From: Blattabacterium cuenoti
Lineage (GTDB): Bacteria > Bacteroidota > Bacteroidia > Flavobacteriales > Blattabacteriaceae
Length of the DNA: 64,000 nucleotides
Direction: 5' to 3'
Assembly: GCF_014251315.1 (NCBI RefSeq)
Contig: NZ_CP059185.1
Span: 205,017 to 269,016, forward strand
The translations under genes were made by a program, and so were the position numbers. Positions 1 to 64,000 of the stretch are shown here, piece after piece (the stretch's first letter is position 1; each line of letters begins with the position of its first letter). The notes under the pieces are model-generated. The model saw only the letters and a program-made list of their open reading frames with translations. It searched no databases and had not been told where the DNA came from.

Positions 1-40
1 AATATTTTTCAATTGAAATAGAAACTATATGATTAATCAT

Positions 41-466
41 ATGTTTGGAAAAATCACTCTTTCTATTATAAAGCCGGATGCGGTGAAAAAAGGATATATT
101 GTCCCTATTTTATCTAAAATAGTTCATTCTGGTTTTCACATTATAGCGTTAAAAATGACCGAACTTTCCAAAACATCAGCTAAAAAATTTTATGCAGAAC
201 ATAAAAATAAGTTATTTTTCGAATCTTTAATAAAATTTATGTCTTCTGGTCCAATTGTTTCTGTAATCTTACAAAAAGAAAATGCTGTAAAAGATTTTAG
301 AATTTTGATAGGAAATACTAATCCAATACATGCAAAAGAAGGAACTATACGAAATTTATATGCCTCATCTTTAGAAAAAAACGCTATACATGGATCTGAT
401 AATAATCAAAACGCTTTTGAAGAAAGTTTGTTTCATTTTTCTAATAGAGAAATTTTTTTTAAATAA
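41..466 (+). CDS. ndk: Nucleoside diphosphate kinase
   Basis: The enzyme transfers the terminal phosphate of ATP to other (d)NDPs through a phosphohistidine intermediate in the cytoplasm. The sequence shows the opening SIIKPDAV, the segment HAKEGTIRNLY and the signature NAIHGSDN, whose histidine (about residue 117) is the expected phosphate carrier. The product is 141 residues, normal for the family. An in-frame ATG 12 bases upstream (position 29) would add MINH; the ATG at 41 fits family N-termini better. It is the first gene of the window and reads toward the LemA gene 30 bases downstream, so co-transcription is possible. The identification is firm; only the exact start is uncertain. Confidence 0.95.
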   Translation: MFGKITLSIIKPDAVKKGYIVPILSKIVHSGFHIIALKMTELSKTSAKKFYAEHKNKLFFESLIKFMSSGPIVSVILQKENAVKDFRILIGNTNPIHAKEGTIRNLYASSLEKNAIHGSDNNQNAFEESLFHFSNREIFFK

Positions 467-496
467 AATTTGTAATTAATTAAATTTTTTTCTCGC

Positions 497-1099
497 ATGA
501 AAAAAAAATTTTTTATAGCTATTTCTTTCATTTTGATTTTAATATTTATAACTGTATTATGGATAGCTAACACATACAATCAACTAGTTAAACTCAACGA
601 AAGTATTAAAACACAATGGGGTCAAGTAGAAAATGTTTATCAGCGTAGAGTAGACTTAATTCCAAATTTGGTAAATACAGTCAAAGGATCTGCTAATTTT
701 GAAAAAAATACACTGAATCAAATCATAGAAGCAAGAGGTAAAGCTACTTCTATTTCTATAAATAGAAACGATTTAAATCAAGATCAAATAAATAAATTTC
801 AACAAATACAAAATCACTTAAATAATTCTGTCAGTAGATTGCTATTGATTGTGGAAAATTATCCTAATCTTAAGTCAACGCAAAATTTTTATGAATTACA
901 AAATCAATTAGAAGGAACAGAAAACCGAATCAATGTAGAAAGAAATCGTTTCAATGATAAAGTAAACAGTTTCAACACTTATAGAAACCAATTTCCAAAA
1001 ATTATAATTGCAAACTTTTTTTATCAATTTCAAGAAAAGGGATATTTTCAATCTCAAATAGGATCCAAAAAGTCTCCAATTATAGATTTTTCGAGTTAA
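497..1099 (+). CDS. lemA: LemA family membrane protein
   Basis: LemA proteins are small, N-terminally anchored envelope proteins of unclear biochemical role. The sequence has a short basic start, one hydrophobic segment (about residues 5-25) and then a long helical domain containing the family hallmark WGQVENVYQRRVDLIPNLV followed by the NTVKG-type stretch. The length of 200 residues is normal. The next gene encodes a TPM-domain protein; lemA followed by TPM genes is a common Bacteroidetes arrangement, so the two probably act together. Known from the family: topology and pairing. Inferred: that this pairing is functional in this cell. Retention in a reduced genome suggests an envelope role, but none can be named. 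Confidence 0.9.
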   Translation: MKKKFFIAISFILILIFITVLWIANTYNQLVKLNESIKTQWGQVENVYQRRVDLIPNLVNTVKGSANFEKNTLNQIIEARGKATSISINRNDLNQDQINKFQQIQNHLNNSVSRLLLIVENYPNLKSTQNFYELQNQLEGTENRINVERNRFNDKVNSFNTYRNQFPKIIIANFFYQFQEKGYFQSQIGSKKSPIIDFSS

Positions 1100-1195
1100 A
1101 TTAATTTTAATTTATATTTTCATTTATGATAATGAAATGAGATAAATAGTAAATCAAAATAGATGGATTAAAAGAAAATCAATTCAAAAACAATC

Positions 1196-1945
1196 ATGAA
1201 AAAAATTATTCGATCTATTTTAATTATTTTGATTTTTTTTTGTACAATTTGTTCAAATTTGGTACGGGGACAAATGTATGTCCCTAAAGCTCCAAAAAAA
1301 ATATATCCTATACAGGATTATGCAGGAGTTTTATCTAAAAAACAAATAGAAAAATTAAATATAAAGCTTATTTCTTATTCTAAAAGAACATCAACAGAAA
1401 TTTTAGTTCCTATTATTCAGAGTCTTCATGGTGAAGATCCAAATTTATTTGCTTCTCAATGGGGAGAAAAATGGAAAATTGGAAAATTTCATAAAAATAA
1501 TGGCATAGTCATATTGTTATCCATTTATGATAGAAAAGTATCTATCCAAAACGGATATGGGATAGAACCTTATCTCACCGATTTTTTAACTATGAAGATT
1601 ATAAAAAAAATGAAACCTATATTAAAAAATAATCTTTATTATCAAGCTATAGATTATGGGACTCAAGAAATATTTCAAATTTTAAAGAAAAAATATCAAA
1701 AAAAACAGAGTAATAAAGTTTTTTCTGCATGGAGTTTATTAACTAATATTAGTCTTTTTTTGATTATGTTTTTTTTATTTTATTTCTTTTTTATGAAAAA
1801 AACAACAGATGCTTCATTATGCACGTTATTTTTAACAAATTTTTTATTCAGAAATCAAAATTATCGTCATGACCATGATGATAATTTTGACGGATTTGGA
1901 GAAGGTGGAAATTTTGGAGGAGGAGGTAGTAGTAGTAGTTGGTAA
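1196..1945 (+). CDS. TPM-domain (YgcG-type) membrane protein
   Basis: The protein has an N-terminal signal sequence (hydrophobic core about residues 4-20), a TPM domain of about 120 residues beginning near IQDYAGVLSKKQIEKLN and including NNGIVILLS and NGYGIEPYL, then one transmembrane segment near residues 180-200 and a C-terminal tail rich in glycine and serine (FGGGGSSSSW). This tail is typical of the family, and the domain is thought to face the periplasm or cell exterior. Function is not settled; TPM domains have been linked to photosystem repair in plants and to unknown envelope roles in bacteria. It follows lemA after 96 bases. Free-living relatives often carry two TPM genes here; only one is present. 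Confidence 0.85.
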   Translation: MKKIIRSILIILIFFCTICSNLVRGQMYVPKAPKKIYPIQDYAGVLSKKQIEKLNIKLISYSKRTSTEILVPIIQSLHGEDPNLFASQWGEKWKIGKFHKNNGIVILLSIYDRKVSIQNGYGIEPYLTDFLTMKIIKKMKPILKNNLYYQAIDYGTQEIFQILKKKYQKKQSNKVFSAWSLLTNISLFLIMFFLFYFFFMKKTTDASLCTLFLTNFLFRNQNYRHDHDDNFDGFGEGGNFGGGGSSSSW

Positions 1946-1947
1946 TT

Positions 1948-4605
1948 TCATCTAATTTTTTTTAGATATTCCAAATGTTTATTGAGTTGAGTGATTTTAT
2001 TTAATATATCATTCTCTTTTTTTCTTTCTCTCAAAAGTAAACTTTCTGGAACAGAAGTCACATATTTATTGTTATATAAATTTTTTCTAATAATAGACAA
2101 TAAATTATTAAAATATTGAATTTTATTTTCAATTTTAACAATATCATGATGGTTCGAACAATATTTTTTATGATCTAAGGATAAAAAAAATTGATCTGTA
2201 TCTAAAAAAAAAGAAAAAAACGGTACATTTTTAGGTTCTTCTAACACAGGAATTATTTTAGCTAAATTAGCTAATTTTAATATAATGGAATCATATTCTT
2301 TTTCTTCTTTTTCTTTTTTTCTCATAGAAAACAAAACCAGACTTTTTTGATGAGAAATATAATTCTGATTTCTAATATTTCGTATTTTAGATATTATTTC
2401 GATAGTTTTTTCGAAAGAAAGTAAAATATTATAGTCATAAAATTTTTTCTTAGGCCAAGAAGAAATAATTAAAGCTTCTTTGGTGTCTCTTTTTTTAAGA
2501 AGATTCCATATTTCTTCTGAAATAAAGGGCATATATGGATGTAATAATTTCAATATTTTTTCAAAAAATTTAATAGTATTTAAATATATTATTTCTGAAA
2601 CAGATTTATTTCCAGAAATAGGCTTAATAATCTCAAGAAAACAAGAACAAAAATCGTCCCAAATAAATTTATACAAAATCATTAATGATTCATCCAATTT
2701 ATACTCTTTAAAAGAGTTTTCAAAAATATCCAAAACATAATAAAAACGATTTTTTAACCACTTTACAGCAAGTAAAGAAGAATCAGGAACATCTTTATTT
2801 TTTATTATTTTCCAACTTTGGATTAAACGAAAAGCATTCCATATTTTATTAGAAAAATTTCTTCCTTGTAAACATATTTTTTCTTCAAAATGAAAATCTT
2901 TTCCTGCACTATTATTAAGCATAAGTACCATACGAACAGCATCCGCCCCATATTGATTAATCAAATCTATGGGATTTGGAGAGTTATTTAATGATTTTGA
3001 TATTTTATTATTTTTATAATCTCTAACAATTCCAGTAAAATAAACCCTTTTAAAGGGTTTATAATTTTTTAATAAAAAACCAGACATAATCATACGTGCT
3101 ACCCAAAAAAATAATATATCTGAACCTGTCACTATCTCTTCAGTAGGATAGTAATAATAAATTTCATGATTATGAGGACGATGAATTCCATCAAATACAG
3201 ATAAAGGTAATAACCAAGAAGAAAACCAAGTATCTAAAACATCCGGATCCTGCCATATTTCATTATGATTTAAATATGGATTTTTACTTTTATCTCTCGC
3301 TTTTTCTAATGCTTTTTTTAAATTTTCTGCAACTACAAAATCATTAGGTTTTTTTCCATAATAATAGACAGGAATACGATGTCCCCACCATAATTGTCTA
3401 GATATATTCCAATCACGAATTTGACTCATCCATTTTAAATAAGTTTTACAAAATTTTTTAGGATAAAATTGAATATCTCCATTTTTTACAGCTTCTACAG
3501 CAGGAATAGATATTTTTTTCATTTTTAAAAACCATTGTAGAGATAGTCTTTGTTCTACTACTGATAAAGTTCGTTCCGAAAAACCGATTTTATGATTAAA
3601 TTTTTCTATATTTTTTACAACTTCCAACTTTTTGAGTTCTTCAATGATTTCTTTTCTTACTTTAAAACGATCCATCCCTTTATAATGAAGACCTTTTTCA
3701 TTTAAAGTTGCATTTTCATTGAAAATGTCTATAACCTCTAATTTATGTTTATCTGCTATATTTTTGTCATGTTTATCATGAGCCGGAGTTATTTTTAAAC
3801 ATCCAGTTCCAAAATTAGGATCTACATATGAATCTTGTATAATTGGAATATATCTATTAATTATTGGAATTTTAGCATATTTATCCTTTAAATGATAATA
3901 ACGATAATCATCTGGATGAAAACAAATAGCTGTATCCCCAAATATAGTTTCAGGACGAGTTGTAGCTACAGTAACGTAATTTTTTTCTCCTTTTATTTGA
4001 TATTTCAAGTAATAAAGTTTTCCAATATGTTCTTTATAAATAACTTCTTCATCAGAAAGAGTAGTTTTTGCATCTGGATCCCAATTAACGACATGATAAT
4101 CTCTATATATGTAGCCTTTTTCATACAAATCAATAAAAACTTTTGTGACAGATTGAGATAATTTTGGACTCATCGTAAATTGAGTACGATTCCAATCACA
4201 TGAACACCCCAATTTTTTAAGTTGATCAAAAATAATGTTTTTATGTTTATTAGACCATTCCATTACATGATACAAAAATTTTTTTCTTCCCATAAAAATC
4301 TTGGATAATCCTCTTTTTTTCAATTGATGAACAACTTTAGCCTCCGTAGCAATGGATGCATGATCCGTTCCTGGAATCCAACAAGCATTATATCCTTTCA
4401 TTCTAGCATATCTAATCAAAACATCTTGAATAGTATTATTCAGCATATGGCCTATATGAAGAACTCCAGTAACATTTGGAGGAGGCATTACTATAGTATA
4501 AGGCACCCTATCATCTGGATAAGATGAAAAATAATTCCCTCTCATCCAATAATGATATCTTTTTTTTTCCACGGATTGGGGATCATATTTGATTGGAATA
4601 TCCAT
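1948..4605 (-). CDS. valS: Valyl-tRNA synthetase
   Basis: This class I aminoacyl-tRNA synthetase charges tRNA-Val. Near the N-terminus is PPNVTGVLHIGHMLNN with the HIGH signature, followed by a CP1 editing domain (VATTRPETIFGDTA). The second signature appears as KISKS rather than KMSKS, an accepted variant. An anticodon-binding domain with WNAFRLI and a C-terminal coiled coil (LREREKENDILNKI-like region at the end) follow. At 885 residues it is the expected size. The gene ends two bases from the stop of the convergent TPM gene and starts 33 bases from the divergent folA, so both ends are tightly packed. Confidence 0.97.
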   Translation of the reverse strand: MDIPIKYDPQSVEKKRYHYWMRGNYFSSYPDDRVPYTIVMPPPNVTGVLHIGHMLNNTIQDVLIRYARMKGYNACWIPGTDHASIATEAKVVHQLKKRGLSKIFMGRKKFLYHVMEWSNKHKNIIFDQLKKLGCSCDWNRTQFTMSPKLSQSVTKVFIDLYEKGYIYRDYHVVNWDPDAKTTLSDEEVIYKEHIGKLYYLKYQIKGEKNYVTVATTRPETIFGDTAICFHPDDYRYYHLKDKYAKIPIINRYIPIIQDSYVDPNFGTGCLKITPAHDKHDKNIADKHKLEVIDIFNENATLNEKGLHYKGMDRFKVRKEIIEELKKLEVVKNIEKFNHKIGFSERTLSVVEQRLSLQWFLKMKKISIPAVEAVKNGDIQFYPKKFCKTYLKWMSQIRDWNISRQLWWGHRIPVYYYGKKPNDFVVAENLKKALEKARDKSKNPYLNHNEIWQDPDVLDTWFSSWLLPLSVFDGIHRPHNHEIYYYYPTEEIVTGSDILFFWVARMIMSGFLLKNYKPFKRVYFTGIVRDYKNNKISKSLNNSPNPIDLINQYGADAVRMVLMLNNSAGKDFHFEEKICLQGRNFSNKIWNAFRLIQSWKIIKNKDVPDSSLLAVKWLKNRFYYVLDIFENSFKEYKLDESLMILYKFIWDDFCSCFLEIIKPISGNKSVSEIIYLNTIKFFEKILKLLHPYMPFISEEIWNLLKKRDTKEALIISSWPKKKFYDYNILLSFEKTIEIISKIRNIRNQNYISHQKSLVLFSMRKKEKEEKEYDSIILKLANLAKIIPVLEEPKNVPFFSFFLDTDQFFLSLDHKKYCSNHHDIVKIENKIQYFNNLLSIIRKNLYNNKYVTSVPESLLLRERKKENDILNKITQLNKHLEYLKKIR

Positions 4606-4638
4606 AAATTTAAAAATATAAAAAAAATTGAAATAATC

Positions 4639-5136
4639 ATGAAATTTATCCTGATTGCTGCTGTTTCAAAAAATGGATTTATAGGAAAAAATAACCAATT
4701 AATGTGGCATTTACCTAATGATTTAAAACGTTTTAAGGATTTAACTACGGGAGAAACAGTTCTGATGGGAAGAAAAACTTTCGATTCTATTGGAAAAATC
4801 CTTCCGGAAAGAAGGAATATTATACTAACAAGAAATAAAATAAACTTTTTATGTTTAGAAAATAATAAAAATATTAAAATTGTTTCTTCTATAAAAGAAA
4901 TAAAAAATTTAACATACAAAAAAATATTTATCATAGGAGGAGAAAAAACATATGCTTCCACAATTGAAAAAGCACAGATTATAGAACTAACACTCGTTCA
5001 TGAAAAATTTCATGGAGATGCTAAATTTCCAAAAATAGATCCAAAAAAATGGAAAAAAATATATGAATTTATTTATGAAAAAGACAGACATCATTTATTT
5101 AACTACAGTTTTATTAGATTTGAAAGAAAAAAATAA
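4639..5136 (+). CDS. folA: Dihydrofolate reductase
   Basis: The enzyme reduces dihydrofolate to tetrahydrofolate with NADPH. The chosen start gives a 165-residue protein opening MKFILIAAVSKNGFIGKNNQ, with the conserved substrate-pocket segment WHLPNDLKRFK, the cofactor segment VLMGRKTFDSIG and LPERRNIILTRN, and IIGGEKTY further on. An upstream in-frame ATG would add 29 hydrophobic residues and run into the valS start region, so it is rejected. The gene is divergent from valS and its stop abuts the stop of the DUF151 gene. It belongs functionally with folD, metF and gcvH elsewhere in the window (one-carbon metabolism). Confidence 0.95.
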   Translation: MKFILIAAVSKNGFIGKNNQLMWHLPNDLKRFKDLTTGETVLMGRKTFDSIGKILPERRNIILTRNKINFLCLENNKNIKIVSSIKEIKNLTYKKIFIIGGEKTYASTIEKAQIIELTLVHEKFHGDAKFPKIDPKKWKKIYEFIYEKDRHHLFNYSFIRFERKK

Positions 5137-5784
5137 TTATTCTCTTCTATCTAATTCTTTTTTTATTCGCGCTGCAAGCTCATAACATTCATTGACTACC
5201 GCATGATTTAATAAAGCATTCAAATCTTTTTCTGTCATATTTTCTAAATCTCGTTGGCTTTTTTCTTTAAAAAAAAGAAGACCGCTATTTTCTATTTCTG
5301 TTTCAGTAACATCATTTTCTTTTTCTTTGTCAATAGGAAATCCATTTTCAAAATAAATGCCAGCTTTATCAAAAATTTCTCTTGTTGTATAAATAGGAGC
5401 TTTAAACCGTACTGCTAAAGCAACAGCATCTGATGTTTTAGAATCTATTTTGTGTTCTTTTTTCTTAATTTTACCTTCTTCTTCTATGTAATCTCCTTCT
5501 AATAAGATATAAGAAAAAAATATTCCATTTATTAGTTTATATATAACTACCGCTTTCAATCTAATATGAAATTCTTTTGCAAAAGAAAGAAATAAATCAT
5601 GCGTGAAAGATCTAGATGGATCTTTTTTTCCTAAAGCATAAGCAATAGACTGAGCTTGTAAACTCTCTATAATAATCGGAAGTTTTATCCTACCAGATTC
5701 TTCTTCAAGCAACAAAACATATATTCCAGATTGTATTTGACTTAAAGATATCCCCCGTATAGTTAACTTAATAAATTGATCCAT
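5137..5784 (-). CDS. Bifunctional nuclease (DUF151) family protein with UVR motif
   Basis: The first about 140 residues form a DUF151 domain (GIYVLLLEEESGRIKLPI, then a segment ending SDAVALAVRFKAPIY), a fold described as a bifunctional nuclease in plants and bacteria. The last about 35 residues (LNALLNHAVVNECYELAARI) match a UVR motif, the UvrB/UvrC interaction helix pair. This DUF151+UVR combination is usual in Bacteroidetes. Its actual substrate here is unknown; a nucleic-acid or protein-binding housekeeping role is inferred. An exact TATATTTG box lies about 40 bases upstream of the start. It is convergent with folA with no spacer. Confidence 0.88.
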   Translation of the reverse strand: MDQFIKLTIRGISLSQIQSGIYVLLLEEESGRIKLPIIIESLQAQSIAYALGKKDPSRSFTHDLFLSFAKEFHIRLKAVVIYKLINGIFFSYILLEGDYIEEEGKIKKKEHKIDSKTSDAVALAVRFKAPIYTTREIFDKAGIYFENGFPIDKEKENDVTETEIENSGLLFFKEKSQRDLENMTEKDLNALLNHAVVNECYELAARIKKELDRRE

Positions 5785-5824
5785 AAGAACATATAAATTT
5801 TATAATAAATATATATACTGTACC

Positions 5825-5832
5825 CAAATATA
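5825..5832 (-). promoter_or_regulatory. Candidate -7 promoter box for the DUF151 gene
   Basis: On the minus strand the octamer reads TATATTTG, an exact fit to the Bacteroidetes -7 consensus TAnnTTTG. It would place a transcript start near 5818, about 35 bases before the ATG. No convincing -33 TTTG box is seen at the usual spacing, so the call rests on the -7 box, its orientation and its intergenic position. Confidence 0.5.
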
Positions 5833-5944
5833 CTAAATAAGGATGTTTTTCTCATTTATTGTTCTATTAATAATATAATAAAATTCTTATTATATGTAAT
5901 AATTTTTTTTTATATATTTAATAATAATATTAAAAATTTTTATT

Positions 5945-6607
5945 ATGAATACTTCTTTTAGATTTTTGATCCCAACAATTTTTATAGCGTTAGGATTCAT
6001 TATTTCTTGTAATGATGATATAACTTCTTCAGGTGAAGAAGAACCTGGCGTGAACAAGAATACCAATGTAGAAACCCCTTCTGTTCCTGATCCTCCTTCT
6101 ATAGCTTCAAACTCTACTCCTTCACAAACTCCTAGCACGACTACAAATACAGATACAAATTCAAATCCTAATAATTCTGAAAACCCTGATGATGAAAACA
6201 ATAATTTTAATCTAGATGAGATAGACCCAGAAGATCTATCTAGACAAATCAAAGATGCCGAATATAAAATAGAAAAATTAAAAGAAGAGAATATCAAACA
6301 TTATGACGAATTATCTAGAATGGTAGAATTACAAAAGGAAATTGCGGAAGAAATTAAAAGAAGAAAAATCATCATGAGATCTCTACCTCTAGGAACAAAA
6401 GAACAAGAAAAAGCCAAAAAAGATTTTGAAGATGAAAAAAAATTTGGAAAAGAAAAATTAAAAATACTTAAAGATAAAAATATCTTTTTGCATAAATTGT
6501 CAAGAACAATATCAGATGCTATGAATGAAAAAGAAATTTTACAAAAAAAACAAGAATTCTTTTTTAGAAAACAAAAGGAAAAAGAAAATAAAAATTCAAC
6601 TAACTGA
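5945..6607 (+). CDS. Orphan lipoprotein with Pro/Ser/Thr-rich linker and charged coiled coil
   Basis: I do not recognise this gene. The N-terminus has a signal peptide and a lipobox (GFIISC, with Cys22 the probable lipidated residue). Residues about 25-85 are a disordered-looking linker rich in Pro, Ser, Thr, Asn and acidic residues. Residues about 88-215 are dominated by Lys and Glu with heptad-like spacing (IEKLKEEN, VELQKEIAEEIKRRK), a strong coiled-coil candidate. There is no enzyme motif. The gene stands alone between the DUF151 promoter region and pdhB, and is followed by the strongest terminator in the window, so it is probably a single-gene transcript. The layout suggests an outer-membrane-anchored structural or spacer protein; this is inference. 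Confidence 0.75.
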   Translation: MNTSFRFLIPTIFIALGFIISCNDDITSSGEEEPGVNKNTNVETPSVPDPPSIASNSTPSQTPSTTTNTDTNSNPNNSENPDDENNNFNLDEIDPEDLSRQIKDAEYKIEKLKEENIKHYDELSRMVELQKEIAEEIKRRKIIMRSLPLGTKEQEKAKKDFEDEKKFGKEKLKILKDKNIFLHKLSRTISDAMNEKEILQKKQEFFFRKQKEKENKNSTN

Positions 6608-6632
6608 TTGAATATTTTTTTTTAACGTACAG

Positions 6633-6673
6633 AACGGAAAAGAAAGCCTGCTTTCTTTTCCGTTGTTTTTTTT
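6633..6673 (+). terminator. Strong intrinsic terminator after the orphan lipoprotein
   Basis: A perfect 14-base-pair stem (6633-6646 with 6651-6664, arms AACGGAAAAGAAAG and CTTTCTTTTCCGTT) closes a CCTG loop and is followed by G and eight T. It lies 26 bases after the lipoprotein stop and about 55 bases before pdhB, separating the two transcripts. Confidence 0.93.
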
Positions 6674-6726
6674 ATATTTTTATGAATATGAAACTGACCC
6701 CTCATTATAAATAATTATATTATGAT

Positions 6727-7710
6727 ATGAAAGAAAAGAGTTTTCGTGAAGTTATAGCAGAAGCTATGAGTGAAGAAATGAGAAGAGATGATACTGTTTA
6801 TCTCATGGGAGAAGAAGTCGCTCAATATAATGGAGCTTACAAAGCTTCTAAAGGAATGCTAGAAGAATTTGGGCCAAAAAGAGTCATTGATACTCCTATA
6901 TCAGAATTAGGATTTTCTGGAATTGGGGTAGGATCTGCTATGAATGGATGTAGACCGATTATTGAGTTCATGACTTTTAATTTTTCTTTAGTTGCTATGG
7001 ATCAAATTATTAACAATGCAGCAAAAATACGTTATATGAGTGGAGGACAATGGAATATTCCAATTGTTTTTAGAGGTCCTACTGGATCTGCCGGACAATT
7101 AGGTGCCACACATTCTCAATCTTTTGAAAGTTGGTATGCAAGTTGTCCTGGATTAAAAGTAGTTATTCCATGCAATCCTTACGATGCAAAAGGTCTTTTG
7201 AAATCCGCTATCAGAGATAATAATCCAGTAATTTTTATGGAATCTGAACAAATGTATGGAGATAAAATGATGATTCCAGATGAAGAATATATTCTACCTA
7301 TTGGTAAAGCAGATGTAAAAAAAGAAGGAACTGATATTAGTTTAGTATCTTTTGGAAAGATTATGAAAATAGCTTTAAGTGCTGCACATAGATTAGATCA
7401 AGAAAATATTAGTGTAGAAGTCATAGATATTCGAACCATACGACCATTAGATTATGAATCTATTCTTTTTTCTGTAAAAAAAACTAATCGTTTAGTAATT
7501 TTAGAAGAATCATGGCCTTTTTCATCTATTGCTTCTGAAATTTCATATTTTATACAAAAAAAAGCATTTGATTATCTTGATGCTCCTATTAATAGAGTAT
7601 CTTTGTTAGATACTCCTGCTCCTTACGCATCTAATTTAGTAAAAACTTGGTTTCCTAATGAAGAGAAAATAATTTATACTATTAAAAAAACTCTTTATTT
7701 AAATATTTAA
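6727..7710 (+). CDS. pdhB: Pyruvate dehydrogenase E1 component, beta subunit
   Basis: The beta subunit of the thiamine-dependent E1 part of the pyruvate dehydrogenase complex, which decarboxylates pyruvate and feeds acetyl-CoA into metabolism. The sequence shows the typical opening FREVIAEAMSEEM, DTPISELGFSGIGVG, the segment IEFMTFNFSLVAMDQIINNA and RGPTGSAGQLGATHSQSFE, and a transketolase C-terminal domain with VEVIDIRTIRPLD. The 327 residues are standard. The alpha subunit and E2 are not adjacent; a separately placed pdhB is common in Bacteroidetes. The strong terminator upstream means it needs its own promoter in the 6674-6726 spacer, where nothing clear is seen. Confidence 0.95.
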   Translation: MKEKSFREVIAEAMSEEMRRDDTVYLMGEEVAQYNGAYKASKGMLEEFGPKRVIDTPISELGFSGIGVGSAMNGCRPIIEFMTFNFSLVAMDQIINNAAKIRYMSGGQWNIPIVFRGPTGSAGQLGATHSQSFESWYASCPGLKVVIPCNPYDAKGLLKSAIRDNNPVIFMESEQMYGDKMMIPDEEYILPIGKADVKKEGTDISLVSFGKIMKIALSAAHRLDQENISVEVIDIRTIRPLDYESILFSVKKTNRLVILEESWPFSSIASEISYFIQKKAFDYLDAPINRVSLLDTPAPYASNLVKTWFPNEEKIIYTIKKTLYLNI

Positions 7711-7716
7711 ATTTTT

Positions 7717-8679
7717 TTAATAAATAGCTTGAACAATTTTGTAAATATTTTCTGGTCTATCCATGGTATAATAATGAATCACTTCCACGCCAGAATTTTT
7801 TAATTCTTTAGATTGATGAATAGCCCATTCAATCCCAATATGAGATACATTTTTTTTATCTTTCGCTTTTATGACTTCTTTTACTAATTCATCAGGAATA
7901 TTTAAATAAAAACGAGATGGAAGACTGTTTAATTGTATTTTAGAAGAAATAGGCTTAATTCCAGGTATGATAGGAACAGAAATACCTTTTAATCTACATT
8001 TTTTTACAAAAGAAAAAAATTTCTTATTGTCAAAGAACATTTGAGTCACAATATAATCCGCTCCTGCTTCTACTTTTTTTTTAAGAAAAAATAAATCACT
8101 TTCTATATTTGGAGCTTCTAAATGTTTTTCTGGATATCCAGCTATTCCAATGCAAAAATCAAATAATGGAGATTCTTTTTGTTCAACAAAAGTTTTATCG
8201 AGATAGTTTCCTATATTTAAATCTTTAATTTGTTTTACAAGTTCTATTGCATATTTGTGTCCATCTTTTTGCGCAAGAAAATTTTTTTCAGATTTTAAAG
8301 GATCTCCTCTAAGAACTAAAACGTTATCTATTCCCAAAAAATTAAGATCTATTAAAGCATTTTCTGTCATTTGTTTACTAAAACCTCCACAAATTAAATG
8401 AGGAACCGCATCCACTCCATATTTATTCATAATAGCAGCACAAATCCCTACAGTTCCTGGACGTCTTGAAATTTTTCTCCTCTGTAAAAGTCCATTATCT
8501 TTTTCCACATAAATAAATTCTTCACGATGATAGGTCACATCAATAAAAGGAGGACAAAATTCCATTAATGGATCTAAAGTAGAAAAAATGTCTTTAATAT
8601 CACGACCTCTTAAAGGAGGTAATATTTCAAAAGAAAATAAACTTTTCTTTGCTTTAACTATATGCTCAGTCACTTTCAT
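7717..8679 (-). CDS. metF: 5,10-methylenetetrahydrofolate reductase
   Basis: This flavoprotein reduces methylene-THF to methyl-THF, the methyl donor for methionine synthesis. Conserved features are FSFEILPPLRG at the N-terminus, PFIDVTYHREE, IDNVLVLRGDP and GADYIVTQMFFDN. The ATG at 8679 gives 320 residues beginning MKVTEHIVKAKK. A longer in-frame ATG at 8709 would overlap serS and add a non-conserved decapeptide, so it is not preferred. It lies 13 bases after serS on the same strand and is probably co-transcribed with it. It converges on pdhB with a 6-base gap. Confidence 0.94.
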   Translation of the reverse strand: MKVTEHIVKAKKSLFSFEILPPLRGRDIKDIFSTLDPLMEFCPPFIDVTYHREEFIYVEKDNGLLQRRKISRRPGTVGICAAIMNKYGVDAVPHLICGGFSKQMTENALIDLNFLGIDNVLVLRGDPLKSEKNFLAQKDGHKYAIELVKQIKDLNIGNYLDKTFVEQKESPLFDFCIGIAGYPEKHLEAPNIESDLFFLKKKVEAGADYIVTQMFFDNKKFFSFVKKCRLKGISVPIIPGIKPISSKIQLNSLPSRFYLNIPDELVKEVIKAKDKKNVSHIGIEWAIHQSKELKNSGVEVIHYYTMDRPENIYKIVQAIY

Positions 8680-8692
8680 AACATAAAAATTT

Positions 8693-9961
8693 TTACTTAA
8701 TATGATCAAATTCTGTATAAGGAACTAAAACTTTGGGAATATTAATTTGATTTTCAGTTTGATTATTTTCTAATAAAGTGGCCATAATTCGTGGTAAAGC
8801 TAAAGCGCTTCCATTAAGAGTATGACATAATTCTATATTACCTGTAACAGTTTTATATCGAAGGTGTAATCGATTAGATTGAAAATTAGTACAATTTGAT
8901 ATAGAACTTACTTCTAGCCATTTTTTTTGTGCTATAGAATAAACTTCAAAATCATAAGTTATAGCAGAAGAAAATCCAAGATCTGTCCCACTTAAACGAA
9001 CAAGACGAAAAGGTAAATTTAAAGATTGTAAAATATTTTTTACATGTAAAATCATTTCTTTCAGAGAATAAGAAGAAGAATCTGGTGTAGTAATTTGAAT
9101 AATTTCCACTTTTTCAAATTGATGCAATCTATTTAATCCTCTAACTTTTGAACCATAAGAGCCGGCTTCTCTTCTGAAGCAAGAAGTGTAAGTAGTTGCT
9201 TTAATAGGAAGATCTAAATCTGTAAAGATTCTATCTCTATAACAGTTCATAAGAGGTATTTCTCCAGTAGGAATCAAATAAAAATCATCTTTTTCTATGA
9301 AATACATTTGATTTTCTTTATCTGGAATTTGTCCTGTAGCATATCCAGATTTTTCATTAATAAGATAAGGTAAACTATATTCTTTATACGAAGCTTGTAT
9401 ATTTTTGTCTAGAAAGTATTGAATTAAACTTCTTTGTAACTTAGCTCCTTTTCCCATATAAACCGAGAAACCAGGACCACATATTTGTGTTCCTAAATTC
9501 GAATCAAATAAACAAAATTTTTTCGATAATTCCCAATGAGGGAGTGGATCTATAACGGAAGAATGAATTTTACCTTCTTGAAAAAGAACATTATTTTTAT
9601 TAGAATTTTTATCTATTTCTTCATCAGGAATATTAGGAATTTGATTCAGTTTTTTTTCTAAAATTTCAGAAACTTTTTTTAATCGGATATTAATATTCTT
9701 TTTTTCTGTTTTTAGAAAAACAGATTTTTCTTTTAAAAATTTGATTTGAGAATCATCATTGCATGAATTTAAAATTTTTCCTATTTTTTTTGAAAAAAAA
9801 TTTTCTTTTTCCGATATTTTATTTAAAACATTTTGAATTACTTTTTTTTTTTCGTCTAAAATTAATATCTCATTTATTAAATGTAATTTATGAAAATTAC
9901 GTTTTTCCAATCCCAATAAAACTTTTTCTTTATTTCTTCGTATGAAAGAGATTTGAAGCAT
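8693..9961 (-). CDS. serS: Seryl-tRNA synthetase
   Basis: A class II synthetase that charges tRNA-Ser (and the selenocysteine tRNA where present). The first about 110 residues are a Lys/Glu-rich antiparallel coiled coil that contacts the tRNA long arm. The catalytic core shows motif 2 (TSCFRREAGSYG, then RGLNRLHQFEKVE), and motif 3 near the end (NGSALALPRIMATLLEN). The length of 422 residues is typical. Long T runs on the plus strand reflect Lys codons of the coiled coil. It is probably the first gene of a serS-metF transcript. The upstream spacer is shared with the divergent rsmA. Confidence 0.96.
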   Translation of the reverse strand: MLQISFIRRNKEKVLLGLEKRNFHKLHLINEILILDEKKKVIQNVLNKISEKENFFSKKIGKILNSCNDDSQIKFLKEKSVFLKTEKKNINIRLKKVSEILEKKLNQIPNIPDEEIDKNSNKNNVLFQEGKIHSSVIDPLPHWELSKKFCLFDSNLGTQICGPGFSVYMGKGAKLQRSLIQYFLDKNIQASYKEYSLPYLINEKSGYATGQIPDKENQMYFIEKDDFYLIPTGEIPLMNCYRDRIFTDLDLPIKATTYTSCFRREAGSYGSKVRGLNRLHQFEKVEIIQITTPDSSSYSLKEMILHVKNILQSLNLPFRLVRLSGTDLGFSSAITYDFEVYSIAQKKWLEVSSISNCTNFQSNRLHLRYKTVTGNIELCHTLNGSALALPRIMATLLENNQTENQINIPKVLVPYTEFDHIK

Positions 9962-10045
9962 ATTAAAAACTAACTAAAATCTTATTTTTAATTAATTGCG
10001 TTTTTATACACAATAAAATGCACAAGATACAAATAATATTTTTTT

Positions 10046-10053
10046 TATATTTG
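10046..10053 (+). promoter_or_regulatory. Candidate -7 promoter box for rsmA-folD-queE
   Basis: An exact TATATTTG octamer (Bacteroidetes -7 consensus TAnnTTTG) lies only 8 bases before the ATG at 10062. The expected transcript start falls at about 10058-10061, which would leave almost no 5' leader. The orientation matches the three-gene operon downstream. Confidence 0.5.
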
Positions 10054-10061
10054 CATATATA

Positions 10062-10841
10062 ATGCAAATGCATAAACTTTTTTTTAAAAAAAAATTTGAT
10101 CAACATTTTTTAAAAGATCATAATATAGCCAAAAAAATTGTTAATCATCTTTCTTTTAAAAATTATAATACAGTAGTAGAGGTTGGACCTGGATTAGGGA
10201 TCCTTACTCAATATTTGTTAATTAATCCATGTAATCATATTTTTTTAATAGAAATTGATGAAGAATTAATTTCTTTTTTAAAAAAAAATTTTTCCATTTC
10301 AAAAAATCGAATTATTCATAGAGATTTTTTGAAATGGAATCCTGAAGAAATGAAATTAAAAAATTTTGCAATTATTGGTAATTTTCCTTATAATATTTCT
10401 TCTCAAATATTATTTCATATATTAAAATATAATCAATACATTCCAGAATGCATTGGCATGTTTCAAAAAGAGGTAGCAAAACGAATCACATCTCATAAAG
10501 GAAAAAAAACTTATGGAATTTTATCAGTTTTAGTTCAAACATTTTATGATGTGAAATATCTTTTTACTGTAAAAGAAAAGGTGTTTTTTCCAACACCTAA
10601 TGTACAATCTGCAGTAATTTCTTTAAAAAGAAAGAATGAAACTGTTTACTGTAATAAAAATATGTTGTTTCAATGTGTTAAAGTAGCTTTTAATCAAAGA
10701 AGAAAAAAGTTGAAAAATTCTCTACAATTATTCAACCATATTTCAAATTTTAACAGAATTCCATTTTTAGATAAAAGAGCAGAAGAATTATCTGTAAAAG
10801 AGTTTCTTCAATTAACAAAAGAAATAGAAATTAGGAAATGA
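10062..10841 (+). CDS. rsmA: 16S rRNA (adenine1518/1519-N6) dimethyltransferase
   Basis: RsmA (KsgA) dimethylates two adjacent adenosines in the 3' hairpin of 16S rRNA late in small-subunit assembly. The sequence shows KKKFDQHFLKDHNIAKKI at the N-terminus, the SAM-binding motif VVEVGPGLGILTQYLL and the catalytic motif NFPYNISSQI. The length of 259 residues is normal. A second in-frame ATG lies at 10068. A promoter box sits so close upstream that the message may be leaderless. The stop overlaps the folD start by 4 bases (ATGA), so translation is probably coupled. Confidence 0.95.
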   Translation: MQMHKLFFKKKFDQHFLKDHNIAKKIVNHLSFKNYNTVVEVGPGLGILTQYLLINPCNHIFLIEIDEELISFLKKNFSISKNRIIHRDFLKWNPEEMKLKNFAIIGNFPYNISSQILFHILKYNQYIPECIGMFQKEVAKRITSHKGKKTYGILSVLVQTFYDVKYLFTVKEKVFFPTPNVQSAVISLKRKNETVYCNKNMLFQCVKVAFNQRRKKLKNSLQLFNHISNFNRIPFLDKRAEELSVKEFLQLTKEIEIRK

Positions 10842-11713
10842 CTACTAAATTATTATATGGAAATTTAATAGCTAAAGAAATAAGAAATGAAATATCTAAG
10901 ATAATAGAAAAAGAAATTTTAAATAAAGATAAACGAATTCCTCATCTTGGAATTATTTTAACAGGAAATAACAGTTCTAGCATAACATATGTTAACAATA
11001 AAATTAAAGAATGTAAAAATATTGGAATCAAATATTCTTTAATACATTTACCTATAAATAGTTTGGAAAACGAATTGTTGGAAGAGATCAAAAAAATGAA
11101 TAAAAATCCACATATAGATGGTTTTATTGTACAGTTTCCTCTGGAAAAAAATATAAATCAAGATAAAATAATTTTATCTATTAATCCTAAAAAAGATGTG
11201 GATGGATTTCATCCTGAAAATTTTGGAAAAATGGCTTTGGATATAAAAACTTTTTTTCCTGCTACAGCATTGGGAATATTAACTCTTTTAGAAAGATATA
11301 AAATTAAAATATCTGGAAAATATACTGTAATAATTGGGAGAAGTAGAATAGTGGGAAGGCCAATTAGTATACTTATGAGTAGAAAAAGTAATTTTGGTAA
11401 TAGTACGGTAACACTTACACACAGTAAAACTCCAAATATAGAATATTATACTAAACAAGCTGATATTATTATAGTAGCGGTAGGAATTCCAGGTTTTCTT
11501 AAAGGAGAAATGATTAAAAAAGGAGCCATTGTTATAGATGTGGGAATACATAGTAATGAAAAAAAAATACTAGGAGATGTTGATTTCTATAGTGTTTATG
11601 GAAAAGCTTCTTATTTAACCCCTGTTCCAGGAGGAGTGGGACCTATGACTCGCGTAATGTTACTTAAAAATACTTTAATGGCAGCATTAAATAACAGACA
11701 GAAAGATAAATGA
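10838..11713 (+). CDS. folD: Methylenetetrahydrofolate dehydrogenase / methenyl-THF cyclohydrolase
   Basis: The bifunctional enzyme interconverts methylene-, methenyl- and formyl-THF, supplying one-carbon units for purines and formyl-Met-tRNA. Conserved elements are YVNNKIKECKNIGI with the catalytic lysine, VDGFHPENFGKM, the nucleotide-binding segment VIIGRSRIVGRPISILM and the C-terminal signature TPVPGGVGPMTR. At 291 residues it has full length. It overlaps rsmA upstream and queE downstream by 4 bases each, forming a tight three-gene operon. It complements folA, metF and gcvH in this window. Confidence 0.96.
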   Translation: MTTKLLYGNLIAKEIRNEISKIIEKEILNKDKRIPHLGIILTGNNSSSITYVNNKIKECKNIGIKYSLIHLPINSLENELLEEIKKMNKNPHIDGFIVQFPLEKNINQDKIILSINPKKDVDGFHPENFGKMALDIKTFFPATALGILTLLERYKIKISGKYTVIIGRSRIVGRPISILMSRKSNFGNSTVTLTHSKTPNIEYYTKQADIIIVAVGIPGFLKGEMIKKGAIVIDVGIHSNEKKILGDVDFYSVYGKASYLTPVPGGVGPMTRVMLLKNTLMAALNNRQKDK

Positions 11714-12321
11714 AAGAAATCAGCTATCCTATAAAAGAATCATTTTATTCTATTCAAGGGGAAGGTTATTATTGTGGAATAGCTGCGTATTTCATTCGTT
11801 TTGAAGGATGTAATATAAAATGCAATTGGTGCGATACTAAAGAAAGTTGGAATATAAAAAAAAAGGATTTTGTTTCAATTTATGAAATTGTTAGTAAGGT
11901 TAACGATCATAAAGTAAAAACTGTTGTAATTACTGGAGGAGAACCCATGATGTGGAATTTATATCCTTTAGTTAAAGAACTAAAAAGGAAAGGATATCGC
12001 ATTCATATTGAAACTTCAGGATCTTACTTTATAAAAGAAAAATATGTGGATTGGATTACAATTTCTCCTAAAAAAATAAAACTTCCTATACAGGAAAATT
12101 ACAAAAAAATTAATGAATTGAAAGTCGTTATTTCGGATGAAAATGATTTTCTATTTGCAGAAGAACAAGCGAATTTCATTGAATCTACTAATTGTTTCTT
12201 ATTTTTACAGCCAGAATGGAATAATATTTTTATAATTATTCCAAAAATAATTTCTTATATTAAAAAAAATCCTAAATGGAGAATATCTCTTCAAATTCAT
12301 AAAATGTTAAATATTCCTTAG
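11710..12321 (+). CDS. queE: 7-carboxy-7-deazaguanine synthase
   Basis: A radical SAM enzyme that contracts the ring of carboxytetrahydropterin to form 7-carboxy-7-deazaguanine in the queuosine pathway. The protein opens with PIKESFYSIQGEGYYCGIAA and has the cluster-binding motif CNIKCNWC (C-x3-C-x2-C), then VVITGGEPM, the SAM-binding GGE segment. The length of 203 residues is normal for the short QueE group. It is third in the rsmA-folD-queE operon and ends 1 base from the convergent hisIE stop. The tRNA-guanine transglycosylase later in the window uses the product of this pathway after QueC and QueF, which are not seen here. Confidence 0.9.
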   Translation: MKEISYPIKESFYSIQGEGYYCGIAAYFIRFEGCNIKCNWCDTKESWNIKKKDFVSIYEIVSKVNDHKVKTVVITGGEPMMWNLYPLVKELKRKGYRIHIETSGSYFIKEKYVDWITISPKKIKLPIQENYKKINELKVVISDENDFLFAEEQANFIESTNCFLFLQPEWNNIFIIIPKIISYIKKNPKWRISLQIHKMLNIP

Positions 12322-12322
12322 T

Positions 12323-12907
12323 TTAAGATTTTGAATGTCTATTTTCCAAAATATTAATAACGTTTTGTATTTTTAAACCTTTTTTTTTCAAAAGAATAAG
12401 ATAATGAAAAAGTAAATCCGCAGATTCATTTAAAAATAAATTTTTGTTATCATCTTTAGATTCAATGATAAGTTCTATTGTTTCTTCTCCTAATTTTTGG
12501 GATATTCTGTTAATTCCTTTTTTTGATAATTGATATATATAAGAATTTTCTTGTTTTTTATTAATTTTATGCGATATAATATCTTCTAAATAGAAGAGAA
12601 AATTTTTATTGTTCATTTCTTTCCAACATGTATCCGATCCTTTATGACAAGTAGGTCCTGCTGGTTTTGCTTTGATTAATAATGTGTCTTCGTCACAATC
12701 TATTAATATATTTTCAATAAAAAGATAATTTTTACTAATTTCTCCTTTAGTCCATAATCTTTTTTTAGATCTGCTATAAAAAGTTACTTTTTTTTCATTA
12801 ATACTTTTTTGATAAGCTTCTTGATTCATATAACCTAGCATTAACACCTTATCTGTTTTTGAATCTTGAACAATAGCGGGGATTAAACCTTTTTTAAAAT
12901 CTATCAT
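12323..12907 (-). CDS. hisIE: Phosphoribosyl-AMP cyclohydrolase / phosphoribosyl-ATP pyrophosphatase
   Basis: This fusion enzyme performs steps two and three of histidine synthesis. The N-terminal HisI domain (about residues 1-110) shows VLMLGYMNQEAY, the metal-binding DCDEDTLLIK segment and PAGPTCHKGSDTCW with its zinc cysteines. The C-terminal HisE domain shows KLGEETIELIIES and ADLLFHYLILL. The ATG at 12907 gives 194 residues; an upstream ATG at 12955 would overlap hisF and add an unconserved lysine-rich leader, so it is not used. It is the last gene of the his operon and converges on queE with a 1-base gap. Confidence 0.95.
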   Translation of the reverse strand: MIDFKKGLIPAIVQDSKTDKVLMLGYMNQEAYQKSINEKKVTFYSRSKKRLWTKGEISKNYLFIENILIDCDEDTLLIKAKPAGPTCHKGSDTCWKEMNNKNFLFYLEDIISHKINKKQENSYIYQLSKKGINRISQKLGEETIELIIESKDDNKNLFLNESADLLFHYLILLKKKGLKIQNVINILENRHSKS

Positions 12908-12930
12908 CTTTTTTTTATATGTTTGTCTTT

Positions 12931-13689
12931 TTATGTAGTTCTTACAGGAATACAAAGACGATTTAAATAAAATTTTAATTTTGAAATTTCTATTTCTCTA
13001 TAATGAAATATACTAGCAGCTAAAGCTGCATCTGCTTTTCCTTTTTCAAAAATTTTATAAAAATCTTCTAATTTTCCAGCTCCACCTGAAGCGATAACCG
13101 GTGTAGAAATATTTTCGGATATTTTTCTAGTGATATCTAACGCAAATCCATTCTTTGTTCCATCATGATTCATTGAAGTCAATAGTATTTCACCTGCTCC
13201 TCTATTTGTTCCTTCCTTGGCCCAATCTAAGGTTTTAGTACGAGTAGAAACCCTTCCTCCATTTAAATAGACCCACCATTCTTTATCTTCATATTTAGTA
13301 TCAATAGCTAATACAATACATTGACTTCCAAATCTTTTAGAAAGATCCTCTAAAAGATTTGGATTTTTAAAAGCAGCAGTGTTTATAGATATTTTATCTG
13401 CTCCCGCATTTAACAAAAGTTCAACATCTTTTTCTTCTTTAATTCCTCCACCAACTGTAAAAGGAATATTTATATGACGGGAAATATCTTTGACTAAGCT
13501 AATTAATGTTTTTCGTTTTTCATTTGTAGCTGTTATATCCAAAAATATTAATTCGTCTGCTCCTTGTCTTGTATACCAACAAACTAATTGTATGGGATCT
13601 CCAGCGTCTTTTAAATGTTTAAAATTTACTCCTTTGACTGTTCTTCCATTTTTTATATCTAAACAAGGGATAATACGTTTAGCTAACAT
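12931..13689 (-). CDS. hisF: Imidazole glycerol phosphate synthase, cyclase subunit
   Basis: HisF pairs with HisH to convert PRFAR plus ammonia into imidazole glycerol phosphate and AICAR. The (beta/alpha)8 barrel shows [15 protein letters not shown] with the catalytic aspartate, [12 protein letters not shown], and [10 protein letters not shown] with the second catalytic aspartate; [16 protein letters not shown] forms a phosphate-binding loop. The length of 252 residues is standard. It follows hisA after 2 bases and precedes hisIE. All catalytic landmarks expected for an active enzyme are present. Confidence 0.97.
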
Positions 13690-13691
13690 AT

Positions 13692-14435
13692 TTAATGATT
13701 ATTATTCTTCTTTTTTTTCCAATTTTTAAGATTGGATAATGATATTTTATTTTCATACACAGCTTTTCCAATAATGACTCCACTGCAACCTAAATCATAT
13801 AATTTGTCTATATCATTCATATTACTAATTCCTCCACTTGCTATGAATTCAATATTTGGAAATTTTTCAATAATTTTTTTATACAAAAGAAAAGAAGGGC
13901 CTGATAAAACTCCATCTTTAGATATATCTGTGCAAAAAATTTTTTTAACACCATGAATGCTTTTTTCTTTCAAAAAATCTAAAAATGGAAGATCAATGAA
14001 TTTAGTCCATCCGTTAGTTGCTATTTTATTATTTTTTACGTCTACTCCTAATAATATTTTATCTCCACCATAAGTATAAATCCATTTTTTTAAAAGAAAA
14101 GGCTTTTGAACAGCAACGGTTCCAATAGTAGCCATATGTGCTCCATTTTCAAATACAGTGCGTATATCCTCTTCAGAATGAATTCCTCCTCCAAAATCTA
14201 TAATTAAATGTGTATATCTAGCTATTTTTTCTAAAATTTTCCAATGAACTACTTTTCCTTTTTTTGCTCCATCTAAATCTACTAAATGAAGTCTAGATAT
14301 TCCATGACTTTCCAATAAAAAAGCTACTTCTAATGGGTCTTTATTATAAATTTTTTTTCTTTTAAAATCACCTTGTATTAATCTAACACATTTACCGTCA
14401 ATCAAATCTATAGCTACTATAATGTCCATTTTCAT
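13692..14435 (-). CDS. hisA: ProFAR isomerase
   Basis: HisA isomerises ProFAR to PRFAR, step four of histidine synthesis. The half-barrel repeats are visible: [19 protein letters not shown] at the start with the catalytic aspartate, [30 protein letters not shown] and [12 protein letters not shown]. The 247 residues are normal. The ATG at 14435 is followed by a second possible ATG two codons in. The gene sits between hisH (4 bases upstream) and hisF (2 bases downstream) in the minus-strand operon. Confidence 0.96.
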
Positions 14436-14439
14436 AAAT

Positions 14440-15030
14440 TTATAATCGAATAAAATTTTCTAATATTTTATGTCCTACATAAGAAGATTTTTCTGGATGA
14501 AATTGTACAGCATAAAAATTATTTTTTTGCAACGCAGCACTGTAATTGATTATATATTCTGTTTTTGCCGTCGTATATTTTCCTAGAGGAACATAATAAC
14601 TATGAACAAAATATTGATAACTTCCGTCTGGAATGTTTTCAAATAAAGGTCCTTTCATTTTATGAATAGTGTTCCAACCTATTTGAGGGATTTTCTCATT
14701 TTTGTCACTAGATTTAAATTTTTTTACCAATAAATCAAAAACGCCTATGCATGTAGTGTTTCTTTCTTCTGAAGATTTACAAAGTAATTGCATCCCTAAA
14801 CATATTCCCAATACAGGTTGTTCTAATTTTGATAAAAGTAAATCCAATTTTTTTTCTTTTAAATATTTCATAGCAAAATTAGCTTCTCCAACACCAGGTA
14901 AGATAATTTTTTCTGCATTTTGAATCGATTCTTTAGAATCTGTTACTTTTGCTTGTATTCCTATTCTATCTAAAGAAAAAAGAACCGATTGCACATTTCC
15001 TGCAGGGTATTTTATGATAATCGTTTTCAT
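14440..15030 (-). CDS. hisH: Imidazole glycerol phosphate synthase, glutaminase subunit
   Basis: HisH hydrolyses glutamine and passes ammonia to HisF. It is a class I glutamine amidotransferase with the nucleophile motif GICLGMQLL (cysteine), and YAVQFHPEKS containing the catalytic His and Glu; IILPGVGEANFA near the start fits the oxyanion region. The length of 196 residues is normal. It lies between hisB (15 bases) and hisA (4 bases). Confidence 0.96.
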   Translation of the reverse strand: MKTIIIKYPAGNVQSVLFSLDRIGIQAKVTDSKESIQNAEKIILPGVGEANFAMKYLKEKKLDLLLSKLEQPVLGICLGMQLLCKSSEERNTTCIGVFDLLVKKFKSSDKNEKIPQIGWNTIHKMKGPLFENIPDGSYQYFVHSYYVPLGKYTTAKTEYIINYSAALQKNNFYAVQFHPEKSSYVGHKILENFIRL

Positions 15031-15045
15031 AATATTTTAATATTT

Positions 15046-16209
15046 TTACAATACACCTTTAGTACTAGGTATTTTAGTATAAGAGTTTTTTTGTATTGCC
15101 ATTTTAATAGCTCTTCCAAAACATTTAAAAATAGATTCTATTTTGTGATGATCATTTTTTCCTATAGCATGAATATGTAAATTACATTTAGCAGATAAAG
15201 AAAAGGATTTAAAAAAATGATAAAACATTTCAGTAGAAACTTTCCCTATTTTTTCCCTAAAAAATTTTGCCCTCCAAAATAATTGACTTCTTCCTCCAAG
15301 ATCTATTGCAATTGTAGATAAACTATCATCCATAGGAAGAGAATAGAATCCATAACGTTCTATTCCTTTTTTATTTCCCAAAGCTTGATCAAAAATTTCA
15401 CCTAAAGTAATACCAATATCTTCTATAGTATGATGATCATCGACATAAAGATCTCCTTTAGTTTGAATATTCAAATCTATAGAACTATGAAATGCTATTT
15501 GTTGTAAAAGATGATCCAAAAATCCCAGTCCTGTTTGAATATGAGCTCTTCCTTTTCCATAAAGAGAAATAGTGATTTTAACATTTGTTTCTAATGTAAT
15601 TCGTTGATGAACGAACTTTTTCGTAGTGATTAATGATAAATATTCATAAATTTTTTCCCAACTATCAGTTTTTAAGGATATTGTTTTTTTTAGATCTTTT
15701 TCATTTATATTAGAATAGTAATTTTTTTCTTCTTGTGTTAGATTATTATAATGATGACAATTTTTAATCCATATAGATTTGCATCCTAAATTTTTAGCGA
15801 GTAAAACATCTGTTAACCTATCCCCAATGACAAAAGATTTGGATATATTGTAAGAATCCGATTTTAAATAATTAGTTAACATTCCTATTCCAGGTTTTCT
15901 ATTTTTTGATTTTTCTTCTGGAAAAGTTTTATCTATATGAACAGAAATGAAATTAATTCCTTCATTTTTTAAAACATTTAATATATGATTATGTATAGGC
16001 CAAAAAATTTTATCAGGAAATTGATCTGTTCCCAAACCGTCTTGATTAGATATCATAACTAAATCGTAATTTAGTTCTTGAACGATTTTTGATAAGAAAA
16101 ATATAACTTTTGGATAGAAATTAATTTGATCAATAGAATTAATTTGATAAGTAGGAGGGTTTTCTAGTACAATAGTTCCATCTCTGTCAATAAACAATAT
16201 TTTTTTCAT
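15046..16209 (-). CDS. hisB: Histidinol-phosphatase / imidazoleglycerol-phosphate dehydratase
   Basis: A bifunctional fusion. The N-terminal about 170 residues are a HAD-type histidinol-phosphate phosphatase with LFIDRDGTIVLENP (catalytic DxD) and KSFVIGDRLTDVLLAKNLG. The C-terminal domain is the dehydratase, with GLGFLDHLLQQIAFHS and DDHHTIEDIGITLGE metal-binding histidines. The ATG at 16209 shares one base with the hisC stop; a GTG immediately upstream is also possible. The length of 387 residues is close to other fused HisB proteins. Both active sites look intact. Confidence 0.96.
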   Translation of the reverse strand: MKKILFIDRDGTIVLENPPTYQINSIDQINFYPKVIFFLSKIVQELNYDLVMISNQDGLGTDQFPDKIFWPIHNHILNVLKNEGINFISVHIDKTFPEEKSKNRKPGIGMLTNYLKSDSYNISKSFVIGDRLTDVLLAKNLGCKSIWIKNCHHYNNLTQEEKNYYSNINEKDLKKTISLKTDSWEKIYEYLSLITTKKFVHQRITLETNVKITISLYGKGRAHIQTGLGFLDHLLQQIAFHSSIDLNIQTKGDLYVDDHHTIEDIGITLGEIFDQALGNKKGIERYGFYSLPMDDSLSTIAIDLGGRSQLFWRAKFFREKIGKVSTEMFYHFFKSFSLSAKCNLHIHAIGKNDHHKIESIFKCFGRAIKMAIQKNSYTKIPSTKGVL

Positions 16210-17294
16210 CACATTTTTATTTTTTGAATAGAGTATTTTTGAATCTGATCTATCAAATACTCATTTTCTTCATGAGTTCCTATTGTAATTCTTAAACAAT
16301 TATTACATAGAATAATTTTTGAACGGTCTCTAACAACAATTTTTTTTTTCATTAGATATTGATAAAGGTTTTTTGAGGAAGAATTTATTTTTACTAATAA
16401 AAAATTAGCGGAACTAGGATATATTTTTTGTATAATAGGAATTTTATTTAAGGACTCTCGCATATATTCTCTTTCTGAAAGAATATTTTTTAAATGAAAA
16501 AAAAATAAATCTCTATTTTCTAAAGCTTTAATAGCTATTTCTTGAGAAATAAGACTGATATTATATGGATATTTTACTTTATTCATCCATTGAATAATAT
16601 CTTCAGAAGCAATAGCTATCCCTATTCTTAATCCTGCTAATCCCCAAGATTTAGAAAGTGTTTGCAGAATAATTAAATTTGGATATTGATCAATTTCTCT
16701 TGAAAAAGATTTCTGATTTGAAAAATCTATATATGCCTCATCCAAAACAACAATTCCTGTAAATTTTTTTATTATATTTTCAATATCTTCTCTTTTAAGA
16801 TCATTTCCAGTAGGATTGTTTGGAGAACAAATAAAAATAATTTTACTATTCGTATTTACAACCTTTTCTATATCACCTAAATTTAATTGATAGTTTTCTT
16901 TTGTAAGAAAGATTTTGATTATGTCCACTCCGTGAATTTTTCCACTGACTTCATACATTCCATAAGTAGGAGGAAAAATAATAGCATGATCTACTTCTGG
17001 ACGAGAAAAAATGCGATATACTAAATCAATAATTTCATCACTTCCATTTCCTAAAAATATTTGAGATGAAGATACATTTTTAAACTCTGATATTTTTTTT
17101 TTCAATTCTTTCTGCAAAGGATCCGGATATCTATTATAAGAATTTAAAAAAGATAAAGGAGAACCGAAAGAATTTTCATTAGCATCTAAGAAAATAGAAT
17201 TTTTTTCTTTATGATGTTCTATTCTAGCAGATATATAAGGATCCATATTTAAAATATTATCTCTGATTATAGAATTTAAATTAAACTTATTCAT
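16209..17294 (-). CDS. hisC: Histidinol-phosphate aminotransferase
   Basis: This PLP-dependent class I/II aminotransferase makes histidinol phosphate from imidazole acetol phosphate. It shows LDANENSFGSP, IIFICSPNNPTGN, VLDEAYIDF and the PLP-lysine segment LQTLSKSWGLAGLRIG. The length of 361 residues is standard. The start overlaps the hisD stop by 4 bases. It contains an in-frame run of ten A (minus strand; plus-strand T at 16340-16349) inside MKKKIVVRDRS; the same length of tract breaks trpF, so this intact gene is a slippage-prone comparison. Confidence 0.96.
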   Translation of the reverse strand: MNKFNLNSIIRDNILNMDPYISARIEHHKEKNSIFLDANENSFGSPLSFLNSYNRYPDPLQKELKKKISEFKNVSSSQIFLGNGSDEIIDLVYRIFSRPEVDHAIIFPPTYGMYEVSGKIHGVDIIKIFLTKENYQLNLGDIEKVVNTNSKIIFICSPNNPTGNDLKREDIENIIKKFTGIVVLDEAYIDFSNQKSFSREIDQYPNLIILQTLSKSWGLAGLRIGIAIASEDIIQWMNKVKYPYNISLISQEIAIKALENRDLFFFHLKNILSEREYMRESLNKIPIIQKIYPSSANFLLVKINSSSKNLYQYLMKKKIVVRDRSKIILCNNCLRITIGTHEENEYLIDQIQKYSIQKIKM

Positions 17295-18607
17295 GTATTT
17301 ACGTTTTTAAACTCATTTTTTAACCGAATATTAATAGATTTTTTATGTGCTAATAATCCTTCTTCAGAAGATAAAACGTTGACACATTCCGATAAATTTT
17401 TAAGTCCTTTTTTAGAAATTTTTTGAAAAGTAATTTTTTTTACAAAACTATCTATAGATAATCCACTATAAGATTTAGCATAACCATATGTAGGAAGTAC
17501 ATGATTCGTTCCAGAAGCATAATCTCCAGCACTAACTGGAGAATAATTTCCTAAAAAAACAGATCCAGCATTAATTACTTTTTCTGCCCAAAAGGAAGCA
17601 TTCTTACAATTGATAATAAAATGTTCTGGAGCTACTTGATTAATTAGAGTCAAGCATTCATCTAAAGATGTAAGAACAACTATTTTGCTTTTTTTCAAAG
17701 ATCTTTCAATAATATCTCGCTTGTTAGAAATATCTAAAAATTGTTTTTTTAATTCTTTTTTAACTTTTTCTATCCAAGATTGATTATTTGGAGTCACCAA
17801 AAGAATATAACTTTCTGGATCATGTTCTGATTGAGATAATAAATCAGCAGCAATATATTCTGGGTTTGCTGTATAATCAGCCATAATTGCTACTTCCGAA
17901 GGCCCAGCTGGCATATCTATAGATACGATTCCTCTTTGGGATACAATTTGTTTAGCGATTGTAACATAAGAATTTCCTGGACCAAATATTTTGTATACAG
18001 AAGGTATGGTTTCTGTACCATAGGCCATAGATGCAATAGCTTGAGCTCCTCCTACTTTATATATTCGTTTGATTCCTACATATTTAGCTGTATATAAAAT
18101 AGCGGGATGAATTTCTCCATCTTTATTTGGTGGACTACATAAAATAATATTTTTACATCCTGATAATTTTCCAGGAATTCCTAACATTAACACAGTAGAT
18201 AATAAAGGAGCAGATCCTCCTGGAATATAAAAACCTACTTTTTCGATCGGAATGGTTTTTCTCCAACAATAAATTCCTTTTAAAATCTCTATTGAAGACT
18301 CTTCATGGATTTGTTTTTGATGAAAATGTTTTATATTTCGATATGCAATTTCAATAGATTTTTTAAAACGATTTGAAATTTTTATATCAGCTTTTTCGAA
18401 ATCTTCTTCTGTTACTTGCAGACATTTTATGTCTGCATTATCATATTTTTTTGTATAAGTTTTTAAGGCTACATCTCCATAAACTTTAACATTATCAATA
18501 ATAGGAACTACTAAATTTGTTAAATGAGAAATATTTTGCACGGTTCTATTCGAAATAGATTTCCATATTTCATATGTAGGATGAACATATACTTGAATCA
18601 TATCCAT
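17291..18607 (-). CDS. hisD: Histidinol dehydrogenase
   Basis: HisD oxidises histidinol to histidine in two NAD-dependent steps. Landmarks are VGFYIPGGSAPLLSTVLM, GGAQAIASMAYGTE, FGPGNSYVTIAKQIV, DMPAGPSEVAIMAD and LLSQSEHDPES, with QVAPEHF further on; these include zinc-site and substrate-binding residues. The length of 438 residues is normal. It lies second in the operon, 17 bases after hisG, and overlaps hisC by 4 bases. Confidence 0.97.
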   Translation of the reverse strand: MDMIQVYVHPTYEIWKSISNRTVQNISHLTNLVVPIIDNVKVYGDVALKTYTKKYDNADIKCLQVTEEDFEKADIKISNRFKKSIEIAYRNIKHFHQKQIHEESSIEILKGIYCWRKTIPIEKVGFYIPGGSAPLLSTVLMLGIPGKLSGCKNIILCSPPNKDGEIHPAILYTAKYVGIKRIYKVGGAQAIASMAYGTETIPSVYKIFGPGNSYVTIAKQIVSQRGIVSIDMPAGPSEVAIMADYTANPEYIAADLLSQSEHDPESYILLVTPNNQSWIEKVKKELKKQFLDISNKRDIIERSLKKSKIVVLTSLDECLTLINQVAPEHFIINCKNASFWAEKVINAGSVFLGNYSPVSAGDYASGTNHVLPTYGYAKSYSGLSIDSFVKKITFQKISKKGLKNLSECVNVLSSEEGLLAHKKSINIRLKNEFKNVNT

Positions 18608-18624
18608 GTTTCTATTTTATTATA

Positions 18625-19482
18625 TTATAGTATAATTTTTTCTATAGGAAGCACCAATATATCTTGAGCTCCAAGTGCTTTTAAATTTTCTATTATTCCC
18701 CAAAAATCATTTTCATTAACTACAGAATGTACAGAACTACATTCTGAATTTGCTAGAGGTAGAACAACTGGACTTTTAATTCCCGGTAGATAAGATATTA
18801 TTTTTTCTAATTTTTCATTGTGAACGTTTAGTAGAATATATTTATTATTTTTAGCTTTTTTTACAGCTCTAATTCGAAATAATAATTTTTCCATTATAAT
18901 GTTTTGTGGAGAACCTAAATGTAGGTGAGAAGCTAACACCGCTTCGGATTGAAGAACCGTTTCTACTTCTTTTAATCCGTTCATAAAAAGCGTGGATCCG
19001 CTACTTACTAAATCACATATACAATCCGCTAAACCTATTCCAGGAGCAATTTCTACAGCTCCAGATATCTCATGAATTTCTGCTTTTATATATCTTTTTT
19101 TGAAAAATTCCCTAACTAAAAAAGGATAACTTGTAGCAATACGTTTTCCATCCAAATCATTAATATTATTGTAAGCTAAAGATTTTGGAACTGCTATAGA
19201 AAGCCTGCATTTTCCAAACCCCAAAGTTTCTTTAATTTTTATCTTTTTTCTTTTTTCTAAAAGAACATTTTTTCCTACAATTCCTATATCAGCTACTCCA
19301 TCTTCTAAATATTGAGGAATATCATCATCTCTAAGAAAAAGTACTTCTAGTGGAAAATTAAGAGCTGTTGTTTTTAACTTATCTATACCAATATTAACTT
19401 CAATGCTGCAATCTTTCAGTAATTTAATAGAGTCTTCATAAAGACGTCCCGATTTTTGAATCGCTATTTTAAGTTTATCCAT
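18625..19482 (-). CDS. hisG: ATP phosphoribosyltransferase (long form)
   Basis: HisG starts histidine synthesis by joining ATP to PRPP. The catalytic lobes show IAIQKSGRLYEDSIKLL, LRDDDIPQYLEDGVADIGIVG and LVSSGSTLFMNGL (PRPP loop). At 285 residues it is the long type with a C-terminal regulatory domain (about residues 215-285, ending DILVLPIEKIIL), so it should be histidine-sensitive on its own and not need HisZ. It is the first gene of the operon. Its leader carries a promoter box and two hairpins (annotated separately). Confidence 0.96.
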   Translation of the reverse strand: MDKLKIAIQKSGRLYEDSIKLLKDCSIEVNIGIDKLKTTALNFPLEVLFLRDDDIPQYLEDGVADIGIVGKNVLLEKRKKIKIKETLGFGKCRLSIAVPKSLAYNNINDLDGKRIATSYPFLVREFFKKRYIKAEIHEISGAVEIAPGIGLADCICDLVSSGSTLFMNGLKEVETVLQSEAVLASHLHLGSPQNIIMEKLLFRIRAVKKAKNNKYILLNVHNEKLEKIISYLPGIKSPVVLPLANSECSSVHSVVNENDFWGIIENLKALGAQDILVLPIEKIIL

Positions 19483-19581
19483 AGTTCAACACAGGAAAAA
19501 ATAATAAAAGCTTACAAGAGTAAGCTTTTTAAATTTTAGTAGATCAAATTGGTGTATTTTTAATACACCATGGCAAATATA
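19483..19581 (-). promoter_or_regulatory. hisG promoter and structured leader
   Basis: On the minus strand an exact TATATTTG box (19581-19574) predicts a transcript start near 19568-19570. The message would then open directly with a 9-base-pair hairpin (19550-19570, arms TGGTGTATT and AATACACCA, three-base loop). It would continue to a 10-base-pair hairpin (19506-19529, arms AAAAGCTTAC and GTAAGCTTTT, four-base loop) followed by ATTATTTTTT, which resembles an intrinsic terminator ending about 13 bases before the ATG. No leader peptide rich in His codons is visible. The neighbouring gene xth is divergent, so neither hairpin is needed as an ordinary terminator. An attenuation or RNA-stability role is inferred. 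Confidence 0.5.
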
Positions 19582-19670
19582 AAAACTATTTTGAATATTT
19601 TATAATTAACCTTTAAAATTACTTATGTCTATTTTTAAAAAATTCAAAAGTTATATAAAAATTTAAAATA

Positions 19671-20432
19671 ATGAAAATTATTAGTTATAATATAAATGGA
19701 ATTAGATCTGGAATTAATAAGGGATTATCGAATTGGATAAAAATAAGTCAACCAGATGTTTTATGTTTACAAGAAATAAAAGCTTTTCCTGAACAAGTCA
19801 ATACGAGTATTTTTGAAAATTTGGGTTATAATCATTATTGGTTACCTTCAAAAAAAAAAGGATATAGTGGAGTGGCTATTTTATGTAAAAAAAAACCTAT
19901 TCATATAGAATATGGAATAGGATTAGATTCTGTGGATGAAGAAGGAAGAGTATTACGTATAGATCTAGAAAATTTTTCAATAATCAGTCTTTATATTCCT
20001 TCAGGAAATGATATGATGAAAAGATTGAATTTTAAATTTTTTTTTATGAAAGAATTTTTTTTACATACAAAAAAAATAAAAAATAAATTGAATAATCTCA
20101 TTATTTGTGGGGATTATAATATTTGTCATCGTGAAATAGATATTTATGATCCTATTCGAAATCAAAGAATTTCAGGATTTTTACCAAAAGAAAGGAAGTG
20201 GATGACTCATTTTTTAAACTTAGGATTTATAGATAGTTTTAGACATTTTGTTCACGAAGCGCATCATTATAGTTGGTGGAGTTATCGTTATAACGCTAGA
20301 AAGAATAATAAAGGATGGAGAATTGATTATGCTATGGTTAGTCATTCATTAAAAAAAGAAATAAAAAATGCTTATCTCATGCCTGAAGTAAAGTATTCTG
20401 ATCATTGTCCTGTTGTTATAGAAATTTTTTAA
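19671..20432 (+). CDS. xth: Exodeoxyribonuclease III / AP endonuclease
   Basis: A member of the ExoIII/APE1 family that cuts DNA at abasic sites in base-excision repair. The sequence shows KIISYNINGIRSG, DVLCLQEIKAF with the metal-binding glutamate, LIICGDYNICHREIDIYDP, and the C-terminal RIDYAMVSH and KYSDHCPVVIEI with the catalytic His. The length of 253 residues is normal. It is divergent from the his operon. It is one of the few DNA repair genes in this window. Confidence 0.95.
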   Translation: MKIISYNINGIRSGINKGLSNWIKISQPDVLCLQEIKAFPEQVNTSIFENLGYNHYWLPSKKKGYSGVAILCKKKPIHIEYGIGLDSVDEEGRVLRIDLENFSIISLYIPSGNDMMKRLNFKFFFMKEFFLHTKKIKNKLNNLIICGDYNICHREIDIYDPIRNQRISGFLPKERKWMTHFLNLGFIDSFRHFVHEAHHYSWWSYRYNARKNNKGWRIDYAMVSHSLKKEIKNAYLMPEVKYSDHCPVVIEIF

Positions 20433-20445
20433 ATGAACCAAAAAA

Positions 20446-20518
20446 TGACCTGACTGGGATTCGAACCCAGGACCCTTACATTAAAAGTGTAATGCTCTAC
20501 CAGCTGAGCTATCAGGTC
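20446..20518 (-). tRNA. tRNA-Lys (anticodon UUU)
   Basis: Read on the minus strand, the 73-base sequence folds into a cloverleaf: acceptor GACCTGA pairs with TCAGGTC, the D arm contains GCTCAGCTGGTAGAGC, the anticodon loop is CTTTTAA with anticodon TTT, and the T arm contains GGTTCGAATCC. The discriminator base is A and CCA is not encoded. It lies antisense to the surrounding transcription, between xth and aroK. Confidence 0.96.
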
Positions 20519-20566
20519 TATTCTATTTTAATTTAAGCAAAAATACTATAATTTTTTATGTTTTAT

Positions 20567-21079
20567 ATGAAAATCACTTTAATTGGTTATATGGGGAGTG
20601 GAAAAACGACTGTAGGAAAAATGCTATCTAAAGAGTTAGATCTAGATTTTTATGATTTAGATGCTCTTCTTGTTGAAAAAAAAAATGATTCTATTTGTAA
20701 TATTTTTAAGAAAGAAGGAGAATTTTTTTTTAGAAATACAGAACGCTCCATGTTAAAAGAAATTTTGAAACAAAAAAATAAATATGTTTTATCAGTTGGA
20801 GGGGGGACTCCTTGTTTTTATAATAATATTTATTTGTTAAACAAATATTCAAATACATTTTATTTAAAAACGGAGAGTTACACTCTATTTAAAAGATTAT
20901 TTTTAGAAAAAAAAACAAGACCTTTAATTTCTCATTTATCTAAAAGTGAATTATTTAGATTTATTATAAAACATTTATCTAAAAGAGCATATTTTTATGA
21001 AAAATCTTTAGAAAAAATAAATGTATTTGGAAAATCTAAAAACGATATAGTTCAAGAGATCATTCAATCTATTAGTTAG
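20567..21079 (+). CDS. aroK: Shikimate kinase
   Basis: The kinase phosphorylates shikimate in the chorismate pathway that feeds the trp operon. The N-terminus is MKITLIGYMGSGKTTVGKML, with Walker A GYMGSGKT. It is followed by DLDFYDLDALL (shikimate-binding aspartate), FFRNTERSML and VLSVGGGTPCF (substrate glycines), and TRPL with the lid arginine region. The ATG at 20567 gives 170 residues; an ATG three codons upstream is also open. It is 11 bases before tilS and likely co-transcribed with it. aroA, the next-but-one enzyme, is at 44 kb. Confidence 0.93.
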   Translation: MKITLIGYMGSGKTTVGKMLSKELDLDFYDLDALLVEKKNDSICNIFKKEGEFFFRNTERSMLKEILKQKNKYVLSVGGGTPCFYNNIYLLNKYSNTFYLKTESYTLFKRLFLEKKTRPLISHLSKSELFRFIIKHLSKRAYFYEKSLEKINVFGKSKNDIVQEIIQSIS

Positions 21080-21090
21080 TTAAAATAGTT

Positions 21091-22440
21091 ATGAAAAAAA
21101 TATCATATCATCATTTTTTTTTGGATAAAATTAAAAAATATTTTTCGTTTAATTCGTTTAAAATGAAAAATAAAATATGTGTGGCTGTGAGCGGAGGATT
21201 AGATAGTATGGTTCTTCTCAATTTATTACTTAATATTTCTGAAATTGAACCAGAGGTAGCACATTGTAATTTTTCCTTAAGAGATCAAGAATCCAATGAA
21301 GATGAAATTTTTATAAGAAATTTTTGTTTTAAACGAAATTTAATATGTCATGTAAAAAAATTTGACACTTTTAATTTTTCTAAAAAACATAATTTATCTA
21401 TACAAATGGCTGCTAGAAAGCTTAGATATGATTGGTTCGAAGAATTGTTAAAAACGAACTCATATGAATACATGGTATTAGGGCATCATTTTGATGATTC
21501 TATAGAAACTTTTTTTATAAACGTTTTTAGGGGAACGGGAATTAAAGGTTTATTAGGAATCCCTAATAAAAATAAAAAATTTATTCGTCCTCTTTCTGAT
21601 TTCACGAAAAAAGAAATTTTACATTATGCGAAAATAAAAAATATAAAATGGAGGTCGGATAGCAGTAACCAAGAAATGAAATATTTAAGAAATAAAATCC
21701 GTTCAGTTTTATCTACATTTTATTATTCTTTTTCATTTTCATTTCACAATGGATTAAAAAAAACTATAAATTATCTTCATTATGAAAATTATCTAATAGA
21801 AGAAAAAATAGAAGAAATTCGTAAAGAAATTACAATAGAAAAAAAAGATAATCCATTTTTTTGGAAAATAGAATGTAAAAAGATAAAAAAATTGAAACCT
21901 TTGTCTTTTTATTTATTTAAATTATTTTCTCCTTATGGATTTAGGAATATAAACAGTATGATACATTTTATTGATGCACAATCAGGAAAACAACTTATAT
22001 CCAAAATATATCGAATTATTAAAAATAGAAATGATTGGATTTTAGTTTCTCATCAATTATTATTAGAAAATCAAAATAAAACTTATATAATATCAAATAT
22101 CAAAGTTTTTAATAAAATGTTTTTACCCGTTGATCTGGAAATTTTTTATGATCCAGAAGAAGAAAATAGGAAAAATATGTTTCTTATAGATTTTGACAAA
22201 ATTCAATTTCCATTATTATTAAGAACATGGAGAAAAGGAGATTTTTTTTATCCTTTTAATATGAAAGGGAAAAAAAAATTAAGCAAATATTATAAGGAAA
22301 AAAAATTTTCTCTTTTGGAAAAAGAACATACATGGTTATTAATTAATGGAAATGGATATATTATTTTAATTATAGGAAATCGTTTAGATGATAGATTCAA
22401 GATTACAGAAAGTACAAAAAAAATATTAGGTATAAAATAA
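21091..22440 (+). CDS. tilS: tRNA(Ile)-lysidine synthase
   Basis: TilS converts C34 of the CAU-anticodon tRNA-Ile to lysidine so that it reads AUA, a codon common in A+T-rich genomes. The PP-loop ATPase motif is CVAVSGGLDSMVLLN, followed by HCNFSLRDQESNEDE, LGHHFDDSIETFFINVFRGT and IRPLSDFTKKEI. C-terminal TilS domains follow (LLLRTWRKGDFFYP). The length of 449 residues is full. An intact in-frame run of nine A lies at 22270-22278, the same length of tract that breaks murD. Confidence 0.95.
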   Translation: MKKISYHHFFLDKIKKYFSFNSFKMKNKICVAVSGGLDSMVLLNLLLNISEIEPEVAHCNFSLRDQESNEDEIFIRNFCFKRNLICHVKKFDTFNFSKKHNLSIQMAARKLRYDWFEELLKTNSYEYMVLGHHFDDSIETFFINVFRGTGIKGLLGIPNKNKKFIRPLSDFTKKEILHYAKIKNIKWRSDSSNQEMKYLRNKIRSVLSTFYYSFSFSFHNGLKKTINYLHYENYLIEEKIEEIRKEITIEKKDNPFFWKIECKKIKKLKPLSFYLFKLFSPYGFRNINSMIHFIDAQSGKQLISKIYRIIKNRNDWILVSHQLLLENQNKTYIISNIKVFNKMFLPVDLEIFYDPEEENRKNMFLIDFDKIQFPLLLRTWRKGDFFYPFNMKGKKKLSKYYKEKKFSLLEKEHTWLLINGNGYIILIIGNRLDDRFKITESTKKILGIK

Positions 22441-22521
22441 ATTAATTGAATTATTATCTATTCATTTTATAATTTCAATTAGTATTTTTTTTAATTTTGA
22501 AAAGAATTAGTTGTTCTATTT

Positions 22522-23586
22522 ATGAAAGTACACAATTTCAATGCAGGTCCTTCTGTTCTACCGAAAGAAGTTGTTAAAAAATCAGCTCAATCTGTAATTA
22601 ATTTTAATGATTCTGGGTTATCTTTACTTGAGATTTCTCATAGAAGCATAGATTTTTTCGAAATAATCGAAAAAGCTACTTGTTTAGTAAAACGTATTAT
22701 GAATTTAAATGATGATTATGCTATTTTATTTCTTCAAGGAGGAGCTACACTACAGTTTTCAATGATTCCATACAATTTAATGAATCAAAAAGCAGCTTAT
22801 TTAGATACAGGGTTTTGGGCCCATAACGCAATTAAAGAAGCTAAAAAGTTTGGTGAAGTCATAGTTTTATTTTCCGGTAAGAGTAAAAATTATACATATA
22901 TATCAAAAAATTATCATATTCCATGTGATATAGATTATTTTCATTGTACATCTAATAATACAATAGTTGGAACACAAATGAAAATATTTCCTAAAACATC
23001 TATTCCAATAGTTTGTGATATGTCTTCTGATATTTTTAGTAGAAAATTAGATTTTTGTAGATTCAGTTTAATCTATGCCTCTGCACAAAAAAATGTAAGT
23101 TCTGCAGGAATGACTATTGTGATAGTGAAAAAGAATATTTTAAAAAATATTAGAAAAAATATTCCTTCTTATATGGATTATAAAATTCATATACAAAATA
23201 ATAGCATTTTAAATACTCCAAATGTTTTTTCTATTTATACTTCTATGTTAACTTTAGAATGGATAGAAAATCAAGGGGGTCTTTCTACTTTAGAAAAAAA
23301 GAACCAACATAAAGCTAAATTATTATATGATGAAATAGATCAAAATCATTTATTCGAAAATAAAATACATAAGAAAAATCGTTCTGATATGAATGTGTCT
23401 TTTTTCTTAAAAAAAAAGAATTTAGAAGAAGAATTTGATAAAATGTGTAAAAAAGAAAATATTGTGGGATTAGATGGTCATAGATATTTAGGAGGCTATC
23501 GTGCTAGCATATATAATGCACTTCCATTAGAAAGTGTTCAATTTCTCATAGAAATCATGAAAGAATTCGAAAGAAAATTTTCATAA
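22522..23586 (+). CDS. serC: Phosphoserine aminotransferase
   Basis: SerC makes phosphoserine from phosphohydroxypyruvate in serine synthesis and can act on the matching pyridoxine intermediate. The class V aminotransferase fold opens with NFNAGPSVLPKEVV. FLQGGATLQFSMIPYNLM and CDMSSDIFSRKLD follow, with the PLP lysine in ASAQKNVSSAG. The C-terminal HRYLGGYRASIYNALP is a family signature. The length of 354 residues is normal. It is followed after 6 bases by the YggS gene. Confidence 0.95.
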   Translation: MKVHNFNAGPSVLPKEVVKKSAQSVINFNDSGLSLLEISHRSIDFFEIIEKATCLVKRIMNLNDDYAILFLQGGATLQFSMIPYNLMNQKAAYLDTGFWAHNAIKEAKKFGEVIVLFSGKSKNYTYISKNYHIPCDIDYFHCTSNNTIVGTQMKIFPKTSIPIVCDMSSDIFSRKLDFCRFSLIYASAQKNVSSAGMTIVIVKKNILKNIRKNIPSYMDYKIHIQNNSILNTPNVFSIYTSMLTLEWIENQGGLSTLEKKNQHKAKLLYDEIDQNHLFENKIHKKNRSDMNVSFFLKKKNLEEEFDKMCKKENIVGLDGHRYLGGYRASIYNALPLESVQFLIEIMKEFERKFS

Positions 23587-23592
23587 TTAATA

Positions 23593-24255
23593 ATGAATCA
23601 AATAGTAGAAAATAGATTTTTTAGTTTAAAAAAATTAATTCCAAAAGATGTAAAAATTTTGGCGGTTTCTAAAAACCAAGATACTTCTTCCGTGGAGAAA
23701 TTATATAGAGTAGGACATAGAGATTTTGGGGAAAATTATATTCAAGAAATGGTAAAAAAATATAAAAAATTACCCAAAGATATTCGTTGGCATATGATTG
23801 GTAGAATTCAAAGTAACAAATTAAAATATATAATCCCCTTTATTCATTTAATTCATAGTATTCAAAATATAAAACAAATTAATACAATAAATAAAATAGC
23901 ATCAAAACATCATAAAATTATAAACTGTCTTTTACAAATAAAAATTTGTGATGATAAAAATAAATCAGGAATTACTTGTCAAGAGGCTTCTAAAATATTG
24001 GAAAATGAAGCTTTTAAAAAAATGAAAAATGTAAAAATAATAGGCTTAATGGGAATAGCTTCTTTTCAAGAACTAACAAAAGTTCATAATGAATTTTCAT
24101 ATTTACGTAAATTATATGATGAATATCAAAATAAATATGGACATTATATACTTTCTATGGGTATGAGTAGAGATTATAATATAGCTATAAAATATGGAAG
24201 CACAATTATTCGATTAGGTACTATAATTTTTGGAAATCGAAAAAAAACTATCTAA
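23593..24255 (+). CDS. yggS: YggS/PROSC family PLP-homeostasis protein
   Basis: Members of this family bind pyridoxal phosphate without known catalytic activity and keep B6 and amino-acid pools balanced. Seen here: KILAVSKNQD with the PLP lysine (Lys27), DFGENYIQEMVKK, WHMIGRIQSNKLK, LLQIKICDDKNKSGI, GLMGIASF, LSMGMSRDYNIAIKYGSTIIRLG. The length of 220 residues is normal. It directly follows serC, a PLP enzyme. The stop overlaps the convergent trpA stop by 8 bases. Confidence 0.92.
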   Translation: MNQIVENRFFSLKKLIPKDVKILAVSKNQDTSSVEKLYRVGHRDFGENYIQEMVKKYKKLPKDIRWHMIGRIQSNKLKYIIPFIHLIHSIQNIKQINTINKIASKHHKIINCLLQIKICDDKNKSGITCQEASKILENEAFKKMKNVKIIGLMGIASFQELTKVHNEFSYLRKLYDEYQNKYGHYILSMGMSRDYNIAIKYGSTIIRLGTIIFGNRKKTI

Positions 24256-25015
24256 TAGATTTTATATATTTTTTTATGCTTTCTTCCAATTTATTTTTAT
24301 CCAATGATTGAATAAAAGAACTTCCAATGATTCCACCATTAGCATATTGACATGACAAATCAAAAGTCTTTTTATCTTTTACACCAAAACCAATCAATCT
24401 TGGAATATTTATAGATAATTTTTTAATACGTTCAAAAAAAGATATTTGTTTTTTTCCAAAAGGATTAACACTTCCTGTAGTAGAAATAGAAGAAACTATA
24501 TATAAAAATCCATCACTGATTTTACTTAACATGTATATTCTATCCGAATCAGTTTTTGGAGTAATTAAAAATATCATAGATAACGAATATTTTTCAAATA
24601 TATTTTGATATTTATGCAAAAAAATATCAACTGGAAGATCCGGTAAAATTAATCCAGAAATACCTGATTTCTTGCATCTTTTCAAAAATTTATCTTTTCC
24701 AAATTTATAGAATTGATTATAATATCCCATAAGAACAATAGGAATTGTTATTTTTTCTTTAAATTTTTCTATTTGATCAAATAATAAAGAGATGTTCATT
24801 CCATTATTTAACGAAATTTGATTACTTTTTTGGATCATCATTCCATCTGCTAAAGGATCAGAATATGGAATTCCTATTTCAATTAAATCTACAGAAAGAT
24901 TTTGCAAAATTTTTATAATTTCTACTGTACTATTTATACAAGGAAATCCTGCTGTAAAATAAATGCATAATATATCTTTTTTCTTTTTTATAAATAAATT
25001 ATGTATTTTATTCAT
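24248..25015 (-). CDS. trpA: Tryptophan synthase alpha subunit
   Basis: TrpA cleaves indole-glycerol phosphate and channels indole to TrpB. The barrel shows YFTAGFPCINSTVEI, VDLIEIGIPYSDPLADG with the catalytic Glu and Asp residues, LILPDLPVD and a C-terminal phosphate-binding segment (IGFGVKDKKTF, then NGGIIGSSFIQSL). The length of 255 residues is slightly short but complete. It is the last gene of the trp operon; its start overlaps the trpB stop by 8 bases. Confidence 0.96.
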   Translation of the reverse strand: MNKIHNLFIKKKKDILCIYFTAGFPCINSTVEIIKILQNLSVDLIEIGIPYSDPLADGMMIQKSNQISLNNGMNISLLFDQIEKFKEKITIPIVLMGYYNQFYKFGKDKFLKRCKKSGISGLILPDLPVDIFLHKYQNIFEKYSLSMIFLITPKTDSDRIYMLSKISDGFLYIVSSISTTGSVNPFGKKQISFFERIKKLSINIPRLIGFGVKDKKTFDLSCQYANGGIIGSSFIQSLDKNKLEESIKKYIKSIR

Positions 25016-26201
25016 GATTTAATAATCTAACAAAAAATTTTTCGTAAACATTAATATCTTTATCCCCTCTTCCAGATAAAGTCACAACTACTATATCCTC
25101 TTTTTTAAAAGGTATTTTTTTTAATGCAGCTAATGCATGGGCACTTTCTAAAGCAGGAATAATTCCTTCTGATCGCGTTAATTCATATCCTGCTTTTAAA
25201 GCTTCTTCATCTGTAGAATGTAAAAAATTTACGCGTTTTTTTACAAAAAGATTGGCAAACATAGGGCCAATTCCTGGATAGTCTAAACCCGGAGAGATAG
25301 AATGTGCAGGTAAAACTTGACCATCTTTGTCTTGTAAAAGGAATGTCATACTTCCATGTAATATTCCTTTAGATCCACAATGAATAGACGCAGCTGTTTT
25401 TTTTGTTGTAATACCTAATCCTGCGGCTTCCACAGCTACAAGATTAACAGAATCGTTTTCCAAAAAAAAATAAAAAGATCCTGCAGCATTGCTCCCTCCT
25501 CCAATACAAGATATCACATAATTAGGGTAAGAAGTCCCTTCTACTTCTTTTAATTGTATTTTAATTTCTTCACTTATAATAGATTGAATATCTGCAACCA
25601 TTTGAGGATAAGGATGAGGACCCACAGTAGAACCTATTAAATAATAACTTTCTGGATGATTGATCCAATAACGAATAGCTTCATTCACAGCATCTTTTAA
25701 CGTTTTATTTCCACTTGATACTGGAATGACTTCAGCTCCAAGAGATTTCATTCTTATAACATTACTATATTGACGGATCATATCTGTTTCACCCATAAAA
25801 ATAGTGCATTTTAAATGCATTAATGCACAAACAGTAGACGTAGCTACTCCATGTTGACCTGCCCCCGTTTCTGCAACAATTTTTTTTTTACCTAATTTCT
25901 TAGCTAATAAAGCTTGACCTATAGCATTGTTGATTTTATGGGATCCTGTATGATTTAGATCTTCTCTTTTAAGATAAATTTTAGCATTATATTGATCAGA
26001 ATATTTTTTGCAAAAAAATAAGGGAGTCGGTCTTCCTACATAATTTTTTAACAATTTTTTATACATTTTTTGATATTCATAACTTGTAATGAATTTTTTA
26101 TATTTATATTGTAGTTCTGTTATATTATGATGCAACATTTCAGGGATAAAAGATCCTCCAAACTCTCCATAATATCCATTTTTATCAACAAAATATTTCA
26201 T
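25008..26201 (-). CDS. trpB: Tryptophan synthase beta subunit
   Basis: TrpB joins indole and serine. The PLP lysine is in NHTGSHKINNAIGQALLA; AETGAGQHGVATSTVCALM, the phosphate loop GGGSNAAGS and VVTLSGRGDKD are all present. The length of 397 residues is typical. The ATG overlaps the trpF TGA by 4 bases. An intact in-frame run of ten A (plus-strand T at 25880-25889) encodes part of LGKKKIVAETG; this matches the length of the tract that disrupts trpF immediately upstream. Confidence 0.97.
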   Translation of the reverse strand: MKYFVDKNGYYGEFGGSFIPEMLHHNITELQYKYKKFITSYEYQKMYKKLLKNYVGRPTPLFFCKKYSDQYNAKIYLKREDLNHTGSHKINNAIGQALLAKKLGKKKIVAETGAGQHGVATSTVCALMHLKCTIFMGETDMIRQYSNVIRMKSLGAEVIPVSSGNKTLKDAVNEAIRYWINHPESYYLIGSTVGPHPYPQMVADIQSIISEEIKIQLKEVEGTSYPNYVISCIGGGSNAAGSFYFFLENDSVNLVAVEAAGLGITTKKTAASIHCGSKGILHGSMTFLLQDKDGQVLPAHSISPGLDYPGIGPMFANLFVKKRVNFLHSTDEEALKAGYELTRSEGIIPALESAHALAALKKIPFKKEDIVVVTLSGRGDKDINVYEKFFVRLLNHE

Positions 26202-26823
26202 AATTTTCTTATTTTTTTCATAAATACATTTAACTTTACATTATCTTTTTTTCCTGGAAAAACTTCAAATTTGCTATTCACATCGATTCCAAACATTTTT
26301 GAATGCGAAAAATTTTTTATTTCATCAAAATCTTGTATTCCAATTCCTCCACTTAAAAAAAATGGAACTTGAAAAGTGTATTCATGAAGTTTTTTCCAAC
26401 AAAATTTTTTTCCGCTACCCCCATAATAAATTGTATTGCTATCAAATAAAAAATAAGTACAGAAAGGAATATAATCTACAATTTTTTCAAAAGAAAAAAA
26501 ATTATCTATTCTAAAACATTTAATTAATTTCAATCCTTTTTTAAATAATTTTTCACAATAAAAAGGATTTTCTGTTCCATGCAATTGAATAAAATCTAGT
26601 TTTTTTATTTTTTTTATTTTCAGTATATTTTCCTCTAATTCGTTTACAAAAACACCTGTTTTTAATATTTTTTTTTTATATTGGGAATAACGAAATCTAA
26701 ACCTACAAATCTAGGAGAATTAGGATAAAATATAAACCCTATAAAGTCAGGTAATAGATCCGAAATTTTTTTTATGTCAAATTTCATTCCGCACACTTTG
26801 ATTTTCAATAATTTAGATTTCAT
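26198..26823 (-). CDS. trpF: Phosphoribosylanthranilate isomerase, interrupted by a one-base frameshift in a poly(A) tract
   Basis: TrpF isomerises phosphoribosylanthranilate in tryptophan synthesis. The first frame starts at 26823 (MKSKLLKIKVCGMKF, then DFIGFIFYPNSPRFVG) and stops at 26662 just past a run of ten A on the minus strand (plus-strand T at 26668-26677). The second frame continues to 26198 with TGVFVNELEENILKI, FIQLHGTEN, PFFLSGGIG and FGIDVNSKFE, all typical TrpF elements. Adding one A restores a single frame of about 209 codons with no other defect. Placement between trpC (10 bases upstream) and trpB (4-base overlap) is exact. It could be a sequencing error, a recent mutation, or a gene read by polymerase slippage; good conservation on both sides of the break argues against an old pseudogene. 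Confidence 0.85.
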
Positions 26824-26833
26824 ATGAATTAAT

Positions 26834-27637
26834 TTAGTCTTTTTGATTAAGTCTCTTTGACAAAGACTCTATAAAATATTTACAGATTTTTCCAGGATCT
26901 TTTTTTCTCATAAAATATTCTCCAATTAGAAAACCTTTAAATCCTTGTTTTCTTAATTTGAATATGTGATTCACATCATCAATTCCACTTTCTGCAATTT
27001 TTATATAATTATTAGGAATTTTTGAAGATAATTTTAAACAATTATTATAATCTACAATAAAAGTTTTCAAACTTCGACTGTTAATTCCTATAATGTCAGA
27101 ACTTTCTGTTATTTTCTCTATTTCAAATTCATTATGAATTTCAATAATAACTTCTAAATCAATACTTTTTGCAAGTTTAGAAAAGTCTGATATTTGATTT
27201 TTAGAAAGAATTCCGGCTATCAATAAAATGACATCAGCTCCTATGGATTTAGATTCTATAATTTGATATTCATCAATAATAAAATCTTTTCGTAATATAG
27301 GAACAGAAACTATGGGACGTGATTTTTTTAAATTTTCGTTTTTACCAGAAAAAAAATGTTTTTCTGTGAGTATAGATATTCCACAAACTCCTGCTGATTC
27401 ATAATCTTTTACCACTTTTTCTACTGATTCCGTATTATTAATAATACCTTTAGATGGAGATTTGCATTTAAATTCTGCAATGATACCAGTATGGCTAGTT
27501 TTTATATTCTTTACTAAAGAAAGAGTTTTCCTTTCAAAAAAGGAACTATTTTCTAATTTTTTTACAGGACATACAATTTTATTCTTGTAAACCTCTTTTT
27601 GTTTTACATACACAATTTTTTCAAGAATATTCATCAT
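26834..27637 (-). CDS. trpC: Indole-3-glycerol-phosphate synthase
   Basis: TrpC closes the indole ring. The barrel shows GIIAEFKCKSPSKGII with catalytic lysine and ring-contact residues, GISILTEKHFFSG, PILRKDFIIDEYQI with catalytic lysine, IGINSRSLKTF and IAESGIDD. The length of 267 residues is normal. The ATG at 27637 overlaps the trpD stop by 4 bases. It is a single-function protein here, separate from trpF. Confidence 0.96.
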   Translation of the reverse strand: MMNILEKIVYVKQKEVYKNKIVCPVKKLENSSFFERKTLSLVKNIKTSHTGIIAEFKCKSPSKGIINNTESVEKVVKDYESAGVCGISILTEKHFFSGKNENLKKSRPIVSVPILRKDFIIDEYQIIESKSIGADVILLIAGILSKNQISDFSKLAKSIDLEVIIEIHNEFEIEKITESSDIIGINSRSLKTFIVDYNNCLKLSSKIPNNYIKIAESGIDDVNHIFKLRKQGFKGFLIGEYFMRKKDPGKICKYFIESLSKRLNQKD

Positions 27638-28632
27638 AAGCTCAATAATTTTTTTAGAATATTCTTTGCCTTTCCACTTTTTAATGAATGCTTGGCTTTA
27701 TCATAATTGTTTTCAAAACTATCTTGGTTTAACAAACTTAATGCAAATGTAGCATTTGTTAAAACAACTTCATTTTGAGATAAAGTTCCTTCTCCAGATA
27801 AAACACTAATAAATATACGAATATTTTCTTCTGTATTTTTCCCTCCTTTCAATTCGTCTGGATTGACTCTAATTTTTTTCCCCCCTATTTCTAATTCTTC
27901 TATAGAATAGAATCGTTCTCCTTTTGGGGTATAACATTTGATATCACTAGTTAGTGTGATTTCATCGTATCCATCTAAACTATGAACAATAGCGTAATTG
28001 TTATTTGTATTTTGATACATATAATAATAGATTCTTGCTAATTCCAAATTATTGACTCCTAACAATTGATTTTTTGGATTACCCGGATTTAACAATGGAC
28101 CAAGTGTATTGAAAATAGTTCTAACTCCTAGTTCTTTTCTTGCTATAGATATAGTTTTCAATATAGGATGAAATATAGGAGCATGTAAATAACAAATTCC
28201 TACTTTTTCCAATTGATTTTTTAAATTTTCTTCTTTATTAGTAAAATGATATCCTAATCCTTTTAATATATTTGAAGATCCAGTAGTGGAAGAAGAATTA
28301 AAACTTCCATGTTTAATTACTTTTTCTCCTGTTCCTGCTACTATAAAACATGCTAAAGTGGAAATATTAAAAGTATTTTTCCTATCTCCACCTGTTCCTA
28401 CAATATCAATGGCATTAAATTCTGTAAGGTTAATTTTTATAGATAGTTCCATCATGGCTTGTTTAAAACCTATTATTTCTTCCAAAGTGGGTGTTCTCAT
28501 ATTATATATGGTAGCTATAGCTATGACTTGTGTATTATTTATTCTCCCTTCTGATAATTCTATAAAAAGATTCTTAGCTTCCTGTTTTGTTAATGTTTTT
28601 TCTAAAAACAGATTTTCTAATATTTTTTTCAT
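27634..28632 (-). CDS. trpD: Anthranilate phosphoribosyltransferase
   Basis: TrpD transfers phosphoribose from PRPP to anthranilate. Seen: DIVGTGGDRKNTFNIST (PRPP loop), VIKHGSFNSSSTTGSSNIL (matching the family KHGNR/SSxSGSAD loop with substitutions), IFNTLGPLLNP, and a C-terminal alpha/beta domain. The ATG at 28632 gives 332 residues and leaves 2 bases after trpG; a longer ATG at 28653 would overlap trpG. The Asn/Ser changes in the substrate loop are within what A+T drift could give, and I judge the enzyme functional. Confidence 0.95.
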   Translation of the reverse strand: MKKILENLFLEKTLTKQEAKNLFIELSEGRINNTQVIAIATIYNMRTPTLEEIIGFKQAMMELSIKINLTEFNAIDIVGTGGDRKNTFNISTLACFIVAGTGEKVIKHGSFNSSSTTGSSNILKGLGYHFTNKEENLKNQLEKVGICYLHAPIFHPILKTISIARKELGVRTIFNTLGPLLNPGNPKNQLLGVNNLELARIYYYMYQNTNNNYAIVHSLDGYDEITLTSDIKCYTPKGERFYSIEELEIGGKKIRVNPDELKGGKNTEENIRIFISVLSGEGTLSQNEVVLTNATFALSLLNQDSFENNYDKAKHSLKSGKAKNILKKLLSL

Positions 28633-28634
28633 AA

Positions 28635-29210
28635 TTAATTTAAATTCAACCAATTATATATTATTTTTTCACCATACGGTGTTAAAATAGATTCTGGATG
28701 AAACTGTACTCCACGTACATCATAAAATTTATGGCGTAAAGCCATAATTTCACCTTTATCTCCAATAGCTGTAATTTTAAGTTCTTCAGGAAAATTATGT
28801 GGAGATATAATCCATGAGTGATAACGTCCAACTTTGATCTTTTTTGGTAATTGTTGAAACAAAATTTCTTGTGGATCTACAATTTTAATCAAACTAGATA
28901 TTCCATGATAAACCTCGCTTGTATTTAAAAGAGTAGCTCCAAACACTTCTCCTATCGCTTGTTGACCTAAACAAACCCCAAAAATACTTTTAGTAGAAGA
29001 AAAAGTTTTTATTAAAGGTTTTAAAATATGCGCTTCATCAGGGATTCCAGGTCCTGGAGAAAGAATGATTTTATTATATTTCTCAACATCCGATAGTTGA
29101 ATTTCATTGTTTCTAGATACTTGTATAGGATTTTTTGTTAATTTTTTTACAGCATGAACAAGATTATAAGTAAAAGAATCATAATTATCCAAAATTAGTA
29201 TTTTGTTCAT
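28635..29210 (-). CDS. trpG: Anthranilate synthase component II (glutamine amidotransferase)
   Basis: TrpG supplies ammonia to TrpE. The class I amidotransferase shows LDNYDSFTYNLVHAV, ILSPGPGIPDEA, the nucleophile motif FGVCLGQQAIGE and VQFHPESILTPYG with catalytic His and Glu. The length of 191 residues is normal. It lies between trpE (6 bases) and trpD (2 bases). The same chain may also serve para-aminobenzoate synthesis if no separate PabA exists; that cannot be judged here. Confidence 0.95.
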   Translation of the reverse strand: MNKILILDNYDSFTYNLVHAVKKLTKNPIQVSRNNEIQLSDVEKYNKIILSPGPGIPDEAHILKPLIKTFSSTKSIFGVCLGQQAIGEVFGATLLNTSEVYHGISSLIKIVDPQEILFQQLPKKIKVGRYHSWIISPHNFPEELKITAIGDKGEIMALRHKFYDVRGVQFHPESILTPYGEKIIYNWLNLN

Positions 29211-29216
29211 AATACT

Positions 29217-30626
29217 TCATATATTTTTAGCTAATTCTATAGCTTTAAATAAGGCCATAAGTTTATTGTTCACTTCTTCCAATTCTTTTTCTTCTTTAGA
29301 ATCAGAAACAATCCCTGCACCAGCTTGAAAAAATAGAGTATTATTTTTACTTACAAAAGAACGAATAATTATGGCTGTATTAATACAAGAATTTTGTAAT
29401 CCAAAAAAACCAATTGCACCTCCATATACTCCTCTATGTTGATTTTCAATTTTGTCAATTAGTTCCATAGCTTTATACTTAGGAGCTCCAGAAAGTGTTC
29501 CTGCAGGAAAAGTGTCTCCGAACACTTTTATCATTGAGGTATTTTCTTCTAACTCTCCAGAGACTTTAGACACCATGTGTAACACATGAGAAAAAACTTG
29601 TATTTCTTTAAATCCTTCTACTTTTACATTAGAAGAGTTTTTACTAAGATCATTTCTTGCTAAATCTACTAACATGACATGTTCTGCATTTTCTTTTGGA
29701 TTCTTTGCAAGATTTTCGGATAATTTTTTATCCTTATCTTCATTTCCTGATCTTCGTATTGTTCCTGCTATTGGATTAATATAAGCTCTTTGGTTATTAA
29801 TAATGAGTTGTGATTCTGGAGAAGAACCAAATAATTTATAATTTCCATAATCAAAATAAAAAAGATATGGAGAAGGATTTATAAATCGTAAAGCTCGATA
29901 TACATTAAATTCATCTCCTTTAAATTTTTGTTGAAATTGACGAGATAATACTATTTGAAAAACATCTCCGCGTAGACAAGCTTTAATTCCTAAAGATACC
30001 ATTTTTTTGTACTCTATATCTGTTACATTTGAATAACGATTTCCAACAGGTTGAAATGGGAAAGATGAAAAATTTTTCTTTTTGATCAATTTTATCAATT
30101 GATTTATGTAAGTTTTTTCTTCAAAATCAGGAAATTGATGTTCAATTAAATATATTGCATGATGAAAATGATGAAAGACTATTAAATTTCTATAAAAACC
30201 AAATCGTATTTGTGGAAGATTATATATTTCTTTAATTGTAGTATTCAATTGAATATTTTCAAAATATTGAATACTATCATAAGATATATATCCATATAAA
30301 CCTGAGTATGAAATAATGGTATTTTCACTTTCAAATTTTTGAAAAAAATCTTCAATTAAAATTTGAATATCTAATTTGTTGTTTATAAAAATGTGTTTGT
30401 GAACACAATTAGGATATGATATTCGTAATACATTTTTATCTAAAATAAGTTCAGAAATAGGATTTATACAAAGAATAGAAGAATTATTTTTTGAAATTTG
30501 ATAGTCAGAAGATTCTAATAATAGTGTATTAGGAAAAATATCTCTTAGTTTTAAATATAATTCTATTGGTGTAGTACTATCAGCCAAAATTTTTTTCTGA
30601 ATAGTTCTAAAATTAAATTTAAACAT
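29217..30626 (-). CDS. trpE: Anthranilate synthase component I
   Basis: TrpE makes anthranilate from chorismate, the committed step to tryptophan. The C-terminal chorismate-binding domain shows VLSRQFQQKF, INPSPYLFYFDYG, INPIAGTIRRSG, HVMLVDLARNDL, FPAGTLSGAPKYKAMELI, GGAIGFFG and FQAGAGIVSDS. The N-terminal segment keeps the LLES motif (residues about 36-39) used for tryptophan feedback inhibition in this family. The length of 469 residues is normal. It is the first gene of the operon, behind a structured leader. Confidence 0.97.
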   Translation of the reverse strand: MFKFNFRTIQKKILADSTTPIELYLKLRDIFPNTLLLESSDYQISKNNSSILCINPISELILDKNVLRISYPNCVHKHIFINNKLDIQILIEDFFQKFESENTIISYSGLYGYISYDSIQYFENIQLNTTIKEIYNLPQIRFGFYRNLIVFHHFHHAIYLIEHQFPDFEEKTYINQLIKLIKKKNFSSFPFQPVGNRYSNVTDIEYKKMVSLGIKACLRGDVFQIVLSRQFQQKFKGDEFNVYRALRFINPSPYLFYFDYGNYKLFGSSPESQLIINNQRAYINPIAGTIRRSGNEDKDKKLSENLAKNPKENAEHVMLVDLARNDLSKNSSNVKVEGFKEIQVFSHVLHMVSKVSGELEENTSMIKVFGDTFPAGTLSGAPKYKAMELIDKIENQHRGVYGGAIGFFGLQNSCINTAIIIRSFVSKNNTLFFQAGAGIVSDSKEEKELEEVNNKLMALFKAIELAKNI

Positions 30627-30790
30627 GGCTTATGGTATTTTTACATGACAAAAAAAGGCCGTCACAAAGACAAGCCTCAAAAATATTGTGTTAACAATAT
30701 TTAATTTAATTGAAGAATACCATTTTCTTTCTTAATCTTACATAAATACTTTAAGATTATAAGAAATGACATTTACATCATGCAAATATA
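30627..30790 (-). promoter_or_regulatory. trpE promoter and structured leader
   Basis: On the minus strand an exact TATATTTG box (30790-30783) predicts a start near 30776 and a leader of about 150 bases. It contains an 8-base-pair hairpin (30733-30759), a perfect 9-base-pair hairpin (30681-30702, arms AAATATTGT and ACAATATTT), and a terminator-like stem (30656-30677: AGGC and GCCT plus GTC and GAC with small bulges) followed by seven T. In addition ATGGTATT (minus strand 30723-30716) can pair with AATACCAT (30639-30632), enclosing the last two hairpins and ending 5 bases before the trpE ATG. No Trp-codon leader peptide is visible: the one short frame reads MVFFN. A structured regulatory leader is inferred. 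Confidence 0.5.
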
Positions 30791-30850
30791 AACAAATTTT
30801 TTCTATTTATGGATATTAATTACAAATAGTCTAATTTAGAATTCAATTAT

Positions 30851-32410
30851 ATGAAAATATTCATTCTGACTTTATTTCTTTTTGTATCCTATAATATGGA
30901 AAAAAAAACGATAGAAATGCAACACATAAATGAAAAAAAAACAAAAACAGAAGATGTGAAGTTTTATTCTCCCACTTATCAGGATTACAAATTTTGGACG
31001 GAAGAAAAAAATATAAAAAAAACTTTTTTAGAAAAATCTTTTTCCATAAAAAAATATTATTCCCATAATTTTTTTAAAAATGACAATATAGGATATTTTT
31101 TAAATAATGGAATAGATTTATTCATTTTTAATAGAAATGGAAATGAAAAATTAATACAAGAAAATTTTAACGCAAGTATGCCTAAAAAAATGCTTTTTTT
31201 TAAAGATCCTTTTTTTTATCGTGAAAAAATTAAATATTTTGATGTTAAAACTCCTATTACAGAAATTTTTTATATAAGTCTTATTCAAAAAATTTCTTTT
31301 TTTCAAGAAAAAGAAAGATCGTTTTTCCTAAAAACTTATATGGAATACGAAAAATATTCTCAAGATCATTTATTCCATTATCCCTATAATAAATTCTATA
31401 TTCTTAGAAATTTTGAAAAAAAAATCAATCATTTTTACTTGAGAAATGGTTTATTTTTAATTTTTAATCAAAAAAAAATCAATATAAAGGTAGGATCTAT
31501 TTTTGACAGAATACATTATCAATTATTTAATAACAATAATTATAAAAATAAAGATATCAACAGTTTGTCTATACAAACTGAAATCAGTTATCCTATTAAT
31601 AATATCTTTGAATTTAATTCCAACGGAAAATGGATTATAGAAAATAATAATAAGTCTTATGTTAAGGCTAATATTATGTTAAATACATTTTTATTTTCAA
31701 AATATAGATTTTTAACTCGATTCAGTATCAATGAAAATGATAATGGTATTTACAACAGTTTTATTCCTTTTCATGTTTTAAGGAAAAACCAAGATTGTTA
31801 TAATAATGAACAAAAAGATATGTTTTTTTTTGGAAGAGGAAAAGAAAAAACAATGGATTTTTCTTTAAGTTCTGACGAAGATGAAAAACATTATGTTTCT
31901 TTTTATATATCTAGATTATCTTTTCAAGATCAAGAAAAAAAAATAAAAAAATTTTTATATTGGAAATATATCCAATTATATGGATTTAAAATTAAAACTA
32001 TATATGATATATGGAAATTTCAGTTCAATCATATTTTATTATATCATAAATGTAATTCTGATCCATTAATTTTTTCTATTCCAAATTTTTTATCGAGAAC
32101 TACAATCCTTTATAAGGATAATTATTTTCATAAAGCTTTATTTATACAAACAGGTTTTTCTTTTCATTATTTTAGTAAGTTTTTTTATCAAAAAATTTAT
32201 TATCCTTTTCATTTTCAAACTTTTTCTTTCGAAAAAGAGTGTATTCCTAATAGAATTGTTGGGGGGACTCCTTTTGTGGATTACTTTTTCAATTTTAAAA
32301 TATATAGGACTACATTTTATTTCAGTATACAAAATATAGGATTTTATGATATTTATAATTCTCATAATATTTTTATTAAAACTGGTTTTTTGTGGAATCT
32401 TTTTACTTAA
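30851..32410 (+). CDS. Putative outer-membrane beta-barrel protein (Porin_10-like)
   Basis: The protein starts with a short hydrophobic signal (about residues 2-15) and is rich in aromatic residues. From about residue 120 on, alternating hydrophobic/polar strands repeat, as in outer-membrane barrels. The end, with PFVDYFFNFKIYRTTFYFSI followed by QNIG and a final aromatic-rich strand (TGFLWNLFT), resembles the C-terminus of the Bacteroidetes putative-porin family (Porin_10). There is no enzyme motif. At 519 residues it is shorter than many members. The gene stands alone, divergent from trpE. Likely function: passive exchange across the outer membrane; inferred from the fold pattern only. Confidence 0.6.
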   Translation: MKIFILTLFLFVSYNMEKKTIEMQHINEKKTKTEDVKFYSPTYQDYKFWTEEKNIKKTFLEKSFSIKKYYSHNFFKNDNIGYFLNNGIDLFIFNRNGNEKLIQENFNASMPKKMLFFKDPFFYREKIKYFDVKTPITEIFYISLIQKISFFQEKERSFFLKTYMEYEKYSQDHLFHYPYNKFYILRNFEKKINHFYLRNGLFLIFNQKKINIKVGSIFDRIHYQLFNNNNYKNKDINSLSIQTEISYPINNIFEFNSNGKWIIENNNKSYVKANIMLNTFLFSKYRFLTRFSINENDNGIYNSFIPFHVLRKNQDCYNNEQKDMFFFGRGKEKTMDFSLSSDEDEKHYVSFYISRLSFQDQEKKIKKFLYWKYIQLYGFKIKTIYDIWKFQFNHILLYHKCNSDPLIFSIPNFLSRTTILYKDNYFHKALFIQTGFSFHYFSKFFYQKIYYPFHFQTFSFEKECIPNRIVGGTPFVDYFFNFKIYRTTFYFSIQNIGFYDIYNSHNIFIKTGFLWNLFT

Positions 32411-32454
32411 TTACAAAAATTTATCTATAAAAAAACGTAATTTTATTTGATTCA

Positions 32455-33120
32455 ATGAAAATGAAAAAATTTTTTTATTTTGCATTATTCTTTTTAATGT
32501 CATCCTTTTCTTTTCCACAAGGGAAAGGGGATAGAAAAGAATATGTATATGTAATTGAATATATTAAAAAATATGCTGTTTTTGCTATGGAAGAAATGGA
32601 AAAATTTGGAATTCCAGCTAGTATTAAATTGGGTCAAGGTATTTTAGAATCTTCTAGTGGAAACAGTTCTTTATCTAAAGCTACAAATAATCATTTTGGA
32701 ATTAAATGTGGAAAAAATTGGATGGGAAATGTTTATTATCATGATGATGATGTTCCAAAAGAATGTTTTCGTAAATATGACTCTGTTCAAGAATCTTTTC
32801 ATGATCACTCTAAATTTTTACAACAACCACGTTATTATAAATTATTTCTTCTTAAAAAAGATGATTACCAAGCTTGGGCTACAGAACTAAAAAAAGCTGG
32901 GTATGCTACATCCTTAAATTATGCAAATCTGCTTATTGATCAAATAGAAAAATATTCTTTGTGGAAGTTTGATCAAAATACTTCTTCTAGTATAGAAAAA
33001 AGAATCAACCAATATTTGAATTATATGATGAAAAAAAATCAGAATGAAGATTCTTTTTTCAAGAGATTTAGCAAAAAATTACGTTTTTTTATAAAATTTT
33101 TTTTGACTAAAAAAAATTGA
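32455..33120 (+). CDS. Secreted glucosaminidase-family peptidoglycan hydrolase
   Basis: The protein has a signal peptide (MKMKKFFYFALFFLMSSFS) and a glucosaminidase (FlgJ/LytG-type) domain: GIPASIKLGQGILESSSGNS carries the catalytic glutamate, NNHFGIKCGKNWMG is the next conserved block, then FRKYDSVQESFHDHSKFL and WATELKKAGYATSLNYANLL. The domain ends near residue 180; the rest is a short basic tail without the LysM repeats seen in many relatives. It should cleave glycan strands in the periplasm during growth or division. It fits with the NlpC/P60 peptidase and the wall-synthesis cluster in the window. Confidence 0.87.
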   Translation: MKMKKFFYFALFFLMSSFSFPQGKGDRKEYVYVIEYIKKYAVFAMEEMEKFGIPASIKLGQGILESSSGNSSLSKATNNHFGIKCGKNWMGNVYYHDDDVPKECFRKYDSVQESFHDHSKFLQQPRYYKLFLLKKDDYQAWATELKKAGYATSLNYANLLIDQIEKYSLWKFDQNTSSSIEKRINQYLNYMMKKNQNEDSFFKRFSKKLRFFIKFFLTKKN

Positions 33121-33158
33121 ATAATAAAATAATATTTTCGAATTAAAATTTATTGAAT

Positions 33159-33554
33159 ATGAATCCGAAAAATTTAAGATATAGTAAAAATCATGAATGG
33201 ATAGGGGTCCCCAATGAAAAAAATCAAGCTTATGTAGGGATTACTCATTTTGCTCAGAATGAGTTAGGAGATATCGTTTATTTAGATGTAGAAGATTCCA
33301 TAATAGGAAAAAAAGTGAAATCAGAGAATTCGTTTGGAACAATAGAAGCGGTAAAAACTGTTTCAGATTTGTTCATGCCTGTTTCAGGTTGTATTCTTGA
33401 AATTAATAAAAAATTATTATCCCAACCAGAATTAATTAATAAAAGTTATTATAGTGAAGGATGGATAATCCGAATTGAAATTATAGATTTTAAAGAGTAT
33501 GATCAATTAATGTCTTTTACAGAATACAAAAAATACATACAGGAATCCAACTAA
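33159..33554 (+). CDS. gcvH: Glycine cleavage system H protein
   Basis: GcvH carries the lipoyl arm that shuttles aminomethyl groups among the P, T and L proteins of the glycine cleavage system. The sequence shows YSKNHEWI, VGITHFAQNELGDIVYLDV, and the lipoylation site GTIEAVKTVSD with Lys66. The length of 131 residues is typical. The ATG at 33159 is preferred; the TTG two codons earlier is unlikely. The gene produces methylene-THF together with GcvP and GcvT (not in the window), linking to folD and metF. It lies 31 bases before the copper ATPase gene. Confidence 0.95.
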   Translation: MNPKNLRYSKNHEWIGVPNEKNQAYVGITHFAQNELGDIVYLDVEDSIIGKKVKSENSFGTIEAVKTVSDLFMPVSGCILEINKKLLSQPELINKSYYSEGWIIRIEIIDFKEYDQLMSFTEYKKYIQESN

Positions 33555-33585
33555 ACTAAAAACTAATAGAATCAGGAAATAAAAC

Positions 33586-35832
33586 ATGAAAAAGCAGAAA
33601 ATTTTTGATTTTCTTGATAATGAAAAAATTGGAAGTAAGATAATTGATTTTAATCATAAAAACATTACCACAGTTCGTTTTTTAATTCCTTCTATTCACT
33701 GTAGTTCTTGTGTTTTAATTTTGGAAAAATTACCAAAAATGTATAAAAATATTTTTGATTCTACTGTTAATTTTTCCAATAAAAAAATTTGGATCACATT
33801 TAATAATACTGAACTAAAAATAAGTGATATAGCTAAATTACTTGATAATATGGGATATAGCCCTTCTATTAATTTTGAATCGATAGAAAACATAAAAAAT
33901 AATTCAAATTTATTTGGGAGAAAATTAATAGGAAAATTAGCTATTTCTTTTTTTTGTTTTGGTAACATTATGTTGCTAGCTATACCAGAATATGTTGGGG
34001 CTCAACAGGATACATGGTTTATGGAAAATCGTAATTTTTTCCGTTATCTAATGTTAGTTTTATCTTTACCTGTAGTCATATTTTCTTTTTTAGATCATAT
34101 GAAATATGCTGTGTTAGGATTAAAAAAAAATATTTTGAATATGGATGTTCCAATTTCTATTGGAATATTAGTTCTTTTCTTATGGAGTTGTTTTGAAATT
34201 TTTTTTGATTTAAGTTCAGGCTATTTTGATAGTCTTTCCAGTTTTTCATTATTCTTACTTATAAGCAGAATATTTCAAATATATACTCATAATGAAATTT
34301 TATCTTTTGATAAAAATTATAAATCTTTTTATCCAGTTTTAATTACAAAAGTACAAAATAATGAAAAAGAAGAAAAAATTTTGCTTTCTTCTTTGAAAAA
34401 AGGAGATTTTATTGTAATTAGAAATGAAGAAGTCGTTCCTGTTGATTCTGTATTAATAAAAGGGAATGCTGTATTAGACAATAGTTTTATTACAGGAGAA
34501 TCCTATTTAATCAATAAAGAAATAGGAGAACGAATCTACGCGGGGTCTAGACAAAAAGGAGAAGCTATTATTATAAAAGTCATCAAAAATGTAGATCATA
34601 GTTATTTAAGTTTATTGTGGAATAAGAATAAATCTAATCAGTCTTATTATAAAAAATTATTTTATTTGAATTCAATATCTACTAGATTTAGTCAGTATTT
34701 TACTCCTATTATTTTAATGATTTCGATTATAACTGGAATATACTGGTCTTTTAGTAATGATGTTTCAAAAATTTTTCAAACGGTTTTTTCCGTTTTAATT
34801 GTTACTTGTCCTTGTGCTTTAGTTCTTTCTACTCCGTTAATTTTTGGAAATATTATACGTTTTTTTTCCAAGAAAGGTTTCTATGTAAAAGACATTTATA
34901 CAATGGAAAGAATATCTTCAGTTAGAACTTTAATCTTTGATAAAACTGGAACTATAACTGATCCTAATAAAGAAAAAATATTTTTTGTAGGAAATATGAA
35001 ACATGAAGAAAAAAAAATTATAGCTTCCTTATTAAAAAATTCAAGTCATCCTTTAAGTCAAAGAATATTATCAGAATTATCTATAAAGGATTTTTATTTA
35101 ATAAAAAATTTTAGAGAAATCATAGGTCAAGGATTAGAAGGTGTTATAAAAAATATACCGGTTAAAGTTGGTTCCCAAAAATATTTAGGAATTACAAAAA
35201 AAATAATTAATAAAAATGAAATCAATCAAACAACAGTTTTTATTTCTATAAATAATAAATTTGTAGGTTATTTTCTATTTAGAAATTATTATCGTGAGGG
35301 AATAGAAAAAATATTTAAAGACTTAAAAGAATATAAAATTATTATTCTTTCCGGAGATCAGAATGATTTAGAAAAAAGGTATTTAAAGTCGATTTTGCCC
35401 AAATCAAGTCAAGTTTTTTTCAGTCAAAGTCCGGAAGATAAATTAAATTATGTAAAAAAATTACAAAAAAAAGGAGAAAAAATTATGATGTTTGGAGATG
35501 GAATTAATGATTGTGCTGCATTAAATCAAAGTGAAGTGGGAGTTTCTGTTTCGGAAAATCCGACAGGATTCTTTCCAAGTTGTGATGCTTTTATGAAATC
35601 TAATTGTTTGAATAAAATTTTCTTATTTTTGAGAGTGTCTAAAATATCTTACAGATTAGTATTTATCAATTTTATGATTAGTTTATTTTATAACAGTGTA
35701 GGAATTTTTTTTGCAATTAGCGGAAATTTAAAACCTTTTATAGCTGCCATTTTGATGCCTTTAAGTTCTTTTTCTGTTATTTTTTTTTCTATTATATCCA
35801 CTTGGATACTTTCACGAAGATTAATATTTTAG
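33586..35832 (+). CDS. ccoI: Copper-transporting P-type ATPase for cbb3 oxidase assembly
   Basis: A P1B-type ATPase. Residues about 25-95 form a metal-binding domain with HCSSC. About eight membrane segments follow, with the ion motif CPCAL. The cytoplasmic domains carry TGES (actuator), the phosphorylation motif DKTGTIT, an HP dipeptide in NSSHPLS and GDGINDCAAL. The position directly ahead of ccoS and ccoNO identifies it as the CcoI/FixI member that loads copper into the oxidase rather than a general exporter. The length of 748 residues is normal. There is no sign of damage. Confidence 0.9.
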   Translation: MKKQKIFDFLDNEKIGSKIIDFNHKNITTVRFLIPSIHCSSCVLILEKLPKMYKNIFDSTVNFSNKKIWITFNNTELKISDIAKLLDNMGYSPSINFESIENIKNNSNLFGRKLIGKLAISFFCFGNIMLLAIPEYVGAQQDTWFMENRNFFRYLMLVLSLPVVIFSFLDHMKYAVLGLKKNILNMDVPISIGILVLFLWSCFEIFFDLSSGYFDSLSSFSLFLLISRIFQIYTHNEILSFDKNYKSFYPVLITKVQNNEKEEKILLSSLKKGDFIVIRNEEVVPVDSVLIKGNAVLDNSFITGESYLINKEIGERIYAGSRQKGEAIIIKVIKNVDHSYLSLLWNKNKSNQSYYKKLFYLNSISTRFSQYFTPIILMISIITGIYWSFSNDVSKIFQTVFSVLIVTCPCALVLSTPLIFGNIIRFFSKKGFYVKDIYTMERISSVRTLIFDKTGTITDPNKEKIFFVGNMKHEEKKIIASLLKNSSHPLSQRILSELSIKDFYLIKNFREIIGQGLEGVIKNIPVKVGSQKYLGITKKIINKNEINQTTVFISINNKFVGYFLFRNYYREGIEKIFKDLKEYKIIILSGDQNDLEKRYLKSILPKSSQVFFSQSPEDKLNYVKKLQKKGEKIMMFGDGINDCAALNQSEVGVSVSENPTGFFPSCDAFMKSNCLNKIFLFLRVSKISYRLVFINFMISLFYNSVGIFFAISGNLKPFIAAILMPLSSFSVIFFSIISTWILSRRLIF

Positions 35833-35843
35833 TTTTTGTTTTT

Positions 35844-35993
35844 ATGGATATATTAATTATTATGATATTGTCTAGTATTTCTTTAGGAGCATTTTTTCTT
35901 ATATTTTTTTTAATCTGTCTTTATTCTGGACAATTTGATGATTATGAATCTCCTAGTATTAGAATTTTAATTGATGATTTTGAAAAAAATTAA
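35844..35993 (+). CDS. ccoS: cbb3-type cytochrome oxidase assembly protein CcoS
   Basis: A 49-residue single-span membrane protein: MDILIIMILSSISLGAFFLI forms the membrane helix. The characteristic SGQFDDYESPSIRIL motif follows. CcoS is needed for cofactor insertion into the cbb3 oxidase. The ATG at 35844 is chosen because longer starts would lie within ccoI. It begins 11 bases after ccoI and ends 8 bases before ccoNO, so the three are almost certainly one transcript. Confidence 0.92.
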   Translation: MDILIIMILSSISLGAFFLIFFLICLYSGQFDDYESPSIRILIDDFEKN

Positions 35994-36001
35994 ATTTTTT
36001 G

Positions 36002-38203
36002 ATGAAACTAAAAACATATTATTATAATAACAGTATTGTAAAAGCTTTTTTATATGCTACTATATTTTGGGCTTTTATTGGGTTTTTAGCTGGATTGTTT
36101 GTAGCACTATTATTGTTTTATCCTGAGATTCCAGAACTGATTTTTGGGAATAAACTAAAGGACTCTCAAGGGGTTATTGGGTTTGGAAGATGGAGAATGT
36201 TACATACAAGTACTGCTGTTTTTGCTTTTGTCGGAAATATTATTTTCACAGGTTATTATTACGCTCTACAACGTTTGTTAAAAACAAGAATTTTTAGTGA
36301 TACTCTTAGCTGGATTCATTTTTGGGGTTGGCAAATATTTATTATTTCTACTTGGATAACTTTTTTATTAGGAATAAATACAAGTAAAGAATATGCTGAA
36401 CATGAATGGCCTATAGACATTGGAGTATTTTTGATTTGGATTGTTTATGGAATCAACATGATTGGAAGCATTCTAAAAAGAAAAATTAAACATTTATATG
36501 TTAGCGTTTGGTTTTTATTAGGAACATGGGTAGCTGTGGGAATGTTGCATGTATTTAACAATCTTGAATTACCTATATCTCTTTTATCTTTTAAAAGTTA
36601 TTCTATATATGCTGGAGTGCAAGATGCTTTAATGCAATGGTGGTATGGGCATAATGCTGTTGCATTTATTTTAACAACTCCTATATTGGGGTTAATGTAT
36701 TACTTTGTTCCAAAAGCATCTAATCAGCCTATTTTTTCTTATAAACTTTCTATTATACATTTTTGGTCATTAATATTTATATACATTTGGGCAGGTCCTC
36801 ATCATTTAATGTATACATCTCTTCCTAATTGGGCTCAAATGTTGGGAACTATTTTTTCAATTATGTTGATTGCTCCTTCTTGGGGGGGGATGTTGAATGG
36901 ATTGCTGACTTTAAGAGGAGCTTGGGATCAAATGAAAACGAATCCGACTTTGAAATTTTTCGTAGTTGGAATTACTTGTTATGGAATGGCAACTTTTGAA
37001 GGGCCTATGTTAGCAACTAAAACTCTAAATTCTATAGGACATTTTACAGATTGGGTAATAGCTCATGTTCATTTAGGGACTTTAGGATGGAATGGTTTTA
37101 TGGCTTTTGGTATTATATATTGGTTGACCCAAAAAATATGGAATACAAAATTGTATTCTATATCATTGGCTAACATTCATTTTTGGCTAGGTGTTATAGG
37201 GATTATTTTATACATTTTTCCTATGTATTTTGGATCTATTTTACAATCTATTATGTGGAAAAAATTTAATCCTGATGGAACTTTGGCTTATAAAAATTTT
37301 TTAGATTCTGTTTTATCTATCATTCCTTTTTATAAAATTAGATTTGTAGGTGGAATGATTTACTTTTTAGGTTTTGTTTTAATGATTTATAATATTTTTA
37401 AAACAATTAAACAAGGTTACTCATTCAACAATGAAGAATTTAAATGTGATCCATTTTATGGTAGTTATGTTAAGGAAAATAAAGGAGATACGGAAACATT
37501 TCATGGGTGGTTAGAAAGAAAACCAATACAATTAACCATTCTTTCTTTTATAGCAGTGGCTATTGGAGGGTTCATAGAAATTATACCTACTTTAGTCATT
37601 AAATCTAATGTTCCTACTATTCATAATGTTAAGCCTTACAAGGCTTTAGAATTAGAAGGTAGAGATTTATTTGTAAGAGAAGGATGTAATGCTTGTCACA
37701 GTGCCCAAGTTCGTCCATTTAGAGATGAAGTAGTTCGTTATGGAGAATATTCTAAGGCTGGAGAATTTGTATATGATCATCCATTTCTTTGGGGTTCTAA
37801 ACGAACAGGACCGGATTTGGCCAGAGAAGGAGGAAAAAATCCTAATTCTTGGCATTTTAATCATATGTATAATCCTCGTTCTACTTCTCCAGGATCTATC
37901 ATGCCAAGATATCCTTGGTTAATTTATAATAAATTGGATAGGTCTAATACAGGAAAAAAAATACAAGCAATGGTAAAATTAGGAGTTCCATATACTTTGA
38001 AGTACATAAAAAATATAAATCAAGATATGGATCATCAAGCAAATCAAATTGTATGTGATATTTATAAAGAATATCCGAGTTTGAAAAAAGAAATAGATCA
38101 ACAAAAAAAAATAGAGAAAGAAAAATTTGTTCCATTAGAAAAAAGGGAAATTATAGCTATTATTGCTTATTTACAGCGATTGGGTACAGATATAAAATCT
38201 TAA
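36002..38203 (+). CDS. ccoNO: cbb3-type cytochrome c oxidase, fused subunits I and II
   Basis: Residues about 1-480 are the CcoN heme-copper subunit with about twelve membrane helices and the metal-ligand segments WYGHNAVAF, WAGPHHLMYT and HVHLGTLGWNG. From about residue 500 a membrane helix leads into a CcoO-type domain with one heme c site (EGCNACHSAQ, about residues 559-566) and downstream RTGPDLAREGG and MPRYPWL. This N-O fusion is typical of Bacteroidetes. The oxidase reduces oxygen with high affinity and pumps protons, consistent with life in low-oxygen host tissue. The ATG at 36002 follows an in-frame TTG. Confidence 0.95.
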   Translation: MKLKTYYYNNSIVKAFLYATIFWAFIGFLAGLFVALLLFYPEIPELIFGNKLKDSQGVIGFGRWRMLHTSTAVFAFVGNIIFTGYYYALQRLLKTRIFSDTLSWIHFWGWQIFIISTWITFLLGINTSKEYAEHEWPIDIGVFLIWIVYGINMIGSILKRKIKHLYVSVWFLLGTWVAVGMLHVFNNLELPISLLSFKSYSIYAGVQDALMQWWYGHNAVAFILTTPILGLMYYFVPKASNQPIFSYKLSIIHFWSLIFIYIWAGPHHLMYTSLPNWAQMLGTIFSIMLIAPSWGGMLNGLLTLRGAWDQMKTNPTLKFFVVGITCYGMATFEGPMLATKTLNSIGHFTDWVIAHVHLGTLGWNGFMAFGIIYWLTQKIWNTKLYSISLANIHFWLGVIGIILYIFPMYFGSILQSIMWKKFNPDGTLAYKNFLDSVLSIIPFYKIRFVGGMIYFLGFVLMIYNIFKTIKQGYSFNNEEFKCDPFYGSYVKENKGDTETFHGWLERKPIQLTILSFIAVAIGGFIEIIPTLVIKSNVPTIHNVKPYKALELEGRDLFVREGCNACHSAQVRPFRDEVVRYGEYSKAGEFVYDHPFLWGSKRTGPDLAREGGKNPNSWHFNHMYNPRSTSPGSIMPRYPWLIYNKLDRSNTGKKIQAMVKLGVPYTLKYIKNINQDMDHQANQIVCDIYKEYPSLKKEIDQQKKIEKEKFVPLEKREIIAIIAYLQRLGTDIKS

Positions 38204-38245
38204 TGGTTTAATGATCATACTTTATAACGGATAAAAAAAAAGTTC

Positions 38246-38422
38246 ATGATGAGTTTTTTTAAACAATATTTTACAGGAGAAAAAAATATAGGAATTTTTC
38301 AATCTATTATGTTAATTTTATTTTTATTAGCATTTTTTTTTGTAATATTTTTTGTGTTTTCAAAATCTAAGAAATATTATAATAAAATAAGTTTAATTCC
38401 TTTAGAAAAAGAAAGGTTATGA
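38246..38422 (+). CDS. ccoQ: CcoQ-like small subunit of cbb3 oxidase
   Basis: A 58-residue open frame beginning MMSFFKQYFTGEKNIGIFQS, with one membrane helix (SIMLILFLLAFFFVIFFVF) and a short charged tail ending EKERL. It sits between ccoNO and ccoP, and its TGA overlaps the ccoP ATG by 4 bases, the expected place and size for CcoQ. CcoQ helps stabilise the oxidase. The sequence itself is too short and diverged for a firm family match; the call rests on position, size and topology. The start may be either of two adjacent ATG codons. Confidence 0.8.
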   Translation: MMSFFKQYFTGEKNIGIFQSIMLILFLLAFFFVIFFVFSKSKKYYNKISLIPLEKERL

Positions 38423-39306
38423 GATCTAAAATTCCTTCTTTTATTATGATTCCTTCTTTTTTGTCTGTTATAATATTTATGTTTTATGTGTTTTTTATAA
38501 GTTATAATCGCATATCTTATTTTGTTCATCCTATTACTATATTTTTTTTTATTATAATTACGGTATTACTGTATATTTTGGAATCAATTGATAATTTGAT
38601 TTTTAAAAGAAAATTACAATTTCTTTCAAAAGAAGAAAGAAGAAAGATTTTTGAAGAAAATGAGGGGAATTATTTTTATAGACTTTACAGATTTATATTT
38701 TACGATGTTAAAAAAATCAATTATGATGGAGTGAAAAAAATAGATCATGGATTTGACGGGATTATAGAATTAGATAACAAATTACCTATGTGGTGGGTTC
38801 ATCTTTTTTATATTACAATTGTTTTTTCCACAATTTATTTTTTTTCTTATTTATTAATAGATTTCTCTAATCCTTATAAGGAATATAACATAGCTTATAA
38901 AAACCAATTAAAAGAAATTGAGATTTTTGAAAAAAATACTCCACAAGTAACTATAGAAAATGCGTGTTTTAAAGAAAATTTAATTAATAGTGGAAAAATT
39001 ATTTTTGAGGAAAATTGTGCGACTTGTCATCAATCGGATGGGAGTGGAAATATTGGTCCTAATTTAACAGATGATTATTGGATTAATGTAAAAGAAAAAG
39101 ATTTGTTTAAAAATATATTTTATGTAATATGGAATGGAAGTGATAATAATCCAACTATGCGTGCTTTTGGTAAATTAGGAGAAATTAAAGGTAATGATAT
39201 TGAGAAAATATCCAGTTATGTTTATTCTATCAATCAAAAATCTAAAAAACCTTTAATAGGAAAAGTTCCTCAAGGAATAAAAATCACAAAATGGAGCAGG
39301 ATATAA
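38419..39306 (+). CDS. ccoP: cbb3-type cytochrome c oxidase subunit III
   Basis: CcoP is the membrane-anchored cytochrome c that feeds electrons to the catalytic subunit. There are two N-terminal helices (about residues 5-60) and another near residue 130. The segment GFDGIIELDNKLPMWWVHLF is a CcoP family hallmark. A single heme c site follows: CATCHQSDGSGNIGPNLTDD (about residues 200-219). Proteobacterial CcoP proteins have two such sites; only one is seen here, giving 295 residues. The gene overlaps the ccoQ stop. A weak hairpin follows at 39310-39334. Confidence 0.93.
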   Translation: MRSKIPSFIMIPSFLSVIIFMFYVFFISYNRISYFVHPITIFFFIIITVLLYILESIDNLIFKRKLQFLSKEERRKIFEENEGNYFYRLYRFIFYDVKKINYDGVKKIDHGFDGIIELDNKLPMWWVHLFYITIVFSTIYFFSYLLIDFSNPYKEYNIAYKNQLKEIEIFEKNTPQVTIENACFKENLINSGKIIFEENCATCHQSDGSGNIGPNLTDDYWINVKEKDLFKNIFYVIWNGSDNNPTMRAFGKLGEIKGNDIEKISSYVYSINQKSKKPLIGKVPQGIKITKWSRI

Positions 39307-39309
39307 TAT

Positions 39310-39334
39310 AATCATAATTTTATTATGATTTTTT
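39310..39334 (+). terminator. Possible weak terminator after ccoP
   Basis: An 8-base-pair A+T stem (39310-39317 AATCATAA with 39323-39330 TTATGATT), loop TTTTA, runs into a short T tract. It lies in the 79-base spacer between ccoP and ccoH, where many Bacteroidetes carry ccoG. The stem is weak, so read-through into ccoH is likely. Confidence 0.35.
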
Positions 39335-39385
39335 CATCAGTTAAATTTTCTATTTTTTTTAAAAAAAACTTAAAGTTTTAAATGT

Positions 39386-39868
39386 ATGAGAATAAAATTT
39401 AATTGGGATACTGGAATTGTGTTATCTTTAGTTGTTTTTATAATCTTTATTAGTTACATTGCTTTCTTTTTTCCTCATGTAGGAAGTCAACTTGTGTCAG
39501 ATAGATATTATGAAGAAGAAATAAAATATCAAGAAATTCTAAATGAGAAAAAAAATGCTTTAGAACTTCCTATAAAAATAAAAGTTTTTATTTTGTATTC
39601 TGGAATTGAGATAGTTTTTCCTCCTATTAACAATGATATTCATGGTTTTTTTACTTTATTTAGATCTTCTTCTAAAGATTTAGATATTACAAGATCTTTC
39701 AAAATATTGAAATTCTCCAAAAAAACATTATTGATTCCTAAAAGATTTTTAAAAAAAGGATATTATAAACTTATAATCAGGTGGAAAACAGATAAAAAAT
39801 ATTTTTTTGAAAAAGATATTTTTTGGAGTCAATTAAATACTTTTTATTTCAAAATTTTAATATTTTAA
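39386..39868 (+). CDS. ccoH: FixH/CcoH-type cbb3 oxidase assembly protein
   Basis: The protein opens with MRIKFNWDTGIVLSLVVF and has one N-terminal membrane helix (about residues 10-32). It continues with QLVSDRYYEEEIKYQEIL, the FixH family hallmark, and a C-terminal beta-rich domain. CcoH associates with the oxidase subunits during copper and heme assembly. The length of 160 residues is normal. It closes the oxidase cluster; maeB begins 5 bases after its stop. Confidence 0.87.
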   Translation: MRIKFNWDTGIVLSLVVFIIFISYIAFFFPHVGSQLVSDRYYEEEIKYQEILNEKKNALELPIKIKVFILYSGIEIVFPPINNDIHGFFTLFRSSSKDLDITRSFKILKFSKKTLLIPKRFLKKGYYKLIIRWKTDKKYFFEKDIFWSQLNTFYFKILIF

Positions 39869-39873
39869 ATATA

Positions 39874-42147
39874 ATGAGAAAAAACATAAGTAATCTTCGT
39901 GAAGAATCTTTAAATTACCATAGTCAATTTCCTTCTGGAAAAATACAAATTAGCCCTACAAAAAAATATAGCAGTCAAAGAGATTTATCTCTCGCTTATT
40001 CTCCAGGAGTTGCTGAACCTTGTAAAGAAATAGCTCGTTCTTCTACAGAAGTATATAAATACACATCTAAAGGAAATCTTGTAGCAGTAATAACTAATGG
40101 ATCTGCTGTGTTAGGTCTTGGTGATATTGGAGCATTGGCTTCTAAACCAGTAATGGAAGGAAAGGCTCTTTTATTCAAAATATTTTCAGGTATTGATGTT
40201 TTCGATATAGAAATAGACGAATCTGATCCAGAAAAATTTATAGAAACAGTAAAAGCAATCGCTCCTACTTTTGGAGGGATAAATTTAGAAGATATAAAAG
40301 CTCCAGAAGCTTTTGAAATAGAAAGAAGACTTAAAAAAGAACTGAATATTCCTGTTATGCATGATGATCAACATGGAACGGCTATTATTTCGGGAGCAGC
40401 ACTGCTTAATGCCATTACTTATGTTGGAAAAAAAATTCATGAAATTAAAATGATTGTTAATGGAGCTGGTGCTGCTGCTATTTCTTGCGCAAGAACATAT
40501 AAACAACTTGGAGTTAAATCTGAAAATATTCTTATGTTTGATAGCAAAGGATTATTACATACTTCAAGAGAGGATTTAAATAAAGAAAAAAAAGAATTTG
40601 CTGTGAATATTTATCCAATTAAAAAATTGGAACAGGCAATCAATAATGCAGATGTTTTTATAGGTTTATCCATAGGAGGAATATTAACTCCTAATATGTT
40701 AAAAAGTATGGCTAAAGATCCAATTGTATTTGCTATGGCTAATCCTGATCCAGAAATAGATTATAACTTAGCTATTAAAGTTCGTCCAGACGTTATCATA
40801 GCTACAGGAAGAAGTGATTATCCCAATCAAGTGAATAATGTATTAGGATTTCCTTATATATTCAGAGGAGCATTAGATGTTCATGCTAATGTTATCAATG
40901 ATGAAATGAAACTTGCAGCAGTACATGCTATAGCTTCTTTAGCAAAAGAACCTGTACCAGAACAGGTAAATATTGTTTATAATAAAAAAAATCTTTCTTT
41001 CGGAAAAGAATATATCATTCCCAAACCATTTGATAACCGTTTAATTATTCGTGTAGCTCCTGCTGTAGCAAAAGCTGCTATGGATTCTGGTGTTGCAAAA
41101 AATCCTATTTTAGATTGGAGAATCTATCAAGAAAAATTGCTAGATAGAATGGGATATGAAAGTAAAATGCTTAGAATGATTCAAAATAGAGCACGTACAA
41201 ACCCTAAAAAAGTTGTTTTTTGTAATGGAGAAGAATACGATGTCTTGAAATCTGTTCAAATTCTTCATGAAGAAGGAATTATTTCTACTTCTATAGTTTT
41301 AGGAAATGAAGACCGTATTAAACGTTTAATTCATGAAAATAATTTAGATATAGAATTAGAAATCATAGATCCAGAAAAAAATATAAAAGAAGTAGAAAAC
41401 TTTGCTAAAATACTTTGGAAAAGAAGAAATAGAAAAGGTTTAACTTTATATGATTCAAAAATTCGTATGCGGACTAATGATCATTTTGGAGCAATGATGG
41501 TGGATCAAGGAAAGGCAGATGCTGTTATTACAGGATATTCTAGAAGTTTTTCATTAAGTTTACGTCCTATGTTAGAAGTTATAGGAAGAGATGATTCTGT
41601 TTATAAAACAGCAGGAATGATGATTTTGTTAACAAAACGTGGCCCTCTATTTTTAGCAGATACAGCCGTAATTCAAGATCCAACAAGTGAAGAGTTAGCT
41701 AGAATAGCTATAATGGCTTCTCATGTAGTTAAAAGTTTTGATATTGAACCACGTATAGCTATGTTATCTTTTCAAAATTTTTCATCTAATTCAAAAACAT
41801 CTTCTAAAGTATCTAAAACAGTAGCGTTTTTACATAAAAAATATCCAAATTTAATAGTAGATGGAGAAGTACAACCTGATTTTGCTTTGAATGAATTTTT
41901 ATTATCTAGAAAATTTCCTTTCTCAAAACTTGTGAAGAAAAGAGCTAATATTTTTATTTTTCCAAATTTAGAATCAGGAAATTTAACTTATAAATTTATT
42001 AGAGGATTAGGAGATGTTCAAACTATTGGGCCTATCATGTTAGGAATGCGGAAACCTGCACATGTTATGCAAATGCAATCTAGCATAGAAGAAATAATCA
42101 ATCTAGCTACTTTAGCTGTAATAGATGCACAAATTAGAAAAAGTTAA
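39874..42147 (+). CDS. maeB: NADP-dependent malic enzyme with phosphotransacetylase-like domain
   Basis: The N-terminal about 430 residues are a malic enzyme that converts malate to pyruvate with NADPH formation: SLAYSPGVAEPC, NGSAVLGLGDIGALASKPVM, MHDDQHGTAIIS, VNGAGAAAISCAR and FAMANPDPEI are visible. Residues about 435-757 match a phosphate acetyltransferase-type domain (DQGKADAVITGYSRS, GEVQPDFAL, GDVQTIGPIMLG), which in this class usually gives acetyl-CoA-linked regulation rather than catalysis. The ATG at 39874 gives 757 residues, normal for MaeB. It converges on murI, whose stop it overlaps by 4 bases. Confidence 0.94.
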   Translation: MRKNISNLREESLNYHSQFPSGKIQISPTKKYSSQRDLSLAYSPGVAEPCKEIARSSTEVYKYTSKGNLVAVITNGSAVLGLGDIGALASKPVMEGKALLFKIFSGIDVFDIEIDESDPEKFIETVKAIAPTFGGINLEDIKAPEAFEIERRLKKELNIPVMHDDQHGTAIISGAALLNAITYVGKKIHEIKMIVNGAGAAAISCARTYKQLGVKSENILMFDSKGLLHTSREDLNKEKKEFAVNIYPIKKLEQAINNADVFIGLSIGGILTPNMLKSMAKDPIVFAMANPDPEIDYNLAIKVRPDVIIATGRSDYPNQVNNVLGFPYIFRGALDVHANVINDEMKLAAVHAIASLAKEPVPEQVNIVYNKKNLSFGKEYIIPKPFDNRLIIRVAPAVAKAAMDSGVAKNPILDWRIYQEKLLDRMGYESKMLRMIQNRARTNPKKVVFCNGEEYDVLKSVQILHEEGIISTSIVLGNEDRIKRLIHENNLDIELEIIDPEKNIKEVENFAKILWKRRNRKGLTLYDSKIRMRTNDHFGAMMVDQGKADAVITGYSRSFSLSLRPMLEVIGRDDSVYKTAGMMILLTKRGPLFLADTAVIQDPTSEELARIAIMASHVVKSFDIEPRIAMLSFQNFSSNSKTSSKVSKTVAFLHKKYPNLIVDGEVQPDFALNEFLLSRKFPFSKLVKKRANIFIFPNLESGNLTYKFIRGLGDVQTIGPIMLGMRKPAHVMQMQSSIEEIINLATLAVIDAQIRKS

Positions 42148-42947
42148 AAATATGTGTTTTTAAGAAACACTTTTTTTCCAAAAAGAATTTGGACTTTTTT
42201 TTCAAAAAAAATGGGTATAGAACTAGATGTATAAAAAATAGGACATCTATTCCAAGTAGGATGGAAACATAACAATTTTTTTTCACTTAGTTTTTCTTTT
42301 ATTTCTTGTACTACTATTTTCTGTATGTCAATTAAATGAACTTTCCTATGATAAAAATTTTCTATTTCTTGTTTCAAGAATAAATAATGAGTACAAGCTA
42401 ATAACATTGCATCTATTGATTTTAAATGACTTAAATAATTTTTTATTATAGGATTTATTTTTTTCATTTCCAAACCATTTTCTATAATGGGGGCTAATAA
42501 AGGGGTAGCTATTTGAACTACATCTAAATGATGATAGTATTTTTTTATTTTTTTTATATAACAATTTGAATGTATAGTCGCAGGTGTTGCAATTATTCCT
42601 ATCTTATTAAAAGATAGAAAAATTGAATTTTTTACTACAGGATCTATGACATTAAATATTAATATTTTTTTATGAAATTTTTTTTGGATTAAATCTAGAG
42701 CATTAGATGCGATAGAATTGCAAGCGATGACTAAAGCTTTACATTTTTTTTCATAAAGAAAAGAAGCGATTTTCATAGAATTTTTTATAATAAATTCTTT
42801 AGATTTTTCTCCATAGGGCATATTTTTAGTATCTCCGAAATAAATCAAATCTTCATTAGGCATTTGAATTTTAATTTCTTTAGCTATAAGAAGTCCGCCA
42901 ATTCCAGAATCAAATATTCCTATTGGAGATAATGGACTTATTTTCAT
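42144..42947 (-). CDS. murI: Glutamate racemase
   Basis: MurI supplies D-glutamate for peptidoglycan. It shows IGIFDSGIGGLLIAKEI, LIYFGDTKNMPYG, the first catalytic cysteine in LVIACNSIASNA and the second in MLLACTHYLFLK. The length of 267 residues is normal. D-Glu is used by MurD, found at the end of this window. Its 3' end forms part of the hairpin that terminates maeB. Confidence 0.95.
   Translation of the reverse strand: MKISPLSPIGIFDSGIGGLLIAKEIKIQMPNEDLIYFGDTKNMPYGEKSKEFIIKNSMKIASFLYEKKCKALVIACNSIASNALDLIQKKFHKKILIFNVIDPVVKNSIFLSFNKIGIIATPATIHSNCYIKKIKKYYHHLDVVQIATPLLAPIIENGLEMKKINPIIKNYLSHLKSIDAMLLACTHYLFLKQEIENFYHRKVHLIDIQKIVVQEIKEKLSEKKLLCFHPTWNRCPIFYTSSSIPIFFEKKVQILFGKKVFLKNTYF
42154..42177 (+). 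terminator. Terminator of maeB, inside the murI 3' end
   Basis: A 6-base-pair stem (42154-42159 GTGTTT with 42165-42170 AAACAC), loop TTAAG, is followed by seven T on the plus strand. It begins 7 bases after the maeB stop and is encoded within the last codons of the convergent murI. Confidence 0.55.
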
Positions 42948-43006
42948 ATTTTAATTAATTAAAGAAAATGAATTATCAAAACTCATATATATAATGAATT
43001 TTTAAT

Positions 43007-43026
43007 AAAAATTGTCATAAACAATT
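43007..43026 (-). terminator. Possible weak terminator after rpsT
   Basis: On the minus strand AATTGT and ACAATT (43010-43015 with 43021-43026) form a 6-base-pair stem with a five-base loop followed by a T-rich stretch. It overlaps the rpsT stop codon. The stem is short. Confidence 0.35.
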
Positions 43027-43270
43027 AACTAGAAAATAATTCTTTACTCAATTTTTTTTTAAATCTAGCTGCTTTATTCACGTGTATGATATTTTTTTTT
43101 GCTAATTTGTCTATCATGGAAATCACAATAGAATATTGTTTCTTATTCTTATTTTTATCCATTAAGAATTTTTTTATAGCTGTTTTGGTACTTTTATATA
43201 CATATTTGTTTCGTAAGCGTCTAGCATAATTTTGTCTGATTCTTTTTAAAGAAGATAAATGATTTGCCAT
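43025..43270 (-). CDS. rpsT: 30S ribosomal protein S20
   Basis: S20 is a helical, very basic primary binding protein of 16S rRNA. The 81-residue product shows MANHLSSLKRIRQNYARRLR at the N-terminus and the C-terminal IDKLAKKNIIHVNKAARFKK with the family segment HVNKAARFKKKL. The length is normal. It begins 12 bases after tRNA-Glu on the same strand and is probably co-transcribed with it. Confidence 0.95.
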   Translation of the reverse strand: MANHLSSLKRIRQNYARRLRNKYVYKSTKTAIKKFLMDKNKNKKQYSIVISMIDKLAKKNIIHVNKAARFKKKLSKELFSS

Positions 43271-43282
43271 AAGATATAATTA

Positions 43283-43354
43283 TAGCCCATAGGGGAATCG
43301 AACCCCTCTTTCCAGGATGAAAACCTGACGTCCTAACCAATAGACGAATGGGCC
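43283..43354 (-). tRNA. tRNA-Glu (anticodon UUC)
   Basis: On the minus strand the 72-base sequence forms acceptor GGCCCAT with ATGGGCT (first pair G-U), D arm TCTATTGGTTAGGA, anticodon arm CAGG-TTTTCAT-CCTG with anticodon TTC, and T arm GGGGTTCGATTCCCC. The discriminator is A and CCA is not encoded. It lies 12 bases upstream of rpsT. Confidence 0.95.
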
Positions 43355-43627
43355 TTTAATCAAAAAAGTTAATAACACAAATTAAATTTTTTTTATATTT
43401 AATACAAGTATTTTGTTTACATTTGATGATCTCTTTTTCATTCTGTATTTATTTTAAATTCTTAAAACAAGAAAATCATAAATTCTAGAATTCTTTTACT
43501 TATAATTTTTTATTATCATCTTATTTCTATTTCATTATATGGAAATGTGGAATGTAATAAAAAATATGAAAGAATTTATTTTAGAAAAAAAAAACAAAAG
43601 AATAATTCAAAAAATTATTTTAAATTT

Positions 43628-44053
43628 ATGAATCAAAAACTTTGTTTTAAAGAACAAATAGAATCCATTATAAAAAAAGCTAAAAATTACATGTATACTC
43701 CATATAGATATGGAGGAACTTCAAAAACGGGAATAGATTGTTCTGCTTTCATAAAAAATATTTTTGCTTCTTATCAGATATTTTTACCACGTATTTCTCA
43801 TCATCAAGCGATGAAAGGTTCTTTTGTACCTAAAAACAAAATAGAAAAAGGAGATTTATTATTTTTTTCAACAGGAAGATCTAAAAAAATCAATCATGTA
43901 GGAATGGTCATCCATATTAACACTAACAATAATAATAATAACATATTTTTTATTCATGCATCTACATCCAATGGTGTAGTAATATCTCAATTGTATCAAA
44001 AATATTGGAAACATCGATTCATTATGGCAAGAAGGATTCTTTATTCTCCATAA
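43628..44053 (+). CDS. NlpC/P60 family peptidoglycan endopeptidase
   Basis: A cysteine peptidase that cuts stem peptides in the cell wall. Conserved parts are YRYGGTSKTGIDCSAFIKNI with the catalytic cysteine, GDLLFFSTGR, INHVGMVIHI with the catalytic histidine and FIHASTSNGVVIS. The ATG at 43628 gives 141 residues; a GTG at 43547 would add 27 residues rich in Lys and Asn. No signal peptide is visible in either form, although such enzymes normally work outside the cytoplasm. A second frame from ATG 43539 would join this one if a ten-A run (43585-43594) had one more A. The spacer from 43355 holds no gene. The 3' end overlaps convergent aroA by 13 bases. Confidence 0.85.
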   Translation: MNQKLCFKEQIESIIKKAKNYMYTPYRYGGTSKTGIDCSAFIKNIFASYQIFLPRISHHQAMKGSFVPKNKIEKGDLLFFSTGRSKKINHVGMVIHINTNNNNNNIFFIHASTSNGVVISQLYQKYWKHRFIMARRILYSP

Positions 44054-45297
44054 TAAGAATTAATTGAAAAACCTAAAGATTCTAAATCTTTCCAAAAATT
44101 GGGATATGATTTTTCTACAACATTTGGATTTTCTATTTGTATAAAATTAGAACATAATCCAAATGTAGAAAAAGACATTGCCATTCTATGATCTTGATAA
44201 GTTTTAATTCGAATAAAGGAATCAATTTTTTTTCTATAAAAATCTGTTATTTCTAAACAAGAATCCGTAATTTTTGTTATCACTCCAAATTTAAAAAGTT
44301 CATTTTTTAATGCTTGTAATCTATCTGTTTCTTTAATTTTCAATGTTTCTAAACCTTTAAAACTACATTTTATACCAAAAACTGCACAAGTTACAACAAT
44401 AGTTTGAGCAAGATCTGGGGTTTTATTTAAATCTAATTCAATAAATTTTGGAAATAAAAAATTCAATTTTTTCTTTAATGTTATTACATCCTTATCAAAA
44501 ACGGTAGATATTCCAAAATATTTATCATATATATAAGAAACTTCTTTATCTCCTTGTAAACTGACATTGTTGTATGAACGTAAAATAATATGACTTTTTT
44601 TTGCAATAGCAGCCATTGAATAATAGTAAGAAGCGGAACTCCAATCTGACTCTACATAAAAATATTTTTTTCCCTTATTTTTTACTGGATAAATATGAAT
44701 GATTCTTTCTTTCCAATTAACTTTGATTCCAGCCATAGTCAGTAAATCAAAAGTCATTTTGATATAAGGAATAGATGTAATATTTCCTTTTAGAAAAATT
44801 TTTAACCCCATTTTAAATTGGCTGGCTATTAACATAAGAGAACTTATATACTGACTACTAATTTTTGCATTCATCTCTATTTCTCCTCCTAAAATTTTTT
44901 TACCTAAAATTTCTATTGGGGGAAATCCTTTTTTTCCCAAATAATAAATTTCAGATCCTAGTTTTTTTAGAGCTTCTACAAGTAAAAAAATAGGTCTTTC
45001 TTTCATTCGATCTGATCCTGTTAATATTACTTTTTTCCCCTCTTGTATAGAAAAATAAGAAGTTAAAAAACGCATAGCAGTTCCCGAATGATGAATATCT
45101 AATATATTAGAAGCACTAACTAAACTTTTTTTTAATACTTCTGTATCTTCACAATTAGAAAGATTTTCAATATGAATATCATTTTTATAAAGAGCTTTTA
45201 AAATTAAAAGACGATTAGATATACTTTTAGATCCCATTATGGATATAGAACCACATAAAGAACTTCTTTCTTTGTAAATTTTAATGTAAGAAGACAT
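44041..45297 (-). CDS. aroA: 3-phosphoshikimate 1-carboxyvinyltransferase (EPSP synthase)
   Basis: AroA joins shikimate-3-phosphate and PEP on the way to chorismate, the substrate of TrpE. The sequence shows ISIMGSKSISNRLLILKAL (substrate lysine and Ser), HSGTAMRFLTSYFSI, ISSQYISSLMLIASQF and the C-terminal LKIKETDRLQALKNEL and YQDHRMAMSFSTFGL. The length of 418 residues is normal. It lies 4 bases after the MazG-like gene on the same strand and overlaps the NlpC/P60 gene at its 3' end. Confidence 0.96.
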   Translation of the reverse strand: MSSYIKIYKERSSLCGSISIMGSKSISNRLLILKALYKNDIHIENLSNCEDTEVLKKSLVSASNILDIHHSGTAMRFLTSYFSIQEGKKVILTGSDRMKERPIFLLVEALKKLGSEIYYLGKKGFPPIEILGKKILGGEIEMNAKISSQYISSLMLIASQFKMGLKIFLKGNITSIPYIKMTFDLLTMAGIKVNWKERIIHIYPVKNKGKKYFYVESDWSSASYYYSMAAIAKKSHIILRSYNNVSLQGDKEVSYIYDKYFGISTVFDKDVITLKKKLNFLFPKFIELDLNKTPDLAQTIVVTCAVFGIKCSFKGLETLKIKETDRLQALKNELFKFGVITKITDSCLEITDFYRKKIDSFIRIKTYQDHRMAMSFSTFGLCSNFIQIENPNVVEKSYPNFWKDLESLGFSINSYYGE

Positions 45298-45301
45298 ATT
45301 T

Positions 45302-45631
45302 TTATTTTAATTTTTTGTTTTCACGATGTCTGTTATGATCCCTAATTTCCTTTTTTTTTAATTTTTTGTGAAAGGATTCTTCCAAATCAATTCCCGTTTG
45401 ATTGGCTAAACAAGCTATAATAAATAATACATCAGATAATTCTTCTCCAAGATCTTCATCTTTTTTACAATTTTCTTTTTTCGTTTGTTCTCCATAATTT
45501 CTAGCAATAATTCGAGAAACTTCCCCAACTTCTTCAGACAAAAGAATTGTGTTAGTTAATACATCAAAATAACGAATTCCATGATTTACGATCCAATCAT
45601 GAACTAGTTTTTGTAAACTATTGATTTTCAA
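45302..45631 (-). CDS. MazG-like nucleotide pyrophosphohydrolase
   Basis: The 109-residue protein shows the all-alpha NTP pyrophosphatase pattern: LSEEVGEVSRIIAR with the first metal-binding glutamates, followed by DLGEELSDVLFIIACLANQTG with the second E-x2-D set. The C-terminus is basic. Such enzymes remove non-canonical or excess NTPs/dNTPs; the real substrate is unknown. It lies 3 bases downstream of the transketolase C-half and just ahead of aroA, making a tkt-mazG-aroA transcript likely. Confidence 0.88.
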   Translation of the reverse strand: MKINSLQKLVHDWIVNHGIRYFDVLTNTILLSEEVGEVSRIIARNYGEQTKKENCKKDEDLGEELSDVLFIIACLANQTGIDLEESFHKKLKKKEIRDHNRHRENKKLK

Positions 45632-45634
45632 AAT

Positions 45635-46621
45635 TTATGATTTATTTTTATTATCAAAAATAAATTGTACATGATTTATAATAGAATCACGATCAATGTT
45701 ATATTTTTTTAAAAGTTCCATTGGCTTTCCACTTTCTCCAAAAGTATCATTAACAGCTACTAAACTTTGAAGAACTGACCTTTTTTTGTTATTATAAGTG
45801 GTCAATACTCTGGCTACACTTTCTCCTAATCCACCCCAATAATTATGTTCTTCTGCAGTAACAATACATTTTGTTTTATTAATAGACTTTAAAATAGATT
45901 CTTCATCTAATGGTTTAATTGTATGAATATTAATGACTTCACATTCTATTCCTTTTTTTTCGTATAAAATTTTAGACGCTTCTAAAGATTCCCAAACCAT
46001 ATGTCCTGTGCTAACAATAGTAACATCCTTCCCTTCCGTTAGTACTACTGCTTTTCCTATCTGAAATTTTTGATTTTCATCTGTAAAATTAGCTACGGCA
46101 GGACGACCAAAACGTAAATATACTGGACCTAAGTAATTCGATATAGCTAAAGTCGCTGCATAAGTCTGATTATAATCACAGGTGTTAATAACGGTCATAC
46201 CAGGTAGCATTTTCATCATTCCTATATCCTCTAAACTTTGATGTGTAGCTCCATCTTCTCCTAAAGTTAAACCAGAATGAGAAGCGCATATTTTTACATT
46301 TTTGTAAGAATAAGCAACAGACTGACGGATTTGGTCGTAAACACGAGATGTTGCAAAATTAGCAAATGTTCCAGCAAATGGAATATATTCTCCAATACTA
46401 AGTCCAGCAGCGATTCCAATCATATTCGCTTCTGCTATTCCTATTTGAAAAAATCTTTCAGGAAATTCTTTAGAAAACTGATCCATAAATAAAGATGTGG
46501 TCAAATCTGCACATAATGCAACCACTTTATGATTTTTCTTACCCAAAAAAGTTAAAGCTTTACCAAAACCTGCTCTAGTTTCTTTAAGTCCTTTATTTTT
46601 ATATTGTTTCATAAAAAACAT
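45635..46621 (-). CDS. Transketolase, C-terminal subunit
   Basis: This chain holds the pyrimidine-binding and C-terminal domains of transketolase: VVALCADLTTSLFMDQFSKE, FFQIGIAEANMIGIAAGLSI with the cofactor glutamate, FAGTFANFATSRVYDQIRQS, SHSGLTLGEDGATHQSLED and VINIHTIKPLDEESIL. The length of 328 residues is normal for the two-gene form. An ATG at 46612 is an alternative start. It follows the N-terminal subunit after 6 bases. Together they connect glycolysis with ribose-5-phosphate and erythrose-4-phosphate, precursors for PRPP (his, trp) and the shikimate route. Confidence 0.93.
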   Translation of the reverse strand: MFFMKQYKNKGLKETRAGFGKALTFLGKKNHKVVALCADLTTSLFMDQFSKEFPERFFQIGIAEANMIGIAAGLSIGEYIPFAGTFANFATSRVYDQIRQSVAYSYKNVKICASHSGLTLGEDGATHQSLEDIGMMKMLPGMTVINTCDYNQTYAATLAISNYLGPVYLRFGRPAVANFTDENQKFQIGKAVVLTEGKDVTIVSTGHMVWESLEASKILYEKKGIECEVINIHTIKPLDEESILKSINKTKCIVTAEEHNYWGGLGESVARVLTTYNNKKRSVLQSLVAVNDTFGESGKPMELLKKYNIDRDSIINHVQFIFDNKNKS

Positions 46622-46627
46622 AATATT

Positions 46628-47491
46628 TTATAATGATAATGGATAATCTCCTAAAGAAGTTTCAGGAAGTTGAGATAAAGCTTTTTCTAATTCTTTTTTA
46701 TTGGGTGATTTTCCATGCCATGCATTATTCCCAACCATAAAATCTACACCGTATCCCATTTGAGTATATAATATGATTAAAACAGGATTTCCTTTTCCAG
46801 TTTCATTTTTAGCTTTATTTAAAATATTAATAACTTTTTCAATATTGTTACCTTCTAATTCTTCTAGAACTTTCCAATTAAAAGATTCAAATTTTTTTTT
46901 CAAATTACCAAGAGGTAATACTTCATCTGTCGTTCCATCTATTTGTTGCCCGTTGTAATCTACAGTGGCTATATAATTATCTATTTTTCGAGCCCCTGCA
47001 TATAAAACAGCTTCCCAAATTTGTCCTTCATTTAACTCTCCATCTCCATGTAAACTATAAATAATATTACTGAATTCTTTGTTCAGTTTTTTTGATAAGG
47101 CCGCTCCAATAGATACAGACATCCCTTGTCCTAAGGACCCGGAAGAAATTCGGATTCCGGGAAGTCCTCCATGTACAGTAGGATGTCCTTGTAAACGAGA
47201 ATTCAATTTCCTAAAAGAAGATAATTCTTTAATAGAAAAAAATCCAGAACGAGCTAATATGCTATAATAAACAGGAGATATATGTCCATTAGATAAGAAA
47301 AAAAGATCTTCTCCTTTTCCATCCATAGAAAATTCATTTGGATTATAATGCATAATTTTCTGATATAAAGCGACAAAATACTCTGTACATCCTAAAGATC
47401 CACCAGGATGTCCAGATTTAGCGTCATTTACCATACGTAAAATATCTCTCCTCACTTGAATACACAAATCTTTTAAATAACGTACATTCAT
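46628..47491 (-). CDS. Transketolase, N-terminal subunit
   Basis: This chain holds the diphosphate-binding domain: VNDAKSGHPGGSLGCTEYFV, FFLSNGHISPVYYSILARSG, QGHPTVHGGLPGIRISSGSL, GDGELNEGQIWEAVLYAG (metal-binding GDG motif) and NPVLIILYTQMGYGVDFM. The length of 287 residues is normal. A clean stop, a 6-base spacer and a proper ATG for the next gene show a genuine two-gene transketolase rather than a broken one. Confidence 0.94.
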   Translation of the reverse strand: MNVRYLKDLCIQVRRDILRMVNDAKSGHPGGSLGCTEYFVALYQKIMHYNPNEFSMDGKGEDLFFLSNGHISPVYYSILARSGFFSIKELSSFRKLNSRLQGHPTVHGGLPGIRISSGSLGQGMSVSIGAALSKKLNKEFSNIIYSLHGDGELNEGQIWEAVLYAGARKIDNYIATVDYNGQQIDGTTDEVLPLGNLKKKFESFNWKVLEELEGNNIEKVINILNKAKNETGKGNPVLIILYTQMGYGVDFMVGNNAWHGKSPNKKELEKALSQLPETSLGDYPLSL

Positions 47492-47564
47492 TTTTTCAAT
47501 TTTTGTTTGTATATTTTTGTATTTTTTACTCTCGATTTTTATTTCACAAAAATAACAATTAATT

Positions 47565-48002
47565 ATGAGTATTCTAATTCTAAATAGAAAAGCAAGATTT
47601 AGATATCATTTTATGGAATATTATATCGCTGGAATCCAATTGCTTGGAACTGAAGTCAAATCAATAAGGCAAAATAAGGTTAATATAATGGAAAGTTTTT
47701 GTCAAATGAAAGATGGAGAGCTATATTCTATTAATATGTATATAGCTGAATATAAATTTGGAACAAATTGTAATCATTCAAGCAGAAGAGAAAGAAAATT
47801 GTTATTAAAAAAACAAGAATTGATAAAAATCAATAAAAAATTAAAAAATACAGGTTTGACTTTAATTCCCATTGAATTATTTTTTAATGATAAAGGATAT
47901 ATAAAAATGAAAATAGTTTTAGCTAAAGGAAAAAAAATATATGATAAACGTGAATATTTACGAAAAAAAGATCTCTTTAGAGAGGTTAAGCAATTTTTGT
48001 AA
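47565..48002 (+). CDS. smpB: SsrA-binding protein
   Basis: SmpB binds tmRNA and rescues stalled ribosomes. The fold is visible in LNRKARFRYHFMEYYIAGIQ, LLGTEVKSIRQNKVNIMESF, FGTNCNHSSRRERKLLLKK and the C-terminal MKIVLAKGKKIYDKREYLRK, whose basic tail enters the decoding centre. The length of 145 residues is normal. The ssrA RNA gene is not in this window. Rescue may matter in a genome with many slippage-prone poly(A) tracts (inference). Confidence 0.95.
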   Translation: MSILILNRKARFRYHFMEYYIAGIQLLGTEVKSIRQNKVNIMESFCQMKDGELYSINMYIAEYKFGTNCNHSSRRERKLLLKKQELIKINKKLKNTGLTLIPIELFFNDKGYIKMKIVLAKGKKIYDKREYLRKKDLFREVKQFL

Positions 48003-48044
48003 AATTAAAAAATCGTATTTAATTTATTTTTGAAATCAAATATT

Positions 48045-48052
48045 TATATTTG
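48045..48052 (+). promoter_or_regulatory. Candidate -7 promoter box for the OmpA-like gene
   Basis: An exact TATATTTG octamer, 27 bases before the ATG at 48079, fits the Bacteroidetes -7 consensus TAnnTTTG. It predicts a start near 48059 and a leader of about 20 bases. Confidence 0.5.
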
Positions 48053-48078
48053 CTTAGATTTAAAGAAATTATAGTTTT

Positions 48079-49290
48079 ATGAAAAACGTCAATTTTTTTA
48101 TTGTGGCTTTATTTGCTTTTTTTTCGTCTGTATTTTCCCAGAATTCGGAAAAATGGTTTATTCGAATAGGAGCACATGACATTAATTATTATCCTATAAC
48201 GTCTCCTTTTAAAGGTTTTTTTCTGAAAAAGAATAATAGTTTTAATCCTATTATTTCTAGTCTAGAATTAGAACATAATATTAAGAAACACATAGGTTTG
48301 TATTTAGATGCTTCATTAGGGATGGTAGACAATACAAGATGGAAAATAGGAAATAACTTTTTTATGAAATTAAGTAATGGGGTTAATTTATACATTTTAC
48401 CTCATCATAAATTTGATCCTTATTTAAGATTAGGAGCTGGTTATCATAAGTTTAATAATTATCTTAATAGAGAATTAAGAATTTCAGATACAAAATATTT
48501 TAAAACGAATAGAAAAAACTTTTTTTTATTAGATGGGGGGTTAGGTTTAAATTTATGGCTGGTTTCTAATTTTGGAATTAATTTTCAAAGTACTTATAAT
48601 CACGTATTTGCAAAACAATCAAGAGATTTTTTAAATTTTTGGAAACATAATGTAGGATTAATTTTTCGTTTTGGAAATTTAAAAATTAATCATGATCATG
48701 ATACCATATCAGACACAGAAACAGAAAAAAGTTATTCTTCCGTTCCTTCTAGGAAAACAGAAAAAAACTTTCTTGTAGAAGAAGAAAAAGAAAATAAAAT
48801 TTGTTGTAATCATCAAGAAGACTCAGATAATGATGGAGTTTTAGATAAGGAAGATTTATGTCCTAATCAATTTGGATTAAAACAATTTAAGGGCTGTCCT
48901 GATACAGATTCAGATAATATTCCAGATCATGAAGATAAATGTCCTAATCAATTTGGAAAAAAAGAAAATGAAGGATGTCCTGATATAGTTTTTCGCCCTA
49001 TTTTATTCAAATTGGGTAAATTTTCATTATCACCTCGTTCGTTGTCAACGATTAATGAAATTGCTGAAATCATGATCAAAAGTCTTCCTAATTCTAAATT
49101 TTATATAAATGGATATACAGATGCTCATGGAAAATCCTATTATAATAAAATTTTATCCATAAAAAGAGCTCATTCCGTGTTTGAAGCTTTAGTTTATAAA
49201 GGAGTAGATGCTTCTAGAATAGAAGTTAGAGGATTAGGAGTAGGAAAGAAAAAAGGACGATGTGTTGAAATCACAATACGAAAATCATGA
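48079..49290 (+). CDS. OmpA-family outer-membrane protein with thrombospondin type 3 repeats
   Basis: The architecture is clear: signal peptide (MKNVNFFIVALFAFFSSVFS), an N-terminal beta-barrel of about 190 residues (alternating strands such as LRLGAGYHKFNNYL and FLLDGGLGLNLWLV), a short linker, two calcium-binding type 3 repeats (DSDNDGVLDKEDLCPNQFG and DTDSDNIPDHEDKCPNQFG, about residues 248-300), then an OmpA peptidoglycan-binding domain (INGYTDAHGKSYYNKILSIK, ending GRCVEITIRKS). It should tether the outer membrane to the wall. The arginine-rich NRRVEI end of the family is changed to GRCVEI. It has its own promoter box and terminator. Confidence 0.93.
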   Translation: MKNVNFFIVALFAFFSSVFSQNSEKWFIRIGAHDINYYPITSPFKGFFLKKNNSFNPIISSLELEHNIKKHIGLYLDASLGMVDNTRWKIGNNFFMKLSNGVNLYILPHHKFDPYLRLGAGYHKFNNYLNRELRISDTKYFKTNRKNFFLLDGGLGLNLWLVSNFGINFQSTYNHVFAKQSRDFLNFWKHNVGLIFRFGNLKINHDHDTISDTETEKSYSSVPSRKTEKNFLVEEEKENKICCNHQEDSDNDGVLDKEDLCPNQFGLKQFKGCPDTDSDNIPDHEDKCPNQFGKKENEGCPDIVFRPILFKLGKFSLSPRSLSTINEIAEIMIKSLPNSKFYINGYTDAHGKSYYNKILSIKRAHSVFEALVYKGVDASRIEVRGLGVGKKKGRCVEITIRKS

Positions 49291-49300
49291 TAAAAAAAAT

Positions 49301-49333
49301 AAAAAGCCTCTAATCTTAATCTAGAGGCTTTTT
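49301..49333. terminator. Bidirectional terminator between the OmpA-like gene and tatC
   Basis: A perfect 12-base-pair stem (49301-49312 AAAAAGCCTCTA with 49322-49333 TAGAGGCTTTTT) and nine-base loop gives a T tract on both strands. It starts 10 bases after the OmpA-like stop and includes the last codons and stop of tatC, serving both convergent genes. Confidence 0.9.
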
Positions 49334-50119
49334 ATTTGTATGAAAAGATATATATATACTTACTTGATAAAGTATCATAAGAGGGATCAATACTATGATT
49401 GTACTTAAAATATCTCCAGGGGTTATAGCAGAAGCTAGAACTAACATAATCAAAAAAGCATGTTTTCTGTATTTTTTTAAAAACGAGTAGGATATTAATT
49501 CCATTTTAGTAAGAAAAAATATAAAAAATGGAAATAAAAAAATAATGCCCATAGAAAGGACTGAATGTACAATTAAAGAGATGTAATCTGATAAATCGAA
49601 TATATTTTTAGGAATATGACTTATTCTAAAAGAATATCCAAAATGAATTAAAAATGGACATAATATAAAATATCCAAAAAAAATTCCTAAAAAAAATAAA
49701 AAAGTAACCATGATTAGTATCCATATAGAATATTTTTTTTCTTCATCCGAAAGAGCCGGTTTAATGAATTTCCAAAATTCATAAAAAACATAAGGAAAAG
49801 ATAAAATTATCCCTCCTATAAAACAAGTCCATACATAAATATGAAATTGACCAAATATTTGTCTATTCTGTATTTCTAAATTTTTATATAAAAAAGAAAT
49901 GGAATTTAAATGGATACCTAAAAAGGAATTAGCTATTTTATAAAAAATACGGTAAGTGATGAAATTTGTTTTTGCTGGACCAAAAATAATGCAGTCAAAT
50001 ATAATATTTCTATTGTTCATTAAAACAATCGTTGAAATGACTATTGCACAAAAACAATGAATTATATGTTTTCTTAATTCCTCAATATGTTTCCAAAACG
50101 GCATTTTATTTTCGTTCAT
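49316..50119 (-). CDS. tatC: Sec-independent protein translocase TatC
   Basis: TatC is the multi-spanning receptor of the twin-arginine pathway for folded proteins. The sequence shows MPFWKHIEELRKHIIHCFCA at the N-terminus (the conserved F/WxHLxELR-type motif), about six membrane helices, and FWKFIKPALSDEEKKYS, a family hallmark, then a C-terminal ILASAITPGD-like segment (LASAITPGDILSTIIV). The length of 267 residues is normal. TatA is not in the window. Its 3' end forms one arm of a shared terminator. Confidence 0.94.
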   Translation of the reverse strand: MNENKMPFWKHIEELRKHIIHCFCAIVISTIVLMNNRNIIFDCIIFGPAKTNFITYRIFYKIANSFLGIHLNSISFLYKNLEIQNRQIFGQFHIYVWTCFIGGIILSFPYVFYEFWKFIKPALSDEEKKYSIWILIMVTFLFFLGIFFGYFILCPFLIHFGYSFRISHIPKNIFDLSDYISLIVHSVLSMGIIFLFPFFIFFLTKMELISYSFLKKYRKHAFLIMLVLASAITPGDILSTIIVLIPLMILYQVSIYISFHTNKKPLD

Positions 50120-50200
50120 CCATACAAAAATTAAATTTCATAAAATAATACTTCTTTTTCGATAAAAATTGTAATTTTTATGTTATTAAATCTCATATAA

Positions 50201-51217
50201 ATGAAATGTGGAATTATAGGCCTTCCAAATACAGGAAAATCAACTTTTTTTAATCTAATTTCCAATTCTAAAGTTTTATCAGAAAATTTTCCTTTTTCTA
50301 CTATAGAACCTAATTATGGAATCACAAAAGTTCCAGATAAAAGACTATACGAACTAAAAAAAATCATTAATCCGACACAAATAATACCATCCGAAATAAA
50401 AATAGTAGACATAGCTGGATTAATTAAAGGGTCACATAAGGGAGAAGGTTTAGGAAATAAATTTTTATCTCATATTCGTGAAACAAATGTCATTATTCAT
50501 ATGATACGTTTTTTTCACGATATAAGTGTTCTTCATGTAGAAGGCTCCCTAAATCCTATTAGGGATAAAGAAATTATTGATATGGAATTACAATTAAAAG
50601 ATTTAGAAACGATAGAAAAAAAATTAGAAAAAGTAACTAAAAAAAATCAAAATCAACTAAACAAGTCTACATCCATACTGAAAAAAATTTTCTCTTTCTT
50701 AAAAGAAGGAAAAAATATTAGAATGTACCCATTTCAAAAAGATGATAAAGAACACATAAAAGATTTACAGTTATTAACTATTAAACCTGTTATTTATGTA
50801 TGTAATATAGATGACGAGTCAAATTACAAAACTAATTTTCATATAAAAAATATGAAAAAAATGGCATCGATGGAGAATTCCAGTTTAGTAATTTTATCAT
50901 TGAAAAAAAGTTGTATAGGAATTGATCAAGTCCTGAAAAAAACATATAAGTTATTGAACTTACAAAGTTTTTTCACGGTAGGAAAAAAAGAAATTCGATC
51001 TTGGTCGATTCCCAATCCATGCACAGCTTATGAAGCTTCTTCAGCTATTCATACAGATTTTAAAAAAGGATTTATTAGAGCCAAAGTTATTCATTATGAT
51101 GATTTTATAAAATACGGATCCGAAGAAAATGTAAAAAAAGCAGGAAAAATATTCTTAGCAGGAAGAAATTATCTCATTCAAGATGGAGATATCATTCATT
51201 TTCGATTCAATCGATGA
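50201..51217 (+). CDS. ychF: Ribosome-associated ATPase YchF
   Basis: YchF (Ola1) is an Obg-family P-loop protein that prefers ATP and binds ribosomes. The sequence shows KCGIIGLPNTGKSTFFNLIS (G1), KIVDIAGLIKGSHKGEGLGN (G3), CNIDDES in place of the usual GTPase NKxD, and a C-terminal TGS domain (NPCTAYEASSAIHTDFKKGF, FIRAKVIHYDDF). At 338 residues it is somewhat shorter than the common about 363. The 3' end overlaps the convergent M42 peptidase gene by 11 bases. Confidence 0.94.
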   Translation: MKCGIIGLPNTGKSTFFNLISNSKVLSENFPFSTIEPNYGITKVPDKRLYELKKIINPTQIIPSEIKIVDIAGLIKGSHKGEGLGNKFLSHIRETNVIIHMIRFFHDISVLHVEGSLNPIRDKEIIDMELQLKDLETIEKKLEKVTKKNQNQLNKSTSILKKIFSFLKEGKNIRMYPFQKDDKEHIKDLQLLTIKPVIYVCNIDDESNYKTNFHIKNMKKMASMENSSLVILSLKKSCIGIDQVLKKTYKLLNLQSFFTVGKKEIRSWSIPNPCTAYEASSAIHTDFKKGFIRAKVIHYDDFIKYGSEENVKKAGKIFLAGRNYLIQDGDIIHFRFNR

Positions 51218-52289
51218 AAAATTGATTATTATTATTGATTGCTTGTAAAGTTTCAAAAATTAGTAATACAGCTTGCTCTACATCTTTTTTATGAACCATT
51301 TCTACTGTAGTATGCATATATTTAAGAGGAATGGAAATTAAAGCAGATAATACGCCTTTATTGGAATAAGCAAAAGCGTCTGTATCTGTCCCCGTGGATA
51401 TAGAAGAAACTAAACGTTGAAAATGTATTTTTTTACTGTTAGCAGTATTAATTATCAATTCTCTAATATTTTTATGTATTGAAGGTGCATATCCAATAAC
51501 AGGACCTAATCCACATTTAATTTCACCTTGTATTTTTTTATTAATCATAGGACTATAAGTGTCATGTGTTACATCTGTAACAATAGCCATATTAGGTTGT
51601 ATGGTTTGAGATATCATCTTAGCTCCTTTTAGTCCCACTTCTTCTTGAACTGAGTTCACTATATATAATCCAAATTTCAAATTAATACTATTTTCTATTA
51701 GCATTTTTACTACTTCTGCTATAATAAAACCTCCTATTTTGTTATCTAATGATCTAGATACAAAATAATTGTGATTCATAATAAAAAATTGATCAGGATA
51801 AGTAATTATACAACCTACATGAACACCCAGATTAATTGCTTCAGTCTTATTGGAAACTCCAATATCTATAAATATATTATCTACACTAGGAGATTTTTCT
51901 TCTGAAAGTTTTCTTGTATGAATGGCAGGCCATCCAAATACTCCATGTACAAATCCTTTTTCCGTATGAATGATAACTCTTTTGGATGGAGCAATCTGAT
52001 GATCAGATCCTCCATTACGAGAAACATATATTATTCCATCTTCTGTGATATAATTAACGTACCATGATATTTCATCTACATGAGCTTCAATAATTAACTT
52101 GTATGGAGAATTAGGATTAATGATTCCGACTGCTGTTCCATATAAATCTGTTTGTATTTTTTCTACATAAGAACTAATATGATTAATCCATGTTTTTTGT
52201 CCTTCTCTCTCATCTCCTGTTGGAGAAAATTCATTCAAATATTTTTCAAGAAATTTAACAGAATCACTATCAATTGAATAATTATTCAT
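51207..52289 (-). CDS. M42 family metallo-aminopeptidase
   Basis: A dinuclear zinc aminopeptidase of the glutamyl aminopeptidase/endoglucanase M42 group. Metal ligands are in IIEAHVDEISWYV, SRSLDNKIGGFIIAE, VNSVQEEVGLKGAKM (with the catalytic Glu pair), AIVTDVTHDTYSP and the C-terminal LKYMHTTVEMVHKKD. STGTDTDAFAY is also conserved. The length of 360 residues is normal. It probably trims peptides from protein turnover in the cytoplasm. It lies 38 bases after dapF on the same strand. Confidence 0.93.
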   Translation of the reverse strand: MNNYSIDSDSVKFLEKYLNEFSPTGDEREGQKTWINHISSYVEKIQTDLYGTAVGIINPNSPYKLIIEAHVDEISWYVNYITEDGIIYVSRNGGSDHQIAPSKRVIIHTEKGFVHGVFGWPAIHTRKLSEEKSPSVDNIFIDIGVSNKTEAINLGVHVGCIITYPDQFFIMNHNYFVSRSLDNKIGGFIIAEVVKMLIENSINLKFGLYIVNSVQEEVGLKGAKMISQTIQPNMAIVTDVTHDTYSPMINKKIQGEIKCGLGPVIGYAPSIHKNIRELIINTANSKKIHFQRLVSSISTGTDTDAFAYSNKGVLSALISIPLKYMHTTVEMVHKKDVEQAVLLIFETLQAINNNNQFFID

Positions 52290-52327
52290 TTGTTTTATCT
52301 ATTTTTAATTTTGATTTGAAACAATAA

Positions 52328-53125
52328 TTAAATAATAATGTGTCCTTTAAATATAAATTTAACATTTCCGGTTAAGTAAATATTTTTATATTCATTTTTC
52401 ATTTTTTTAAATGAAACCCATAATTTTCCTCCAAGAGTTTGAACTAGAATTTCTCCGACATTACTTGCGATTTTATTTGTTTCGCATGCGGCAATGACAG
52501 AGGCAACAACTCCTGTCCCACAGGATAAAGTTTCGTTTTCAACTCCTCTTTCATAAGTACGTACTTTCAACGTATTTTTTTCAAGTATTTCTACAAAATT
52601 CACATTGACTCCTTTTTCAAAATAGGGATTTTGAAATCTAATTTTCTTACCTTCTTTATATACATTTTTTTCTTTTATTTTTTCTACAAACAGAATATGA
52701 TGTGGAGATCCTGTATTTAAAAAAACGTATTTTTCATGAATTTCTATTGTTTTTTTATCTATATTAAGCATATTTATAGAAACTAAATTATTTCTTATAA
52801 ATCCATCATGATATCCATCTATAGCTCGAAAATGAATTTTATTTTTTTTGTTTATCCCTAATTTATTTACCGAAAAAGAAATAGCACATCTTCCTCCATT
52901 TCCACACATTGTGCTTTCTTGTCCATCAGAATTACAATATTTCATATAAAAATCACTTTTATATTCATTATCATTTTGAATCAAAATAATTCCATCGGAT
53001 CCAACTCCAAAATGTCTATCACACAATTTTTTGAATAGAAAAGGATTTTCTATTTTTTCTTTCCTAGAATCTATAAGTATGAAATCATTTCCTGTTCCTT
53101 GATATTTGTAAAAATTCAATTCCAT
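52328..53125 (-). CDS. dapF: Diaminopimelate epimerase
   Basis: DapF converts LL- to meso-diaminopimelate, used for lysine and for peptidoglycan. The two catalytic cysteines lie in ESTMCGNGGRCAI and ETLSCGTGVVASV. The opening ELNFYKYQGTGNDFILID and FGVGSDGIILIQ are conserved. The length of 265 residues is normal. MurE in this window carries the DNPR motif for meso-diaminopimelate, which matches. It is divergent from the DegP-type protease. Confidence 0.96.
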   Translation of the reverse strand: MELNFYKYQGTGNDFILIDSRKEKIENPFLFKKLCDRHFGVGSDGIILIQNDNEYKSDFYMKYCNSDGQESTMCGNGGRCAISFSVNKLGINKKNKIHFRAIDGYHDGFIRNNLVSINMLNIDKKTIEIHEKYVFLNTGSPHHILFVEKIKEKNVYKEGKKIRFQNPYFEKGVNVNFVEILEKNTLKVRTYERGVENETLSCGTGVVASVIAACETNKIASNVGEILVQTLGGKLWVSFKKMKNEYKNIYLTGNVKFIFKGHIII

Positions 53126-53174
53126 AACAACGAAGTTAATATTATTTTTAGAACTATGAAATTATTAATTTCCA

Positions 53175-53182
53175 TATATTTG
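53175..53182 (+). promoter_or_regulatory. Candidate -7 promoter box for the DegP-type protease
   Basis: An exact TATATTTG octamer in the dapF/degP intergenic region, oriented toward the protease gene. It predicts a start near 53189 and a leader of about 39 bases. Confidence 0.5.
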
Positions 53183-53227
53183 TGTTTGTTTAAAAAAAAA
53201 CACTGTACTAAAAAATATATAATATAT

Positions 53228-54730
53228 ATGAAGAAAATAGTTTTGTATATTGTACTGAGCAGTATTATGAGTTCAATAATAACTATTGCGGCATATAAAC
53301 AATACGCGAAAGAAGAGCCTTTAATTTTTCCATACACATCAGCAAAAACGAAGCTTGCTTCATCAGATACTTCATCATCATTGGTTAGTTCTGCAGGATT
53401 TCCTGATTTTACCAGGATCGTATCTAAAACGATACATGCAGTAGTAAATGTAAAAAATTATTCAAAAAAATATAACAATCAATTTGATCCATTTGATTTC
53501 TTTTTCGGATTTCCTGATGATTTTGGAAATAGTAGAGGAAGAAAACCTCAAAAAAATGATATTCCTGGACTTCATGGATCTGGGGTGATCATATCACCTG
53601 ATGGATATATTGTTACTAATAATCATGTTATAAAAGATGCAGAAAAAATAGAAATTACTCTTAATGATCAAAGAACTTATAAAGCTAAATTAATAGGAAC
53701 AGATTCTAGTACCGATATAGCTTTATTAAAAATCAATGAAAAAAATTTACCTTTCATTTATTTCTCGGATTCTAATAAAGTACAAGTAGGAGAATGGGTT
53801 TTAGCGATAGGAAATCCCTTTGATTTAAATTCTACTGTAACAGCAGGTATCATAAGTGCAAAAAATAGAAGTTTGGGAATATTAAGAGGAGAAACACAAT
53901 CATCCATTGAGTCTTTTTTCCAAACAGATGCAGCTGTAAATCCTGGAAATAGTGGAGGAGCATTAATTAATGCAAATGGAGAATTAATCGGAATTAACAC
54001 AGCTATTTCTTCAGCTTCAGGAAATTTTATAGGATATAGTTTTGCGGCACCTTCTAACTTAGTAGCAAAAGTAATACAAGATATTAAAAAATATGGGACC
54101 GTACAACGTGCGTATTTAGGAGTAAGAGGGATGGATCTTTCTAAAACAGAATATTTAAAAGCTTATAATCAAGAAACACATCAAAATATAAAATCACAAC
54201 AGGGGTTCTTAATCGGAGACGTTTTTGAAAAAAGTGGAGCTGCAGATGCTGGACTTAAAAAAGGAGATATCATAAAAAGCATAGATGGAAAACCTATACA
54301 AAATATTGCAGATTTGTCATTTATTGTGGGAATAAAATATCCAGGGGATAAAGTAAAAGTGAACATTATACGAAATAAACAGAAAAAGACTTTTAATGTG
54401 ATTTTAAAAGATTTTCAAGGAAGAACAAAAATAAGAACAAAAGAAGAAATTACTCCATCTGAATTATTAGGAGCAATATTTGATCCGTTAAGTCAAGAGT
54501 GTAAAAAAGATTTTGGAATTGGTTATGGAATTAGAATCAGAGAGATGAGGACTGGTCGTTTAAGTTCTATAGGGTTGGAAGAAGGAGATATTATTTTATC
54601 TATTAATGGAGAAAAAATGAAAAAACCTAATGATGTTGATCGAGTTTTAAAGAAATACTCAGGAGATGTGACCATAAAATCTATTAAACAAAACGGACAA
54701 GTATATATAGCAGGATTTGAAATGAATTAA
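53228..54730 (+). CDS. degP: DegP/HtrA-type periplasmic serine protease
   Basis: A periplasmic quality-control protease. An N-terminal membrane/signal segment (about residues 3-23) precedes a trypsin-like domain with His133 (VTNNHVI), Asp163 (SSTDIALLKI) and Ser242 (NPGNSGGALIN), followed by two PDZ domains (from about residues 300 and 410; GAADAGLKKGDIIKSIDGKP and GLEEGDIILSINGEK). The ATG at 53228 gives 500 residues; a frame opening further upstream lacks a plausible start. It overlaps the convergent LptG-type gene by 4 bases. In symbionts such proteases often guard the envelope against misfolded proteins. Confidence 0.95.
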   Translation: MKKIVLYIVLSSIMSSIITIAAYKQYAKEEPLIFPYTSAKTKLASSDTSSSLVSSAGFPDFTRIVSKTIHAVVNVKNYSKKYNNQFDPFDFFFGFPDDFGNSRGRKPQKNDIPGLHGSGVIISPDGYIVTNNHVIKDAEKIEITLNDQRTYKAKLIGTDSSTDIALLKINEKNLPFIYFSDSNKVQVGEWVLAIGNPFDLNSTVTAGIISAKNRSLGILRGETQSSIESFFQTDAAVNPGNSGGALINANGELIGINTAISSASGNFIGYSFAAPSNLVAKVIQDIKKYGTVQRAYLGVRGMDLSKTEYLKAYNQETHQNIKSQQGFLIGDVFEKSGAADAGLKKGDIIKSIDGKPIQNIADLSFIVGIKYPGDKVKVNIIRNKQKKTFNVILKDFQGRTKIRTKEEITPSELLGAIFDPLSQECKKDFGIGYGIRIREMRTGRLSSIGLEEGDIILSINGEKMKKPNDVDRVLKKYSGDVTIKSIKQNGQVYIAGFEMN

Positions 54731-55812
54731 TTCATGCTTCTATTCCAATAAAAGAATAATGTAATTATTCCATAAATCAGGTTGGGGAGCCAAACAGCTA
54801 ATAAAGAAGGAATATAATCCTTGTTAGAATATATTTTTGTGATTTCTATGAAAAAGATATAAAAAAAAGCTAATGCAATTCCTACAATAATATTATAAGC
54901 AATTTCTCCTTTTTTTCTTTTCGTAGATATGGATAATCCCAAAATAGTAAATATTAAAGTAGAAAAGGGAAAACTTGTTCTTTGATAATATTCATTTAAA
55001 TGCATATTCATATTTCTTTTGTTTTTTTCTCCATCAATAAATTTTTTCAATTCATGAATATTCATAGTTTCTGCTATATATTCCTCTGGTAAGAATTGTT
55101 CAGGGGTTATGGGTAATTTTTTAATCTTAAAATCTCCTATAATAAAAAAATCATGATATTTTTTTATTATGGTTTCTTTGTAATCAAAAAAAATATATAT
55201 TCTCTGCTTTTTATACCAAAAAATATTTCTAGATTTTAGAATGTATATTAACTTTTTTCCATTAAATTTTTGATATACACATTCTTTTCCTATATTTTTT
55301 TTCTTTGAAAAATTTCGAATAAAAATATATTCATTTTTAGAAATTTGAGTACTTATCGTTTGATTATTTTCATATTTATTTTTATATTTTGGACTTAACA
55401 AATATTGATAATGGAATTCATTTTTTTTTTTGTTAGCTACAGGTAAAAAATAATAATTTATTATTAAAGCTATAATTCCTATCACAATAGCCGATATCAA
55501 GTAAGGAATAGTCAATCTTCTAAAACTAATTCCGCTTGATAAAATAGCTGTAATTTCTGAATTATGGGTCAATTTCGATGTGAAAAAAATAACAGATAAA
55601 AAAACGGAAATAGGAGAAAAAGTGTTAATTAACCATATAGACCAAAAAGGATAATAAAAAATTAGTGCCTCTTTAATTGATCCTTGATTATTTTCTAAAC
55701 GATGCATTCGTTGGGATATATCTATAATCACAGATAGAAATTGCAGCGAAATAGTAATGAATATGAAAGTCCCAATAAAATTACGAATAATATAACGATC
55801 AATAATTTTCAT
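54727..55812 (-). CDS. LptF/LptG (YjgP/YjgQ) family permease
   Basis: The 361-residue protein has the LptFG layout: three N-terminal membrane helices (opening IIDRYIIRNFIGTFIFITIS, with SPISVFLSVIFFTSKLTHNSE and ILSSGISFRRLTIPYLI), a periplasmic beta-jellyroll domain, and three C-terminal helices (RTSFPFSTLIFTILGLSIST, then GIALAFFYIFFIEI). It should belong to the LPS export ABC system; the ATPase and partner are not in this window. It follows tgt by 1 base on the same strand. Confidence 0.9.
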   Translation of the reverse strand: MKIIDRYIIRNFIGTFIFITISLQFLSVIIDISQRMHRLENNQGSIKEALIFYYPFWSIWLINTFSPISVFLSVIFFTSKLTHNSEITAILSSGISFRRLTIPYLISAIVIGIIALIINYYFLPVANKKKNEFHYQYLLSPKYKNKYENNQTISTQISKNEYIFIRNFSKKKNIGKECVYQKFNGKKLIYILKSRNIFWYKKQRIYIFFDYKETIIKKYHDFFIIGDFKIKKLPITPEQFLPEEYIAETMNIHELKKFIDGEKNKRNMNMHLNEYYQRTSFPFSTLIFTILGLSISTKRKKGEIAYNIIVGIALAFFYIFFIEITKIYSNKDYIPSLLAVWLPNLIYGIITLFFYWNRSMN

Positions 55813-55813
55813 G

Positions 55814-56938
55814 TTATAAACGTTCTTGCAATAAAGGAATCATAGATTTTTTCCAAGAAAAAAATTTATTTTGCATGATATGAATTTTTGCTTCTTGAAG
55901 AAGATGAAAATAAAAAGAAAGATTATGAATGGAAACTATTTCTTTTGCTAAATTATCTTTAGATAAAAAAAGGTGTCTTACATAAGATTTACTATACAAT
56001 TGATCTACATAAGAATTTCCAAATTCATCTAAACAAGAATAGTCTTTTTCCCATTTTTTGTTTTTTATATTTATAATTCCTTTACATGTAAATAGCATTC
56101 CATGACGTCCATTTCTTGTAGGAATAACACAATCGAACATATCTATGCCAAGAGCAATTCCTTCTAAAATCTCTACAGGATTTCCTACACCCATTAAATA
56201 CCTAGGTTTTTTTTGGGGTAAAATATCTGTTATTAAATCAATAATACTATACATTTTTTCTTTTTCTTCCCCTAAACTTAATCCACCTATAGCATGCCCT
56301 TCTGCTTCTAAAAAAGAAATTTTTTCTGCAGAATATTTTCTTAAATCCGTATAAATACTTCCTTGTACAATAGGAAAAAAACTTTGCTGATAATTATATA
56401 TTTCTGGATTATTTTGTAAATAATCATAACATTTTTTTAACCAACGATGTGTTCTTTTGACAGATTTTTTAGCTTCTGTATGACTACAAGGAAAAGGAGG
56501 ACAATCGTCAAAAGCCATAATAATGTCTCCACCTATAATACGTTGAATTTTCATAGATTTTTCAGGTGAAAAAAAATGATAAGATCCATTCATAATAGAT
56601 TTGAATACAACTCCGTCTTCAGTAATTTTATTTAATTTTTTCATGGAAAAAATTTGAAATCCTCCACTATCTGTTAATATAGATTCCTTCCAATTTAGGA
56701 AAGAATGAATCCCTCCTGCTTTATGTAATACTTCAATTCCGGGTTGTAAATATAAATGATAAGCGTTTCCAAGAATTATTTTAGATATTTTATAAAGTTC
56801 ATGTATTGGAACAGATTTTACATAACCTTTTGAAGCTATTGGCATAAAAATAGGTGTTTCTATTTTACCATGATCTGTTTCTAAAATCCCTATTCTTGCT
56901 TTAGAAGAGTGATCCGTTTTAATTAAGTTAAATTTCAT
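55814..56938 (-). CDS. tgt: tRNA-guanine transglycosylase
   Basis: Tgt replaces G34 in GUN-anticodon tRNAs with preQ1. The catalytic landmarks are LTDSGGFQIFSM, AFDDCPPFPC, GLSLGEEKEKMYSI, PRYLMGVGNPVEI and GIDMFDCVIPTRNGRHGMLF with the nucleophilic aspartate. The canonical zinc-binding C-x-C-x2-C near the C-terminus is not present; the matching stretch is SCLDEFGNSYVDQLYSKSYV with one cysteine. The length of 374 residues is normal. It pairs with queE earlier in the window and shares a transcript with the LptG-type gene. Confidence 0.95.
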   Translation of the reverse strand: MKFNLIKTDHSSKARIGILETDHGKIETPIFMPIASKGYVKSVPIHELYKISKIILGNAYHLYLQPGIEVLHKAGGIHSFLNWKESILTDSGGFQIFSMKKLNKITEDGVVFKSIMNGSYHFFSPEKSMKIQRIIGGDIIMAFDDCPPFPCSHTEAKKSVKRTHRWLKKCYDYLQNNPEIYNYQQSFFPIVQGSIYTDLRKYSAEKISFLEAEGHAIGGLSLGEEKEKMYSIIDLITDILPQKKPRYLMGVGNPVEILEGIALGIDMFDCVIPTRNGRHGMLFTCKGIINIKNKKWEKDYSCLDEFGNSYVDQLYSKSYVRHLFLSKDNLAKEIVSIHNLSFYFHLLQEAKIHIMQNKFFSWKKSMIPLLQERL

Positions 56939-57017
56939 TTAAAAAAAATTTTAACGATATATGCAACATATAGTTATAAAATATAATTTCGTTCTATATA
57001 GATAGAAATATATAGAA

Positions 57018-57929
57018 ATGAATATTAAATACCATCATAAACCAGTTCTTACAAAAGAAAGTATAGAAAATTTAATTACAGATCAAAATGGTATTTATGT
57101 AGATGCCACATTTGGTGGAGGAGGACATTCTTCTGCTATTCTAAAAAAATTAAATAAAGAAGCAACTTTAATCGCTTTGGATCAGGATAAGGAGTCTATA
57201 AAGAAAAATTGCATCAAAGATAAACGTTTTCATTTATTTCACAATAATTTTATTCACATACGTGATATTTTGAATCAAAATCGTATCGATAAAGTATCAG
57301 GAATATTAGCGGATTTAGGGATATCATCTTTACAGATAGATAATCCTGAAAGAGGATTTTCGAATCGATTCAATTGTATTCTAGATATGAGGATGAACCA
57401 GGAATCTCATTATTCCGCTAAAAATGTTCTAAATGAATGTTCCAAGAAAGAGTTATTTCATATATTTTATGAATATGGAGAATTTAAAAATGCAAAAGAA
57501 ATTGCAGATAAAATTTTAAAAAAACGTTTGAAAAAAAATATTGCGACAACTTTAGATTTAGTTCATCTTTTTTTTATAAAAGGATCTTTTAAAAAGAGAA
57601 AAAGATTTTTTGCTAGACTTTTTCAGTCTATACGAATAGAAGTTAATAATGAAATTAATATTTTAAAGAATTTTTTATTAGAATCTTCTAAAATTATTTT
57701 ACCAGGAGGTAGAATCGCCGTGATTTCATATCATTCTATAGAAGATAGAATCATTAAATATTTTTTTAAAAAGGGTATTATAATAAATAATAAAATTTTT
57801 AAAACTATTCCATTCAAAATGATACATAAAAAAGTCATTAAACCGAGTTTTCAAGAGATCATAAAAAATCCACGATCTAGAAGCGCTAAACTAAGAATCG
57901 CAGAAAAGACTAATAATATCATAAAATGA
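57018..57929 (+). CDS. rsmH: 16S rRNA (cytosine1402-N4) methyltransferase
   Basis: RsmH (MraW) methylates C1402 in the ribosomal P site. The sequence shows YHHKPVLTKESIENLI, the SAM loop VDATFGGGGHSSAIL, LIALDQDKES, ILADLGISSLQIDNPERGFS and DMRMNQE, IRIEVNNEINILKNFL and VISYHSIEDRIIKYFF. The length of 303 residues is normal. It opens the division and cell-wall cluster; its stop overlaps the ftsL start by 4 bases. mraZ, usually upstream, is missing. Confidence 0.96.
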   Translation: MNIKYHHKPVLTKESIENLITDQNGIYVDATFGGGGHSSAILKKLNKEATLIALDQDKESIKKNCIKDKRFHLFHNNFIHIRDILNQNRIDKVSGILADLGISSLQIDNPERGFSNRFNCILDMRMNQESHYSAKNVLNECSKKELFHIFYEYGEFKNAKEIADKILKKRLKKNIATTLDLVHLFFIKGSFKKRKRFFARLFQSIRIEVNNEINILKNFLLESSKIILPGGRIAVISYHSIEDRIIKYFFKKGIIINNKIFKTIPFKMIHKKVIKPSFQEIIKNPRSRSAKLRIAEKTNNIIK

Positions 57930-58264
57930 AAACAAATATACAAGATATCCTGAAAGGAAAATTTTTAGTAAAAGAAGATGCTTATCGTAGTTGGAATTTT
58001 ATTGTTTTTATTACTGTACTATCTTTAATTAGTATTACCAGTTCACATATGATGGATAGAAAAATTCGAAAAATAACTAAAATTAGTGAAGAAATAAAGG
58101 AATTAAAATCCGAATATGCAGACATTCATAGCAAATGTATGAAAATGCAATTAGCTTCTTTTATAAGAAAAAAATTAGTAAATGGATTAAAACATACAGA
58201 ATCTCCTCCATATGAATTAGTTATAGAAGATCAAAAAAGTATAGATAAAACCACAAGAAAATAA
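57926..58264 (+). CDS. ftsL: FtsL-like cell division protein
   Basis: A 112-residue protein with a short cytoplasmic start, one membrane helix (about residues 27-45; NFIVFITVLSLISITSSHMM) and a periplasmic coiled-coil stretch (ITKISEEIKELKSEYADIHS). It sits between rsmH and ftsI, exactly where FtsL/FtsL-like proteins are found in Bacteroidetes. The sequence is too variable for a motif match, so the call depends on size, topology and synteny. FtsL recruits FtsI and activates septal wall synthesis. Confidence 0.85.
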   Translation: MKTNIQDILKGKFLVKEDAYRSWNFIVFITVLSLISITSSHMMDRKIRKITKISEEIKELKSEYADIHSKCMKMQLASFIRKKLVNGLKHTESPPYELVIEDQKSIDKTTRK

Positions 58265-58267
58265 ATC

Positions 58268-60241
58268 ATGAAAGAAAGAAGATATATTTTATTATATAAA
58301 TCTTACTTAATTGGTTTTTTATTCATATTTATTGCAACACTAATTATTTTCAATTTATTTTATATTCAAAATTATTCAGAAGGATACAAAAAATCTGTGA
58401 TAGAAAAAACGATTCGAACTAATTTAATTAAGGCTAAACGTGGAAATATTTATGCATCAGATAGTAGCATTTTAGCAATGTCTATCATAAGATATGATAT
58501 TCATATTGATTTTAGGTCCATATCTGAAAAATTATTTCAAAAAAATATTTATTCTTTATGTAATTCTTTAGAATTTTTATTAAAAAAACCAAAATTTTTT
58601 TTCTATAAAAAATTTAAATATGAAAAAAAGAAGGGGAATAGATATTTTTTATTAGCAAAAAACTTAGATTATCCACATTTTAAAAAATTACGAAATTTTC
58701 CTATTTTCAATAAGGGACAAATACGAGGCGGTTTCATTGTAGATAAAAAGATATGTAGAATTCACACATTGGAAAATATTGGAAAAAGAACATTAGGGTA
58801 TGATGATCATAGAGGAAAAGCAGGATTAGAAGGAGCTTTTAGTAAATATCTAAAAGGAAGAGATGGAAAAAGATTAGAACAACGTATTAGTTTTAAAATA
58901 TGGAAACCATTGAAATCAGAAAACGAGATGAATCCGGAAGATGGAAAAGACGTTTATTCTACTATAGATATATATTTACAAGATATAGCCTATCATGCAT
59001 TACTTCAAGAATTATCCATTTCTCAAGCAGATCATGGGTGTGTAGTTTTGATGGATGTTAAAAGTGGAGAAATTCCTGCTATGATCAATTTGGAAAAAAC
59101 CAAAAAAAATACTTACGAAGATTTAAGAAATTTTGCAGTATGGGAAGGAAGTGAACCTGGCTCTACTTTTAAAACAATGGCGATTCTTGCCGCTTTAGAA
59201 GATAAAAAAATAGATGTAGATATGATTGTCAATACCAAAGGCGGAGTTATGAAATTAAGAGGGAAGAAAATACGCGATAGTCATTACAATGGATATGTTG
59301 AAATGAATCCAAAGCAAATTTTAGAATTATCTTCAAATGTGGGGGTAGCAAAAATTGTTTATGAAAATTATAAAGAAAATCCGGAAAAATTTATAGAGCA
59401 TTTACGAAAATGGAAATTGGATAGAAAAATAGGGATAGACATACCGGGAGAAAGCATGCCTTTTATTCCAACTCCTGGAAAAAAAAATTGGAGTAGCATA
59501 ACCTTGCCATGGATGACTTTTGGATATAATATCAAACTAACTCCTTTACAAATACTTACTTTTTATAATTCTATTGCAAATCAAGGTAAAATGATAAAAC
59601 CTTTATTTATTAGAGAAATAAAACATCATGGAAAAAGTATAAAAAAATATACAAAACCTATTGTTATGAATCCTTCTATAGCTAAAAAATCTTCTTTGAT
59701 TAAAATTCAAAACATGTTAGAAGGAGTCGTCAAAAATGGAACAGCTAAAAAATATTATAATCCAGAATTTCCTTATGCAGGAAAAACGGGAACAACACAA
59801 TTGAATTATTGGATGAAAGGAAAACCTGTCTCCTACAATAGTTCTTTTGTAGGATACTTCCCGGCTAGAAACCCAAAATATTCTTGTATTGTAGTCATTT
59901 CAAAGCCAGAAAAAGGATACTATGGAATTGAAGTAGCAGTTCCTGTATTTGACCAAATAGCTAGATCTATTTTTCCTAGAATAGAAAGAAAAATATTTTT
60001 TAAAAAAAAAGAAAATAAAGAAAATTTGCTATATAAAATTATAAAATCAAAAAATTTATCCATTGATAAATGGATCATGCCTAATGTAGTATCTTTTCCT
60101 GGAAAAGAAATCATCCCTATATTGGAAAATAAGGGATTTCATATTCAATATGAAGGAATAGGAAAAGTAGTTACTCAATCTGTTAAACCAGGAAAAAAAT
60201 TGAAAAAAAATCAGATTATATTTCTGAAACTAGAAGAATGA
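58268..60241 (+). CDS. ftsI: Penicillin-binding protein 3 / septal transpeptidase with PASTA domain
   Basis: This class B PBP cross-links septal peptidoglycan. It has one N-terminal membrane helix (about residues 10-32), a PBP dimerisation domain (LIKAKRGNIYASDSSILA), and a transpeptidase domain with Ser299-x-x-Lys302 (EPGSTFKTMA), SSN at 355-357 and KTG at 506-508 (AGKTGTTQ). The last about 65 residues form a PASTA domain. The length of 657 residues is normal for Bacteroidetes. An intact in-frame run of nine A lies at 59479-59487. It starts 3 bases after ftsL and overlaps murE by 4 bases. Confidence 0.95.
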   Translation: MKERRYILLYKSYLIGFLFIFIATLIIFNLFYIQNYSEGYKKSVIEKTIRTNLIKAKRGNIYASDSSILAMSIIRYDIHIDFRSISEKLFQKNIYSLCNSLEFLLKKPKFFFYKKFKYEKKKGNRYFLLAKNLDYPHFKKLRNFPIFNKGQIRGGFIVDKKICRIHTLENIGKRTLGYDDHRGKAGLEGAFSKYLKGRDGKRLEQRISFKIWKPLKSENEMNPEDGKDVYSTIDIYLQDIAYHALLQELSISQADHGCVVLMDVKSGEIPAMINLEKTKKNTYEDLRNFAVWEGSEPGSTFKTMAILAALEDKKIDVDMIVNTKGGVMKLRGKKIRDSHYNGYVEMNPKQILELSSNVGVAKIVYENYKENPEKFIEHLRKWKLDRKIGIDIPGESMPFIPTPGKKNWSSITLPWMTFGYNIKLTPLQILTFYNSIANQGKMIKPLFIREIKHHGKSIKKYTKPIVMNPSIAKKSSLIKIQNMLEGVVKNGTAKKYYNPEFPYAGKTGTTQLNYWMKGKPVSYNSSFVGYFPARNPKYSCIVVISKPEKGYYGIEVAVPVFDQIARSIFPRIERKIFFKKKENKENLLYKIIKSKNLSIDKWIMPNVVSFPGKEIIPILENKGFHIQYEGIGKVVTQSVKPGKKLKKNQIIFLKLEE

Positions 60242-61707
60242 AAAAATTCTTGAAAGATGTTCTGAAAAAAGTACATGTGTTAAAAATGATAGGAAAAAAT
60301 TCTTCTAAATTTATAGAAGGAATTTCTATGGATTCAAAAATAGTACAATCCAATATGATTTTTGTAGCTAAAAAAGGTAAAATAACAGATGGACATAAAT
60401 TTATTATGGATGCAATCCAAAAAGGAGCTAATACTATAATTTGTGAAAACAGTCCTTTTTTCATTCATAAACATATCACTTATGTATTGGTTAAAAATTC
60501 TATGGAAACTTTAGGGATTATCTCATCTAATTTTTATGATCATCCTACAAAAAAAATAAAATTAATAGGAATTACCGGAACAAATGGGAAAACCTCTATA
60601 GCAACAATACTTCATCAGTTATTTTCTAAAATAGGAGAGAAAAACATTCTTATTTCTACTATGGGTATAAAAATATTATCTGAAAAATATCCTACGATAC
60701 ACACAACTCCAAATATTATTGAAATTAATAAATATTTGAATATTTCAATCCAAAAAGGGTGCAAATATGCTTTTATGGAAGTAAGTTCACATGGAATATC
60801 TCAAAAAAGAATTGCAGGATTATTATTCAAAGGAGGTATTTTTACTAATATTACACATGATCATTTAGATTATCATAGATCTTTTGATCATTATTTATCT
60901 ACTAAAAAACTTTTTTTTGAAAATTTATCTAAAAAAGCTTTTGCATTAATGAATTCAGATGATGAAAATTCGTATAAAATCATAAAAAAAATTTCAGCTA
61001 AAACCTATTTTTATGGTTTGAAAAAAAATTCAAATTTTAAAATTCAAATTTTGAAAGAAAACATTAATGGAAATCAATTACTAATTGATGGTCATAAAGT
61101 TTTTACTCATTTGATAGGAAGATTTAATATTTATAATCTATTAGCCAGTTACGCTACAGCTGTTTTATTAGAAAAAAATAAAGATGACATTCTGAAAAAA
61201 ATAAAATATATTAAACCGATAAAAGGACGTTTTGAAAAATTTTTATCCCGTTCTGGAATTCAGATTATTGTAGATTATGCCCACAACCCAGATGGGTTAA
61301 AATCTATTTTTAATGCTATTGAAATCATAAAAAAAGATGATGAAAAATTAATTTGTGTCATAGGTTGTGGAGGAAATAGAGATGTAAAAAAACGTTCTTT
61401 AATGGGGAAAATTGTTTATGAAACGTGTGACATATCGATTTTTACATCCGATAATCCTAGATATGAAGATATCAATAAAATATTTAATGATATGAAAAAT
61501 TTTAAATCACATACAAAAAAAAAATCTATTTTAACCTTTGTGAGACGAAAAGAAGCTATTCAAACTGCTATTAAAATTGCCAAAAAAAAAGATATTATTC
61601 TAATAGCTGGAAAAGGACATGAAACTTATCAAGAAATCAAGGGAATACGTTATTATTTTAATGATATGGAAATTGCTAAAGATTTGTTAAAAACTTACGA
61701 TAAGTAA
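60238..61707 (+). CDS. murE: UDP-MurNAc-tripeptide synthetase (meso-diaminopimelate adding)
   Basis: MurE adds meso-diaminopimelate to UDP-MurNAc-L-Ala-D-Glu. Seen: MDSKIVQSNMIFVAKKG (N-terminal uridine-binding domain), the ATP loop GITGTNGKTSIATIL, TTPNIIEINKYL, MEVSSHGISQKRIAGL, FTNITHDHLDYHRS, VDYAHNPDGLKS and FTSDNPRYED, where DNPR marks a diaminopimelate-adding enzyme. The length of 489 residues is normal. It lies between ftsI and mraY in the same operon. Confidence 0.96.
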   Translation: MKKFLKDVLKKVHVLKMIGKNSSKFIEGISMDSKIVQSNMIFVAKKGKITDGHKFIMDAIQKGANTIICENSPFFIHKHITYVLVKNSMETLGIISSNFYDHPTKKIKLIGITGTNGKTSIATILHQLFSKIGEKNILISTMGIKILSEKYPTIHTTPNIIEINKYLNISIQKGCKYAFMEVSSHGISQKRIAGLLFKGGIFTNITHDHLDYHRSFDHYLSTKKLFFENLSKKAFALMNSDDENSYKIIKKISAKTYFYGLKKNSNFKIQILKENINGNQLLIDGHKVFTHLIGRFNIYNLLASYATAVLLEKNKDDILKKIKYIKPIKGRFEKFLSRSGIQIIVDYAHNPDGLKSIFNAIEIIKKDDEKLICVIGCGGNRDVKKRSLMGKIVYETCDISIFTSDNPRYEDINKIFNDMKNFKSHTKKKSILTFVRRKEAIQTAIKIAKKKDIILIAGKGHETYQEIKGIRYYFNDMEIAKDLLKTYDK

Positions 61708-61708
61708 G

Positions 61709-62917
61709 ATGGTTCATTTTTTTATTTTAAAATATTTAATTAGTATCTCTTTTTTTATCAATATCAATTCTGTTTTTCACAGAGCTATTATAGCTTTTTT
61801 TTTATCGTTTTGTATAGCTTTGGTTTTGTATAAAAAAATTATATGTTGGAACCAAAAAAATAGTATTATAGGAGAGAAAATACGAGATCTTGAACTTTTT
61901 GGTCAAAAAGAAAAAGAAGGAACCCCAACAATGGGAGGTATTGTCATGATATTTTCCACATTAATTCCTACAATATTTTTTTCTACATTAAGTAATGTAT
62001 ATGTATTAATATTGATAATGACTACATTGTATATGGGTTGTATTGGATTTATAGATGATTATATTAAAATTAAACATAATAAAAAAGGACTTAGTATAAT
62101 GGGAAAAATATTCAGCCAGATTTTATTAGGAATTTTTATTGGAATCACTATGTACTTTAATACAAACATTTCTATTCAAAAACAAAAAATAGAATCACAA
62201 GATTCACACTTTTCGAAAAAAAAAGAATTTGGGTTCAAAACCACTATTCCTATTTTTTCTTACACATGTCATAATAATGAATTTAACTATGCTTATCTTT
62301 TAAGTTGGTATAATAAAAAATGGAAGAAATATGCATGGATTATTTTTATTCCTGTTGTTATTGTAATTATAACATTTTTATCCAATGGAGCTAATATAAC
62401 TGATGGAATAGACGGATTAACAGCTGGAATTTCTTCTATTATTTTTGCTACATTATCTTTATTATCTATTATTTCCAGTAATAAAATATATTCCTATTAT
62501 TTTCATTTTATATATATTCCTCATCTAGAAGAAATCATCATATTCTCTTTTTCTTTTTTAGGATCTTTGATCAGTTTTCTTTGGTATAATACTTATCCAG
62601 CTCAAATTTTCATGGGAGATACTGGTAGTTTAACTATAGGAGGAGTTATCGCTACACTAGCTATTATAAATAGAAAAGAATTAATATTGCCTATTTTATG
62701 TGGAATTTTTTTTATAGAAAATATTTCTGTAATCATACAAGTATTGTATTTTAAATATTCTAAAAAAAAATATGGCATAGGAAAAAGAATTTTTCTCATG
62801 GCTCCTTTACATCATCATTTTCAAAAACTAGGATATCATGAAAATAAAATTTTCAATCGTTTTATTATTATACAAATGATGCTCTCTATGTTAGTATTTA
62901 TTTTATTAATTATATAA
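61709..62917 (+). CDS. mraY: Phospho-N-acetylmuramoyl-pentapeptide transferase
   Basis: MraY makes lipid I in the inner membrane. About ten membrane helices are visible, with the family segments KEGTPTMGGIVMIFSTLIPT, MGCIGFIDDYIKIKHNKKGL (catalytic DD), NGANITDGIDGLTAG, FMGDTGSLTIGG and the C-terminal MAPLHHHFQKLGYHE. An enlarged periplasmic loop of about 60 residues follows helix 4-5, as in other Bacteroidetes. The length of 402 residues is normal. It starts 1 base after the murE stop. Confidence 0.96.
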   Translation: MVHFFILKYLISISFFININSVFHRAIIAFFLSFCIALVLYKKIICWNQKNSIIGEKIRDLELFGQKEKEGTPTMGGIVMIFSTLIPTIFFSTLSNVYVLILIMTTLYMGCIGFIDDYIKIKHNKKGLSIMGKIFSQILLGIFIGITMYFNTNISIQKQKIESQDSHFSKKKEFGFKTTIPIFSYTCHNNEFNYAYLLSWYNKKWKKYAWIIFIPVVIVIITFLSNGANITDGIDGLTAGISSIIFATLSLLSIISSNKIYSYYFHFIYIPHLEEIIIFSFSFLGSLISFLWYNTYPAQIFMGDTGSLTIGGVIATLAIINRKELILPILCGIFFIENISVIIQVLYFKYSKKKYGIGKRIFLMAPLHHHFQKLGYHENKIFNRFIIIQMMLSMLVFILLII

Positions 62918-62928
62918 AAAAAATAAAA

Positions 62929-64000
62929 ATGAAAAAAAAATTCATAATTGTATTAGGTGGAGGAGAAAGTGGAGTAGGCGCAGCTTTACTAGCTAAAAAA
63001 AATGGATTAAAAATATTTTTATCGGATTCTGGAATGATTCTAAATAAATATAAAAAAATTTTAGTAAGAAATAGAATTCCTTTTGAAGAGAAAGGACATA
63101 CAGAAAATATAATTATTCGAAACGCTATTAAAGTAATAAAAAGTCCTGGAATTTCTTCTAAAAAGAATCCTTTGATAAAAAAAATTGATTTTTTGGGGAT
63201 TCCTATACAATCCGAATTAGAATTCGGTAAAAGTTATATCGAAAACTCCTATGTTATCGGAATTACAGGAAGTAATGGAAAAACAACAACTTGTTCTATT
63301 ATTTATAAAATTCTTAAAAAAAAAGGAATGAATGTAGGAGTAGCAGGAAATATTGGACATAGTTTTTCTAAAGAAGTCATAAAAAAAAAGATGTTTATAT
63401 ATTAGAAATGAGTAGTTTTCAATTAGATGATTGTTTCAATTTCCGTACAAATATTGCAGTATTATTAAACATAACAAGAGATCATTTAAATAGATATGAT
63501 GATATTGAAAATTATATTGATTCCAAATTTAGAATAGCAACTTTTCAAAAAAAAGAAGATATTTTCATTTATAATCATGATGATCCTATTATAAGAAAGG
63601 GGTTAAAAAAATATCCTGTTATATCTCGTTGCATTCCTTTTTCTATAAAGGAAGAATTACATATGGGGGCTTATATAAAAGATCAAAAAATATTTATTCG
63701 AAATCAAAAAAATCAAGAAATATATTTTCTAAATGTGAAAGATATTCCTTTAATAGGAGATCATAATTTATATAATATTCTAGCTTCATTAATTATATCC
63801 GAAATATTAAACGTAAAAAAAGAATTAATAATTTCTATACTATTAAAATTAAAATCTATAGAACATCGTATGGAAAAAATACTAAATATGAATGGAATAC
63901 AATTCATTAATGATTCTAAAGCTACTAATGTTAATGCAGTTTTTTATGCATTAAAAAGTATGAATGCACCTATTATATGGATAGCTGGAGGAGAAGACAA
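62929..64000 (+). CDS. murD: UDP-MurNAc-L-alanine:D-glutamate ligase, frameshifted in a poly(A) tract and cut by the window end
   Basis: MurD adds D-Glu to UDP-MurNAc-L-Ala. The first frame (62929-63405) shows IIVLGGGESGVGAALLAKKN, VIKSPGISSKKNPLI, GITGSNGKTTTCSIIY and VAGNIGHSFSKEV, then hits TAG right after nine A (63381-63389). One more A continues the protein as DVYILEMSSFQLDDCF, LLNITRDHLNRYDD, IPLIGDHNLYNIL, IEHRMEKI and FINDSKATNVNAV to the window end with no further break. All MurD motifs lie on both sides. It follows mraY by 11 bases. As this step is essential and the rest of the pathway is intact, slippage rescue or a sequencing error is more likely than loss. Confidence 0.88.

Follow-up and report, generated by a model that had tools for sequence, protein, structure and literature searches.

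In Buchnera and Blochmannia, transcriptional slippage rescues genes that are frameshifted in poly(A) tracts (Tamas et al. 2008, as described in PMC5009743 and PMC3017870). Corrected transcripts amount to 12-50% for cell-wall genes of the aphid symbiont and for a histidine gene of the ant symbiont (PMC5009743). Blochmannia carries 4-8 frameshifted genes per genome (PMC4389277, Table 1), including homopolymer frameshifts that are shared between species and selectively maintained (PMC3017870, PMC4389277); ancient maintained frameshifts in this genus were described by Wernegreen, Kauppinen and Degnan in 2010, as cited in PMC4389277. Slippage in bacterial A/T runs, in both E. coli and Buchnera, leads mostly to insertion, and 151 of 157 insertions but 16 of 57 deletions in Buchnera were located in homopolymers (PMC5574713).

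The DNA analyzed here, a stretch of 64,000 nucleotides (the window), corresponds to bases 205,017-269,016 of a genome assembled as one contig of 633,448 bases. Its size and gene content identify the source as Blattabacterium, the fat-body symbiont of cockroaches. This genome (G000) was compared with 48 further genomes of the genus (n = 49). The window contains a trpF gene that is split over two frames at an A10 tract, and a sequence-only reading of the same DNA had proposed that the gene is rescued by slippage as in Buchnera and Blochmannia, a precedent with which the literature cited above agrees. We assign a probability of roughly 0.6 to the reading that the contraction from A11 to A10 is real, that full-length TrpF is rescued via RNA polymerase slippage, and that Blattabacterium has a set of such genes to which trpF belongs.

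The trpF frame break

The trp operon (trpE-G-D-C-F-B-A) spans positions 24248-30626 of the minus strand, with every gene except trpF open, and trpF itself occupies 26198-26823. Its zero-frame part (26662-26823, minus strand) begins with the ATG at 26823 and ends after 53 amino acids with the TAA at 26662-26664, just past the A10 tract (26668-26677, T10 on the plus strand), where the minus strand reads ...ATT CCC AAT ATA AAA AAA AAA TAT TAA and the frame is one A short. The downstream-frame part (26198-26671, minus strand) consists of 157 codons with no stop and matches positions 52-192 of the Pfam PRAI profile (1.3e-23). Over 155 codons, this frame has no stop, versus 18 and 15 stops in the two alternative frames. 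Addition of one A to the tract yields 208 amino acids followed by a stop, and this joined TrpF aligns end to end with the single-frame trpF products of relatives, with identity up to 85%. These results reproduce the position of the early stop given by the sequence-only reading, its restored TrpF of about 209 codons, and the conserved blocks on both sides of the tract. The other six trp genes, which it had called intact, each have an open frame and a family match.

Across the genus, trpF is present in 44 of the 49 genomes, and the identical 44 have trpB. The remaining five have none of trpF, trpB and trpC, so that the tested trp genes are kept or lost together. The single trpB-like match in G026 comes from a weak paralogue, which the other genomes have too. 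The trpF site is read in one frame by 42 of the 44 trpF-bearing genomes, usually with a shorter or interrupted run, and the source genome lacks exactly one base there, with A10 in place of a fitting A11; the break is therefore more than chance. The second exception, G046, is out of frame at the same codon site and in the same direction, with A9 where A10 would fit. In a tree of six proteins, G046 is the sister of in-frame G019 with full support, and the closest neighbor of the source genome, weakly supported, is G044, which is in frame. Since the two are placed apart, the simplest reading of the tree is that this site contracted twice independently. The break is limited to one species in each of the two lineages, and the trpF lesion may be recent.

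A recent lesion could also be that of a young pseudogene, in a pathway that is dying or in which another isomerase stands in. The five genomes without trpF, trpB and trpC fit such a course, as does the loss of tryptophan synthesis in the symbionts of Cryptocercus and Mastotermes (PMC9603385). However, no genome among the 49 has trpB without trpF, the remaining trp genes of the source genome are open, and no second lesion was found in its trpF. Behind the tract the dN/dS of this gene is 0.19-0.22, as in in-frame relatives, with no sign of relaxation, although such a value would be equally expected for a very young pseudogene. Moreover, essential genes of the genus stably hold the same kind of lesion, as described below. 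We consider a pseudogene improbable, at well under one chance in eight.

Several other arrangements of the trp genes were observed. In G042, no stop separates trpF from trpB, and the two form a single open frame of 619 amino acids (junction ...FIKKNKRIMKYFVDKNGYYGEFGG), and G045 shows a putative junction of this kind in a frame of 618 amino acids; these are possible TrpF-TrpB fusion proteins, as judged from the frames. The trpB of G010 (G010:C1:203153-204305) is split in two and contains four stop codons, a decaying pathway beside a trpF that is still readable. A TrpB search of genome contigs matched distant bacteria alone.

An older break in murD and breaks in other genes

Comparison of the window with four relatives revealed a single further clear break, in murD (62929-64000, plus strand, running past the window end; TIGR01087 for the intact orthologue). 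This gene is split over two frames at an A9 tract (63381-63389, plus strand) that is one A short. The gene is broken at the same codon in 23 of the 49 species, and, compared with in-frame copies, all 23 lack one base modulo three. Twenty of these species fall in one clade of 24. Three of the other four members (G042, G030 and G044) have a longer, in-frame run, and the fourth, G046, keeps the short run and regains the frame through the loss of two bases shortly downstream. On the tree, the murD break requires a minimum of 8 changes, versus 16.5 on average when the labels are shuffled. The preferred reading of this distribution is one old loss in the clade, followed by four restorations, and three separate losses elsewhere. 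The part of murD downstream of the break is under normal purifying selection: in three close pairs of species with the break (G015/G016, G021/G033 and G005/G028), dN/dS is 0.13-0.33 behind the break and 0.09-0.16 ahead of it, and the intact murC genes of these pairs give 0.16-0.38.

A survey of a 20-kb cell-wall stretch in all 49 genomes showed that rsmH, mraY, murC, ftsA, ftsZ and hisS are full length in 49/49. Breaks at runs of A9-A11 occur there in murG (five species, including the source of the window), murE (three), lptG (two), ftsL (one) and ftsW (one), and tgt is broken at a T11 run in one very reduced genome. An 80-kb stretch compared in ten genomes added breaks of the same kind in nadD, topA and two genes that we take, from their sequences, to be lipB and ftsK. 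Survey matches that lay at gene starts or in apparent rRNA genes were treated as artefacts and left out. Among 48 genomes, nadD, a gene of NAD synthesis, is in frame in 11, short by one in 29 and short by two in 8. All 37 out-of-frame copies have an uninterrupted run of A10-11 at about codon 44-50; an uninterrupted run of at least ten A's is found in 37/37 out-of-frame copies versus 4/11 in-frame copies. The frame of topA is wrong in 13 of the 37 genomes examined, by one missing base in 11 and by two in 2, and the run in these copies is 10 to 12 A's long. The topA gene of G046 combines a run that is one A short with a 2-nt deletion downstream that restores the frame, as in its murD. The two-short copies of nadD and topA rule out a general deficit of exactly one base at every shift.

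About 150 kb of the source genome were read, and no fewer than five genes in them carry such breaks: trpF (A10), murD (A9), murG (A10), nadD (A11) and topA (A12). By rough extrapolation, some twenty genes of this genome may be affected. Two further irregularities were seen in other genomes. In topA of G044, a codon that is sense in relatives is TGA (GTA ATA TGA TCC) immediately upstream of the tract, either as a second lesion or through an error, and a metal-transporting P-type ATPase gene of G046 (about 12174) is one base short at A8, a shorter run than elsewhere.

These data bear on the question of whether trpF is truly A11 in the genome and was miscounted during sequencing or assembly. An A10 run is a hard tract, the trpF break is confined to G000 and G046, and the five shifted genes of the source genome were each scored short by one. 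On the other hand, 42 internal coding runs of A9-A11 in the same window are in frame versus 2 that are shifted, and an error in trpF is for this reason unlikely, with a chance of the order of one in seven. The murD gene is short at a run of only nine A's, identically across a 20-species clade and in data from more than one laboratory; the murD-broken genome G048, matched to a Diploptera punctata strain, is an Illumina assembly from a separate group (PMC7453276). The second-site 2-nt restorations in murD and topA of G046 require real shifts. For murD, nadD and topA, sequencing error is in practice excluded by clade inheritance, the several laboratories and the second-site restorations.

Run length and a proposed polymerase slippage

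Every out-of-frame copy retains a perfect run, with nine or more A's in murD and ten or more in nadD and topA, and copies of these three genes with shorter runs are always in frame. A plain Fisher test of run length against frame ignores the relatedness of the genomes and gives p-values that are too small. In a tree-based paired test, the association of a wrong frame with a long run was never reversed in direction, with fewer than six informative pairs per site and no significance. Most coding runs of A10 or longer remain in frame, which indicates that the frame does not in general drift freely. A comparison of A with T runs as a test for blind sequencing error was set aside because sense T runs of ten or more are too rare to decide (40 versus 663 for A).

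We propose that an in-frame A11 run of trpF was contracted by one base to A10 and that RNA polymerase slips back on the A run and adds A's, which would generate mRNAs of several lengths. The mRNA fraction with one extra A would encode full TrpF, and the tryptophan pathway would remain intact with a reduced dose of the enzyme; polymerase slippage, the dose and the rescue of trpF itself are what we infer. The set of genes served in this way would include murD, nadD, topA and murG and, in single lineages, murE, lptG, ftsL, ftsW, lipB and ftsK. For several of these genes, the out-of-frame state in the genome is old and stably inherited.

Nearly all runs are short by one. This is predicted by insertion-dominated slippage and equally by -1 ribosomal slippage, which could act instead of or alongside the polymerase. 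The zero frame of trpF contains the slippery heptamer A AAA AAA, with A AAA AAG in murD of the source genome, and nearly all of the shifts need exactly the -1 direction. A single fixed -1 step cannot serve all sites, however, as it does not mend the two-short copies of nadD (8 species) and topA (2), and slippage is thereby favored: a ladder of inserted A's covers both the one-short and the two-short states. Ribosomal frameshifting also lacks a stimulatory structure, since no stable RNA structure was found just behind the trpF and murD sites (z of -0.94 for trpF of the source genome, +0.81 for trpF of G046 and +1.28 for murD); a fourth folded stretch, which proved to be no frameshift site, was left out. 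We regard it as unlikely, at about the same level as a miscount or slightly above.

Restart of translation at an internal start after the stop, giving a split enzyme of two chains, might be suggested by an ATG that lies just past the zero-frame TAG in many murD-broken species. The next start in the downstream frame of murD is, however, 24-130 codons off in G005, G007, G014, G023, G024 and G038, and the first downstream start in trpF (TTG, 26584) would leave out some 28 residues that follow the tract. We give this scheme hardly any credence.

The two-short states of nadD and topA, the lack of a stimulatory structure and the failure of restart together lead us to hold RNA polymerase slippage as the main mechanism, the best fit to the sequence comparison, with a ribosomal share possible. 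Two reports run counter to it: frame-restoring transcription errors are absent from the data of PMC5574713, and for the E. coli polymerase a preference for T rather than A runs is reported (PMC6260861). The rescue put forward by the sequence-only reading thus stands in part. The break in the A run and the retention of function in poly(A)-frameshifted genes of the genus (murD, nadD, topA, murG and trpF of G046) are well supported by comparison, and RNA polymerase as the agent is the best fit. More broadly, the frame of several essential genes may have been genomically wrong over a long part of the genus history and supplied at transcription, with the A run itself maintained by selection; we see this as evenly balanced. 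It would extend, at the same even odds, to nadD in 37/48, murD in 23/49 and topA in 13/37 genomes, with one-short and two-short lengths tolerated in perfect runs of at least A9-10.

Comparison with known systems

The literature searched contains no earlier report of such frameshifts in Blattabacterium, although one may exist outside it. If the frame of core genes is left to slippage over such evolutionary depth, automatic annotation may wrongly call essential symbiont genes dead, and gene-loss counts for symbiont bacteria would be inflated. Both the sequence of events and the cost of slippage can be tested in the series of 49 species, in which the same sites occur in one-short, two-short, restored and in-frame states.

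The kind of event is known already; the phylum, the number of genes and the depth look new. As in the rescued genes of Buchnera and Blochmannia, trpF has a single-base shift in a long A run of an otherwise perfect gene, and biosynthetic and cell-wall genes of an AT-rich insect endosymbiont are hit. The indels likewise fall in A runs of about nine or more (A10 in trpF, A9 in murD), the frames of both genes are otherwise open and conserved, and breaks persist across species in murD, with purifying selection, and in nadD and topA. In contrast, Blattabacterium belongs to the Bacteroidota, and its breaks are read from genome sequences. The A-run slippery site also resembles that of dnaX-type programmed slippage or frameshifting, but the Blattabacterium sites have no evident regulatory second product and no stimulatory structure was found at them. 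The ancient frameshifts of Blochmannia are similar in that breaks are common to several species and the genes are not decaying. Those of Blattabacterium differ in being shared by 20 to 37 species, in their second-site restorations, and in losses at a single site that amount to one A or two.
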